DNA of 39,629 bases from the IMG/VR virus record IMGVR_UViG_3300044765_000089, positions 1 through 39,629 of that record. One strand, 5' to 3'. The translations under genes were made by a program, and so were the position numbers. The stretch comes from a virus. The notes under the pieces were generated by a model. That model was not told the DNA's origin and searched no databases. It was given only the letters and a program-made list of their open reading frames with translations. This document shows positions 1 to 39,629 of this stretch, one piece after another. Each line of letters opens with the position of its first letter. Position 1 is the first letter of the stretch.

Positions 1-127
1 CGCAGCGAGTGCGACGGGCTACCGGGGCGCAGCGAGTGCGACGGGCGACCAGGGCGCGGCGAGTGCGACGGGCTACCGGGGCGCAGCGAGTGCGACGGGC
101 GACCAGGGCGCGGCGAGTGCGACGGGC
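1..127. repeat. Left copy of 127-bp terminal direct repeat (assembly seam)
   Basis: Bases 1-127 are identical to 39503-39629. Both copies lie inside the 27-bp tandem repeat of one gene, and removing one copy restores a continuous reading frame across the join. The length equals a commonly used assembler k-mer, so this is most simply the overlap of a circular contig rather than a biological terminal repeat. Confidence 0.92.
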
Positions 128-319
128 AACTGGGGCGCAGCCATGGCCTCCGGACGCAGCGGCAAGGTCATGGGCAAGGATGGGTGCGCCCTATTCCTGG
201 CCGAGCGAAACGACGACTACGAAATCGTTGCCGCATGGGCAGGCATTGCCGGACGTGACGGCATCAAGGCTGACACCTGGTACACGCTGAAGAACGGCAA
301 GCCGGTGGAGGTGTCATGA
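1..319 (+). CDS. Nonapeptide-repeat phage protein, C-terminal part (continues from 39000)
   Basis: This is the second half of the gene that begins at 39000. The frame starts at base 2 and ends with TGA at 317-319. It opens with repeat units SATGYRGAA and SATGDQGAA, then a diverged unit SATGNWGAA, a broken unit (MASGRSGKV), and a non-repeat C-terminus containing [17 protein letters not shown] and [14 protein letters not shown]. Joined across the seam the protein is about 273 residues. Proteins with this layout are found in many phages (DUF7666-type), but their function is not known. The repeats suggest an elongated beta-solenoid-like stalk (inference). Its stop overlaps the next start as ATGA. 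Confidence 0.85.
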
Positions 320-621
320 ACGCTCTACAGATCCCCGGCCCTGGCGACTCCTATGACTGGAAGTACGACCAGCGCGAACGCCGTGACGAAGCCATCGAGC
401 GCATCGAGGCTGAGTTGTACGCCGACGATGAGGAAGTAAGCGAGGCGGTATGCGACTTCCTCAGCTTCGTTCGATGCCACAAGAACCATCCTCAGGTCAT
501 CGAGGCCATCCACTCCCTTCGCGACGGCGACTACATCCACTTCGGCGACCTCTGTAGCAAGGCGGTCGTGAAGTACATCGCCGAGAAGGCACAAGACAAG
601 TACGAAGACGCACACCCATGA
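316..621 (+). CDS. Hypothetical early protein, 101 aa
   Basis: The start at 316 overlaps the upstream stop as ATGA, and its own stop overlaps the next start the same way, which supports translation as part of the + early operon. The protein is strongly acidic in its first half ([25 protein letters not shown]) and probably helical, with no recognised domain and no membrane segment. The position between the repeat protein and the recombination genes suggests a small accessory function. No specific role can be assigned. Confidence 0.75.
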
Positions 622-695
622 AAACTTTCAAGTCTCTTTTCACCACGTTCCTAGCCATCGACATCCCCATCTTGATCGCCCTGCGGTTGGCTTAG
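618..695 (+). CDS. Very small membrane peptide, 25 aa
   Basis: The ATG at 618 overlaps the preceding stop (ATGA) and the frame ends with TAG at 693-695. The peptide [20 protein letters not shown] continues ALRLA. It has a basic N-terminus followed by one hydrophobic stretch long enough to cross a membrane. The coupled start is the main evidence. No homologue is recognised, and the function is unknown. Confidence 0.5.
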   Translation: MKTFKSLFTTFLAIDIPILIALRLA

Positions 696-777
696 CGAGG
701 CCCCATTAGCTGCTGATGGACTCTCCGCGTTGGCCCGGCAGCGTAACAGCAGCACCGGGAACCTTTTGGAGAACGAC

Positions 778-849
778 ATGACCGACGACACCTACGCATC
801 CGAGCAGTTCCCGCCGGATGAGGAAGACGAAGTAGAGGATATGGGTTAG
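778..849 (+). CDS. Very small acidic peptide, 23 aa
   Basis: The ATG at 778 is preceded at good distance by TTGGAG, a plausible ribosome binding site. The peptide contains PPDEEDEVEDMG and is very acidic. It sits alone between 696 and 933, where I see no other gene. Acidic phage micro-proteins can act as inhibitors or DNA mimics, but nothing here shows that. It could also be chance. Confidence 0.4.
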   Translation: MTDDTYASEQFPPDEEDEVEDMG

Positions 850-933
850 CCGTATACCCACTAAGGCGCGGCAGCGTAAGCGTCAACGCTGGATGTATGA
901 CGCAACATCAATCTCTGAATGAAGGCAATGAAT

Positions 934-1539
934 ATGGCACTGACTCTCCCTGTTGGTAGTAATGGTGGCGGCGACTTCAAGCGCGCTCCCGCTGGTTCGC
1001 ATATCGCGGTGTGCAATCTCGTGGCTGACTGCGGGTTGCAGCCGGGATCGCAGTCCTTCCCCGCTCCGAAGCGCAAGATCTACATCCGCTTCGAGATTCC
1101 CACCGAACGTGTCCAGTACGAGAAGGACGGCAAGGAAGTCGAGGGGCCGCTCACCATCGGAAGCTTTTACACGGCATCGATGAACGAGAAGGCCACGCTT
1201 CGGAAGCACCTAGAAGGGTGGCGCGGCAAAGCCTTCTCCGACGACGAGGCCGCGGCCTTCGACGTGTCGGCCATTCTAGGCAAGCCCTGCATGCTTTCTG
1301 TGGTGGAGTCGGAGAGCGGTGGAAAGACCTACTCCAACATCTCTGGCATCGGCGCTGTTCCGAAGGGATTTGATGCCCCCAAGGCGGAGAACCCGCTTCT
1401 CTACTACGACGAGGAAAACCAGAAACAGTTCGACGAGCTGCCTAAGTGGCTGCGTGAAAAGATCGAACAGCAGCTCACGCCTTCTCGTCCGTCCGCTAGT
1501 GAGTCGCATGCTGGTTTGGACGACTCGATCCCCTTTTGA
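934..1539 (+). CDS. Single-stranded-DNA-binding-like recombination/replication protein
   Basis: The frame is open from 919, but the ATG at 934 (MALTLPVGSNGGGDF) has AAGG at proper spacing and is preferred, giving 201 residues. The core holds segments typical of a phage family found next to exonucleases (IGSFYTASMNEKATLRKHLE, LEGWRGKAF, ILGKPC). The protein ends in GLDDSIPF, which closely resembles the acidic tip DDxIPF by which SSB proteins recruit partner enzymes. The PD-(D/E)XK nuclease gene begins 10 bases downstream, so the two probably act together in recombination or end processing. The SSB-like role is inferred from the tail, the neighbour and general resemblance. Confidence 0.7.
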   Translation: MALTLPVGSNGGGDFKRAPAGSHIAVCNLVADCGLQPGSQSFPAPKRKIYIRFEIPTERVQYEKDGKEVEGPLTIGSFYTASMNEKATLRKHLEGWRGKAFSDDEAAAFDVSAILGKPCMLSVVESESGGKTYSNISGIGAVPKGFDAPKAENPLLYYDEENQKQFDELPKWLREKIEQQLTPSRPSASESHAGLDDSIPF

Positions 1540-1549
1540 GGCCTGAGCT

Positions 1550-2245
1550 ATGCCGACACCTCGTAATGGCTACTGGTCAAAGGATGGTCAGCGCCTTCCA
1601 TCTGTGACCACCATCCTTGGCCGCTTCAAGGATTCTGGTGCACTCATCAAGTGGGCCTATTCCACGGGACGCGATCATGGCCGCCTGGAGGCACAAGGCC
1701 ACATCGTCCCGGCAAGCCTTTACGAGGTGTCTGGCAAGGCTGCTGACATCGGCACGGCAGCCCACGCCATGGTGGAGGCATATATCAAGGGAAATGATCC
1801 TTCGCTTTGCGAGGAGCTTGCATCGCTTGGCGACGACAGCAAGGCAAAGGCGAGGAATGCATTCGAGACCTATCTGTCGTGGGCATCCATGTCGAAGCTT
1901 GAGGTTCTAGAGCAGGAGGTATACCTCATCAGCCAAGAGTATCGGTACGGGGGAACACCTGATGCCATTGGCCTTGTCAATGGCGAATTGTGCCTAGTGG
2001 ATTGGAAAACCTCCAACAGCGTCTATGGAGATTACCTCTTGCAGTTGGCGGCGTATCGGCAGCTCTGGGAAGAAAACCACCCGAACAAACTGCTTGCGGG
2101 CGGCTTCCACCTGTGCCGATTCAGCAAGGACTTTGGCGACTTCTCCCACCACTACTACAAAGAGCTGGATGGAGCGTGGGAGATGTTCAAGCACCTTCGA
2201 GCCGCATACGACTTGGACAAGATCATCAGTAAGCGAGCCGCGTAA
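1550..2245 (+). CDS. PD-(D/E)XK exonuclease (Cas4/RecB/lambda-Exo-like)
   Basis: This 231-residue protein has the full motif set of a PD-(D/E)XK nuclease: a GTAAH motif with H72, GGTPD with D138, LVDWKTS with D151 and K153, and QLAAY (165-169), the Q-x3-Y motif of the RecB/Cas4 branch. Such phage enzymes resect double-strand DNA ends for single-strand annealing recombination. The SSB-like gene lies just upstream. It is likely the exonuclease of the phage recombination system. No beta-type annealase was recognised, so the upstream protein may take that role (inference). Confidence 0.85.
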   Translation: MPTPRNGYWSKDGQRLPSVTTILGRFKDSGALIKWAYSTGRDHGRLEAQGHIVPASLYEVSGKAADIGTAAHAMVEAYIKGNDPSLCEELASLGDDSKAKARNAFETYLSWASMSKLEVLEQEVYLISQEYRYGGTPDAIGLVNGELCLVDWKTSNSVYGDYLLQLAAYRQLWEENHPNKLLAGGFHLCRFSKDFGDFSHHYYKELDGAWEMFKHLRAAYDLDKIISKRAA

Positions 2246-2273
2246 CTCGCCGCCGCGTCGAGTGAAACGCGGA

Positions 2274-2364
2274 ATTAGGAAGGTGGTTGGCTGCAATCCC
2301 TAGCGGCCGGCGGGTGGAGATGTATAGCGAAAGCTATCTTCGGCGGCCCAGCCACCTTCCTAAT
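2274..2364. other. Long structured hairpin, possible small RNA or processing site
   Basis: A perfect 13-bp inverted repeat, ATTAGGAAGGTGG (2274-2286) with CCACCTTCCTAAT (2352-2364), encloses a nested GGCCG/CGGCC stem and an inner ATAGC-GAAA-GCTAT hairpin with a GNRA-type tetraloop. It starts 28 bases after the nuclease stop and has no T-run on either strand, so it is not an ordinary intrinsic terminator. It could be a phage small RNA, an RNase III site or a protein-binding site. The whole non-coding stretch 2246-2666 has no convincing gene. Confidence 0.45.
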
Positions 2365-2455
2365 CGTCTTGGCAGTGGTTGAGTAACTGCCGAATCCTAG
2401 GTGCTGATATCGATCTCGGCCCTAGTTTGAACTGATGATCGATTGCCGCATGGCT

Positions 2456-2506
2456 GCCGTGGGGTCATGCCTAAGACAACGTGTAGGCGCTACACGTAGC
2501 CACGGC
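2456..2506. other. Second structured element in the same intergenic region
   Basis: GCCGTGG (2456-2462) pairs with CCACGGC (2500-2506) around an inner perfect hairpin ACGTGTAG-gcg-CTACACGT (2479-2497). Another short stem, TGAAGC/GCTTCA, follows near 2571-2594. No T-run is present. Together with the element at 2274-2364 this makes the 420-bp gap unusually rich in pairing. Confidence 0.4.
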
Positions 2507-2666
2507 CAAATTCGGTTTATGGCAGTGAATGCGCAGTGGCGATGCGCCCATAGATGCTGGCAATAGCGGGTGAAGCCGTAGCCCATACGCTTCAAAGGGC
2601 CTGTAACAGATAGACCAGCAAGCCGGGATCGCCTCCGGCCACTGCCGCCACACAAAGGAGATCGAG

Positions 2667-2948
2667 ATGAGTAGTGGGTATACGAAGGGGCCGTGGTACG
2701 CAACTGACTTCTGTGTTGAGGCGGTACACCCGGAATACAACGATGGAAACGGAATGACTGTTTTGGCATTCGTCACAGGCTATTTCGGTGATAGAAATAC
2801 GCAAAGGTCCAATGCTCGCCTCATCGCCGCCGCGCCTGATGGCCTAGCGCTAGCGCTTTACGCCGTAGACAACCCCGATTTCGATTCCCAAGTCTTTGAC
2901 CGCATGGCGCGCGAGTTCATCGCCAAAGCCACCGGAGCCGCCCCATGA
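2667..2948 (+). CDS. Hypothetical phage protein with TKGPW / NARLIAAAPD signature
   Basis: The ATG at 2667 follows AAAGGAGAT, a strong ribosome binding site. The 93-residue protein opens SSGYTKGPWYATD and contains SNARLIAAAPDGLALAL, a signature found in many phage accessory proteins of unknown function in the early region. It lacks membrane segments. Its stop overlaps the next start (ATGA). It belongs to the accessory group between the recombination and integration genes. Confidence 0.75.
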   Translation: MSSGYTKGPWYATDFCVEAVHPEYNDGNGMTVLAFVTGYFGDRNTQRSNARLIAAAPDGLALALYAVDNPDFDSQVFDRMAREFIAKATGAAP

Positions 2949-3304
2949 GCGCCCACCCAAACGCAATGATTATCGGCGTCCTCACGCCTGACAATCTCGC
3001 GCGCAAGACCTTCCGCGCCATTGTCGATGAGTCTGGTACTTTGCTCGAAGACCCTCGAATCAAGATCTATGGTCGTGACTACAGCATCTTCGTTATGGAC
3101 GGAAATGGCTACGACGAGAGCTATCAGATCAGCGCGCCTGAAGGTTCGATTGTCGTCCATGACTATCTAACGTACGGCTATGGCGAGTGGATCGAATGGG
3201 ATCAATTGGCCCTAGTCAAGCATGAGCTTAAGTTATGGCTAAGCGGAGTCGCTGAACGCCATCAATGCTCTTACTCCATTCGCATTAGTGCGAACTACTT
3301 CTGA
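2945..3304 (+). CDS. Hypothetical protein, 119 aa
   Basis: The start overlaps the upstream stop as ATGA. No domain is recognised. The protein begins MSAHPNAMIIGVLTPDNL and is mixed alpha/beta in character, with an aromatic-rich middle (VVHDYLTYGYGEWIEW). Codon use is more AT-rich than in the methyltransferase/integrase part of the same operon. The function is unknown. Confidence 0.7.
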   Translation: MSAHPNAMIIGVLTPDNLARKTFRAIVDESGTLLEDPRIKIYGRDYSIFVMDGNGYDESYQISAPEGSIVVHDYLTYGYGEWIEWDQLALVKHELKLWLSGVAERHQCSYSIRISANYF

Positions 3305-3313
3305 GGGCACCAC

Positions 3314-3682
3314 ATGACCACCACCACGAGTTACACGGATGAGCAGGTGCTTACCGCTCTTTTTATGGACGGTGCTGGCCTACTAATAGCCAGCGATGTC
3401 AGGAACATAGTCAAATCTCTTCTCGCCGACCGCCAGCGCCTGCAAGCAGAAAATGATGCTTATAAAAAGGCTTGGTCGGAAGCATCCGCCGAGGTCTTCT
3501 CTTTGCAAGCGGAGGTGGAGGCGTTGCGCTGGTTGCCAGATGAATCCAAGGACAAGTGGGCACCGGGCGATCACTACAACGACGGCGAACATAACGGCTA
3601 CATCAATGGCTGGGATGCGTGCCGCGATTCAATCATTTCGCACCGCGCCAACCAGAACGAAACCAAGGAGGCGAAGTCGTGA
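3314..3682 (+). CDS. Ea22/Ead-like accessory protein, 122 aa
   Basis: A leading helix region is followed by a coiled-coil stretch (SLLADRQRLQAENDAYKKAW, then SLQAEVEALRWLPD) and a C-terminal NGYINGWDACRDSII segment. This layout is common in the Ea22/Ead-type accessory proteins of lambdoid phages, which have no firm function. The next gene starts with GTG inside its stop (GTGA). Confidence 0.65.
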   Translation: MTTTTSYTDEQVLTALFMDGAGLLIASDVRNIVKSLLADRQRLQAENDAYKKAWSEASAEVFSLQAEVEALRWLPDESKDKWAPGDHYNDGEHNGYINGWDACRDSIISHRANQNETKEAKS

Positions 3683-3867
3683 AGATTGAAACTATTGACG
3701 ACGTTATTGCATGGCATCGCGAACGTGCAGAAATGTTTAGTCATGGCGGCTTGCCTTGGGGCTCGATGGCAAACGAGTCGTTGCAGATAGTGAAGATTCT
3801 TGAACAACTGAATCCCTTCATGCGCGTCAAAGAGAACAAGGAGACCGGACATGGCGATGACGATTGA
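3679..3867 (+). CDS. Small hypothetical protein, 62 aa
   Basis: I place the start at GTG 3679, which overlaps the preceding stop as GTGA. The protein (MKIETIDDVIAWHRERAEMF) carries a DDVIAWHRERAE helix and an acidic end, and resembles short early proteins often encoded beside Ea22-like genes. It overlaps the next gene by 17 bases. The function is unknown. Confidence 0.6.
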   Translation: MKIETIDDVIAWHRERAEMFSHGGLPWGSMANESLQIVKILEQLNPFMRVKENKETGHGDDD

Positions 3868-4615
3868 GCAAGCGTTAGCGGCGCTTCGTTCTGCTGAAAG
3901 CGAATACCTTTCCTTCATCGACACCAATGGTCTGATTAAATGCGCAAGCTTGTCTGAGATTGCCGACGCCATCGACGCCCACCTCTCCGCGCAGGCGAAG
4001 GTGAAGGTGACAAATTCCGGACTGCCGCGAGAGCTTCGCCTAGTGTGCGGGCATGACTCGCGCTCCGTTGTCGGATGTCTTCATTGCGAAGCGGCAGACG
4101 CACTTGAATCTCATAGTGTCAACCGCGCACTTAATGAGACTTCCGTTAGTGATACCGAGTTGCTTGAGGCAGCTCGTGAAGTTGGTCTCCGCGCCTATCT
4201 GCACGGCGTTGGCCCGACTGACGCCAAGAATATTTTGCGCCGCTTCGTGGACAAGATAGCCGCCCGTCTGTCGCAGGGCGCGCAGGAAGTACCTGAGCCG
4301 ATCCAGGAACTCGTCCGCAATCAGAAAACTCCCAGTGCAGAAGACCGGGCACTGATCACAGCCAACCTGGACTTCCTTGTGTCGCAGTCATCCGGAAATT
4401 CCGGAGAGGTGGCGCGGGGCGCGCAGGGTGAGGCTGTGGCGTGGCTTGATCCTGATACGCAGGATGCAATCACCGATCAGCGCAAGAGAGATTGGGCGGC
4501 CAATTTCGGCGCAGGAGGCATTAAGAAAGCCAGCTCATATACGGTTCCGCTCTACACCCACCCTCCCCGCGCTGGTGCGGATGCGAGGGATGCGGAGAGT
4601 AACGATGCCGACTAA
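3851..4615 (+). CDS. Ea22/Ead-like mosaic accessory protein, 254 aa
   Basis: The ATG at 3851 is preceded by AAGGAG. The N-terminus is helical ([20 protein letters not shown]). A Cys/His cluster lies at about residues 66-80 ([20 protein letters not shown]) and could bind a metal. The C-terminus carries [20 protein letters not shown] and [11 protein letters not shown], a segment shared by many phage Ead-type proteins. It is probably a mosaic of swappable modules. The role is unknown. The stop overlaps the HNH gene by 11 bases. Confidence 0.65.
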
Positions 4616-5024
4616 ACCGATGGACCAAAAAGAACGCATCCTTCAAAAGATATCTATCGACCCAGAAACCGGTTGTTGGAACTGGCTTGGTCGCAAGGAT
4701 GCTCCAGGTTATGGGCGTATGAAAATTTCCCTTGGGTCTAGGCAAGACTTCCGATTCACCTCATCGCATAGATATGCATATGAGCTTTGGACTGGATCAA
4801 TTCCAGATGGCATGAGTGTTCTCCATCGTTGCGACAACCGGGCGTGCTGTAATCCTTTGCACTTATTCCTTGGAACGCAGAAGGAAAATATGGCTGATAT
4901 GCATGCCAAGGGACGTGGGCCAAAGGGTTACTCACGTAATCCTGACGTGTGTCGATCTAATGCAATGAAACGAAAAGCCATCGACCAAGCCCTTGCGGCT
5001 GAGCGGGGTGGTGCTAATGGCTGA
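4605..5024 (+). CDS. HNH homing-type endonuclease
   Basis: The start at 4605 lies within the last 11 bases of the upstream gene and gives 139 residues. The core shows the HNH_3-type pattern: [12 protein letters not shown] (H55), [20 protein letters not shown] (H74, C76, C81, N83, H86) and TQKENM. Free-standing HNH genes of this kind are mobile and cut DNA lacking them. The gene is clearly more AT-rich than the neighbouring methyltransferase, consistent with separate acquisition. A second, unrelated HNH gene lies at 29877-30353. Confidence 0.85.
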
Positions 5025-5292
5025 CGGAACGCCCCGCTCCGCCCTGGCGCTCGTCCCGCGCTGGCAGTCGCGCCCCGATGGCGAATACCGCCTATGCACC
5101 CGCTGCGCCCACCTCGGCTACGGCGAGTACGCCTATCACCCCGCCACCGGCGAGTTCTGGCCGCGCGTGCACGGGAAGCTCTGGTTCGGCCGCTGCCTGG
5201 CCTGCGCGAGCGAGCTGCAATCGCGGCGGCTCGGCGTGGTGCCGGCGGAGCCGCTGCCTGCGCGCGCGACGGTATGGAGGCTGGCCGCATGA
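5017..5292 (+). CDS. Small zinc-ribbon protein, 91 aa
   Basis: The start at ATG 5017 overlaps the HNH stop by 8 bases, and the gene's own stop overlaps the methyltransferase start (ATGA). Two knuckles, CTRC and CLAC, about 36 residues apart can form a zinc ribbon. The flanks are rich in aromatic and basic residues ([15 protein letters not shown]). Coupling to the methyltransferase suggests an accessory or regulatory role for DNA binding, which is only an inference. Confidence 0.65.
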
Positions 5293-6407
5293 GCGTGACC
5301 ATCCACGTCGGCGACTGCCGCGAGGTCATGAGCGTCCTGGCGGACGCCAGCATCGATGCCGTGATCACGGACCCGCCCTACGGCCTGGGGTTTATGGGCA
5401 AGGCGTGGGACAAGGGTGTACCGGGCGTCGAGTTCTGGCAGGAGATGTTGCGCGTGGCGAAGCCAGGCGCCTACCTACTGGCTTTCGGCGGGACGCGCAC
5501 GTTCCACCGCATGGCATGCGCGATCGAGGATGCCGGCTGGGAGATTCGCGACACGATCATGTGGCTGTACGGCTCGGGTTTCCCGAAGTCCCACAACCTG
5601 GGGGGCGGTCGCGGAACGGCCCTCAAGCCGGCGTACGAGCCAATCATCATGGCGCGCAAGCCTCTCGCGGGCACCGTCGCTGCCAACGTGCTCGCCTACG
5701 GCACCGGCGCGCTGAATATCGACTTCTGCCGTGTCGAGTGGCCCGATGGGGCTGCGCCCGAAATCGGCACCCCTGGTTGGGGCGGTCCGTCCAAGAAATC
5801 CACGGCCGTCCCCGGCCAGGAAGGGGCTACCGTCGAACGGCAGCCACCGAGCCCGCTCGGCCGATGGCCAGCGAACGTCATCCACGACGGCAGCGAGGAG
5901 GTACTGGCGGCGTTCCCTGATGCACCTGGTCAGCAGGGCGACCTCAAAGGACATTCACGCGATCGCCTTTCCCGGGGCATCTACGGCGATATGCGGGCAG
6001 CGCGTGACGCTGTTGCTCGCATCGAAACTGAAACCTCGGCTGCCCGCTTCTTCTACTGCGCCAAGGCGAGCCGCAAGGATCGGGATGAGGGCTGCGAAGA
6101 CCTCCCCCTTCGCGAAGGCGGCATGGTGAGCAACACCAGTGGCCAGCACATCACGCGGCGCGATGGTGGCGCGCCCGGCAGGGCACAGAATCACCACCCC
6201 ACGGTCAAGCCGACCGAGCTGATGCGCTACCTCTGCAGGCTGGTCACGCCACCGGGCGGCACCATTCTTGACCCCTTCTGCGGCAGCGGATCAACCGGAA
6301 AGGCGGCAGTCCTCGAGTGGTGCAACTTTATCGGCATCGACACCGAAGCCGAGTTCGTCGAGATCGCGAGGCGGCGTATCGCGGCGGCGCAGCGGAAGGC
6401 GGCCTGA
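5289..6407 (+). CDS. DNA methyltransferase (N6-adenine or N4-cytosine), beta class
   Basis: This 372-residue protein transfers a methyl group from S-adenosylmethionine to DNA. Motif IV is TDPPY (residues 27-31) near the N-terminus, and the SAM-binding motif I, DPFCGSGSTG (328-337), is near the C-terminus with GIDTE just after it. That motif order defines the beta class. The long region between them holds the target-recognition segment. DPPY does not separate m6A from m4C. No cognate restriction enzyme is present, so it is an orphan phage methyltransferase, perhaps guarding phage DNA against host restriction. GC content is higher here than in 2667-5024. Confidence 0.9.
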   Translation: MSVTIHVGDCREVMSVLADASIDAVITDPPYGLGFMGKAWDKGVPGVEFWQEMLRVAKPGAYLLAFGGTRTFHRMACAIEDAGWEIRDTIMWLYGSGFPKSHNLGGGRGTALKPAYEPIIMARKPLAGTVAANVLAYGTGALNIDFCRVEWPDGAAPEIGTPGWGGPSKKSTAVPGQEGATVERQPPSPLGRWPANVIHDGSEEVLAAFPDAPGQQGDLKGHSRDRLSRGIYGDMRAARDAVARIETETSAARFFYCAKASRKDRDEGCEDLPLREGGMVSNTSGQHITRRDGGAPGRAQNHHPTVKPTELMRYLCRLVTPPGGTILDPFCGSGSTGKAAVLEWCNFIGIDTEAEFVEIARRRIAAAQRKAA

Positions 6408-6409
6408 TG

Positions 6410-6568
6410 TCAGTCCAGCCGCTTCATCTCCGTTCGATCCTCCGCAACGAGCACTTCGGCATAGCGATGCTGGCAGTCGGGGCAGACGAAATAGGCCACT
6501 GCGGCGGGATCGCCTTGCCTTTTCTTATCAGCCTGGAGCTCAGTCTCACAACGGAAGCAATCAGCCAT
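6410..6568 (-). CDS. Small zinc-ribbon protein on the opposite strand (uncertain)
   Basis: Read on the minus strand from ATG 6568, the 52-residue product MADCFRCETELQADKKRQGD continues to a CPDCQHRYAEV knuckle, giving a clear CxxC...CxxC zinc ribbon. It lies antisense within a + operon. A + strand alternative exists: a 55-residue frame starting at 6407 (TGATG overlap with the methyltransferase stop), followed by a 27-residue frame at 6567-6650 that overlaps the next gene. The zinc ribbon makes the minus reading more protein-like, but the + chain has better start/stop coupling. Confidence 0.45.
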   Translation of the reverse strand: MADCFRCETELQADKKRQGDPAAVAYFVCPDCQHRYAEVLVAEDRTEMKRLD

Positions 6569-6640
6569 GCGTGAATCCCCCAACCAGTTCAGTGCGCCCA
6601 TGGTCGCCCCGGAAAAGGTCGGCGGCAAGGAGGTGAGCGC

Positions 6641-6838
6641 ATGCACCTAATGACGCCCCAGCAATGGGCAGAGAAGTACTTCGACGACACCAGCCGGCCG
6701 TCCGAGGTCACGCTGCGTCGATGGCTGACGGACAGGAAGATCCCGGGACGGAAGATCGGCGGCTCCTGGTTCGTCGATGAGGATGCCTGGCGTGCCGATG
6801 GCGACGACCTAGTGCAGCGGGTGCTGGAGGGGAGGTAA
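6641..6838 (+). CDS. Probable excisionase / DNA-binding protein
   Basis: This 65-residue protein, preceded by AAGGAGGTGAG, sits directly upstream of the integrase in the same orientation. It reads TPQQWAEKY, then EVTLRRWLTDRKIPGRKIGG, then SWFVDEDAW. This is the winged-helix pattern of MerR-like excisionases: recognition helix, a wing at KIPGRKIGG, and a tryptophan-containing strand. Such proteins bend attachment-site DNA and steer the integrase toward excision. Assignment rests on fold pattern and position. Confidence 0.75.
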   Translation: MHLMTPQQWAEKYFDDTSRPSEVTLRRWLTDRKIPGRKIGGSWFVDEDAWRADGDDLVQRVLEGR

Positions 6839-6844
6839 GGTCCA

Positions 6845-7957
6845 ATGATGGGACGAGTTCGCACCAAGGCCCGGGCCGGCTGGCCGCCCAACCTGTACCC
6901 CAACCGCGACGGCTTCAAGTACCGGCACCCGGTTACGAAGAAAGAGACCTGGATGGGGAAGGACAAGGCGCGCGCGTTCGAGGCCGCCCGTAAGCTGAAC
7001 GCCATGCTGGTTAAGGGCAACGATTTGGTGGACCGGGTGGTGGCCAAGGGCGAGACCATCGCCGACGCCATCCGGGTGTTCCGCCAGGAGGACATGCCGG
7101 GCCGAGCGTGGGCGCCATCCACAGCCGCGGTCTATGAGAGCGTGCTGTCGCGGATCGAGAAGGGGATCGGCGAAAAGGAAGTTGCGACTTTCACAGTGCG
7201 CGACTGCGCGGACTTCATCCGCGACGTCACCGAATCGCCGCGGTCGCGCCAGCAATTCCGGCTCGTGCTGTCGTGGGTCTTCGCCTGTGCCGTTGAGGAT
7301 GGCTGGATCGAATCCAACCCGGCGCTTTTGACCCGCAAGGCGGTCCACAAGAGGAAGCGTCAGCGCCTGACGCGGGAGGTGTACGAGGCGATCTGGGCGA
7401 AGGCCGACGCATGGCTGCAAAACGCGATGGACGTCAGCCTGGTCACGCTGCTGCGGCGTGAGGACGTCGTGACCATCCGCTTCACGGACATCCACGACGG
7501 TGCGCTATGGGTCGTGCCTAGCAAGACCGAGGGAACCACTGGCGTCCGGATGAAGATCAAGATGAGCCCCACGCTCGAGTCGATCGTGGCGCGGTGCCGG
7601 GACAACGTGGTATCGCCCTTCCTGATCCATCGGCTACCGGAGCGTGCGCGAGCGAAAGAGCAGAGGGCCAAGGATCGCCAGCACCACACCCAGGTGCTGC
7701 CCGAGCAGCTGACCCGGGCCTTTGCCGATGCGCGAGACGCCGCGGCCAAGGAGCGGACGGACGTTGATGCCGAGAGCCCGCCGACCTTCCACGAGATCCG
7801 CAGCCTGGGCGCTGCGCTGCTGCGCGAGGCCGGGTGGTCGAAGAAGCAGGTGCAGGAGCTGCTGACGCACACCGATGAGGCGATGACGGACCTCTATCTC
7901 AGTGGCCACGATGTGCCGTGGACCGATGTCGAAGTGGGGCTTTCGCTCAAAAGATAG
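6845..7957 (+). CDS. int: Tyrosine-recombinase integrase
   Basis: This 370-residue integrase has a ribosome binding site GGAGGGGAGGTAAGG. The N-terminus (residues 5-60) resembles an arm-type DNA-binding domain, a core-binding SAM-like domain covers about 70-160, and the catalytic domain 175-360. Catalytic residues visible are R204 (TLLRRED), K227 (VPSKTEG), H316 and R319 (FHEIRS), H342 (LLTH) and Y351 (TDLYL). It integrates and excises the phage at a tRNA gene. attP lies about 80 bases beyond its stop and three arm-type repeats overlap its stop codon. Confidence 0.95.
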   Translation: MMGRVRTKARAGWPPNLYPNRDGFKYRHPVTKKETWMGKDKARAFEAARKLNAMLVKGNDLVDRVVAKGETIADAIRVFRQEDMPGRAWAPSTAAVYESVLSRIEKGIGEKEVATFTVRDCADFIRDVTESPRSRQQFRLVLSWVFACAVEDGWIESNPALLTRKAVHKRKRQRLTREVYEAIWAKADAWLQNAMDVSLVTLLRREDVVTIRFTDIHDGALWVVPSKTEGTTGVRMKIKMSPTLESIVARCRDNVVSPFLIHRLPERARAKEQRAKDRQHHTQVLPEQLTRAFADARDAAAKERTDVDAESPPTFHEIRSLGAALLREAGWSKKQVQELLTHTDEAMTDLYLSGHDVPWTDVEVGLSLKR

Positions 7958-7983
7958 GGTGAGATTAGGGTGGCAATAGGGTG
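7955..7983 (+). repeat. Three phased TAGGGTG repeats, probable arm-type integrase sites
   Basis: TAGGGTG occurs at 7955, 7966 and 7977, exactly 11 bp apart, so all copies face the same side of the helix. The first contains the integrase stop codon. They lie between int and the attP core, where arm-binding sites are normally found. Confidence 0.6.
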
Positions 7984-8038
7984 GAAAGCTTCGCTACAGC
8001 CCTCCATTACAAGTAACTCACTAATTTGAAAGCCGAAT

Positions 8039-8083
8039 TGGTCGGGGCGGCCGGATTCGAACCGACGACCCTTTGCCCCCCAG
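8039..8083 (-). other. attP: attP core: 3' half of tRNA-Pro(GGG)
   Basis: On the minus strand this reads as the 3' part of a tRNA: anticodon loop CTGGGGG (8077-8083), stem GCAAA, variable loop GGGTC, T-arm GTCGG-TTCGAAT-CCGGC, acceptor CGCCCCG, then A-CCA (8039-8042). Upstream of the anticodon loop the sequence no longer fits a tRNA: the expected TTTGC is GCTGC. The phage therefore carries only the half needed to rebuild the host gene after integration. Region 7984-8206 otherwise contains no gene. Confidence 0.85.
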
Positions 8084-8206
8084 GCAGCATTGCTTACGCG
8101 CCTATCCTTCGGATTTTGCTAAGAAATCGACCGGATCTAGGGACACAGAAGTCGGCCAATCCGATCTAATCATATCAATGGCTTACAACTCGACAGGGTG
8201 GAGATC

Positions 8207-8473
8207 TCAAGCCAACGGGATCGTGCGCCAGTGTGCCCTAGCCCACCGCTCTGCATGTGCCATGGGCTTGGCTCGGTTGAAGCCGTACGTGTGGATGCTG
8301 TAGGGCTGATGGACGCTTGTCCCCTTCGGGCAGAACCACAGGTTCCACCCGCCATCCAGCCGCCTACCCACCTTGACGAACTCCACTGTCCTGACGGGCG
8401 ATACCACCCTGGCCGTCCACAGGTCGAGCTTGATGCGGCCGCAGTCTACTTGGGCCCATTCGACAGTGATCAT
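8207..8473 (-). CDS. Hypothetical protein at the end of the late operon, 88 aa
   Basis: This is the last minus-strand gene before attP. The protein (MITVEWAQVDCGRIKLDLWT) looks beta-rich and contains GRRLDGGWNLWFCPKGTSVH. It could be a small fibre-associated or accessory protein. No family is recognised. Coding is supported by the ATG start and orderly position after the LamG gene, but the ribosome binding site is weak. Confidence 0.55.
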   Translation of the reverse strand: MITVEWAQVDCGRIKLDLWTARVVSPVRTVEFVKVGRRLDGGWNLWFCPKGTSVHQPYSIHTYGFNRAKPMAHAERWARAHWRTIPLA

Positions 8474-8504
8474 GCCGCCATGATGGACCCATGGCGTCTC
8501 AGAC

Positions 8505-9206
8505 TCAGCTATTCGGGAAGGGTGCGGTAGGCGGCGTGAAGTTGGAGGTATACCGGGCGACGCCCTTGGTCACGCGGAAATCATCGATGTAGCCGCCGTA
8601 CGAGAATCTGTTATCGCCAATAGTCGCCGAATTGGACCCCACATACAGCGTATCGGTGTCGTTGTTGTCAAAAGCAAGACTGGACGTAGCGACGCTTGAG
8701 CCGTTCAGGTAGACGGTTAATACACCAGAGGCCCTCACCACGGCGACATGAGACCACGTGCTGATGCTGACGGATGCCGTCAGGTCGGTCGTGCCGGCGC
8801 GGCGCACGGTAATCACGGTGGGTGTCACACCGATAGACAGGCCGCCCGTTGAGTTAACGCCCTTCAGATAGCAGACGCCGAAGCCGTTAGTGGGCGCGAC
8901 CGGATTGAACCACCCCTCAATGGTGAAGTCCGACGTTCCCATCTGAAGGGCCGTTTTATCGGTCGTAGAAATGGGGCTCAGCGTCCCCACCGGAAAGTTG
9001 GCGCTCGAACCGCCGAACTTGGAACTGGCAGTAGATATGGTCGAAGATCCATTCCTCGTCCATGTATTGGTGGCAATCTGGTCAGTGAACGTTGTGCTGC
9101 CGTTGGGACCATCGAAGTGGAGCAGGGCTACCACATTGGCAAAATAAGGGTCCGTCGCACCGCCGCCAGCAGCAGAGGCAAAAAAGCCAGGGCCACAGGT
9201 AAACAT
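8505..9206 (-). CDS. LamG / concanavalin-A-like tail-tip protein
   Basis: I start at ATG 9206, which overlaps the preceding stop as TAATG, giving 233 residues. The core is a LamG-type jelly-roll: VVALLHFDGPNGSTTFTD, SKFGGSSANF, DFTIEGWFNP, STWSHVAVVRASGVLTVYLN and a final YIDDFRVTKGVARYTSNFTP, matching the Laminin_G_3 pattern almost end to end. Such domains bind sugars or surface polymers. At the end of a fibre gene cluster it is probably the distal receptor-binding or fibre-accessory protein. Confidence 0.85.
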   Translation of the reverse strand: MFTCGPGFFASAAGGGATDPYFANVVALLHFDGPNGSTTFTDQIATNTWTRNGSSTISTASSKFGGSSANFPVGTLSPISTTDKTALQMGTSDFTIEGWFNPVAPTNGFGVCYLKGVNSTGGLSIGVTPTVITVRRAGTTDLTASVSISTWSHVAVVRASGVLTVYLNGSSVATSSLAFDNNDTDTLYVGSNSATIGDNRFSYGGYIDDFRVTKGVARYTSNFTPPTAPFPNS

Positions 9207-9679
9207 TAGGCGTACCCCGCCCCACCCCCACAAAGGAGGGCATCGCTAGCGCTGTCGTAGTAAGCGCTAAAGAAATTGATGCCGTTAGCCGTGGTGACCC
9301 AGGTTGGGGAAGTGCCGCTAGGCCATTTGAACTTGGACCCTAGGGTTATCGTGCGGCCGCCAGTCGCGTCTTGGCGCAGCCTGAAATTGAGTACGACACC
9401 CGCCTCAAGGTTAGTTGGGTTAGCGATGGTCAGGTTGCCGGTGAGCGTGTAGTCGAAGTTATTGGATGCACTGGCGTCGGGCGTGACGGTTCCGGTCGCC
9501 GAGCTGTTGACGACAGGGATGACTCGCTGCGACTTGCTGAAGTCGTTTTGCTGGGCCACGAGCCACGCCAGCAGGTTAGACATGGAAAGCTGCTTGTCTG
9601 TGCCCGACTGGACAATCTGGAAGATCTCGGCGCCCGTAAGCGCACCTGCCGCGCCGTAATCGGTAGCGTACTTACTCAT
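9206..9679 (-). CDS. Tail-fibre-associated protein, 157 aa
   Basis: The N-terminus reads YGAAGALTGAEIFQIVQSG and then KQLSMSNLLAWL, a trimerisation-like start seen in phage fibre proteins. It is followed by a beta-rich body (FDYTLTGNLTIANPTNLEAG, TITLGSKFKWPSG) typical of fibre-tip folds. It lies between two fibre genes and probably forms a segment of the host-recognition fibre. The role is inferred from composition and position. Confidence 0.7.
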   Translation of the reverse strand: MSKYATDYGAAGALTGAEIFQIVQSGTDKQLSMSNLLAWLVAQQNDFSKSQRVIPVVNSSATGTVTPDASASNNFDYTLTGNLTIANPTNLEAGVVLNFRLRQDATGGRTITLGSKFKWPSGTSPTWVTTANGINFFSAYYDSASDALLCGGGAGYA

Positions 9680-9684
9680 GCATG

Positions 9685-10536
9685 TCAGCTCGCAATGGTG
9701 TTATCGGAGAAGCGACGCCAGTTGGTTCCGTCGCTGTAGCAAGGCGCTCCACCACCCGTCAGATCGGTGACGAAGATAAGGCCGTACTTGTACGTAGCGG
9801 CGCTCGGCAGCGTGGCTAGAGTGAATGCCAGGAGGGGCTGGATGGACCCGACCGCGCTATTGGCCGTCAGCTGAACCAGCGATTGGCTGGTGAGGTTGTC
9901 GCCCGTCTGGTCAGTGAGGTCCGCCAGCGTTAGGGACGCATCGGAGATGGTGGTGACACCTGCGCCATCGGTACTCAGGTTGATGCCGGGACCGGCCGCA
10001 AGGGCCGCGGCGACACGGCTATTGGTGAAGTAGAGATTGCTTGTCCCCTCGGCCAGATCGTCCGTCGTCGCCGAACTGGTGCCACTGACGCGACCGTAAG
10101 TATCCCTGCTCATCCGAAGCAAGACGCCGCCACCCGCATCGGGCAAGACAGGAAGGTCTAGGCTAATCGTGCCGTCCGGGTTGACGACCTTGGCTAGCGT
10201 CGTCGTTTCGATGGTGTCCGAGATGCTGTACCAGCCCTTGCTGCCTAGGCCGTTGGTCCCGTAGTAGCAGGTAGGGCCGGGATTGTCGTTATCTCCGAAC
10301 AAGGAGACGGTGACGACGTTGGGTAGCGCACCAATGGTCGAGATCGAGCCAATGCCACGGATGATGCCGTACGTAATCTCTGGGGGTGGCGTGGGATCGA
10401 CGGGCGTCGTATTGGCTAGGCGGTTAACAGCCTCCCCTACCGCACTCAGGTAGACGTACCAAGGACGACTAGCAATGCCTCCTTGGTCAACAACTGCCTG
10501 GTTGAAGTTGGGCGGTACAAGCCTCGCGGAAGCCAT
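9685..10536 (-). CDS. Tail fibre / structural protein, 283 aa
   Basis: The start region (MASARLVPPNFNQAVVDQGG) and the motif RPWYVYLSAVGEAVNRLAN are shared by phage fibre-base proteins. The centre carries TTDDLAEGTSNLYFTNSRV, a very common tail-fibre repeat motif, followed by a beta-rich end (SDGTNWRRFSDNTI). It most likely forms a fibre shaft that joins the head-proximal fibre protein encoded upstream. Confidence 0.75.
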   Translation of the reverse strand: MASARLVPPNFNQAVVDQGGIASRPWYVYLSAVGEAVNRLANTTPVDPTPPPEITYGIIRGIGSISTIGALPNVVTVSLFGDNDNPGPTCYYGTNGLGSKGWYSISDTIETTTLAKVVNPDGTISLDLPVLPDAGGGVLLRMSRDTYGRVSGTSSATTDDLAEGTSNLYFTNSRVAAALAAGPGINLSTDGAGVTTISDASLTLADLTDQTGDNLTSQSLVQLTANSAVGSIQPLLAFTLATLPSAATYKYGLIFVTDLTGGGAPCYSDGTNWRRFSDNTIAS

Positions 10537-10539
10537 GCG

Positions 10540-11343
10540 TCAAGCACTGCCCCAGGCGGCATAGGTGAAGGTGACAGGGATGTTGATGACCGTTCCCGAA
10601 TCGGCGGTCGATTCGTTGATATCGAAGGACACCGTAAAGCCCGTTCCGGAGCGAGCCGTCACCGTGGGGATCGGCGCAAAGCCCTTGCTGGTGATGGGCG
10701 TGACAGTCGGCGTCACGTCCACGTGGTCACACGAGGACATGGTCTTGGTGAAAGTCACGCTCACCTGTGTGTTGTGCGTCCCCGAGGCCGGAGCAGTCCC
10801 GCCACCCAGCTGAACAATCTTGGTGCCGATCTGGATGACATTGCCCGTCTGAGACAAGCCGCCCTCGGGCAGGGTCGGGATGGTGGGCTGGGCTATCCAG
10901 AAAAGGGCTGACCCATCCGTACTTAGGATCTTGTTGGCCTGTCCCGTGGGATCGGGCACCTGAAGCACGTCCGCCCACTGTAGGACCGCTCCGTCGTTGG
11001 TCAGGAACTTGCCCGCCTGAAGGGCTGGGATGGCCGTCCCGGAGCCGCCAGGAAGCTCTACATCGTCCCGCTCGGCCACGAGGGTATTGTCCGAGGCATA
11101 CAGCCTCACCCGATAGCTGCCGTCGCCCCATATGTCGATAGGCATCCCCAGGCCGTTGACCGTCCGGCCGTCCGTGCCGATGGTGATCTGGCTGCCGTTG
11201 TTGACCGTGAGCCCCTGGTCGCCGTAGACATCCTTGGGGGTCGTCGTGCCGGACTCATAGAACTTGAGATAGCCGGATACGGCTAGGTTGCCCTGGCTGT
11301 CCAGGTAGACCGGGAAGGGGTTGTAGACTCGAAAGGCGGTCAT
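10540..11343 (-). CDS. Tail fibre with head-binding-like N-terminus
   Basis: This 267-residue protein starts VYNPFPVYLDSQGNLAVSGY and continues with LKFYESGTTTPKDVYGDQGL and GDGSYRVRLYASDNTL, the pattern of P22-tailspike-like head-binding domains in podoviruses. The C-terminal half is a different, beta-rich fold (TVTARSGTGFTVSFDINEST) that may be the receptor-facing part. A hairpin with T-run and a GGA-type ribosome binding site lie directly upstream (11352-11386). Confidence 0.8.
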   Translation of the reverse strand: MTAFRVYNPFPVYLDSQGNLAVSGYLKFYESGTTTPKDVYGDQGLTVNNGSQITIGTDGRTVNGLGMPIDIWGDGSYRVRLYASDNTLVAERDDVELPGGSGTAIPALQAGKFLTNDGAVLQWADVLQVPDPTGQANKILSTDGSALFWIAQPTIPTLPEGGLSQTGNVIQIGTKIVQLGGGTAPASGTHNTQVSVTFTKTMSSCDHVDVTPTVTPITSKGFAPIPTVTARSGTGFTVSFDINESTADSGTVINIPVTFTYAAWGSA

Positions 11344-11351
11344 GGATGCTC

Positions 11352-11386
11352 CAAAAGAAAACGCCCCTCGGGGGACCGAAGGGCGC
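11352..11386 (-). terminator. Hairpin plus T-run before the tail-fibre gene
   Basis: On the minus strand, CGCCCTTCGG pairs with CCGAGGGGCG (10-bp stem with one mismatch, loop TCCC) and is followed by TTTTCTTTT, then GGAGC and the fibre ATG. It would end late transcription just before the fibre genes unless antitermination operates, or it may protect the 5' end of a fibre mRNA. It closely resembles the element at 19265-19296. Confidence 0.7.
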
Positions 11387-11393
11387 CATGGGC

Positions 11394-11424
11394 TTGAAAC
11401 GGGTTTTCGGACTGGTGCTAGGCT
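11394..11424 (+). promoter_or_regulatory. Possible promoter for the opposite-strand membrane genes
   Basis: TTGAAA (11394-11399) and the extended -10 TGCTAGGCT (11416-11424) face the two + genes at 11431 and 11657. The spacing of 19 bp is longer than ideal, so this is only a candidate. Confidence 0.35.
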
Positions 11425-11430
11425 ATTTAA

Positions 11431-11655
11431 ATGGACAACTGGATAGCATATTTGGCGCTTGGACTGGCGTTGCCAGGGATGATCTGGATCACCACAAGGA
11501 TCATCAGGGTTCTGGCGAGAGGACCTATCTATTGGGAGGAAAGGCTGTATCTCTTTCTTGAGGACAGGTCTGCGGCCAGAGCCCTTGGTATTTCGCTAGA
11601 GGCCTATCGCGTCCACCGAGCGATGGAGCAAATGAGGCGGGATGGAGTTTTATAA
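11431..11655 (+). CDS. Small membrane protein, probable moron
   Basis: This 74-residue protein has one N-terminal membrane helix (WIAYLALGLALPGMIWIT) followed by a basic, charged tail containing WEERLYLFLED and RAMEQMRRDG. It is encoded opposite to the late genes around it, between the last ejection gene and the fibre gene, with its own candidate promoter. That placement is typical of morons, cargo genes expressed from the prophage. The function is unknown. Superinfection exclusion or a host-envelope effect is possible but unproven. Confidence 0.65.
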   Translation: MDNWIAYLALGLALPGMIWITTRIIRVLARGPIYWEERLYLFLEDRSAARALGISLEAYRVHRAMEQMRRDGVL

Positions 11656-11656
11656 G

Positions 11657-11872
11657 ATGAATGACATTCTGCTTGGCGCGGGGGTTGTCGCCTTCATGCT
11701 TGCTTTTGGGTGGCTGTTCTACTGGAAATTACCCATAGCAATTCACCGCATCGTAGAGGATGTTACGACTGGCAAATGGCCTTTTGAAGAAAGGCTTCTG
11801 TTGAAATTGCGGGCACGTTTCGTGCGCAGGCACATTCACACTGACCGCATTGATGATCAACGGTCGCGCTGA
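11657..11872 (+). CDS. Second small membrane protein, probable moron
   Basis: I start at ATG 11657, one base after the upstream stop, because GGAG lies nine bases before it. An in-frame ATG at 11642 is also possible. The protein has an N-terminal membrane segment (GAGVVAFMLAFGWLFYW) and a basic tail with PFEERLLLKLRARF, echoing the EERL motif of the gene before it. The two may be diverged relatives. Its end overlaps the convergent ejection-protein gene by 16 bases. Confidence 0.6.
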   Translation: MNDILLGAGVVAFMLAFGWLFYWKLPIAIHRIVEDVTTGKWPFEERLLLKLRARFVRRHIHTDRIDDQRSR

Positions 11873-13587
11873 GTAAGAACTGCCGTTGTAGGATTCACGG
11901 ATGTTTCGATTCCCCTGAGTATGGCGTTTGCCGCCTCCTGTGGCTTTCCAAGCATCGCCCCAACGAGCGCCTGATTTCTCAGCACGTTTTGCGCCACGCG
12001 ACTGCCAGCAAGAAGACTTCCAGCGGTAGCCAGACCGGCCAGGGGGTTAATCACTGTGCCGGCACCAAGCGCGCCACCAAATACGTTCCCCAAGCCCTTG
12101 AGTGCGTCCATAGTCAACAGGCGTCCCGCCGTGCCTGAGTCGGGCACGGGGTCTCGCAAGAACTGCTTGCCTACCTGCGCCAAATCGCCAAGATCGCCGC
12201 GAGATCCGCGGGCCATGGAGCCCTTACCCGAGTTGTTGGCCGTAACACGGCCCATCAATTGCGCGGCAGGGATGTCACCCGTCGTAGACGAGGCAACAAG
12301 CGGCTCAATGGTCTTAAGGTCTCGCCATTGCTGCCTGGCCTGCGCCCATGCCTGCACATCTTCGGGGCGGATATTCTGTTGAATGGCGTCTCGAATCGTC
12401 TCCTGAAGATCGCCAAGATAGACGGTCTTTTCTCCGCCCGAGCGAAGCGCTTTACCGATGCTTGAATCGACCGACTGAAGCACGCGACCTGGTATAACGC
12501 CGTTCACGCTTTGATTGATGAGCCGATTGACGTGCGCACTGACCATGGACGCTGCATCTGGCCCACCGTTGGCGGCGGCCTCCTGCATCACTCCGCGGAA
12601 CTTGTCCATCAATTCGCTATTGATGGGTACGGAGTTGTTTGCAGTCAGCCTATCGAACTCGCCGCCGATGCGATCACGCGCCCTTGCGAACACCTCTGGC
12701 GTGATCTTGGTGGAATCCTCGCCAATGGTCCGCGCAACGGCTCGGTTAAATGCCTCCTGCTGCTGATTCTGGAATCCCTTGGCACCGCTGAGCGGAATCT
12801 TTGACGTAACGGAGTCGAGAACCTTTAGGGGCGTCGAGTCGCTGATCTGCGACGCCTTGAGCGGGATGCCCTGGGCAGCAGCCTTTTCTGCAAGCGCAAC
12901 GATCTCAGGCGATGGGCTGGCGATCGCTCCTCTGGCGGCGGCAATGGCGCCCTGGCTACCCGCCGCCGTCGCAGCCGGAAGTGCGCCACCAACCAAGCCT
13001 AGACCAACTTGCGCAGCAGGAGACAAACCAAGCTGCCTACCGACCTCGGAACCTACTGATCCAGATGTTACTGCGGCAAGCTGAGCGCCCGGACTGGACA
13101 TCAAACCCTGCCCAACAGCGCCAACAAGTGGGCTTTGCGCGCCAGCTAGACCAGCCCCTACTCCAACGCCGCCGACGAGACCACCAAGGCCACGACTAAC
13201 CGCACCAGCAAAATGCTCGGCTCCGTTCTCCGGCTGGTAGTCAGGAACGCCGGCAGCACTCATGCCGCGATCTACGTTTTCAACCGTCGTCGGCATGTGC
13301 CAAGAAGGCGAAGCGCCCAGCGAATCAGCTGCCTTGTTATAGAGGTAGGCCACCGGCCCGATGATGATATCCGGCACGGAGGCCACACCACGCGCCACAT
13401 TCCTTGCCGTCATGGCCGTACTGCGCGCTAGCTGATCGCCAAGGCTCGGCTCAGGGGGTGCTGCCTGCGGCTGCCCCTGCGCCTGACGCTGAGCCGCATA
13501 GGCCTGGGCCAACCTAGCCGCATCTTCATGGTTGCCGGCCGCATCAGCAGCGCGCAGTGCGGCCTCAAGCTGATCTAGCGTGGGCAT
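11857..13587 (-). CDS. Ejection / internal virion protein (P22 gp16-like position)
   Basis: This 576-residue protein has an Ala/Gln-rich N-terminal coiled part (LEAALRAADAAGNHEDAARL), a Gly/Ala-rich hydrophobic middle (GLGGLVGGVGVGAGLAGA and AAQVGLGLVGGALPAA) and a helical C-terminal body. The composition and third position in the ejection cluster match P22 gp16-type proteins, which leave the virion and help DNA cross the membranes. Its start overlaps the upstream stop as TAATG. Function is assigned mostly by synteny. Confidence 0.75.
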   Translation of the reverse strand: MPTLDQLEAALRAADAAGNHEDAARLAQAYAAQRQAQGQPQAAPPEPSLGDQLARSTAMTARNVARGVASVPDIIIGPVAYLYNKAADSLGASPSWHMPTTVENVDRGMSAAGVPDYQPENGAEHFAGAVSRGLGGLVGGVGVGAGLAGAQSPLVGAVGQGLMSSPGAQLAAVTSGSVGSEVGRQLGLSPAAQVGLGLVGGALPAATAAGSQGAIAAARGAIASPSPEIVALAEKAAAQGIPLKASQISDSTPLKVLDSVTSKIPLSGAKGFQNQQQEAFNRAVARTIGEDSTKITPEVFARARDRIGGEFDRLTANNSVPINSELMDKFRGVMQEAAANGGPDAASMVSAHVNRLINQSVNGVIPGRVLQSVDSSIGKALRSGGEKTVYLGDLQETIRDAIQQNIRPEDVQAWAQARQQWRDLKTIEPLVASSTTGDIPAAQLMGRVTANNSGKGSMARGSRGDLGDLAQVGKQFLRDPVPDSGTAGRLLTMDALKGLGNVFGGALGAGTVINPLAGLATAGSLLAGSRVAQNVLRNQALVGAMLGKPQEAANAILRGIETSVNPTTAVLTQRDR

Positions 13588-15065
13588 TAGTGCACCCCAT
13601 ACTTCGATAGCAGGTCATCAACGCTGGCAGCCTTAGACGGCGCGCTGGCAGGCGCCTGAGGCGGCTGATATGCGCCCTCCTGCTCACCCGACACATCGCC
13701 ATAGGCAGTGTTGTATGCGCCCTGTAGACGGGCCTTGGAGTCGTCTACGTACTGGATAACCTTGTCCAGCGACTTGATGAAGTCCTCCCTGGATTGCTTC
13801 GGGTCAAGAGCGGCCAGGTTGTTCTGAAGCAGCTCGTTTTCCTTGTCAGACACGGAGCCGAGTGCACCGCCCGTCTTAGACATCTCGCGCATGTTCTGAA
13901 GGACGCCAAAGCCGATCTGAGAGCGAAGCGTGTTCAGCTTTGCCTCGGCGCGCGTAGCATCGGAGCCCGGAGCATTGGGGAACCTGCCAGTAATACCCGT
14001 GATGCCGCTCAGTCCAGGATCATTCTTAAGCTCCACGGCGGCCTGGCGCAGGCGGTCAAGCTGTGCGGTGGTGCCAGCCAGGCCGGCCTTGGCTTGACGA
14101 GCCTGCATTTGCAGCTTCGCGTCCTGCTGAGACGGCTTATTGACGATATCGATCTTGCCGTCGCTGTCTTGCTGAGCCACCGTGCCCTTCGGTAGGCCAA
14201 GCTGAGCCACTTCGTCGGCGGTGAGCTGCCTGTAGCTCTTGCCTTCCTGCGATTTCTTGGGCGGCGTGTAGCCAAGTCCACCCGATGGCGTACCACCAAC
14301 GTTGAACCCGGCGTCCTGATAGGCTTTGGCAATGGCGGCGTCACCTTGCTCAGGAGTCATCCGGCCGCTATTTACCTCATTCGAGATGCGAGCGTTTATC
14401 GCATCCATGGATCCTGCACTCGTTGCGGGGCCGTAGTTCGGATGAATGAACTGGCGAGTATTCGGATCAAAGATTGCCTGAATAGAGCCTCCCGAGCCGT
14501 CCGGTACACTCGTCAAAATGGGCTTAGCAGGCTTAGCGGGGTTATTGAACAGCGGGCGGCCCGTCGTCTTGTCCACCAAAGCCCCGCCAGCAGACACCAC
14601 AACACCCTCGTTATTGAGACCACCCGACTGGCCGGCCAGCTGGTAGATCGCGGGGAGCATGTCCTCGCTAAACGATTCCGGCGGCTGCTGGCCGTTGCCA
14701 TGCTGCTGGCCCAACTGAGCCAAGAAAGGCCTGACCGTCTGATAGGCGCCTTGGATGCGCGCTGGGTCTTTTGAATTAACCGCATCTAGCATGAAGCGTG
14801 CAGCCCCATTGACCCTCTGCATAAGGGCGCCCTGCTGCATCTGCTGGGTCTTCAGCCGCTCGGCATCCTGGTCTTGAAGATAGGAGCCGATGCGAACCGC
14901 GCTGATCGGATCAACGCGTCCAGCAAGAGCAAGCAGATTGCTGCGTTGGTCGGGTGATGCATTGATCGCCTGACCAGCCAGGTCGTTGAACTTCTGCTCC
15001 TGGCCGAGCTGATAGCCCTGGTTGTACTGACCGACGATGTTGGGGAGAAGAAGAGAGTTAGCCAT
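13587..15065 (-). CDS. Ejection / DNA-transfer protein (P22 gp20-like position)
   Basis: I start at ATG 15065 (MANSLLLPNIVGQYNQGYQL), which overlaps the upstream gene by 8 bases, giving 492 residues. The N-terminus has the QGYQLGQEQKFNDLAGQA pattern of podovirus ejection proteins. The body is Gln/Ala-rich and helical (QDAKLQMQARQAKAGLAGTT) with few cysteines. It is predicted to sit inside the capsid and be injected with the genome. Assignment follows composition and the gene order of P22-like phages. Confidence 0.75.
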   Translation of the reverse strand: MANSLLLPNIVGQYNQGYQLGQEQKFNDLAGQAINASPDQRSNLLALAGRVDPISAVRIGSYLQDQDAERLKTQQMQQGALMQRVNGAARFMLDAVNSKDPARIQGAYQTVRPFLAQLGQQHGNGQQPPESFSEDMLPAIYQLAGQSGGLNNEGVVVSAGGALVDKTTGRPLFNNPAKPAKPILTSVPDGSGGSIQAIFDPNTRQFIHPNYGPATSAGSMDAINARISNEVNSGRMTPEQGDAAIAKAYQDAGFNVGGTPSGGLGYTPPKKSQEGKSYRQLTADEVAQLGLPKGTVAQQDSDGKIDIVNKPSQQDAKLQMQARQAKAGLAGTTAQLDRLRQAAVELKNDPGLSGITGITGRFPNAPGSDATRAEAKLNTLRSQIGFGVLQNMREMSKTGGALGSVSDKENELLQNNLAALDPKQSREDFIKSLDKVIQYVDDSKARLQGAYNTAYGDVSGEQEGAYQPPQAPASAPSKAASVDDLLSKYGVH

Positions 15066-15786
15066 TGGTAGGCGTCCATCCGTTGCCCATGCCACCCCAG
15101 GTAGTCGCCAGGGAGCCCGAGCCCGTATAGGTGCCTTGTCCCGTTAGCGAGTTGAACCCGTTGCCATAGGACGAGGTATTCATGGGCTGGTTGTTACGCT
15201 GTCCGTACCACTGGCCGAAGGCATTGGCGGCCTGACCGAGCAGGTTGGCATTGGCATTCGCAGCGTCGTAACCGTAACTGGCCTGATTCGCCGCATTGCC
15301 CATCAAATAGCTGCCGATGGAGCCTGCTTGGCCGGCTCCAATACTCCCCAGGTTAGAGGCGGCGTTCTGGCCCATGCCGGCGAGCTGGGAGAGCTTGCTG
15401 TAGTACGAGTTGTAGTTCTGGTCCGCCAGGCCCTGGGCGTAATTCAGCACGTCGGCGCTATGTCCGCCGCTATAGAGCGACCCACGAGCTGCCGCAGAGC
15501 GGTCTAGACCCTTCAGGCCTTCCGTAAGGCTGAATTGATAGTCCGGGGACGCATGAAAGCTGGAATAGTCGCCATTGTTCAGCGCACCCAGCCTAGACAG
15601 TGCATCGTTACCAGCGTTGATGTACGGGTTGAGGTTGGCCGCGGTGCGGTCGTAGTTGAGGTTCTGTTGCGCAATGGCCTTGTCGGCCGCCTTCTGCGAA
15701 CCTCTGGCGGCCTTATCGGCTGCGTTGTTCTGCATGATGCCGCCAACAACGGCACCACCCACTGCTGCTGCTACACCCCAGGGCAT
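15058..15786 (-). CDS. Ejection protein (P22 gp7-like position)
   Basis: This 242-residue protein begins WGVAAAVGGAVVGGIMQNNA, a Gly/Ala-rich hydrophobic start, then has an alternating Ala/Gln/Asn body (ADKAIAQQNLNYDRTAANLN, SPDYQFSLTEGLKGLDRSAA, ARGSLYSGGHSADVLNYAQG). This pattern is very common in phage DNA-transfer proteins encoded first in the ejection cluster. The C-terminus is Asn/Gly/Ser-rich and low complexity. Confidence 0.8.
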   Translation of the reverse strand: MPWGVAAAVGGAVVGGIMQNNAADKAARGSQKAADKAIAQQNLNYDRTAANLNPYINAGNDALSRLGALNNGDYSSFHASPDYQFSLTEGLKGLDRSAAARGSLYSGGHSADVLNYAQGLADQNYNSYYSKLSQLAGMGQNAASNLGSIGAGQAGSIGSYLMGNAANQASYGYDAANANANLLGQAANAFGQWYGQRNNQPMNTSSYGNGFNSLTGQGTYTGSGSLATTWGGMGNGWTPTNG

Positions 15787-16133
15787 TACGCACCCCCTAC
15801 GATCTGATGCTCATCCGTCACGACGGGAGCGTTGGCATGGATGCAAAGGACAAGCGTGTCCGGTTCAAGCGACTTGAAAGTGTGCTTCTTGAACGCAGGC
15901 ACGCGAATGGCCGCTTCCGGCGTTCCGCAGCGGATCACTCGGTCCTCGAACAGCACGGAACCGCGAGCCACGTAGGAGATATGCTCGTAGGCATGGGCGT
16001 GCTGAGGAATCACCATGCCGGCCACCGGCAGATCCATTTCCTTGACGAATGTCTTGCCGTCGCTGGTCGTGTATTCCCGACCGATGGGCTGACAGGCATG
16101 GCGAGCCATGCAGCTATCACAAGGGCTGCTCAT
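15786..16133 (-). CDS. Cupin-domain protein with N-terminal cysteine cluster
   Basis: The cupin metal motif is clear: H45 and H47, E50 and G58 in PQHAHAYEHISYVARG, with the later H84 in FKKHTFKSLE. The beginning carries a CDSCMARHAC cluster (C5, C8, C14) that could bind a metal. The gene overlaps the hydroxylase upstream by 17 bases and the ejection gene downstream as ATGA-type coupling, so it is part of the late structural operon. It may be a small metal-binding oxidase, a sensor or a structural cupin. Substrate unknown. Confidence 0.8.
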   Translation of the reverse strand: MSSPCDSCMARHACQPIGREYTTSDGKTFVKEMDLPVAGMVIPQHAHAYEHISYVARGSVLFEDRVIRCGTPEAAIRVPAFKKHTFKSLEPDTLVLCIHANAPVVTDEHQIVGGA

Positions 16134-16689
16134 TGGACCTCCGAATGCAGATGATGAGGGTGATGCGGTCGTCGTCCGACTCGTTAATCACCCAATGAAG
16201 GCGAGAGTTATCGAACGTGTAGAGGTCGCCAGGAAGCGGCCTAAGCTCGGCATCCTCGAAGCAGAAGGCCTGCTTGTCGTTTCCCTTGACCTGAATGGCG
16301 AACTTTTCGTAGTGGCGTGCATGCCACCCTTGGTCAATGTGTGGTGCGACTTGTCCGCCGGGCGGGATCTTGGTAATCAGGACGCCGCCCAGGGCGCCAC
16401 CACCGACACGCCTGACCACCTTTCGGCACAGGGACCAGGCGGTCGGGATTTGCTTGATAACCGGATACCAGGTGGATTCGTGGACATCGTTGAACTTGGC
16501 GATGTCACCATCGAAGTTCGACCAAGCGTTATACCTGACCCATATGTCCGATACGGATTTGTGCGGACCGTGGCCTTCGTAGGCATCGGTGCGCATGCGG
16601 TGCCTGTTCCAGACATCGGGATTTGACTCAATCTGGTTCAGCAGCGGCTTAACGTCGTAGCCACTGTCGATCAGCCTAATGGATGGCAT
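16117..16689 (-). CDS. Aspartyl/asparaginyl beta-hydroxylase-like 2OG-Fe(II) oxygenase
   Basis: This 190-residue protein shows the iron facial triad HxD...H: H117 and D119 in QVAPHIDQGWHARHYEKF, and H165 in NSRLHWVINE. An arginine that could bind 2-oxoglutarate follows (R175 or R183). PLPGDLYTFDNS before the last histidine is the usual Asp/Asn hydroxylase signature. The enzyme would hydroxylate a protein side chain using oxygen and 2-oxoglutarate. Lying between the tail-hub and ejection genes, its likely targets are virion proteins or a host protein made late (inference). Confidence 0.85.
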   Translation of the reverse strand: MPSIRLIDSGYDVKPLLNQIESNPDVWNRHRMRTDAYEGHGPHKSVSDIWVRYNAWSNFDGDIAKFNDVHESTWYPVIKQIPTAWSLCRKVVRRVGGGALGGVLITKIPPGGQVAPHIDQGWHARHYEKFAIQVKGNDKQAFCFEDAELRPLPGDLYTFDNSRLHWVINESDDDRITLIICIRRSNEQPL

Positions 16690-16904
16690 CAGCTGTCCGT
16701 CTGTTCGAGAAGCATGGAGCCCGACAAGAGGTCGGCCCGCACGGGGTCGGTGACGCGGATCTCAAAGACCCACTGGCGCCCCATACCGAACGCCCTGGCC
16801 TGTACGCGTTTGACGAAGTCGCCCGTATCACCCAAGGCGATCTTCCGGAACTCGGACCAGTTGCGGCCCCCGTCCTTGCTGTATCGCAGATCGACGTAGT
16901 TCAT
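16689..16904 (-). CDS. Detached C-terminal segment of the gp10-like tail-hub protein
   Basis: This 71-residue protein contains VDLRYSKDGGRNWSEFRKIA, then GDTGDFVKRVQARAFGMG and WVFEIRVTDPV. This is the motif series that normally ends P22 gp10-family proteins (RYSDDGG..WS, G.Y..R..W.RLG, RVFEV..SDP). Here it is a separate gene. Its ATG overlaps the stop of the large gp10-like gene (ATGA) and has GAAGG five bases upstream, so it is translated by coupling. It probably assembles with the upstream product. Confidence 0.75.
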   Translation of the reverse strand: MNYVDLRYSKDGGRNWSEFRKIALGDTGDFVKRVQARAFGMGRQWVFEIRVTDPVRADLLSGSMLLEQTDS

Positions 16905-18844
16905 GCGGCCTTCAAATAGAAGTCGAAGTAGCAGGCGTCAGTTGGGCCTGTCGCGGAGTCGTCATCACAGCGGACGGCTATGACGTTCGTCCCTGACACA
17001 AAATGGGTCGCGTCGAGGTGAGTGGTAACACCAGCATGCTCGATGGTGCTGCCGTCGGACACGAGATAGCCGTTGACGAAGAACTGATAGCTGTTGTCGA
17101 AGTAGCCGACCAGGGTGTAGCCGTTAGCGCTTACCGCATCCAGGACGATCTTCCGGCGAATCCACAGCCTCTTATTGAGCGGCGTGGCCGTGGCAATGGT
17201 CGTGGAGAAGCGACTGTCATAGGCATGGGCATCCGTGCCTTCGCTCGGCGCACCTGAGATGTCGCCAAAGGGCGCCTGACCGGTTGTCCACGACGAATCG
17301 TCGTAACTCGATCCCGAGTAGTCCGTGTTATCCGTCAGATCGATCGACTTGTAGCGCCACCCTGTTTGCTGGGCGGGGATGACGAGCGAGTAGGTGACCG
17401 AATCCGCCAAATCCCTCTGGTTCGACTGGCTATCGGTCACCCGGACGGTCCAGCTGTATGTGCCCTCCGTGGTGGGTGTTCCAGTGACCAGGCCGTTGTT
17501 GTCGATAGACAGGCCAGGTGGAAGCGAACCACTGACAATCGTCACGTTGATCGGACGATGGCTAGCCTTGATGGTGTACTGGTAACTGACCGGCGAGCCC
17601 ACATAGCCGTCAGGAAGCGCTCCCGTGATAGAGAGAACATTGCTCGGCGGCGGCAATGCCGTGGGCGGCAAGCCGGTATCAATGACCAGTTCCAATCCAT
17701 TGACGATGACGCGGTTCTGATTGTCGTGAAGGACGCCAGTGACGCGGCGGCGCTCCATCTCTATGCCGTCCTCCGTCTGGACATTCCAGTCCAACCGATA
17801 CAGCTTGCCGTTCGAGAAGTCGCCGGCAATCCACATCCCGTTCCAGTACGTCAGCGTATTGATGCGCCAGCGATTGAGGCTCTTAGATTCGCGGCGGTGC
17901 CATTCGCCCGATGAAACGTCATACCCCCACGTCATCCCATCCGGGAAGGTCAGGTAGTAGATCTTGTGCCCCTGATCCTCATAGACCATGGAGAAGCACA
18001 GCGATGTGTTGCATTGCGCGATATCTGCCTCAATGGGGTAAGTAGATACCCGCATCGGGGTATATCCATTCGCCCGATAGACGATGCCATCGTCACCCAG
18101 CCACATCACCGTGTTGTCGATAAGCGACAGGCAATGCGGAGAGGCCGCGCCACGCTCCATGACTACACCAGCTTGGCGCTGGAAAGTGCCCGTGGCCTGT
18201 CCATCGTCAACATAGGGCTCAATCGTCCGCTCGCCTACAAGCCACCATTCGCGGTGAGTGACGATCTGGCCGATGAGCTTGTCGGGCGAACCCTCGGCCT
18301 CGTAGCGATCCAGGGAGCTGTACGAAAGCGCGTCAGCCAGATCCGAGTGGAAGGCGAAGCGACGGCCGGGCTCTACGCCCGTAATGTAGCCATCCACGAA
18401 GTCGAACGAGATGGAGCCAATAAAGGCCTCGTCCGTGATCTGGACAAGGCTACCGTTGACCGTGTTGTAGACGTAGCCAGATTGGCCGTTGGAAATGGCG
18501 ACCTGATTGCCGCCCGTAATCTGGTTGTGGGACATCGACACCCGCCCCGTGCCGGGGATCTTGCCGATGTACTGCGAGGCTCCATCAGGCGTCACCAGGA
18601 ACAGAGATGTCCCCGACACCACCAGGAGTCTACCCTCTACGTTCCGAGCCCCTCGAATCGGCGCACCGGTCCCGAGATCACAAAAGGTGTAATACCCAGG
18701 AGCGCTGCGCAGCTTGGATACGGAGCGCGTCCCAGGACGCTCAGCACGGACGGGGATGTAATTGACCGTATCCTGCACAGACCATGGCTTGGACTCGTCC
18801 GAATAGGCTCCGCCGATGATGGGGGCCGGCTGCCAGCGAGCCAT
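16901..18844 (-). CDS. gp10-like tail-hub (packaged-DNA stabilisation) protein with inserted Ig-like and carbohydrate-binding-like domains
   Basis: Residues 1-391 match P22 gp10-type stabilisation proteins: RWQPAPIIGGAYSDESKPW, VQDTVNYIPV, RSAPGYYTFCDLG, then a beta-propeller-like body ending RVIVNGLELVIDTG. Instead of the normal C-terminus there follows a He_PIG/Ig-like domain (about 395-492; PPGLSIDNNGLVTGTPTTEG) and a galactose-binding-like jelly-roll (about 493-647; WIRRKIVLDA, GYFDNSYQFFVNGYLV, NVIAVRCDDD). The missing C-terminal piece is the next gene. The protein plugs the portal/tail channel, and the insert may project outward and bind the host surface (inference). Confidence 0.8.
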   Translation of the reverse strand: MARWQPAPIIGGAYSDESKPWSVQDTVNYIPVRAERPGTRSVSKLRSAPGYYTFCDLGTGAPIRGARNVEGRLLVVSGTSLFLVTPDGASQYIGKIPGTGRVSMSHNQITGGNQVAISNGQSGYVYNTVNGSLVQITDEAFIGSISFDFVDGYITGVEPGRRFAFHSDLADALSYSSLDRYEAEGSPDKLIGQIVTHREWWLVGERTIEPYVDDGQATGTFQRQAGVVMERGAASPHCLSLIDNTVMWLGDDGIVYRANGYTPMRVSTYPIEADIAQCNTSLCFSMVYEDQGHKIYYLTFPDGMTWGYDVSSGEWHRRESKSLNRWRINTLTYWNGMWIAGDFSNGKLYRLDWNVQTEDGIEMERRRVTGVLHDNQNRVIVNGLELVIDTGLPPTALPPPSNVLSITGALPDGYVGSPVSYQYTIKASHRPINVTIVSGSLPPGLSIDNNGLVTGTPTTEGTYSWTVRVTDSQSNQRDLADSVTYSLVIPAQQTGWRYKSIDLTDNTDYSGSSYDDSSWTTGQAPFGDISGAPSEGTDAHAYDSRFSTTIATATPLNKRLWIRRKIVLDAVSANGYTLVGYFDNSYQFFVNGYLVSDGSTIEHAGVTTHLDATHFVSGTNVIAVRCDDDSATGPTDACYFDFYLKAA

Positions 18845-19257
18845 CAGAGATAGAACCCAGCACGCCAGCCATAGATGTTCGGCTGACTCTCGCCACGAGG
18901 CAGGTCGTCGTACGAAACGCGATCATGGCTGCTTGACTGAACCGCGGCCACAAGCGATGCAAGACCGCTTTGCGCCATGGCAACGACATCAGGATCGACA
19001 GTGACGCCATAGCGAGCCCTCAGACGCAGTGCTAGGTTGTAACCCAGCATCTCCTGAAGCTCAGGGAACAACAGCTCGTCTGTGGGGAGCGTGACTGGCT
19101 GCCATCCCAAGGTAATGCCATCGCCCTCCCACGCCTGAACCATGGCGTTGAGCGCAGTAATGGCGTTCTCCGTCTGCTTCGGAGTAGGTACGTCCTCATC
19201 ATCGACCACGCGGAGGTGGCCGAGCGCGGCACGCACGATGTCGATGACTTGGGCCAT
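18844..19257 (-). CDS. gp4-like tail accessory / head-completion protein
   Basis: This 137-residue protein reads DIVRAALGHLRVVDDEDVPT and QTENAITALNAMVQAWEGDG, then LPTDELLFPELQEMLGYNLA, the pattern of P22 gp4-type tail accessory factors that bind under the portal before gp10. The order coat, gp4-like, gp10-like agrees. The gp10-like gene starts inside its stop. Unlike P22 gp4 no muramidase signature is evident. Confidence 0.8.
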   Translation of the reverse strand: MAQVIDIVRAALGHLRVVDDEDVPTPKQTENAITALNAMVQAWEGDGITLGWQPVTLPTDELLFPELQEMLGYNLALRLRARYGVTVDPDVVAMAQSGLASLVAAVQSSSHDRVSYDDLPRGESQPNIYGWRAGFYL

Positions 19258-19264
19258 GGATAAT

Positions 19265-19296
19265 CCAAAAGAAAGGCGGGGGATTGCTCCCCCGCC
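19265..19296 (-). terminator. Hairpin plus T-run between coat and gp4-like genes
   Basis: On the minus strand GGCGGGGG pairs with CCCCCGCC (8-bp perfect stem, 6-nt loop) just after the coat stop and is followed by TTTCTTTT, then GGA and the gp4-like ATG. It is a strong intrinsic terminator. It probably lets coat be made in excess over downstream genes, with partial read-through or antitermination. Confidence 0.8.
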
Positions 19297-19302
19297 GTTA
19301 GG

Positions 19303-20505
19303 TCACTCAGAGACTCGGCACGCGTGATCCGGACGGACCGCCGCATCGCCATACAGCACGTCGATACGGGTGCGCTCGATGTCGTTCAGGCCATCACCGA
19401 AGGTCATGACGCGGACCGACACGTTCTGAACCGTCGCGGTGTAGCCTTCGCAGCTCGCCAGCACGGGAAGCGGGACGAACGCCGCGCAGAACGCGTCGCG
19501 GTGGAACGCCAGGTTCTGCCGGAAAGTGCCGGCCGTGGCCTGGAAGACCGTGATCGCCGCGTTATCGGCCGGCGAGGCGTTGACCGTGCCCACGACCGTC
19601 GAACTGGTCGGGGTGATCGCCGGATAGATCGACACGGAGCCCGCACCGCCCGCATAGTCCGCCGTCACCACGAACTGACGCAGCTTGCCGGTGGACACAC
19701 CCGTGATCGGGTGAACGGCATAGACGCCAGCAATGGTGAAGATCGTGCCCTTGGGGATAGCGGCGGTGCCGGTATCCACGGCCAGCGAGCTGCCCGTCTG
19801 CGAGCCGCCATTCACCAGATAGCCGGAGATGTTGGCCGCAATGGTCAGCGACGGGATGGACTGGTTCTCGTAGAAATCAAAGCCGGCGTATCGGCCAACG
19901 GCACCGTCATCGAACGCGCCCTTGATCTCCTTCGCGTCATGGAACAGCGTGGCGTTCGCCTCAGCCAGGCCAAGGTTGGCGTCGGATGAGAACAGCAGCG
20001 AACGCTGGCTGGACGGAGCCAGGAAGCGCTCCAGGACCGCACGGGACTGCGCGTACGGGGTGCGGGCCGACGGCGTAGTGCCCCAGGTGCCAACCACGTT
20101 CGGGGTCGCCAGCATGAAGTCCGTCAGCAGATCCGCCTGGACGTACGAGATCAGCGACTGCATCGCCGGGCGCAGGATGCGATCCTTGAACTCGGTGATG
20201 TTGAGTTTCTTCTCCTTCGCCGTGAACTGAAGCGGCACATGCTTCTGCTTGTTCAGGGTCAGGTTGACGTACGATTCCTGGAAGTTGTTGCCAGCACCGC
20301 CACCGGCAAAGACGGCACCATCGAACACGGTGGGAACAGCAGGAATGCCGATCTTGACCGTATCGCCCTTCTGGTAGCCGTTGACGTTCTGGCCGAACTC
20401 GCCAGATCGACCGGTGTTGATGTTCTTGATGAGGTTGGCCTCTTCGACCAACATCGCGGCAGCCTCGCGGGCCACCATCTGGTGGGTAAGCAGGTTATTC
20501 GACAT
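19303..20505 (-). CDS. Major capsid (coat) protein, P22 gp5-like
   Basis: This 400-residue protein starts NNLLTHQMVAREAAAMLVEE and continues NLIKNINTGRSGEFGQ, NGYQKGDTVKIGIPAVPTVF and VPLQFTAKEKKLNITEFKDR, the recognisable opening of P22-type coat proteins (430 residues in P22). It is encoded after scaffold and before gp4-like, the standard order. It would form the T=7 icosahedral shell around scaffold. Confidence 0.88.
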   Translation of the reverse strand: MSNNLLTHQMVAREAAAMLVEEANLIKNINTGRSGEFGQNVNGYQKGDTVKIGIPAVPTVFDGAVFAGGGAGNNFQESYVNLTLNKQKHVPLQFTAKEKKLNITEFKDRILRPAMQSLISYVQADLLTDFMLATPNVVGTWGTTPSARTPYAQSRAVLERFLAPSSQRSLLFSSDANLGLAEANATLFHDAKEIKGAFDDGAVGRYAGFDFYENQSIPSLTIAANISGYLVNGGSQTGSSLAVDTGTAAIPKGTIFTIAGVYAVHPITGVSTGKLRQFVVTADYAGGAGSVSIYPAITPTSSTVVGTVNASPADNAAITVFQATAGTFRQNLAFHRDAFCAAFVPLPVLASCEGYTATVQNVSVRVMTFGDGLNDIERTRIDVLYGDAAVRPDHACRVSE

Positions 20506-20511
20506 GAAAGC

Positions 20512-20529
20512 GCTCCAAAATTAAGGAGC
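20512..20529 (-). promoter_or_regulatory. Small hairpin covering the coat ribosome binding site
   Basis: On the minus strand GCTCC pairs with GGAGC around TTAATTTT. GGAGC is the coat gene's ribosome binding site, about seven bases before its ATG. The weak stem could slow initiation until a ribosome or protein opens it. Confidence 0.35.
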
Positions 20530-20533
20530 CCCG

Positions 20534-21334
20534 TCACTTCCCGGCTTTGCGCGCCCGATACCATTGGTCATCGGTCATCTTCTCCGGCGGTGTTTCAGTC
20601 GGAGAGCGTCCCGAGACCATCGGCGGCGGCGGCGGAGCCTTGGAGAGGGGCTTGGATGGGGTTTCCGGCGCTTTCTGCGTGGCCGTCAGACGCGAAGCGA
20701 TGCGCTTGACAGCGGCGGCGGCCATTTCGGGGCGCACCATTGCCATCTGGAAGGCATCGTCATCGTTACTGCCGAGGTGATAGGCGATTTCCGGTCCACG
20801 CTCGTGGGCCATGATCGCGGCGATGACATCGCTGGGTAGGTCGTAAGGAATGGTGTTGACCACTTCCTCAAAATCGGGGTGCTGCTGGACGAAATCGTCC
20901 ACTCGCTGCTTGTAGCTGATCGATACCTCAGCGTTACGCCGGGCTGCCTCGGCCTGTTTGGCGGCCGCTTCGATCTCTTGGCGTGCGCGATCAATCGACC
21001 ACTGGTGATGCGCCCTGGTGTAGGCCTCAACGTCGTAGTTGAATTGCTCTGGACGCGGCTCATCCTGGGGCGCTGAAGCACTTTCTGCGGGCTTCTTGGC
21101 CGCTTCGTACTCCGCAAGGCGTCGCTGAAGCTCGTTGCGCTCCTGCTTGATACGATTGATGTACTCGGTGGTTCGGTTCTTCTTGCGTTGTTCCTGCTCG
21201 TCCTGAGCCGACTTCTCTGGCTGCGCCTGAACTACCTGTTCGCCGCCATCCTGGGGCGCCTCCTGGCTAACTACTTCCTGCTCTGCGGGCAAAGACTCGC
21301 CCGCACCCTCAACAAGGGTGTTCTCTTCGCTCAT
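20534..21334 (-). CDS. Scaffolding protein
   Basis: This 266-residue, highly charged, Gln/Glu/Ala-rich protein has a disordered acidic N-terminus (PAEQEVVSQEAPQDGGEQVV), a coiled-coil (NRIKQERNELQRRLAEYEAA, IEAAAKQAEAARRNAEV) and a short basic C-terminus (DDQWYRARKAGK), which in P22-type scaffolds binds coat. Position between portal and coat is decisive. It would direct procapsid assembly and then exit. Confidence 0.85.
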   Translation of the reverse strand: MSEENTLVEGAGESLPAEQEVVSQEAPQDGGEQVVQAQPEKSAQDEQEQRKKNRTTEYINRIKQERNELQRRLAEYEAAKKPAESASAPQDEPRPEQFNYDVEAYTRAHHQWSIDRARQEIEAAAKQAEAARRNAEVSISYKQRVDDFVQQHPDFEEVVNTIPYDLPSDVIAAIMAHERGPEIAYHLGSNDDDAFQMAMVRPEMAAAAVKRIASRLTATQKAPETPSKPLSKAPPPPPMVSGRSPTETPPEKMTDDQWYRARKAGK

Positions 21335-21377
21335 GTCTTCCTCTCGGGGTCGGCCTTCAACCGGCCGTTGGGTGAAA

Positions 21378-21415
21378 GCCCTGGCTTAGGGCGTAAAAAA
21401 ACCGCCTTGCGGCGG
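21378..21415 (-). terminator. Tandem hairpins at the end of the portal gene
   Basis: On the minus strand CCGCC-GCAA-GGCGG, inside the last portal codons, is followed by seven Ts. A second stem, GCCCT-AAGCC-AGGGC, overlaps the stop. The first is a short but T-rich intrinsic terminator. It may attenuate transcription into scaffold and coat, or mark an mRNA end. Confidence 0.6.
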
Positions 21416-23398
21416 CTGCATTCCATCGGCTTGATCCACCGCCCCCTCTTGAGGCATCGGTGGAGTAACCATCTTGTGGTATCTCTCAAGCGTCGCCGCT
21501 TGTGTATCGACGGCCCCGGCGTGATCGCGGCCAATCTCGGCCATGGTCTTGGCCGGCAAGAGCTGAGCCTCCACGGTCGTTTTGTTGGCATCCGCCTTGG
21601 CACGCTCAGCGTCGGCCAGCTTCTTCTGCACCTCGGCCATGATGCGCGGGTCAGGCTGCGGCGGAGGCGGTAGCGGATCGCCCTTTTCAGGTTGCAACAC
21701 GCCCTGCTTGACCAGCTGTAGGCGGAAGGCCTCGGATACCTGCTCTGAGCCCGGCAAATCCATGTTCTTAAGCACCTGCCAGGCCAACAGGCTGCCCACC
21801 ACGGGGTTGATTGGGCCAACCTGTCCCGCCAGCTGCGTAAACGCGTCCACGGCCTCCATGCGCTGCGTGGCGTAGGTCGGACCGACCGTAATCACCACGT
21901 CATAGCGGCCCTTGCCAATATCGTTGACTACGTGCTGCTCGCCCGTAATGGGATCGGTGACGGTCTGGTAGAGCTGTTTCCAGTCCTCACCGCCGTCCTC
22001 ACCAAGGATGCGAACAACGCGAGGCGTATCCATGACCTTGGGGATCATGTCCACGAGGATTTCGTATGTGAAGCGGATCGCGTATGACAGGTTGTCCACG
22101 TAGTTGAACGTGGCAACTGCGCCCTGCTGCTTGCGGCTGTTGATAGCAACGCCGCTGGTCTCGTTCGACCTGGCGCCCAGGGAGGCGTCATAGATGCCCG
22201 TGGTGGCCTTCAGGTCGTCGTTGTCCATGCCGGCCATTTGAATCAGGGCCGCAGGCACCTCTGCCTGATTTGACCTTACTGGCATCCCCTCTGCATCGTC
22301 ATTGACGGGCAGATATGGGAAGTCTTCCGAGTTGGCCTTCTTCCAGAAGTTCTCAAGCCCCTTGATCCACTTGTTCTTGACGATGAACGGAGCTTTCGGA
22401 GCCTTGGCTACCGCCTCGATCATCGCCGTCCGGTGGACATTGTGGAGGCGCTGCTGGTCCTTGCACTGACGCACTAGACCCTGCCAATAGTCCTCCCCGT
22501 CAACGTTGTCGATCTGACCCCATACCGGGACAATCGGGATGTACTTGCAGGGAAACTCGTACTCGTCGGTCAGCCATTCCACGCCATTGGTCATGCGCAT
22601 GTAGACCTTGTGGTCATCCACCATGCGCCGCTTGACGATCTGGATACCGGCTGCGGTTAGCGCGTCCTCGTCCTGATCAAGCTCATCGGCGAATACGGAG
22701 CGTCCATCGGAAAGCGCCCACAGCTCGCGCTTAACCGGCTTCTTGTACCAATACTCGGCAATGCGGATCTTGTCGGCATCGCGCCAATTCTTGTAGTCGC
22801 TCTCGTCAGAGTCGAAATCCACGTCCTGCGCCTTGGGGTAGAGACGCTTGAACTCTTCCTTGGCAATCGTCTCTTCCACGAACCAGAACATGGCATCGCG
22901 CCGGTCGCGCTCCATGGCGGCCGGGTCGCACTTCGCCGAAAGGGCATTGTGGATCGGCTTGATATAAATGCTCTGGTCGAAGCTGTCCGGCTTCTCGTAA
23001 TCCGTGCAGATGCGCCACGCACCGAAGCCACCCTTGACGGCGGCCTCGAAGGCGATGTCGTACGCCTGATCGGCATTGCTGACCGACTCGATGTTGCGGC
23101 ACAGACCCTGCATGATTTCAGCAAGCCCCGTGTCGCTCTCTTCCACGCCCCGCACCTTGCCCTGTGGCCTTCCCTGGCGCATCTCGTTCACGACCTGGCG
23201 GACGTGGGCCTGCAGCTTGGGAAACTCGTAGCAAGGGCGGTCACCGCGGCGAGCCTTGATCTTAGAGTCCCATTGCTCGCCCGGGACGGTGACGAACTTG
23301 ATGTCCGAGCGCGCATGGTCGTAAAGCTCTGCGCAATGGTCAGCCGTGCGCTCGTACCGCTTGCGCATCTCGGCCAAAGCGTCGTCGTCTTTACGCAT
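21386..23398 (-). CDS. Portal protein, P22 gp1-like
   Basis: This 670-residue protein has the N-terminus typical of P22-type portals: ALAEMRKRYERTADHCAELY, then DIKFVTVPGEQWD and RPCYEFPKLQAHVRQVVNEM. The middle has DYWQGLVRQCKDQQRLHNVH and the C-terminus is helical, Gln-rich and ends in a Pro-rich tail. P22 gp1 is 725 residues. It forms the dodecameric channel for DNA packaging and exit. It begins at the terL stop (one-base overlap). Confidence 0.9.
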   Translation of the reverse strand: MRKDDDALAEMRKRYERTADHCAELYDHARSDIKFVTVPGEQWDSKIKARRGDRPCYEFPKLQAHVRQVVNEMRQGRPQGKVRGVEESDTGLAEIMQGLCRNIESVSNADQAYDIAFEAAVKGGFGAWRICTDYEKPDSFDQSIYIKPIHNALSAKCDPAAMERDRRDAMFWFVEETIAKEEFKRLYPKAQDVDFDSDESDYKNWRDADKIRIAEYWYKKPVKRELWALSDGRSVFADELDQDEDALTAAGIQIVKRRMVDDHKVYMRMTNGVEWLTDEYEFPCKYIPIVPVWGQIDNVDGEDYWQGLVRQCKDQQRLHNVHRTAMIEAVAKAPKAPFIVKNKWIKGLENFWKKANSEDFPYLPVNDDAEGMPVRSNQAEVPAALIQMAGMDNDDLKATTGIYDASLGARSNETSGVAINSRKQQGAVATFNYVDNLSYAIRFTYEILVDMIPKVMDTPRVVRILGEDGGEDWKQLYQTVTDPITGEQHVVNDIGKGRYDVVITVGPTYATQRMEAVDAFTQLAGQVGPINPVVGSLLAWQVLKNMDLPGSEQVSEAFRLQLVKQGVLQPEKGDPLPPPPQPDPRIMAEVQKKLADAERAKADANKTTVEAQLLPAKTMAEIGRDHAGAVDTQAATLERYHKMVTPPMPQEGAVDQADGMQPPQGGFFTP

Positions 23399-24714
23399 CA
23401 GTAGTCATGCTCGTAGTTGTTGAGGGCGTCCAGATCGGGCGCTCGCTGATCGGTGTTGTAGTAGTCCACGCACATCAGACCGAAAGCATCCGCACCGTGG
23501 CTGGCCCAATCGTGTTCGGGGCCAAATCCCACATTGCGCGTCTCGTCCCTTTTCTCGTGATACCAGCCAAGGGCGTCACGTCCGGCCTCGGTCTTGGCCT
23601 CGTTGAACCAGATGGCCGGGAACAGGCGCCTAGCCACCTCAATGCGTTGCATGGCAGCACCGGCGCCCATGTTCGGGATGACTACGACGTCATAGCCCAT
23701 CTCCCGAAAGGCGCTCTCGTAGCTCACCTTGTGCACACGGTCGTTATTCTTTCCGTCGTGCGGCAGGACGATGGTCACCTTGCCAGGGACATAGCCACGT
23801 TGACGCAACCAAAGCGCGTGGGCGTCGATGGGCTGCCCAACAGCTTCGTAGTAGTCCAGGACGCGAACCTCGGGGCCACGGAACTGGTCAATCCAGATCG
23901 TGAAGGCATCCGCCTTGGCACCCGTTCCACCGATGTCGCAATGCGCTCTGAGCGTCATCAGCGGATCGGCGGCGACGTTCCCTATGCGGCCCTCCTCCCT
24001 GGCCTTGGCTAGGTAGGACGCGTAGTACGCACCCTCGATGGCCTGGGCGTATCCACCTTCCCAAATGTGGTCATACTGGTCCGGCCTCTCCCGCAGATCG
24101 CGCTGGCGGTCTCGTTCAAGCTTGGCCGGGAACTTCGGATTATCTCGCCAGTTCAGCTCAACGATCTTGATGAGATCGTCCTTGGCGTGACGAAACCTCG
24201 ACTCCACTGCGGCCTGCTTGCGCTTGGGGTTCCACGTCACCCACAACTCAGCGTTCCAGTCCGATCCCTCTTCACGTAGCGTGGGGATCAGGATTGACCA
24301 CGCCTCGTCAGTGACCGGCTCAGCCTCGTCCACCCAGCACAGCAGAATGCGGCCCTTGGACTTGATGCTGCCGATGTTTCGGTCCAGTCCGGCGAAGGCG
24401 AAGGAGATCCGTCCATCGCGGCTCTTGATGTACTTCTCGCCCACCTCGTAATAGGCGGCGAGGAAGGATTCCTCCTGGATCGCCCGCTTGACCTCTTCCA
24501 GCGAAGAGTCATCCAGCGAGTTCATGAACTGGCGAGCGCATAGGATCTGGCCCGTCACCCCCTCATGGCCGAACTTGTAGCCACGGACCGCAGCCATCTT
24601 GGCGAAGCTGCGCGTCTTGGCCGACCCTCGCCCACCGTGTGCACCACGGACGTCAGCCTTACCCTCGAATACCGGGATGAGCTTCTTGGGCAGCTCAATC
24701 CTGGCCGTCGCCAT
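23398..24714 (-). CDS. terL: Terminase large subunit
   Basis: This 438-residue packaging motor has an ATPase domain with Walker A GGRGSAKT (27-34) and Walker B ILLCWVDEAEPV (D129, E130). The RNase-H-like nuclease domain shows acidic residues in HCDIGGTG (D260), VLPHDGKNND (D320) and a late HDWASHGADAFG. It pumps DNA through the portal and cuts concatemers. The circular assembly fits headful, circularly permuted packaging. It overlaps terS by 20 bases. Confidence 0.92.
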   Translation of the reverse strand: MATARIELPKKLIPVFEGKADVRGAHGGRGSAKTRSFAKMAAVRGYKFGHEGVTGQILCARQFMNSLDDSSLEEVKRAIQEESFLAAYYEVGEKYIKSRDGRISFAFAGLDRNIGSIKSKGRILLCWVDEAEPVTDEAWSILIPTLREEGSDWNAELWVTWNPKRKQAAVESRFRHAKDDLIKIVELNWRDNPKFPAKLERDRQRDLRERPDQYDHIWEGGYAQAIEGAYYASYLAKAREEGRIGNVAADPLMTLRAHCDIGGTGAKADAFTIWIDQFRGPEVRVLDYYEAVGQPIDAHALWLRQRGYVPGKVTIVLPHDGKNNDRVHKVSYESAFREMGYDVVVIPNMGAGAAMQRIEVARRLFPAIWFNEAKTEAGRDALGWYHEKRDETRNVGFGPEHDWASHGADAFGLMCVDYYNTDQRAPDLDALNNYEHDY

Positions 24715-24955
24715 CCATGCTAACCAGTTCGATCTTGGTCACCACTTCGACCGGATCGCCATCGGGTCCGCTCAGCTCAACAGCGCTCAAGTCGGGCACG
24801 GACTTCTTGAGCAGGATCTCAATCGCCCGAATCTGAGTCGCAGTTAACTCGACCTCGCCAAGTGCGTGCTTGGTCAGGCGATTAATCAGCTGACTTGCTT
24901 GGATTTTTGCCCGGATCTCATCGCTATGCCGGGTTCTCAACGTCCGTGCTGCCAT
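24695..24955 (-). CDS. terS: Terminase small subunit
   Basis: I start at ATG 24955 (MAARTLRTRHSDEIRAKIQA), just after the upstream stop, giving 86 residues. It continues QLINRLTKHALGEVELTATQ and IRAIEILLKKSVPDLSAVEL, a helical region seen in short phage small terminases. It recognises phage DNA (a pac site) and stimulates TerL. The overlap with terL supports the assignment. Confidence 0.8.
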   Translation of the reverse strand: MAARTLRTRHSDEIRAKIQASQLINRLTKHALGEVELTATQIRAIEILLKKSVPDLSAVELSGPDGDPVEVVTKIELVSMDGDGQD

Positions 24956-24957
24956 AG

Positions 24958-25371
24958 TCAGGGATAGGTAACAATCAACTCGGGTGGGCCGTAGACGGTC
25001 GAACTCGGAAGGAACCACGGGTTGCCGCTGACGGACAGGTAAAACATCTGTGTGAGTACCTCGCCGTTATCCAGCGTGGCCTCTAGGTGAAACATCTGGT
25101 CACCAATCCAATTGGCTGTAGCGGTGACCTTGGTAGATCGCTGGTCATCGGCGATGACCGGGTTGGACATCGTGGTGATGTAGCCGTAGTCCGTTCGCCA
25201 CCGCGCCTTGACGATCTTTCTTGCTTTATCCATCGCCCCATTGAAGTCGGCTACCAGGTCGCGCTTCTCGCTGACGATCAGCCGGACGCTATGGATGCGG
25301 TCACGCACATAGCCGGAGACGTAGCAACGCGAGGTGCGGCCGTAGTCCTTGGTAATGGGGTTGGTGGGCAT
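24958..25371 (-). CDS. Structural-type hypothetical protein, 137 aa
   Basis: The C-terminal half (TKVTATANWIGDQMFHLEAT, then NGEVLTQMFYLSVSG) looks like a small beta-sandwich of the type found in short phage fibre-adaptor or tail-accessory proteins. The N-terminal half is charged. It lies just before terS with three bases between them. A virion role is possible, but no family is recognised with confidence. Confidence 0.6.
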   Translation of the reverse strand: MPTNPITKDYGRTSRCYVSGYVRDRIHSVRLIVSEKRDLVADFNGAMDKARKIVKARWRTDYGYITTMSNPVIADDQRSTKVTATANWIGDQMFHLEATLDNGEVLTQMFYLSVSGNPWFLPSSTVYGPPELIVTYP

Positions 25372-25376
25372 CTGCC

Positions 25377-25592
25377 TTACTTCTTCTTGCCCTTACCAAG
25401 CACCTTGTTGGCCTTGGCGTCGATCTTGGCCTTGGCCGATGCAGACAGGTTGCCCTTAGCCTCCTGCTGGCTGGCACGCGCCTTGGCGTTGGCCGCATGG
25501 GCCTTATCAGGCATCGGGTACTTACGGCTGCCCGGCAGGCCAAAGGAGGACTTGGGCAAGCTATTACGCTTACCAGAGGTGAGCTTTGCCAT
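25377..25592 (-). CDS. Small basic protein with SSFGLPG...YPMPDKAHA motif
   Basis: The 71-residue protein contains KSSFGLPGSRKYPMPDKAHA followed by Lys/Ala-rich sequence ending VLGKGKKK. The LPG..YP.PDK.HA motif is conserved in a widespread family of small phage proteins of unknown function (DUF6582-like). Its position close to the terminases is usual. Confidence 0.75.
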   Translation of the reverse strand: MAKLTSGKRNSLPKSSFGLPGSRKYPMPDKAHAANAKARASQQEAKGNLSASAKAKIDAKANKVLGKGKKK

Positions 25593-25599
25593 GGAGGTC

Positions 25600-25803
25600 T
25601 CAGTTCAGGAGTTGATCTGCACGGTCTTCCAGCATGCTTGCGGCAATACGCAGCATCCGGGCCATGTAGAGCTTGTCGTAATCAGGCGCGATGATTCGCA
25701 CATCGTCGCCCTTGGTTCGTACCACAACCGCCACTTCGTCCAGCTGCAGGAAGTGCCTTACCAGCTCGCCAGCTTCCTCGTCGGCGAAGTCATCGGGCTT
25801 CAT
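25600..25803 (-). CDS. Hypothetical protein, 67 aa
   Basis: A short acidic protein (DDFADEEAGELVRHFLQLDE) with a beta-hairpin (VAVVVRTKGDDVRIIAPD) and a C-terminal helix. It overlaps the Rz1 gene by 14 bases, so it is likely co-translated with the spanins. No function is assigned. Confidence 0.6.
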   Translation of the reverse strand: MKPDDFADEEAGELVRHFLQLDEVAVVVRTKGDDVRIIAPDYDKLYMARMLRIAASMLEDRADQLLN

Positions 25804-26044
25804 GCTTAGGCTTGTCCCAACCGCAGATGTCTTTGCCGGTCTCGTTGTGGTTGAGGATTTGCCGGGCCGTGCCGTCCGTCAGGCTGTCGTCCTTGCTCGG
25901 GTAGATGGGGCGAACCCATTCACACCCATTGCTCGGCTCAGTCGCGGGACCACTCTTGCAGCTTGCCAGCAGCAGAGTCAGGGCCAGCATCGTCAATACG
26001 CTGCACAGGTGCGTCATGTAGCTTTTGGGTTTCCTGCTCAACAT
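25790..26044 (-). CDS. Rz1: Outer-membrane spanin lipoprotein (Rz1-like)
   Basis: This protein starts inside the Rz gene in another frame, the classic spanin arrangement. A signal sequence (TMLALTLLLASC) ends in a lipobox with C29, or C20 if translation begins at the internal ATG 26017. The mature part contains CEWVRPIYPSKDDSLTDGTA and RQILNHNETGKDICGW, the pattern of Rz1-type proteins in many proteobacterial phages. It fuses inner and outer membranes with Rz at lysis. Confidence 0.85.
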   Translation of the reverse strand: MLSRKPKSYMTHLCSVLTMLALTLLLASCKSGPATEPSNGCEWVRPIYPSKDDSLTDGTARQILNHNETGKDICGWDKPKHEAR

Positions 26045-26198
26045 GGCTGCGTACCCGGGCGCGCTTGATGGTCTGTTTCTGTGCCTTGATGGCTACCTTG
26101 GATTGCCTGGCTTCGTCATGCACGCGGGCACAGTGCCAGCTGCCAAGCATCAGGATCACCGCAAACACGGCAATCGCAACTATCTTGATGCGGCCCAT
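25938..26198 (-). CDS. Rz: Inner-membrane spanin (Rz-like)
   Basis: An 86-residue protein with an N-terminal membrane anchor (IVAIAVFAVILMLGSW) and a charged periplasmic helix (HDEARQSKVAIKAQKQTIKR, SHVEQETQKLHDA) able to form a coiled coil. It overlaps Rz1 by 107 bases in a different frame. Together they span the periplasm and disrupt the outer membrane at the last step of lysis. Confidence 0.82.
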   Translation of the reverse strand: MGRIKIVAIAVFAVILMLGSWHCARVHDEARQSKVAIKAQKQTIKRARVRSHVEQETQKLHDAPVQRIDDAGPDSAAGKLQEWSRD

Positions 26199-26215
26199 CT
26201 CAGAATTCGGTCATG

Positions 26216-26293
26216 TCATTCACAGGGCTTGCCGTACTTGCAGAGGATGACGATGTAGAGGATGACGAGACCAAAGACAGCCAGCCTCAGCAT
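26216..26293 (-). CDS. Very small membrane peptide in the lysis cassette, 25 aa
   Basis: Read from ATG 26293 the peptide is MLRLAVFGLVILYIVILCKY followed by GKPCE. It is almost wholly a single membrane helix with a basic/Cys tail. It fills the gap between the hypothetical gene at 26297 and Rz. Such peptides can modulate holins, but no evidence here goes beyond the hydrophobic profile and position. Confidence 0.45.
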   Translation of the reverse strand: MLRLAVFGLVILYIVILCKYGKPCE

Positions 26294-26296
26294 GAC

Positions 26297-26605
26297 TTAG
26301 AGGGCCAAGCGTTCCAGCGCATCGCGAAGTGCACCAGAGATGCTGCGAACCCGGCGCTCAAGACCCTGCAAGTCGTCAATCAGCGGAACGGCGTGGCTGG
26401 GCCAGGGATGGTTTTCCGCTGTATCACCAGCACTAAAGAGGACCGGAGAAATGCGATCAATCAAGTGTCCAGCAACTGCATCCAATTCAAGTAGGCATCC
26501 ACCAAGGGACGAAACCGCTTCTCGAACCGGAGGCTGAGCGGCCTCCTCGTTGGTCTGCGCCTGATGCTTGCACGATTCCCGCTGCGGAATGACCGGATTT
26601 TTCAT
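26297..26605 (-). CDS. Hypothetical protein in the lysis cassette, 102 aa
   Basis: The protein has a basic, Gln-rich N-terminus, a middle helix (GGCLLELDAVAGHLIDRIS) and a C-terminal helix (LQGLERRVRSISGALRDALE). No membrane segment or family is recognised. It lies between the protease and the spanins with ten bases to the former, so it is co-transcribed with lysis genes. Confidence 0.6.
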   Translation of the reverse strand: MKNPVIPQRESCKHQAQTNEEAAQPPVREAVSSLGGCLLELDAVAGHLIDRISPVLFSAGDTAENHPWPSHAVPLIDDLQGLERRVRSISGALRDALERLAL

Positions 26606-26614
26606 GCGATCCTC

Positions 26615-27265
26615 TTAGTTATTCATAGCTTTCTGCTGCCGCTCATGCTCCATAAGCGCAGCGAGCGTTTCGTCCCAGGACAGGGCTTCGTTCCATTGCT
26701 CGGGAGTGAAGGCCAGCCCGAAGGAACCCATGACCTTCATGTACCCATCGCTTACCTGCTGGTACAGGACGGAGATCACCCCGACCAGCCGGCCCTCACT
26801 GTCGAAGATGCCTGCGCCGCTGTCGCCGTAGAAACCGTTCAGGTCGTACAGGGTGACGTGCAAACCGCGCACATCCTTGTAGCCGGCGACATAGCCCTGG
26901 CGGTAGATGTTCACTAGCTCGCCAGGGTTGCCGAGTACGTACACCGAAGTGCCTTGCGGCGGCTCTGCGGCGACGACTGCGGCTTGCGGGAACAAATGAT
27001 CGGTCAGCAGCAGAACGTGATCCTTGCCATCACGCTCCACGCTGTAGATCTTGACCTTGACACCATCGACCAGCACATCACCACCACCGTCAAGGCAGTG
27101 TTCGGCGGTCAGAATCGTTTGTTTGCCCACCACCGTGCCGGAACAACTGCCGTCCGAAAACTGAAGGTGGACGGCCGTCCGGTGCATGGTCTCAATGGGC
27201 TTGGTAGCACACCCCGCAAAGGCCAAAAGGGACCAGATGGCCGCGAGATGTGCCCAATGTTTCAT
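26615..27265 (-). CDS. Lipoprotein trypsin-like serine protease
   Basis: A 216-residue protein with a signal peptide ending in a lipobox LAFAGC (C19). The chymotrypsin-fold triad is visible: H56 in ILTAEHC, D82 in KDHVLLLTD, and S149 in FYGDSGAGIF. A Cys41-Cys57 disulfide matches the usual SCSGTVV...AEHC pair. It should be exported and membrane-anchored, acting in the periplasm or at the outer membrane. It is coupled to the endolysin gene by an ATGA overlap, so it is made with the lysis proteins. The substrate is unknown. Confidence 0.85.
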   Translation of the reverse strand: MKHWAHLAAIWSLLAFAGCATKPIETMHRTAVHLQFSDGSCSGTVVGKQTILTAEHCLDGGGDVLVDGVKVKIYSVERDGKDHVLLLTDHLFPQAAVVAAEPPQGTSVYVLGNPGELVNIYRQGYVAGYKDVRGLHVTLYDLNGFYGDSGAGIFDSEGRLVGVISVLYQQVSDGYMKVMGSFGLAFTPEQWNEALSWDETLAALMEHERQQKAMNN

Positions 27266-27738
27266 GACTGCCTACCCTCACACAGGGCGCGCTCTGCGGC
27301 CCGGCGACGTACCAACCCAGGGAGCTTTTCGCCGCCCGCATAGACCCAGCGACTTAGCTCCGCACATGCCCCCGGCATATCGCCGGCATTGGCTTTCTTG
27401 ACCAGCGTCGATCCACAGAAAGCCGTGGCCCCGACGTTGTAGGTGAATGAGGTGAATGCAGCCGCCTCGTAAGGCTTCAGCGGTACGCGCACGCATCGCT
27501 GGACGGCCTGATAGGCAACCGCAAGGTCGCCCTTTAGAAGGCGCTCACATTGCGAACGGTCAAGTCTCAGGCCCGGCGTCACATCCGGCCCGGTGTGCCC
27601 ATAGCAGATCGTTGGAATGCCCACGGGATCGGCGTACGTCTCGGGCACATAACCCTCAAAGTGCACAGCCAGCCCGGCCGCCAGGCTCAGCACAAGACCT
27701 GCCGCACCCGCTCCGACCTTAACCCGGGTGCTTGCCAT
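27262..27738 (-). CDS. SAR endolysin, lysozyme (GH24)
   Basis: This 158-residue lysozyme carries the Glu-Asp-Thr catalytic set: E28 in HFEGYVPETY, D37 and T43 in ADPVGIPTICYGHTG. The sequence before it (VGAGAAGLVLSLAAGLAV) is a weakly hydrophobic Gly/Ala-rich helix typical of signal-anchor-release endolysins such as R21, which are exported by the host Sec system, tethered, and then released. Cysteines later in the protein may help refolding. It overlaps the holin by 20 bases. Confidence 0.88.
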   Translation of the reverse strand: MASTRVKVGAGAAGLVLSLAAGLAVHFEGYVPETYADPVGIPTICYGHTGPDVTPGLRLDRSQCERLLKGDLAVAYQAVQRCVRVPLKPYEAAAFTSFTYNVGATAFCGSTLVKKANAGDMPGACAELSRWVYAGGEKLPGLVRRRAAERALCEGRQS

Positions 27739-27925
27739 GGATATCTGCCAGTTTGTGTCGGAGCCACTTCAAGACGCCCAGCTTTTCCAGGATCAGCAGA
27801 AGCGAATACACGCTTGCCAGGAAGTAGGAGATAGGCCCCCAGGGGATGCCGGCGATCCAGCCAGCGCCAAAGAATGCCGCCAGCGGCGACGCCTTGGCCG
27901 CCTCAGTGAGTCCATCTCGCAACAC
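27719..27925 (-). CDS. Holin / pinholin
   Basis: I use GTG 27925, preceded by AGGGGAT. The 68-residue protein has two close hydrophobic segments (PLAAFFGAGWIAGIPWG and ISYFLASVYSLLLILEKLG) and a basic C-terminus (KWLRHKLADIHGKHPG). The position directly before a SAR endolysin suggests a small class II holin or pinholin that depolarises the membrane and triggers endolysin release. Confidence 0.75.
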   Translation of the reverse strand: MLRDGLTEAAKASPLAAFFGAGWIAGIPWGPISYFLASVYSLLLILEKLGVLKWLRHKLADIHGKHPG

Positions 27926-27946
27926 GTTTATCCCCTGTAACTTGGC

Positions 27947-28207
27947 TTACTTCACGGCAGCTAACTTGCCCTTAGCCTTGCCAAGGGTTTCCCAGCGATC
28001 CCCCTTGAGGATCTCAATCTCGCCTGTCTTGTCGGCGATACGGATTGCGGCAGCTCCCGCCTGCTCGCAGAAGTAGGCAACGCCATATGGGAAAATGATC
28101 TGCCCGCTATTGGTACTGCCCGCTCCGCTATAGATGACCCAATCCGAGGGGGACTCATCATCCTCAAGCTCGCAGAGGATTTCCTCGTCGTCCGTTTCGT
28201 CGGTCAT
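27947..28207 (-). CDS. Hypothetical acidic protein, 86 aa
   Basis: I start at ATG 28207, which overlaps the upstream stop as ATGA. The N-terminus is very acidic (TDETDDEEILCELEDDESPS), followed by a beta-rich part (SGQIIFPYGVAYFCEQAGAA). No family is recognised. It is the last gene before the holin. Confidence 0.65.
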   Translation of the reverse strand: MTDETDDEEILCELEDDESPSDWVIYSGAGSTNSGQIIFPYGVAYFCEQAGAAAIRIADKTGEIEILKGDRWETLGKAKGKLAAVK

Positions 28208-28329
28208 GGCTTGGTCTCGATAGGTGCCACCGGCCATGGGGTCGCGGTGGCGGATGCGGTGGCGTCACCACTTTTCGCACCCAAGCATCCACCATAGACC
28301 CACCCCAGCATCTGCCCCAATGCATTCAT
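28204..28329 (-). CDS. Small hypothetical protein, 41 aa
   Basis: The ATG at 28329 overlaps the upstream stop (ATGA) and its own stop overlaps the next start the same way. The peptide opens MNALGQMLGWVYGGCLGAKS and has an Ala/Thr/Pro-rich end. The short hydrophobic start ending in GGC hints at a lipoprotein-like or membrane-associated peptide, but it is too short to be sure. Double start/stop coupling is the main evidence. Confidence 0.55.
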   Translation of the reverse strand: MNALGQMLGWVYGGCLGAKSGDATASATATPWPVAPIETKP

Positions 28330-28829
28330 ACTTTCGCGTTTACCTTTCGTTCGTACAGAACAATCTGCCAGTAAGCAGACAGCAGGCGAACCCAGTACTC
28401 GTCCAAGCTTGCCCGCAGCCGAAGGTACACCGCTTCGCGCAGACGCCAGTACGTCTTGGGGTTGGCGTCAATGGTCTCAGCCGTTACTCGGTAGGCCTGT
28501 AGCGGCCGTTGGTGGATCAGCATGGACAACGCATCCAGCGCGGCGCATCCGATCAGCTCGTCTGTGATCGCTTTACGCTTCACGCCACCATTGACCGCAT
28601 AGACCCAGGTGAATGCAATCACCCATTCCCGAAGTCTGGCTAGATACAGCGAATCGCCGGCCATCGCAGTTCGATAAAGCATCCAGTTGGGGAACCCGTT
28701 TCGATAATCCACCCTGACCAACCGATCAGCGTCGATGATCCTCGCCGTGATCGGACCGATCAGAGCCGTCTCCGAGTCGTGGCCGCGAAGGTCGTAGCAG
28801 TACGGCTCTGGCTTCACTACCGCGCTCAC
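28326..28829 (-). CDS. Hypothetical protein, candidate late-gene regulator (Q position)
   Basis: The GTG at 28829 overlaps the upstream stop (GTGA), giving 167 residues. The protein is basic and helical (ALDALSMLIHQRPLQAYRVT, YWRLREAVYLRLRASLDEYW). It lies directly before the lysis cassette, where lambdoid phages encode the antiterminator Q. I see no clear Q-family motif, so the function is inferred from position only. The several terminators in the late operon make an antiterminator plausible. Confidence 0.6.
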   Translation of the reverse strand: MSAVVKPEPYCYDLRGHDSETALIGPITARIIDADRLVRVDYRNGFPNWMLYRTAMAGDSLYLARLREWVIAFTWVYAVNGGVKRKAITDELIGCAALDALSMLIHQRPLQAYRVTAETIDANPKTYWRLREAVYLRLRASLDEYWVRLLSAYWQIVLYERKVNAKV

Positions 28830-29140
28830 GACTTCCCCTTGGCCCTCTTGGGCTTGGTAACCTTAATGGGCTGGCCCGGAGTAAACAGGAAGTACTCACC
28901 ATCAATCACGATGGCCGACTGCTTCTCTACCTTAAGGCTTGGATCTTTTGAGCTAGCGAAAGCATCAGAACAGCTCAGGTAGTAGCCGATGGTTTCCGGG
29001 GGCCGGTATGCCAGTGCATACGGACTACTGCCCGGAATGTGGGCTTGATAGACATCAACCAGGGTTGGCGCACCAACCACCACGCGCTCAACGACACGAA
29101 TCTCGGGAACCCTTTCGACTTTCCGACTAAACAGTCCCAT
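28826..29140 (-). CDS. Hypothetical protein, 104 aa
   Basis: The start overlaps the exonuclease stop as TAATG. The protein has a basic N-terminus (MGLFSRKVERVPEIRVVERV), a central aromatic part and a Lys-rich C-terminus (KVTKPKRAKGKS). It may bind nucleic acid, but no family is recognised. Confidence 0.65.
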   Translation of the reverse strand: MGLFSRKVERVPEIRVVERVVVGAPTLVDVYQAHIPGSSPYALAYRPPETIGYYLSCSDAFASSKDPSLKVEKQSAIVIDGEYFLFTPGQPIKVTKPKRAKGKS

Positions 29141-29880
29141 TACGCTGCCTCCGAATACGTTGCACGCCCAGGCTCACACGCCACTGACCGATACCAAGCG
29201 CCACAATCACGACACTGGAAGCGGGCATAACGGCGAGTCGTGGTGATCTGGTAACCCCGTCGCTGCTGGCGGTCACTGCCGCACTTCGGGCAGCATCCAG
29301 GATCGGCGTCGAACACGTTGACGTTGGGGTAGTTGCGAATCCACGGCCGCAGCTCGTCGTGGAGCCTTTCCAGAAGCCGCACATCCTGCCGGTTGTAGCG
29401 CTCCATCAAGCGCCAAGCCGACTCGTCACCATCCATGCAGGCACGCCATAGCTCCATGCCCTTGTGCCTTGTCTTCTTGCCAAGTCCCAAATACTGAGAC
29501 ACGTAATCCAGCTTGTTCGACTCGAACCGGAATTGACGCCGGCAGGTTTGCAGCAGGTCGATCTGCTTGTATGGACTCGGCGGCTTGAGATGATGCCGGA
29601 CGAATTCCTTGTTCAGTACCGGGATGTCGAACTTGCGTCCATTGAAGTGGCAAACGGCGTCCGCCTCGTCCAGGAGCCTATGCGCCCGCTGGATCATGGT
29701 TTTGTCATCGCAAGTGTTCAGGCCGTGGAACTGGATGTTCCGCTCGCCGTACCATTTGGCGGCAAAGCACAGCGTGTAGCCAGGGCTGACGATCTGGTTG
29801 ATGGCGATGCGTGGATCCCACAGGCCCCAGGCGTAGGCCTGGATAGGTGCTGTTTCCAAGTCGAGAAGAAGTAGTTTCAA
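29140..29880 (-). CDS. DEDD-family 3'-5' exonuclease with zinc ribbon
   Basis: I start at TTG 29880, overlapping the HNH stop as TTGA, because this places KLLLLDLETAP right after the start as in relatives. Acidic residues are D7 and E9 (LDLETAP), D85 (FNGRKFD) and Y162/D166 (YNRQD), a DEDDy set. The C-terminus adds a zinc ribbon (CPKC at 197-200, CRDC at 223-226). It is YprB/RNase-H-like in pattern and likely trims DNA ends in replication or recombination. Confidence 0.8.
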   Translation of the reverse strand: MKLLLLDLETAPIQAYAWGLWDPRIAINQIVSPGYTLCFAAKWYGERNIQFHGLNTCDDKTMIQRAHRLLDEADAVCHFNGRKFDIPVLNKEFVRHHLKPPSPYKQIDLLQTCRRQFRFESNKLDYVSQYLGLGKKTRHKGMELWRACMDGDESAWRLMERYNRQDVRLLERLHDELRPWIRNYPNVNVFDADPGCCPKCGSDRQQRRGYQITTTRRYARFQCRDCGAWYRSVACEPGRATYSEAA

Positions 29881-30353
29881 GACGCATATCTCCACTTAAA
29901 ACCACGGTGTGTAATGCGCTCGCCACGAAGGCACTTGTTGACGTTCGGCTGCTGGAAACCAAGGTGCGTTAATGCCGCCTGTGACTTTGCCCACACGCCA
30001 TCACCCGTTGATTCGTTCACTCCGATTACGGGTGTTTCCTCATTGACGTGAAGGCCATTCGCAAGAGAATGGCGAATGTTGTCGCTACGACTACACCACT
30101 CAAGGTTCGTTCGATGGTTATTCGACTTGTCGCCGTCTATATGGTTAACGTCCAGCCCATCCATGAATCCATCAACCCAGGCCAGGGCTACGGCCCGATG
30201 TACGGTCAACGGATAATTCGAAACCTTGACCGTTGCATATCCGGATGAGTTGTCCCATTGACTCAACTCAGCCCAGCCACGTCGGCTTGAGAATACGTGT
30301 CCACATTCGGATGCGAAGTAGCCATCCATGCCTGGAATTTCTCGCAGCCTCAT
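29877..30353 (-). CDS. HNH homing endonuclease with NUMOD-type ends
   Basis: This 158-residue protein starts with a NUMOD4-like segment (REIPGMDGYFASECGHVFSS), has the HNH core VHRAVALAWVDGF, LDVNHIDGDKSNNHRTNLEW (H52, N70, H71, N83), and ends with a NUMOD1-like DNA-reading part (SQAALTHLGFQQPNVNKCLR). It is a free-standing homing endonuclease. It is wedged between the nucleotide hydrolase and exonuclease genes with four-base overlaps on both sides. Confidence 0.88.
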   Translation of the reverse strand: MRLREIPGMDGYFASECGHVFSSRRGWAELSQWDNSSGYATVKVSNYPLTVHRAVALAWVDGFMDGLDVNHIDGDKSNNHRTNLEWCSRSDNIRHSLANGLHVNEETPVIGVNESTGDGVWAKSQAALTHLGFQQPNVNKCLRGERITHRGFKWRYAS

Positions 30354-30784
30354 ACGCCAGTCTCCCGATCACCCTTCTCGTATTCGTCCCGCAGTGCTTC
30401 GGCGGCCATGGGGTGTCCACTCTCTCCGCCAGTCTTCGCCTTACAGTTGTCGCCTGAGGCCATTACCTCTTTGGCGCGCTGCTTTAGCAATGCCTCCTTC
30501 TCTAGCTCCGTCTGCAACAACGCCAGCGCACGCCACGCGACCTTTGCCGAGTGACGCACGCCGTCCGTGTCTAGCGTTCCGCGATCAAGGAAGTGCCGCA
30601 TCAGGCAGTCACCGTGATCGGTGGACTTTGAGCGGTCCCAGAAGAGCGGCTTGCCAGGGTTGTGCTGCTGGCCGCCGATCAGGGACAGCTCGGCGACGGC
30701 GGCAAGGGCATCCGGGAAGTAGTCAATGAGGCCGGTTGCCAAGGGGATGGCCTTGCGCTTGGCGGCGTCCATGGGGAGGGTCAT
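30350..30784 (-). CDS. dATP/dGTP diphosphohydrolase-like protein (DUF5664 / MazZ-like N-domain)
   Basis: This 144-residue protein has the family signature KAIPLATGLIDYFPDALAAV, QQHNPGKPLFWDRSKSTDHG and DCLMRHFLDRGTLD, followed by AKVAWRALALLQTELEKEAL. Family members hydrolyse purine dNTPs, and relatives in 2-aminoadenine (Z-genome) phages make dGMP for PurZ. No PurZ gene is in this genome, so here it more likely alters nucleotide pools or defends against host factors. It starts inside the upstream stop (ATGA). Confidence 0.8.
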   Translation of the reverse strand: MTLPMDAAKRKAIPLATGLIDYFPDALAAVAELSLIGGQQHNPGKPLFWDRSKSTDHGDCLMRHFLDRGTLDTDGVRHSAKVAWRALALLQTELEKEALLKQRAKEVMASGDNCKAKTGGESGHPMAAEALRDEYEKGDRETGV

Positions 30785-30996
30785 TGCCCATCCTCACGCC
30801 GCTTGACGATTACTCCGCCACCCTCCGATGAGCCGCCATGAATAAACCAGCCAAGGATGAAAGATATGGGTCCGGCGATGCTGGCAGCAACAAGAGTAGG
30901 TAACTGACGGGCCGTCAGGTCAAAATCCCTAGTCCACCAGTAGACAAATGAAGCGCCACCAGAAGCAACCCATGCAGCAACGAGAAGAAAACCCAT
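30781..30996 (-). CDS. Small two-helix membrane protein, 71 aa
   Basis: Two hydrophobic segments (FLLVAAWVASGGASFVYWW and PTLVAASIAGPISFILGWFI) are followed by a charged tail (VIVKRREDGQ). It lies far from the lysis genes, so it is probably not the main holin. Superinfection-related function is possible but not shown. It ends in an ATGA overlap. Confidence 0.65.
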   Translation of the reverse strand: MGFLLVAAWVASGGASFVYWWTRDFDLTARQLPTLVAASIAGPISFILGWFIHGGSSEGGGVIVKRREDGQ

Positions 30997-31046
30997 GGCT
31001 CCAACTCCGCATTACGTTGGAGCCATTGTTCCCGCGCGCGCGATAC

Positions 31047-31331
31047 TCAGGTGACAACCGGGAGTATCCGTTTTGGTTTCCCGATGATCTTGTTGAAGCG
31101 TTTGCGTGCCGCCTGCCGAGTGATGCCTAGACGCTCGGCCACTATGCGAGCCCCGTGTTCGCGGAACAGCAGCTCGTACTGCCGCTCACTACGCGCCTTG
31201 GTTTCCGACAGGATGGCCGTTTGCTCGGCGAACATGACAATCTCGTCAACAGCATCGTTGGGCACGTCGAACTCGGTGGCAAGCTTGTCGCCAAACTCTC
31301 GGATCAGGTCTTTGAGCCGCGCATAGTTCAT
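31047..31331 (-). CDS. Helix-turn-helix DNA-binding protein
   Basis: A 94-residue protein with a helical N-terminus (ARLKDLIREFGDKLATEFDV) and a C-terminal helix-turn-helix (ARIVAERLGITRQAARKRFN). The arrangement resembles Mor/sigma-like or resolvase-type HTH proteins. It may regulate middle or late genes. No promoter evidence allows a target to be named. Confidence 0.75.
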   Translation of the reverse strand: MNYARLKDLIREFGDKLATEFDVPNDAVDEIVMFAEQTAILSETKARSERQYELLFREHGARIVAERLGITRQAARKRFNKIIGKPKRILPVVT

Positions 31332-31340
31332 ACATCCCCC

Positions 31341-31733
31341 TTATTCGTACAAATCAATCTCGCGAAGACGCAGCACGAACCCCTGATAATCCAGTTCCTC
31401 CGTGTACTGATGATCGTAAGTCCATGCCTCGTTGATGCCGTGCACTTCTTTCATGCGCATGCGGATACGCCAGCCTTGTCGGTTGATCTTGTAGGCCAGG
31501 ACGGGCTGGCGCCTGCACTTTGCGGCGTCGGTGCAGGTCTGTTGCCACCAGGACTTGAGGATGGCCTTAGCCGCGTGCTTCACCTGGATGGCGTAGGGAC
31601 CGAGCAAGATATCCGCCCCACCATCCCTCGCCTGTCCTAGCGTGCGTTTGATTTCGAAGCCGAGGTCGTCGGAGAGCATGGACGCAAGCTGGTTCTCGGC
31701 ACGGGCGCCTTTGGTTCGCTGCATCTTGCCCAT
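31341..31733 (-). CDS. PDDEXK-type endonuclease / Holliday-junction-resolvase-like
   Basis: I start at ATG 31733 (TGATG overlap), giving 130 residues. The sequence RTKGARAENQLASMLSDDLG is followed by RTLGQARDGGADILLGPYAI and QVK, with E/D/QxK residues as in the Hjc-like PDDEXK fold. Such phage nucleases cut branched DNA before packaging. The nin-type region is the expected location (lambda has a resolvase there). Confidence 0.78.
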   Translation of the reverse strand: MGKMQRTKGARAENQLASMLSDDLGFEIKRTLGQARDGGADILLGPYAIQVKHAAKAILKSWWQQTCTDAAKCRRQPVLAYKINRQGWRIRMRMKEVHGINEAWTYDHQYTEELDYQGFVLRLREIDLYE

Positions 31734-31897
31734 CACTGCATCTCCGCTAGCAGCGCTTCACGAATGTACTTGCCAACGAATTCGTCAGGATGGATGCCGT
31801 CGTTCTCAAGGAAGTCCATCTCGTGCTCGATGTGCCAAAGGTTACGAGCCTCGCAAACCATCTCAGCAAACCAATCATCGCCCGGAATGTCCTTCAT
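31733..31897 (-). CDS. Small acidic protein, 54 aa
   Basis: The ATG at 31897 overlaps the upstream stop (TGATG) and its own stop overlaps the next start (TGATG). The peptide begins MKDIPGDDWFAEMVCEARNL and contains NDGIHPDEFVGKYIREALLA. No family is recognised. Double coupling makes it very likely real. Confidence 0.65.
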   Translation of the reverse strand: MKDIPGDDWFAEMVCEARNLWHIEHEMDFLENDGIHPDEFVGKYIREALLAEMQ

Positions 31898-32178
31898 CAC
31901 GCCACCATCCTTTCGTTACCCATGACGGCCTGGATGTCCTCGATCAGCCAATCACGGTTAACCTTGCGCTTGTAGTGCCCAATGATCTTGAGCTTGCGCA
32001 GGAACAGCGCTGAGTCCGAATCGATTTCGATGTGGTAGACCTTTCCGTGGCGGTCATAACCCACCGCCCAGGTGTGGGCGCTAGAGCGGTTCATCATGCG
32101 CCGGTCGATCTTCTTGGCGATCCACTCAGCGGTGTCGTCGTGGAGGTTGCCGACAGGGATGGGTTTGATGTTGAACAT
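31897..32178 (-). CDS. Hypothetical protein, 93 aa
   Basis: The true start is ATG 32178 (MFNIKPIPVGNLHDDTAEWI), preceded by AAGAGGT. The frame is open far upstream, but that part is antisense to other genes. The protein contains a basic segment (LFLRKLKIIGHYKRKVNRDW) suggestive of nucleic-acid binding. No function is assigned. Confidence 0.7.
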   Translation of the reverse strand: MFNIKPIPVGNLHDDTAEWIAKKIDRRMMNRSSAHTWAVGYDRHGKVYHIEIDSDSALFLRKLKIIGHYKRKVNRDWLIEDIQAVMGNERMVA

Positions 32179-32183
32179 GTGGG

Positions 32184-32468
32184 TTACCTCTTGAGGATCA
32201 GCATGCCATTGCGGATGAGCCAGTCGTGGCAGCGCAGGATGGCCTTGTCGATAAGTGCGCGGCGTTCGTCTCGGTTTAGGTGTCGGCCGCTGTCGATGGA
32301 TGAGTGGCACTCGGGACATAAAGGAGCAGTCATCCATGGCTCGGTCTTCTTGCCCATGCCCTTGCCTTCGTTGCGATGGGCAATCTGGACGCCATAGGCC
32401 CCGCACAGTGCGCATGACTCCATCATGGCTACGGCTGCGAACCATCGGCGTTCTTCGGCTGTACTCAT
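32184..32468 (-). CDS. YbcO/HNH-like zinc nuclease
   Basis: This 94-residue protein shows CALCG (C19, C22), QIAHRNEGKGMGKKT (H31), and APLCPECHSSIDSG (C51, C54, H55), matching the Cys/His layout of YbcO (DUF1364) structure-specific nucleases from lambdoid nin regions. It lies with NinB and the PDDEXK gene, consistent with a recombination role. Confidence 0.72.
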   Translation of the reverse strand: MSTAEERRWFAAVAMMESCALCGAYGVQIAHRNEGKGMGKKTEPWMTAPLCPECHSSIDSGRHLNRDERRALIDKAILRCHDWLIRNGMLILKR

Positions 32469-32863
32469 ACGTAATCGGTATAGAGCGTGATGCCGCCGTA
32501 ATAGCCGTTGTGTTCATTGTGTGCGGCAACCGTAAATTGGCCTTTTGAAGTGGTAACGATAAGGAACGAAACTTCGTGAACTTCGCCGCCGTCATCTAAA
32601 TCAGGCTGATCGCGAACCTCAAAATCATCTATGGCGGCTCCGATGAAGGGCGAAAGGTCGTCGTCACAGGTGAAGTAATGGTGTGCACAGCAATCAGGCA
32701 GGGTCCACAGCCGTAGATGCTTCTTGCTTCCCCATCGATCGCTTAAATGGATGTTCATGTAGAAGTCATGTTCAGTGAACTCAATCTTGTCGATGGTCAT
32801 CCGCTGTATGTCTCGGAGCTTCGCGTACTGATCCCAATCGATACCGTTAACTGCATTAATCAT
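32465..32863 (-). CDS. Hypothetical protein with C-terminal GYYGG motif
   Basis: A 132-residue acidic protein with ATGA overlaps on both sides. The end (GQFTVAAHNEHNGYYGGITL) resembles the DUF7448-type proteins common in phages, which end in a GYYGGF-like beta-strand. The remaining sequence is beta-rich. No function is known. Confidence 0.68.
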   Translation of the reverse strand: MINAVNGIDWDQYAKLRDIQRMTIDKIEFTEHDFYMNIHLSDRWGSKKHLRLWTLPDCCAHHYFTCDDDLSPFIGAAIDDFEVRDQPDLDDGGEVHEVSFLIVTTSKGQFTVAAHNEHNGYYGGITLYTDYV

Positions 32864-33279
32864 GAGTGCAACTCCACGTCATGTTCAGCGCAGTACGCCT
32901 GCGCGAACTCGATAAGTTCCGACATCTCGCCAACCGGCAAGCGTCGGGTCTGAATGCCAAGGTTCACTACGCTTTTGCCATCCAGGCTCGGGACGACCTT
33001 GCCTTGGCCTCGGTTGGTCGCCCTGGCCCAGCAATCGACAAGGAGGCGTTTCCATCCCTCTGTATCGATGTGCTGGCCGGCCCAGGTACGTTGTTGCGAA
33101 AGCTCGCCGCAGATGGAATGGAATAGGTCGTTCTGCTCCGTGCTGCGCTTGCTATTAACCGCCCCAACCGTCACCCTCACACGCTTCCCTGCCCTGACCA
33201 GAAAACAGGCGTACTTCCATATGTCTTCCATGCGTCGGCGAAGATCGGAGGCGGTGAGGGTGTAGGTTTGGTTAGTCAT
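32860..33279 (-). CDS. ninB: NinB recombination protein
   Basis: This 139-residue protein has NinB family features: VNSKRSTEQNDLFHSICGEL, DTEGWKRLLVDCWARA, SLDGKSVVNLGIQTRRLP and MSELIEFAQAYCAEHDVEL. NinB of lambda is a single-stranded-DNA-binding recombination mediator (Orf). It would help load recombinases in this nin-like region. Confidence 0.85.
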   Translation of the reverse strand: MTNQTYTLTASDLRRRMEDIWKYACFLVRAGKRVRVTVGAVNSKRSTEQNDLFHSICGELSQQRTWAGQHIDTEGWKRLLVDCWARATNRGQGKVVPSLDGKSVVNLGIQTRRLPVGEMSELIEFAQAYCAEHDVELHS

Positions 33280-33281
33280 GG

Positions 33282-33500
33282 TTATTTACTGATTTCAACA
33301 AGCAGCGTCTTCGGGGCGCGGCTAATGATCTTGGCGATGCGGTGCACTGGGTACTTGAATGCACGTACGCCGTGGCGCGTGATACTCGCCCATACCGCTC
33401 GGCGACTCGTTTGGTTTACAAGAACCCAGTTGTCTGCATCGAATAGGGTTGATGCCCGCTTAACTCGAACCACATCGCCCGTCTTGAGTGTCTTAACCAT
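33282..33500 (-). CDS. Small SH3-like hypothetical protein, 72 aa
   Basis: The protein opens MVKTLKTGDVVRVKRASTLF and has short beta-strands throughout (NWVLVNQTSRRAVWASITRH), consistent with a small barrel. It is basic and may bind nucleic acid. It overlaps the upstream gene by eight bases. Function unknown. Confidence 0.65.
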   Translation of the reverse strand: MVKTLKTGDVVRVKRASTLFDADNWVLVNQTSRRAVWASITRHGVRAFKYPVHRIAKIISRAPKTLLVEISK

Positions 33501-33696
33501 GTTTGCCTCGTCGTTCGCCGCTGAGTTGTATTCGCCATTGCATCCTTAGCCAGTCGCGGCACACTTCCTGGCAGTTGGATTGGGTGCAATCGCTATGGGG
33601 ACAAACGGTTCGTATCTTTTCGATCAGCTCGGGCCATTCGCGCCTAGGCTTCTCGGCAATCTGCATGGCCTGATCCAGGCAGCGTGAGATGCTCAT
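33493..33696 (-). CDS. Small Cys-rich protein, 67 aa
   Basis: A helical N-terminus (ISRCLDQAMQIAEKP) precedes a four-cysteine cluster CPHSDCTQSNCQEVC that could hold a zinc ion, then a basic end. Both ends overlap neighbours by four to eight bases. No family is named. Confidence 0.65.
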   Translation of the reverse strand: MSISRCLDQAMQIAEKPRREWPELIEKIRTVCPHSDCTQSNCQEVCRDWLRMQWRIQLSGERRGKHG

Positions 33697-33899
33697 GCCA
33701 GGGCCAGGAAGACGTGCGGCCTGCCACCCTTGCCGGTTCCGCGTGGAACATTCCCGGCGGCCCGTACAACCCCATCCTGCTTAAGCTCCGTGGTCAGGCG
33801 GATGACGTAATGCCGCTTCGCGCCAAGAAGGCTGGCGAGCTGTGCATTGGTCATCGGGCCGGCCGCCAGGACATCGAGGATGCGTGATCGAAGGTTCAT
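33693..33899 (-). CDS. Winged-helix DNA-binding protein, 68 aa
   Basis: The sequence RSRILDVLAAGPMTNAQLAS, LLGAKRHYVIRLTTELKQDG and VVRAAGNVPRGTGKGGRPHV reads as a small winged-helix domain: two helices, a recognition helix and a basic wing. It may be a transcription or replication regulator of the early minus operon. Confidence 0.75.
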   Translation of the reverse strand: MNLRSRILDVLAAGPMTNAQLASLLGAKRHYVIRLTTELKQDGVVRAAGNVPRGTGKGGRPHVFLALA

Positions 33900-34216
33900 G
33901 ACTTGGCCTCCTTCGCTTTCTCGGCGTCGTCCAAGCGCTTCCAGTGCGCCTTAACCAGGTCAACGGTCAGGTGCGGTTGCCGGCCGGTAATCTCCGACAT
34001 CGATCCCTTGCCAGCGGCGTACAGGCCACGTAGGTAGCACTCACCGCACAGCCGTATACCGTCGTTCGGCACGAAGATGTCCGCGAAGCTCGGGAGGTAC
34101 TTGCCCTTCCCCACGTAGGTCTTGCAGCCTGGCGTGGAACACATGGGGCGCGATTTCTCTCCGGACGGTGCTGGCTTGAAGGCCTCGGCTTGCTGCGTTG
34201 CGTATTTGCTGCTCAC
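33896..34216 (-). CDS. Zinc-binding hypothetical protein, 106 aa
   Basis: Starts at GTG 34216 (GTGA overlap with the replication gene stop). Cysteines in MCSTPGCKTYVG and RLCGECYLRG form two pairs that could bind zinc. The C-terminus is helical and charged. Placement after the DUF1376 replication protein suggests a replication partner, by inference. Confidence 0.68.
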   Translation of the reverse strand: MSSKYATQQAEAFKPAPSGEKSRPMCSTPGCKTYVGKGKYLPSFADIFVPNDGIRLCGECYLRGLYAAGKGSMSEITGRQPHLTVDLVKAHWKRLDDAEKAKEAKS

Positions 34217-35028
34217 GAGTGGTACTTACCCTCCGCGACCTTGGCGAAGTTGCCGGGACGGGTAAGCCATTCCAGGTCAGCCCGAAACGGCGGCTTGCCG
34301 TCGCGGCCCTGGGTCTTGCCCATCAGGAACTTCGAGTTCCTCACGTCGGTGAAGTACGCTTGCCATGCATCGACGCCAGGAAGGTCCTCACGCCACCGCT
34401 GCTGGATGTAGCCAGCGCGGACCTTGGTGAGCTTCTCCACGCGCGGAAGCTCAGGGAGCAGTTCGTGATACAGCTCCACGATGCGCTTAAGCGGGCACGG
34501 GTTCCGGTCGGCGGGTGCCTGTCCGCCTGCGGGTTGGGCCTCGTCCATAGCCCTTGTCGAATCTTCCGTTTCGTCCTGCGAGATGTCGGGATCGAAGATT
34601 CCGACGTCTACCTCGTTAGAGGTAGATAGATCTTCTGTATCTGTATCTGCTTCTTTATCTGTATCTGTATGGTTGAACGTTCGTTGTGCGTTCGTTCCAC
34701 GTCCGTTGAACGTTCGTTGTGCGTTCGCAGATTTGGCTTTCTGAGACTTGGCCGCTACTGCTGCCAGGTCGGCCTCAATCCGTTGGTGCACCCACAAATC
34801 ACCATCAACTTCAAAGAACTCGGCAAGGATTGGCTTCGCCCTACTCCATGCCTCCTGTCCTAACCGGCAAATCGTCGCGAGCCGATCATTCGCGTTATTG
34901 AGTGCCTTACCTCTCTGCCAATAGTTGAAGATCAGCAACAGGTAGGCTCCGTTTTCCTCCGTTGTCAAGTGGGCGGTGTCGGCCAAGTAATCGGCCACAT
35001 ACAGCTGGATGTACGGCAATGCCGCCAT
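34213..35028 (-). CDS. DUF1376 replication initiation protein
   Basis: This 271-residue protein has a DUF1376 N-terminus (LPYIQLYVADYLADTAHLTT, GAYLLLIFNYWQRGKAL) found in phage replication proteins with an O-like role. A low-complexity linker (about 100-140) is encoded by DNA iterons. The C-terminal domain (IVELYHELLPELPRVEKLTK, WREDLPGVDAWQAYFTDVRN) probably recruits helicase or binds DNA. No phage helicase gene was found, so host DnaB is likely used. Confidence 0.82.
   Translation of the reverse strand: MAALPYIQLYVADYLADTAHLTTEENGAYLLLIFNYWQRGKALNNANDRLATICRLGQEAWSRAKPILAEFFEVDGDLWVHQRIEADLAAVAAKSQKAKSANAQRTFNGRGTNAQRTFNHTDTDKEADTDTEDLSTSNEVDVGIFDPDISQDETEDSTRAMDEAQPAGGQAPADRNPCPLKRIVELYHELLPELPRVEKLTKVRAGYIQQRWREDLPGVDAWQAYFTDVRNSKFLMGKTQGRDGKPPFRADLEWLTRPGNFAKVAEGKYHS
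34635..34729 (-). other. ori: Predicted replication origin: iterons plus hexamer tract inside the DUF1376 gene
   Basis: Five tandem 11-bp units run 34675-34729 with consensus NNNCGTTCGTT (units start at 34675, 34686, 34697, 34708, 34719). Directly beside them is an AT-richer run of six CTGTAT-like hexamers (34635-34670) that could unwind. This is the lambda design, with initiator-binding iterons and an unwinding element inside the initiator gene's linker. Confidence 0.65.
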
Positions 35029-35163
35029 GTACTCACCCCATTAGTTCAGGGCGAAGCCTCTATCCCTCTCCCAAGGAATGAAAAGCTGGTGGTGCGGGTG
35101 AATCAGGATGGGGCGACAAGAACGTACTGCCGAGTGCTATCCTGGTCGCACAGGAGGTGCCCC

Positions 35164-35439
35164 ATGGGAATCCAAGTCACCATAGATGCTCGATCTCCAC
35201 TCGCGCCGATATATGCAGGGATTTCGATCCCTCCCGTTGTGCTGCCTGACGGAACGATGCACCCCACGATTCAGTGCGAGTCGATTGATCTGACTCACCC
35301 GTATTACCTAGTGGCGAGGCTGCTTGTTCCATCTGGGAGCGGTCTGCCTGACTGTCTGCACATCCCACATCACCATGTGCTTGGCATTGCAGAGCTTGGA
35401 GAAGGCGCAAAACCCTTTCTTGGATTTGCTCCGCAATAG
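35164..35439 (+). CDS. Possible + strand protein opposite the early operon, 91 aa
   Basis: An AGGAGGT ribosome binding site precedes ATG 35164 at ideal distance. The product reads MGIQVTIDARSPLAPIYAGI with GTMHPTIQCESIDLTHPYYL and LPDCLHIPHHHVLGIAELGE and has a normal amino-acid mix. It lies antisense to a minus-strand frame (35177-35485) that has start/stop coupling. At most one is likely to be the main product. TATCCT upstream could serve as a -10, without a good -35. Confidence 0.5.
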   Translation: MGIQVTIDARSPLAPIYAGISIPPVVLPDGTMHPTIQCESIDLTHPYYLVARLLVPSGSGLPDCLHIPHHHVLGIAELGEGAKPFLGFAPQ

Positions 35440-35485
35440 TTGTCGCATCTCCGCTGAGCCTTATTTCAAGGCAAATTTTGCTCAC
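35177..35485 (-). CDS. Possible small early protein on the minus strand, 102 aa
   Basis: GTG 35485 overlaps the upstream stop as GTGA, as neighbouring genes do. The product starts SKICLEIRLSGDATTIAEQI with a helical continuation (QERVLRLLQALQCQ) and then a polar, low-complexity part. It competes with the + frame at 35164-35439. The coupling favours it, the ribosome binding site favours the other. Confidence 0.5.
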   Translation of the reverse strand: MSKICLEIRLSGDATTIAEQIQERVLRLLQALQCQAHGDVGCADSQADRSQMEQAASPLGNTGESDQSTRTESWGASFRQAAQREGSKSLHISARVEIEHLW

Positions 35486-35754
35486 GCCCCTACCCTCAAA
35501 TGCTCCGGCTTCCACACGCAGCTATCCCAGGATGTAACGTCGTAGGAGTCGGTGAGGGGTTCGAGTTGATGCGGCAAAAAACACCAGTCCTCATTTCCGT
35601 CTATGGTTACCCCGATGTACCCCGGATCACCCGCTTCGTTAAAGCAGTCAAGCTCGTTGATGACGGTCTCCCGGCCTACCACCTTCATGGCCTCCGTGTC
35701 GTCGGGATCACATCCAACAACGCGCACTCTTTGCCCGATAAAGAACCGGCTCAT
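35482..35754 (-). CDS. SH3-like hypothetical protein, 90 aa
   Basis: ATG 35754 overlaps the regulator's stop (ATGA). The protein opens MSRFFIGQRVRVVGCDPDDT and has a GYIGVTIDGNEDWCFLPHQL strand series, consistent with a small KOW/SH3 barrel used in many phage early proteins. Function unknown. Confidence 0.65.
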   Translation of the reverse strand: MSRFFIGQRVRVVGCDPDDTEAMKVVGRETVINELDCFNEAGDPGYIGVTIDGNEDWCFLPHQLEPLTDSYDVTSWDSCVWKPEHLRVGA

Positions 35755-36110
35755 GCTGCCTCCTGGAGCATCGACGCCAGACGGCCGATGCGTACGTGGT
35801 CGGAATCTTCGAGAACGTCAGTCATGTCGCGGTACTGCTTGAGCAGGCGACTACCGACGAGCGTGCAGAACGGATCGACAAACCACTTGGGTACGCGACG
35901 CTGGCCGGAACGAATACGGCTGATGTAACCCTCCGACCGACCAAGGGCTGCCGCGACATAGGCCAGCTTCAGGCCTTTCGCCTCCATACACACCGCCACT
36001 GCCTGCGCCTCGGACTCGATCTGGCGCACGACCCGTATCGGTGCATCCTTGGGTTCTCGCAGAACCCCAAAGGGCAGCCTCAACTTGCCCTGCTTGTCAT
36101 CGCTTTCCAT
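35751..36110 (-). CDS. Cro/CII-like HTH regulator, first gene of the minus operon
   Basis: I start at ATG 36110, since the frame upstream opens only with TTG. The 119-residue product has a helix-turn-helix at AKGLKLAYVAAALGRSEGYI followed by SRIRSGQRRVP. It is divergent from the repressor across two operators, the place of cro or cII. It probably represses or activates the early promoters. Which role it has cannot be read from sequence. Confidence 0.75.
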   Translation of the reverse strand: MESDDKQGKLRLPFGVLREPKDAPIRVVRQIESEAQAVAVCMEAKGLKLAYVAAALGRSEGYISRIRSGQRRVPKWFVDPFCTLVGSRLLKQYRDMTDVLEDSDHVRIGRLASMLQEAA

Positions 36111-36182
36111 GGGTTGCCTAGAGTTGCCAATTCGGTTGGGAGCCAAATAAAGGGCATGGAAACCACGCCCTCGATTGGCCCT

Positions 36183-36226
36183 AAGTCTAGTACACTGAAC
36201 TCACATCAGTCAAGCACTCTAGACTT
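36183..36226. promoter_or_regulatory. Right-type operators (two copies)
   Basis: Two 20-bp dyads match the consensus AAGTCTAGTnnACTAGACTT: 36183-36202 and 36207-36226, starts 24 bp apart. The same dyad occurs three times at 37813-37876. They overlap the predicted minus promoter and lie between the repressor and the Cro-like gene. Confidence 0.75.
36184..36213 (-). promoter_or_regulatory. Predicted minus early promoter (PR-like)
   Basis: On the minus strand TTGACT (36208-36213) and TAGACT (36184-36189) are 18 bp apart and are overlapped by both operators. The same hexamer pair is used by the + early promoter at 37848-37875. Confidence 0.6.
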
Positions 36227-36248
36227 GCTGAACAGTAGCATCCGCCCC

Positions 36249-36911
36249 ATGACTACTATGGGCACCAGGCTTAAGGCGGCTTTACAGCTAAGAGAGAGGG
36301 ATGCCCCTTGGCTGATCGAGAAGATCGGCATGTCCAAGGGTGCGGTCTACAACATCTTGGACGACACAACTAAGCCAGAGAAAGTGCGCGGGGCCACCAT
36401 CGCAAAGATTAGCGAAGCATTAGGCATCAGCGCCGAATGGCTTCAATTCAACCGCGGACAGATGACCGCAAACGGCCAAAATAGGCCAATCTCAACCCGT
36501 GATGCGACTACATCGCAAGCTCCTACTACGCGAATGGTTCGGATCGTGGGGGCTGCTGTCGTGGGCGAGAATGGGTTCTGGAAGGAGCTGCAAGAGTCAG
36601 CTGGCGATGAGATGGTTGAGGCATTCAGCCAAGACCCGGATGCCTATGTCATCAAGATCGCCAATCGGAGGTTTGACCCGGCCATCCCGGCTGGCGTAGG
36701 GGTGTTGGTAGAGCCAAATACGCCCCTAAAGCCTGGCCGCCGCGCCCTGGTCATCATGGCGGATGGGAGCCACACGATCCGCAACTATCACAGCCATGAG
36801 CATGGATTGTGGACCTTCACCCACCTACTCAATGCCAACGACTTCCTAGAGCTTCCTGATGCGGAAGTGCGATCGGTTTACCGGGTGATGAATTTGGTGG
36901 ACCTGGACTAA
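36249..36911 (+). CDS. cI: CI-like repressor with degenerate S24 domain
   Basis: I start at ATG 36249 (ATG 36258 is also possible), giving 220 residues. The N-terminal HTH (about 5-70) reads WLIEKIGMSKGAVYNILDDT. The C-terminal domain follows the LexA/S24 fold (DAYVIKIANRRFDPAIPAG, GRRALVIMADGSHTIRNY), but the usual catalytic serine of GDSM is replaced (NRRF, R141) and the lysine is arginine (R178). It should bind the operators and dimerise but not self-cleave. Induction may therefore need an antirepressor or another signal. A bidirectional terminator follows. Confidence 0.85.
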   Translation: MTTMGTRLKAALQLRERDAPWLIEKIGMSKGAVYNILDDTTKPEKVRGATIAKISEALGISAEWLQFNRGQMTANGQNRPISTRDATTSQAPTTRMVRIVGAAVVGENGFWKELQESAGDEMVEAFSQDPDAYVIKIANRRFDPAIPAGVGVLVEPNTPLKPGRRALVIMADGSHTIRNYHSHEHGLWTFTHLLNANDFLELPDAEVRSVYRVMNLVDLD

Positions 36912-36940
36912 GAAAAAGCCCCGCATTGCGGGGCTTTGTT
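36912..36940. terminator. Bidirectional intrinsic terminator
   Basis: AGCCCCGC-att-GCGGGGCT (36917-36935) is an 8-bp perfect stem with A-run on the left and T-run on the right. It sits between the convergent repressor (+) and DUF2335 (-) genes and can stop both transcripts. The T-run on the minus side is the stronger. Confidence 0.88.
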
Positions 36941-37449
36941 CATTCATCGTCACGCTTGGTTCGTCCACTGAGAAAGCCAATCACGATGGTTGCCAGAGAT
37001 CCTCCGATCACCGAGGCGCCCGGCCAGTCATGACCTAGACCGATCAAAATGCAGCCGCCGAGGATTCCAGTCATGGCTATGACGAACGCATAGCCTTGGC
37101 CGCGCCTCGCCTCAGCAAAGTTACCTTCCAGCGCATCCTTGTCCATCTTTATGGAATGCTGCTGACCAAGCTCTGCCATTCTGGTTATCCGCTCTGCCAG
37201 GCCCGGGACTGCCTTGTCATAAGCAACCATGTCCTCGGGCGGTGGTAGCGGACCCTTATGGCTTTTGGACATCAGGATGGCTTTGACGACGGATGGGCTG
37301 CTTAAAACATCCGGGTTGTCGCGGATCTGCCTGGCGACTATCTCGGCAGTGATCTCGTCACTCTGGCTACTTCTCTGTAATTCGCCAAGCGGTTCCTTGT
37401 TGGAGTTTTCCTTGTTTTCTTCGCTCGACTGCCCTTGGCTTGCAGACAT
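36940..37449 (-). CDS. DUF2335 membrane protein
   Basis: A 169-residue protein with a polar N-terminus, the signature GPLPPPEDMVAYDKAVPGLA ERI-type motif, then EARRGQGYAFVIAMTGILGG and a second hydrophobic stretch (ASVIGGSLATIVIGFLSGR). This matches DUF2335 phage membrane proteins. It lies beside the repressor, the site where lambda has rexAB. A prophage-expressed exclusion role is possible but only inferred. Confidence 0.82.
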   Translation of the reverse strand: MSASQGQSSEENKENSNKEPLGELQRSSQSDEITAEIVARQIRDNPDVLSSPSVVKAILMSKSHKGPLPPPEDMVAYDKAVPGLAERITRMAELGQQHSIKMDKDALEGNFAEARRGQGYAFVIAMTGILGGCILIGLGHDWPGASVIGGSLATIVIGFLSGRTKRDDE

Positions 37450-37618
37450 GAATGGCCCCCTCCATGTGTTTGCCTACACTTGCCCAAGCACGATCTACGG
37501 TGTGATCAGCCAACTTAACGAGGACAACCCGTTCCTCCTTTCGCGCGGCACTTGGGTACACCTCAAACGCAGATCTAAAGCCGCGCATGAGGCTGGCGTG
37601 GCTTCGTTTGATGAGCAT
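37367..37618 (-). CDS. Small basic protein upstream of DUF2335
   Basis: ATG 37618 has AGGAGAGGAG just before it, giving 83 residues. The frame extends to ATG 37753, which has an AGGAGGT 10 bases away. It reads MLIKRSHASLMRGFRSAFEV with KLADHTVDRAWASVGKHMEG, resembling short phage proteins of the immunity region. It overlaps the DUF2335 gene by 83 bases in another frame. Function unknown. Confidence 0.55.
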   Translation of the reverse strand: MLIKRSHASLMRGFRSAFEVYPSAARKEERVVLVKLADHTVDRAWASVGKHMEGAIHVCKPRAVERRKQGKLQQGTAWRITEK

Positions 37619-37634
37619 CGCTCCTCTCCTTTTT

Positions 37635-37651
37635 CGTGTGCTAAGCACACG
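37635..37651. promoter_or_regulatory. Perfect dyad near the minus immunity genes
   Basis: CGTGTGC-taa-GCACACG has no T-run on either side, so it is not a terminator. It could be an operator for another regulator or an mRNA hairpin. It lies inside the longer version of the gene at 37367-37753, so it may be coincidental. Confidence 0.3.
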
Positions 37652-37812
37652 CATCAACTTTACAACGGCGCCGAAAAGGGCGTCCACCAGCGTGTGGACT
37701 GAAATTTTCTTGCCCCGAACGTGGGGGCGCCGATCTTGGCTGCAAGTCTTCATGGTCTCTATGACCTCCTGGGGCTACTGGTGTTCACGCCAAACTGAAT
37801 GGCTAATAAACG

Positions 37813-37876
37813 AAGTCCATTGAGCTGAACTTACAAGTCCAGTGCTATTGACTTCCGAGTCTAGTGTACTAGACTT
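37813..37876. promoter_or_regulatory. Left-type operators (three copies, 22-bp spacing)
   Basis: Three 20-bp dyads start at 37813, 37835 and 37857, exactly 22 bp apart (about two helical turns). The third contains the perfect dyad AGTCTAGT-GT-ACTAGACT. They share consensus with the pair at 36183-36226. They cover the + early promoter. Confidence 0.82.
37848..37875 (+). promoter_or_regulatory. Predicted + early promoter (PL-like)
   Basis: TTGACT (37848-37853) and TAGACT (37870-37875) are 16 bp apart. Both are inside operators two and three, so repressor binding would block it. It faces the recombination/integration operon beginning at 37917. Confidence 0.65.
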
Positions 37877-37916
37877 TCTCCAACGCCGGACACCATGCCC
37901 GGCGAGGAGAGAAGCC

Positions 37917-38129
37917 ATGGTCAACATCGTCTTCAGCTCTGAGGCCATCCAGGCCAAGAGCGCCTATCCCGCCAACGTCACCGTCGTCGGTTTCGACAAC
38001 GGCGGGATCAACCTCAACATCGCCGGCAATGGCTCGTCCCACACGACGTTCCTGGACGTGCTGGGTGCGCATGCCCTGATCGAAGCCCTGACGAACGCGC
38101 TGAACCGCGTTGAGCAGGTGCAGCCATGA
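37917..38129 (+). CDS. First gene of the + early operon, 70 aa
   Basis: ATG 37917 is preceded by GAGGAGAG. The protein (MVNIVFSSEAIQAKSAYPAN) has two beta segments and a C-terminal helix (VLGAHALIEALTNALNRVEQ). No family is recognised. As first gene of the + operon it may block host functions or regulate lysis-lysogeny. Confidence 0.7.
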   Translation: MVNIVFSSEAIQAKSAYPANVTVVGFDNGGINLNIAGNGSSHTTFLDVLGAHALIEALTNALNRVEQVQP

Positions 38130-38338
38130 ACATCGCCTACTACGCCGAGCAACTCGGCAACGTCTTCCGGGGCGAAGCGGTCAACCTCGATACGTACGAG
38201 ACCGTGTTTCGCACCCCTGGCACCTACCCCGATCTGCAGATCGCACAGATGGCCGCGCAACGGATGTATGCGGCACGAGTCAATGCGGCGAAGGAACGGG
38301 AATATGCCGCCCTCCCCCGCACCGGAGCCTCTGCATGA
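38126..38338 (+). CDS. Hypothetical early protein, 70 aa
   Basis: The start overlaps the upstream stop (ATGA) and the stop overlaps the next start. It reads MNIAYYAEQLGNVFRGEAVN, with a helix QIAQMAAQRMYAARVNAAKE. Its role is unknown. Confidence 0.68.
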   Translation: MNIAYYAEQLGNVFRGEAVNLDTYETVFRTPGTYPDLQIAQMAAQRMYAARVNAAKEREYAALPRTGASA

Positions 38339-38598
38339 ACGCGCAGGCGAAGAGGGTGGATGTGCGCCCGATCACCATCGGCACGCAGTGGCTTGATCGC
38401 AACGGTCGCGAGTGCAAGGTCATCGACATCTACACGACGACCAGCACTGCTGGGTGCGTCATCAGCGTCGAGTACCTGAGCTTCCACAAGTTTATGGGTC
38501 AGCGCGTGGAACACACGGATTGCGCCACGACGATCCGCATGGGCATGGCTCGGCTGGCTGAGCGCAACTCCCTTTGTGGAGGTCGAAGCAATGGCTGA
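38335..38598 (+). CDS. Hypothetical early protein, 87 aa
   Basis: Coupled start (ATGA). The product has RPITIGTQWLDRNGRECKVI and AGCVISVEYLSFHKFMGQRV, a beta-rich pattern seen in small phage proteins (DIY-x-V-Y-F-MGQ type). Function unknown. Confidence 0.68.
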   Translation: MNAQAKRVDVRPITIGTQWLDRNGRECKVIDIYTTTSTAGCVISVEYLSFHKFMGQRVEHTDCATTIRMGMARLAERNSLCGGRSNG

Positions 38599-38815
38599 GC
38601 GTCTAGGCCTGCTCGATGGCCTCCGCAAGTTCGAGCGCACGTTCATGGTGGCCGGCCTGCAAGAGGAAGCGGCAGCCATCGCCGGCATCTTCTCGATGGC
38701 AGAGGACTTGATTGCCTTCGCGCAGGACGCCGACTGCAACTGCCGTCCGTCCACAGAGAAGTACGAAGCCCACACCTGCCGCCGCTGTGAACTGCTGGCG
38801 AGGATTGAGCCGTGA
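38591..38815 (+). CDS. Hypothetical early protein with C-terminal cysteines, 74 aa
   Basis: ATG 38591 overlaps the upstream stop and follows GGAGGTCG. A helical N-terminus (ERLGLLDGLRKFERTFMVAG) leads to CNCRPSTEKYEAHTCRRCE, four cysteines that could bind zinc. A GTG upstream (38576) is possible. Function unknown. Confidence 0.65.
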   Translation: MAERLGLLDGLRKFERTFMVAGLQEEAAAIAGIFSMAEDLIAFAQDADCNCRPSTEKYEAHTCRRCELLARIEP

Positions 38816-39003
38816 GCGCCCAACTCCGAGTGATCCAGGGCGATCACAAGCGCCCCGTGCTGCCGCCCGAAACCATCTACGCCTGCAAGGTCGCTCGCGT
38901 GCATGGCGGCTTTCCCCAATACATCCGTTACGTAGGCCCCTGGGGCGGATGGAAGCGAATTGATGCCGAACTGACCGTTGTCTCTTGGAGGATGCGCAAA
39001 TGA
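38812..39003 (+). CDS. Hypothetical early protein, 63 aa
   Basis: Starts at GTG 38812, overlapping the preceding stop (GTGA). Its stop overlaps the next ATG. It reads MSAQLRVIQGDHKRPVLPPE and is aromatic (YIRYVGPWGGWKRID). Function unknown. Confidence 0.62.
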   Translation: MSAQLRVIQGDHKRPVLPPETIYACKVARVHGGFPQYIRYVGPWGGWKRIDAELTVVSWRMRK

Positions 39004-39629
39004 GCAATACGGATAAGCCCATCGTGTCCTACAAGGGCTTCGACAAGAACCTCAAGTGCCGCGATTTTCAGTACGAGATCGGCAAGGAATACGTGCACGA
39101 CGGCGAAGCCAAGGCGTGCAGCAGTGGTTTCCACGCCTGCGAGTATCCGCTGGATGTCTTCGGCTACTACGCCCCGGCAGATTCGCGATTCGCCATCGTT
39201 GAGCAGAGCGGCCAGTTGTCGCGGCATGACGATGATTCGAAGGTCGCCAGCACCAAGATCAAGGTGACCGCCGAGATTGGCTTGCCGGGTCTCATTAAGG
39301 CAGCCGTCGAATACACCACATCGCGAGCCAAGCCGGTGAAGGGATCGGTGACACGCAAGGATGGTGCTGCGTGTGGTGCGACGGGCTACCGGGGCGCAGC
39401 GAGTGCGACGGGCGACCAGGGCGCGGCGAGTGCGACGGGCTACCGGGGCGCAGCGAGTGCGACGGGCTACCGGGGCGCAGCGAGTGCGACGGGCTACCGG
39501 GGCGCAGCGAGTGCGACGGGCTACCGGGGCGCAGCGAGTGCGACGGGCGACCAGGGCGCGGCGAGTGCGACGGGCTACCGGGGCGCAGCGAGTGCGACGG
39601 GCGACCAGGGCGCGGCGAGTGCGACGGGC
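39000..39629 (+). CDS. Nonapeptide-repeat phage protein, N-terminal part (continues at base 1)
   Basis: ATG 39000 overlaps the upstream stop (ATGA). The N-terminal domain (residues about 1-125; SYKGFDKNLKCRDFQYEIGK, SSGFHACEYPLDVFGYYAP, KVASTKIKVTAEIGLPGLIK) is the DUF7666-type phage module. From residue about 126 a tandem repeat with period nine follows (SATGYRGAA and SATGDQGAA). Bases 39503-39629 repeat 1-127, and the gene continues in frame at base 2 to 319, so the whole protein is about 273 residues. It may form a rigid beta-solenoid stalk. Function unknown. Confidence 0.85.
   Translation, partial: MSNTDKPIVSYKGFDKNLKCRDFQYEIGKEYVHDGEAKACSSGFHACEYPLDVFGYYAPADSRFAIVEQSGQLSRHDDDSKVASTKIKVTAEIGLPGLIKAAVEYTTSRAKPVKGSVTRKDGAACGATGYRGAASATGDQGAASATGYRGAASATGYRGAASATGYRGAASATGYRGAASATGDQGAASATGYRGAASATGDQGAASATG
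39375..39629 (+). repeat. 27-bp tandem repeat array inside the gene
   Basis: Nine full 27-bp units plus a partial one begin at 39375. Unit order is A, B, A, A, A, A, B, A, B, where A encodes SATGYRGAA and B encodes SATGDQGAA. On the left side two A-B pairs and one changed unit follow. Runs of identical units may be miscounted by short-read assembly. Confidence 0.9.
39503..39629. repeat. Right copy of 127-bp terminal direct repeat (assembly seam)
   Basis: Identical to bases 1-127. Removing one copy gives a circle of 39,502 bp and keeps the repeat-protein frame open. Confidence 0.92.

Follow-up and report, generated by a model that had tools for sequence, protein, structure and literature searches.

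A gp10-type tail nozzle predicted to form from two chains around an exchangeable module

How does a P22 gp10-type tail nozzle fare when other domains stand where its C-terminus should be and that C-terminus is encoded by a gene of its own? The question is raised by IMGVR_UViG_3300044765_000089, a 39,629-base virus record analyzed from positions 1 to 39,629 (the window). Judging by its gene content, which includes an integrase, portal, scaffold, major head protein, adaptor, and ejection proteins, the window probably represents a temperate short-tailed phage; no DNA-level relative was found among deposited phages. The features of the nozzle region given below lie on the minus strand. The operon order portal, scaffold, capsid, adaptor, nozzle, and ejection proteins matches the expectation for the gp10/Hc3 family. 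Upstream of the nozzle lies a head-tail adaptor gene (18844..19257; phrog_637, head-tail adaptor Ad3, E 1.3e-22), and in gp10-type tails the head-tail adaptor is the partner of the platform domain. The adaptor and nozzle genes overlap by TGATG, as do the C gene, introduced below, and the gene that follows it. Such overlaps are commonplace among the genes of this operon, so the ATGA overlap between nozzle and C gene is not remarkable by itself.

The nozzle gene is an open reading frame of 647 amino acids (16901-18844) with its stop codon at 16901-16903. This frame and the overlapping 71-aa frame are exactly as given in a preliminary description made from the sequence alone, which let a gp10-like core run to about residue 391. 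The match of the long protein to phrog_578 (head closure Hc3, 486 positions) covers profile positions 2-398 (E 1.3e-111). The core (residues 1-390; 17675..18844) is gp10-like and comprises the N-terminal half of a platform domain and a seven-bladed beta-propeller. Both parts of this fold are present in the AlphaFold model, which aligns with residues 2-405 of P22 gp10 (8eap; Z 38.0, rmsd 2.6, 372 residues); the alignment stops at residue 405 of 472. Following ...RVIVNGLELVIDTG is a linker (residues 391-409; 17618..17674) that is modeled with low confidence, as the pLDDT is 61-65 in the blocks covering residues 371-390, then 38, and is <50 at residues 390-401. The next domain (residues 410-487; 17384..17617) is an Ig-like stalk, recognized in the preliminary description as He_PIG and found here as PF05345 with E 1.8e-10 and a score of 41.6 bits, above the Pfam gathering cut-off of 24.

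The distal module (residues 496-647; 16904..17359) gave no significant direct match to a Pfam or NCBIfam family over its ~150 residues. The preliminary description had called it a galactose-binding-like jelly roll. It was tentatively assigned as a sugar-binding-like jelly roll from a seven-row profile (A10), which matched a 9-O-acetylesterase (8.8e-5), a GH2 sugar-binding domain (2.7e-4), and a lectin (3.4e-4) in the PDB, and from a beta-rich model with a pLDDT of mostly 80-90. Searches with the whole model by Foldseek and VIA listed mostly propellers and are therefore uninformative on the fold of the jelly-roll module.

Unlike in canonical P22 gp10, core and C-terminus are not in one polypeptide in the window; the C part lies in another frame after the stop at 16901-16903, and the nozzle was therefore filed as a split variant. 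The C gene (71 aa; 16689..16904) encodes a protein that matches phrog_578 at positions 409-470 (E 3.8e-8) and phrog_19101 at positions 528-593 (E 6.7e-22). Its family profile matches the C-termini of the Pam1 nozzle (7eeq residues 371-427, E 2.4e-10) and the Pan3 nozzle (9vyg residues 375-436, E 3.7e-8). As phrog_578 positions 2-398 are found in the long protein and positions 409-470 in the 71-aa protein, the insert lies exactly between them. By these profile matches, the 71-aa gene encodes the platform's C-terminal half that the long protein lacks, equivalent to P22 gp10 residues about 406-472, so that this half is present at the locus as a neighbor gene. That the small gene carries the true family C-terminus, and that an insertion lies between it and the core, had both been proposed from the sequence and are supported; three relatives with an insert in an unbroken chain also exist. 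Annotation can hide such a split, since the small gene by itself resembles an unnamed hypothetical.

Directly after the C gene, the window encodes an Asp/Asn beta-hydroxylase (16117-16689; PF05118, E 3.7e-7) and a cupin-like protein (15786-16133). Relatives carry DUF6445 or other cupin-like genes in this position (e.g., L006:4674-5282 and L007:6282-6758), in split and unbroken forms alike. Hydroxylation of a tail protein would be a guess.

The structural place of the C half can be read from L116, one of the three inserted but unbroken relatives. Its AlphaFold model aligns with P22 gp10 residues 5-472 (Z 37.3, rmsd 2.3, 434 residues), and both its strand 373-385 and its strands at the C-terminus are ordered, with a pLDDT of 84-90 in most blocks and of 72 in one. 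The equivalent strand of the window chain, which lies ahead of the linker, is poorly ordered and appears unstructured in the model folded without the C half. In these models, the C half sits in the gp10 platform and the last strand of the core would otherwise be without a partner. By analogy, the 71-aa chain would correspond to the C-terminal half of the adaptor-holding platform. The platform of the SU10 nozzle is built from N- and C-terminal parts, the chain exits the propeller at blade 1, blades 1-3 face away from the axis, and the short-fiber dock is on blade 1 (PMC9509320). With the slot for the module likewise opening at blade 1, the module would be expected to project on the tail exterior beside the fiber attachment. 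The preliminary description had called the hub "internal", which does not suit a slot that, by comparison with SU10, opens away from the tail axis beside the fiber dock. Its term "channel plug" is also misplaced: gp10 is the hub or nozzle, and it is the needle that plugs the channel in P22-like tails.

The arrangement is not confined to the window. From scanned viral contigs and a single genome scan, 95 non-redundant loci were obtained, i.e., loci with different C-domain DNA. Forty-four have core and module in one gene and the C domain in a separate gene, 35 are unbroken without a large insert, 13 break elsewhere or have extra genes, and 3 (L116, L117, and L164) are inserted yet unbroken. Because of these three, the idea that every nozzle with an insert is split was rejected. 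Relatives with an unbroken C-terminus, proposed earlier as a check, thus exist among the 95 loci as well as among deposited phages. In each of the 12 deposited phage records opened, the nozzle is encoded by a single gene of about 460-490 aa and lacks a large insert; the C domain was recognized in the same chain in 11 of them, while phiAX1 gave no C-domain match. Relatives are not all split without an insert, and the 71-aa protein does match the gp10 C-terminus, the two points on which the preliminary description had staked its model. By sequence comparison, the architecture it described is right and wider than it supposed; its insertion as a single event gives way to an architecture that is recurrent and swappable (n = 44 non-redundant loci).

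When mapped on a tree of 82 cores, the presence or absence of an insert requires at least five changes. Where unbroken members fall within split groups, their linkers are short and dissimilar and differ from the GxGLxxGQGSDP linker that is frequent in more distant unbroken members, which suggests that these nested members were re-fused after module loss, the direction being not proven.

Several other arrangements were seen among the relatives; those of L079, L080, L082, and L147 are examples of the 13 loci that break elsewhere or have extra genes. In L079, L080, and L082, the core is followed by a gene in which a right-handed beta-helix and an FN3-like stretch are fused to the C domain, resembling a tailspike on the nozzle dock. 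In L147 (3420-5207) and L193, the nozzle C domain is joined to a GTA TIM-barrel-like protein (PF13547, E 1e-106); in L147, a core with a short insert precedes this fusion, a 595-aa protein of the phrog_19101 type. Phrog_19101 is a family of unknown function with the same size as the GTA TIM-barrel-C protein. In L165 (1939-4064) and L173 (3083-5201), a C-less core is followed by two consecutive genes (167 aa and 537-540 aa), each ending in a C domain, which possibly form a mixed hexamer. L073, L075, and L077 contain a 209-212 aa gene, glycosyltransferase-like by eye, between the nozzle core and a module-C gene (about 3431-4069). In L020 (2298-3763) and L021, a core with a repetitive short tail is followed by more reading frames and then the C gene; as read from the sequences, the slot in these two loci holds more than one gene.

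Comparison of close relatives shows what happens at this slot. L068 and L069 share 96-100% identity in the upstream region, core, and Ig stalk, fall to 37-63% across most of the distal module, and return to 99% in the C gene. L071 and L138 have the same pattern with flanks of 83-100%. Stalk and module both differ in four further pairs, for which identities in core, module, and C gene are 93, 54, and 96% (L132/L134), 96, 55, and 95% (L140/L146), 90, 14, and 93% (L018/L020), and 88, 44, and 89% (L030/L032). L067, whose split is in frame, and L076 retain the same module. In the clade of the window, L003 has a core protein 91% identical to that of the window and an unrelated, SPRY-like module. Phage pairs that are near-identical in core and C gene thus often carry unrelated modules, which marks the site as an exchange slot. 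He_PIG was matched in 26 of 32 inserts of relatives, and the distal parts include jelly rolls, LamG domains, and BNR or WD40 propellers. On this sequence evidence, the module is a cassette between conserved flanks, the 5' flank consisting of the core, sometimes with the stalk, and the 3' flank of the C gene. Cassette-like exchange between conserved flanks is typical of host-recognition parts.

Our preferred reading, which we regard as rather likely, is that the window encodes a two-chain P22 gp10-type nozzle with an external, swappable, and likely host-recognizing module and a separately translated C half. The long chain would supply the beta-propeller and the N-terminal platform half and exit at blade 1, continuing into the Ig-like stalk and then the exchangeable distal module outside the tail. 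Translation of the 71-aa chain would begin from its own start where that of the long chain stops, probably by the ribosome that has just terminated there, and the 71-aa chain would dock on the core and complete the platform, such that the nozzle can bind the adaptor ring. Because the C half has its own start codon, the 3' end of the module would need neither a frame match nor a return of the chain to the C half, and modules could be swapped. Splitting is not strictly required by insertion, as L116, L117, and L164 show.

The module would most likely serve recognition of the host surface, i.e., of glycans, and its binding of the host surface is plausible. A single function shared by jelly rolls, LamG, SPRY-like domains, and BNR or WD40 propellers is an assumption. 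The nozzle may instead be two-chained with a module that stabilizes the tail, docks other fibers, or binds non-host surfaces, in keeping with He_PIG and propellers being generic adhesion or scaffold folds. Further fiber-like genes are present in the window (8505-11343), and the module need not be the main receptor-binding part. However, exchange among near-identical phages is a pattern of receptor binding rather than of structural parts, the distal module profile matches sugar-binding domains, and the C domain in other lineages bears a right-handed beta-helix as in tailspikes. We therefore rate a module without a role in host recognition as unlikely, though a serious competitor.

More doubtful is the idea that the 71-aa C domain has departed from the nozzle to become a separate factor, such as a chaperone or fiber adaptor, with the platform completed in another way. 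Fusions of the C domain to a GTA_TIM barrel, a beta-helix, or other modules in other lineages would fit such a role, as would the two C-domain genes in L165 and L173. Against it, in the split loci seen the C domain remains encoded shortly after the nozzle core, its core residues are conserved to the same degree in split and unbroken proteins, and the last strand of the core would be unpartnered without it. Departure of the C domain is thus improbable.

The two genes of the window share the overlap ATGA (16901..16904), and the same -1 offset is found in 22 of the 44 non-redundant split loci. In 43 of the 44, the C gene starts between -5 and +6 nt from the upstream stop (the exception is at +15), and ATG or GTG stands at the boundary in nearly all split loci. 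The coupling first proposed, by the overlap together with an upstream GAAGG, holds for the overlap only: GAAGG (16909..16913) lies four bases before the ATG, is absent from L004, the closest relative of the window (core 93% identical), and is not conserved, i.e., it is incidental. A conserved Shine-Dalgarno sequence was likewise rejected, as a 4-base match occurs in only 12 of 44 split loci (27% vs. 15% in shuffles). We infer that the C protein arises by re-initiation once the long chain has been terminated. Termination-reinitiation at ATGA and TGATG overlaps has been documented, in Haloferax also in the absence of an SD motif (Huber et al. 2019, PMC6728339). The overlap geometry is alike in those gene pairs, with the difference that the products in the window would be halves of one ancestral domain.

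Alternatively, a fused core-module-C protein would result from a programmed frameshift or stop read-through, and frameshifts have been connected with Ig-like domains in certain phage tail proteins. Relative to the core-module gene, the C gene of the 44 loci is distributed 34/7/3 over the three frames, and since all three occur, a conserved frameshift or read-through is not the mechanism. The stop/start offsets from -5 to +15 and the start codon at the boundary also speak against a fused product, which we consider very improbable; the programmed frameshift was rejected as a candidate. The varying frames fit a module whose 3' end is freed by the separate start of the C half.

Between the window and L004, dN/dS is 0.020 for the C gene, 0.027 for the core, and 0.064 for the module, these values being rough since dS is saturated; at a rough figure of about 0.02, the C gene is under strong purifying selection. 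Among 395 sequenced bacterial genomes searched separately, split as well as unbroken forms were present, so the split is no assembly artefact, and the split was also found in independent sequenced genomes from the family of the Stenotrophomonas genome (L088, Stenotrophomonas sp. BIGb0135). That the C gene is a remnant of gene decay or a sequencing or assembly artefact, an origin that one copy on a virus contig would by itself permit, is to our judgment already refuted by the recurrence of the identical split in many independent contigs and sequenced bacterial genomes and by the dN/dS of the C gene.

A broader reading, to which we give an even chance, is that the C half of the platform is a detachable dock in several lineages, and that either the gap or the dock mounts interchangeable surface-recognition modules, making the nozzle an evolvable receptor-binding part. 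The core would then mount an Ig stalk with a jelly roll, LamG, or propeller, and the dock a beta-helix, TIM barrel, or propeller; no reading-frame match would be needed where the cassette ends on its 3' side. If this is true, P22-like phages have a second, little-noticed place of binding variation in the tail nozzle rather than in fibers or spikes. It would also represent a simple genetic device, in which the conserved end has its own start codon and any module could be placed ahead of it. The arrangement also opens the in-trans docking of a half-domain to direct test.

Enlarged nozzles have precedents in SU10 and phicrAss001; a split gp10 or a module slot at this site was not found described in the literature searched, a body in which subscription journals were mostly outside coverage. 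Ig-like (He_PIG) domains on phage virion proteins have been linked to carbohydrate adhesion, in a description that includes neither a nozzle nor a carrier whose C-terminus is a separate gene. With the packaged DNA stabilization proteins P22 gp10 and Sf6 gp8 (tail hub, nozzle; phrog_578), the window shares the core profile, the platform and propeller fold, and the gene order portal-scaffold-capsid-adaptor-nozzle. Those proteins are an unbroken 472-aa chain without an insert, whereas in the window the C part is separate and preceded by the Ig-jelly-roll module. The closest solved sequence relatives of the core and the 71-aa family, the cyanophage nozzles of Pam1 (7eeq) and Pan3 (9vyg), are unlike the window also unbroken (442-446 aa) and without an insert. 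In the SU10 gp17 nozzle and the phicrAss001 gp44 muzzle, the nozzle fold is likewise enlarged by Ig-like and other domains, which in gp44 have been suggested to touch the cell surface. Their inserts lie between or within blades 2-3 of a single chain, whereas the insert of the window is located at the exit from propeller to platform and the gene is split.
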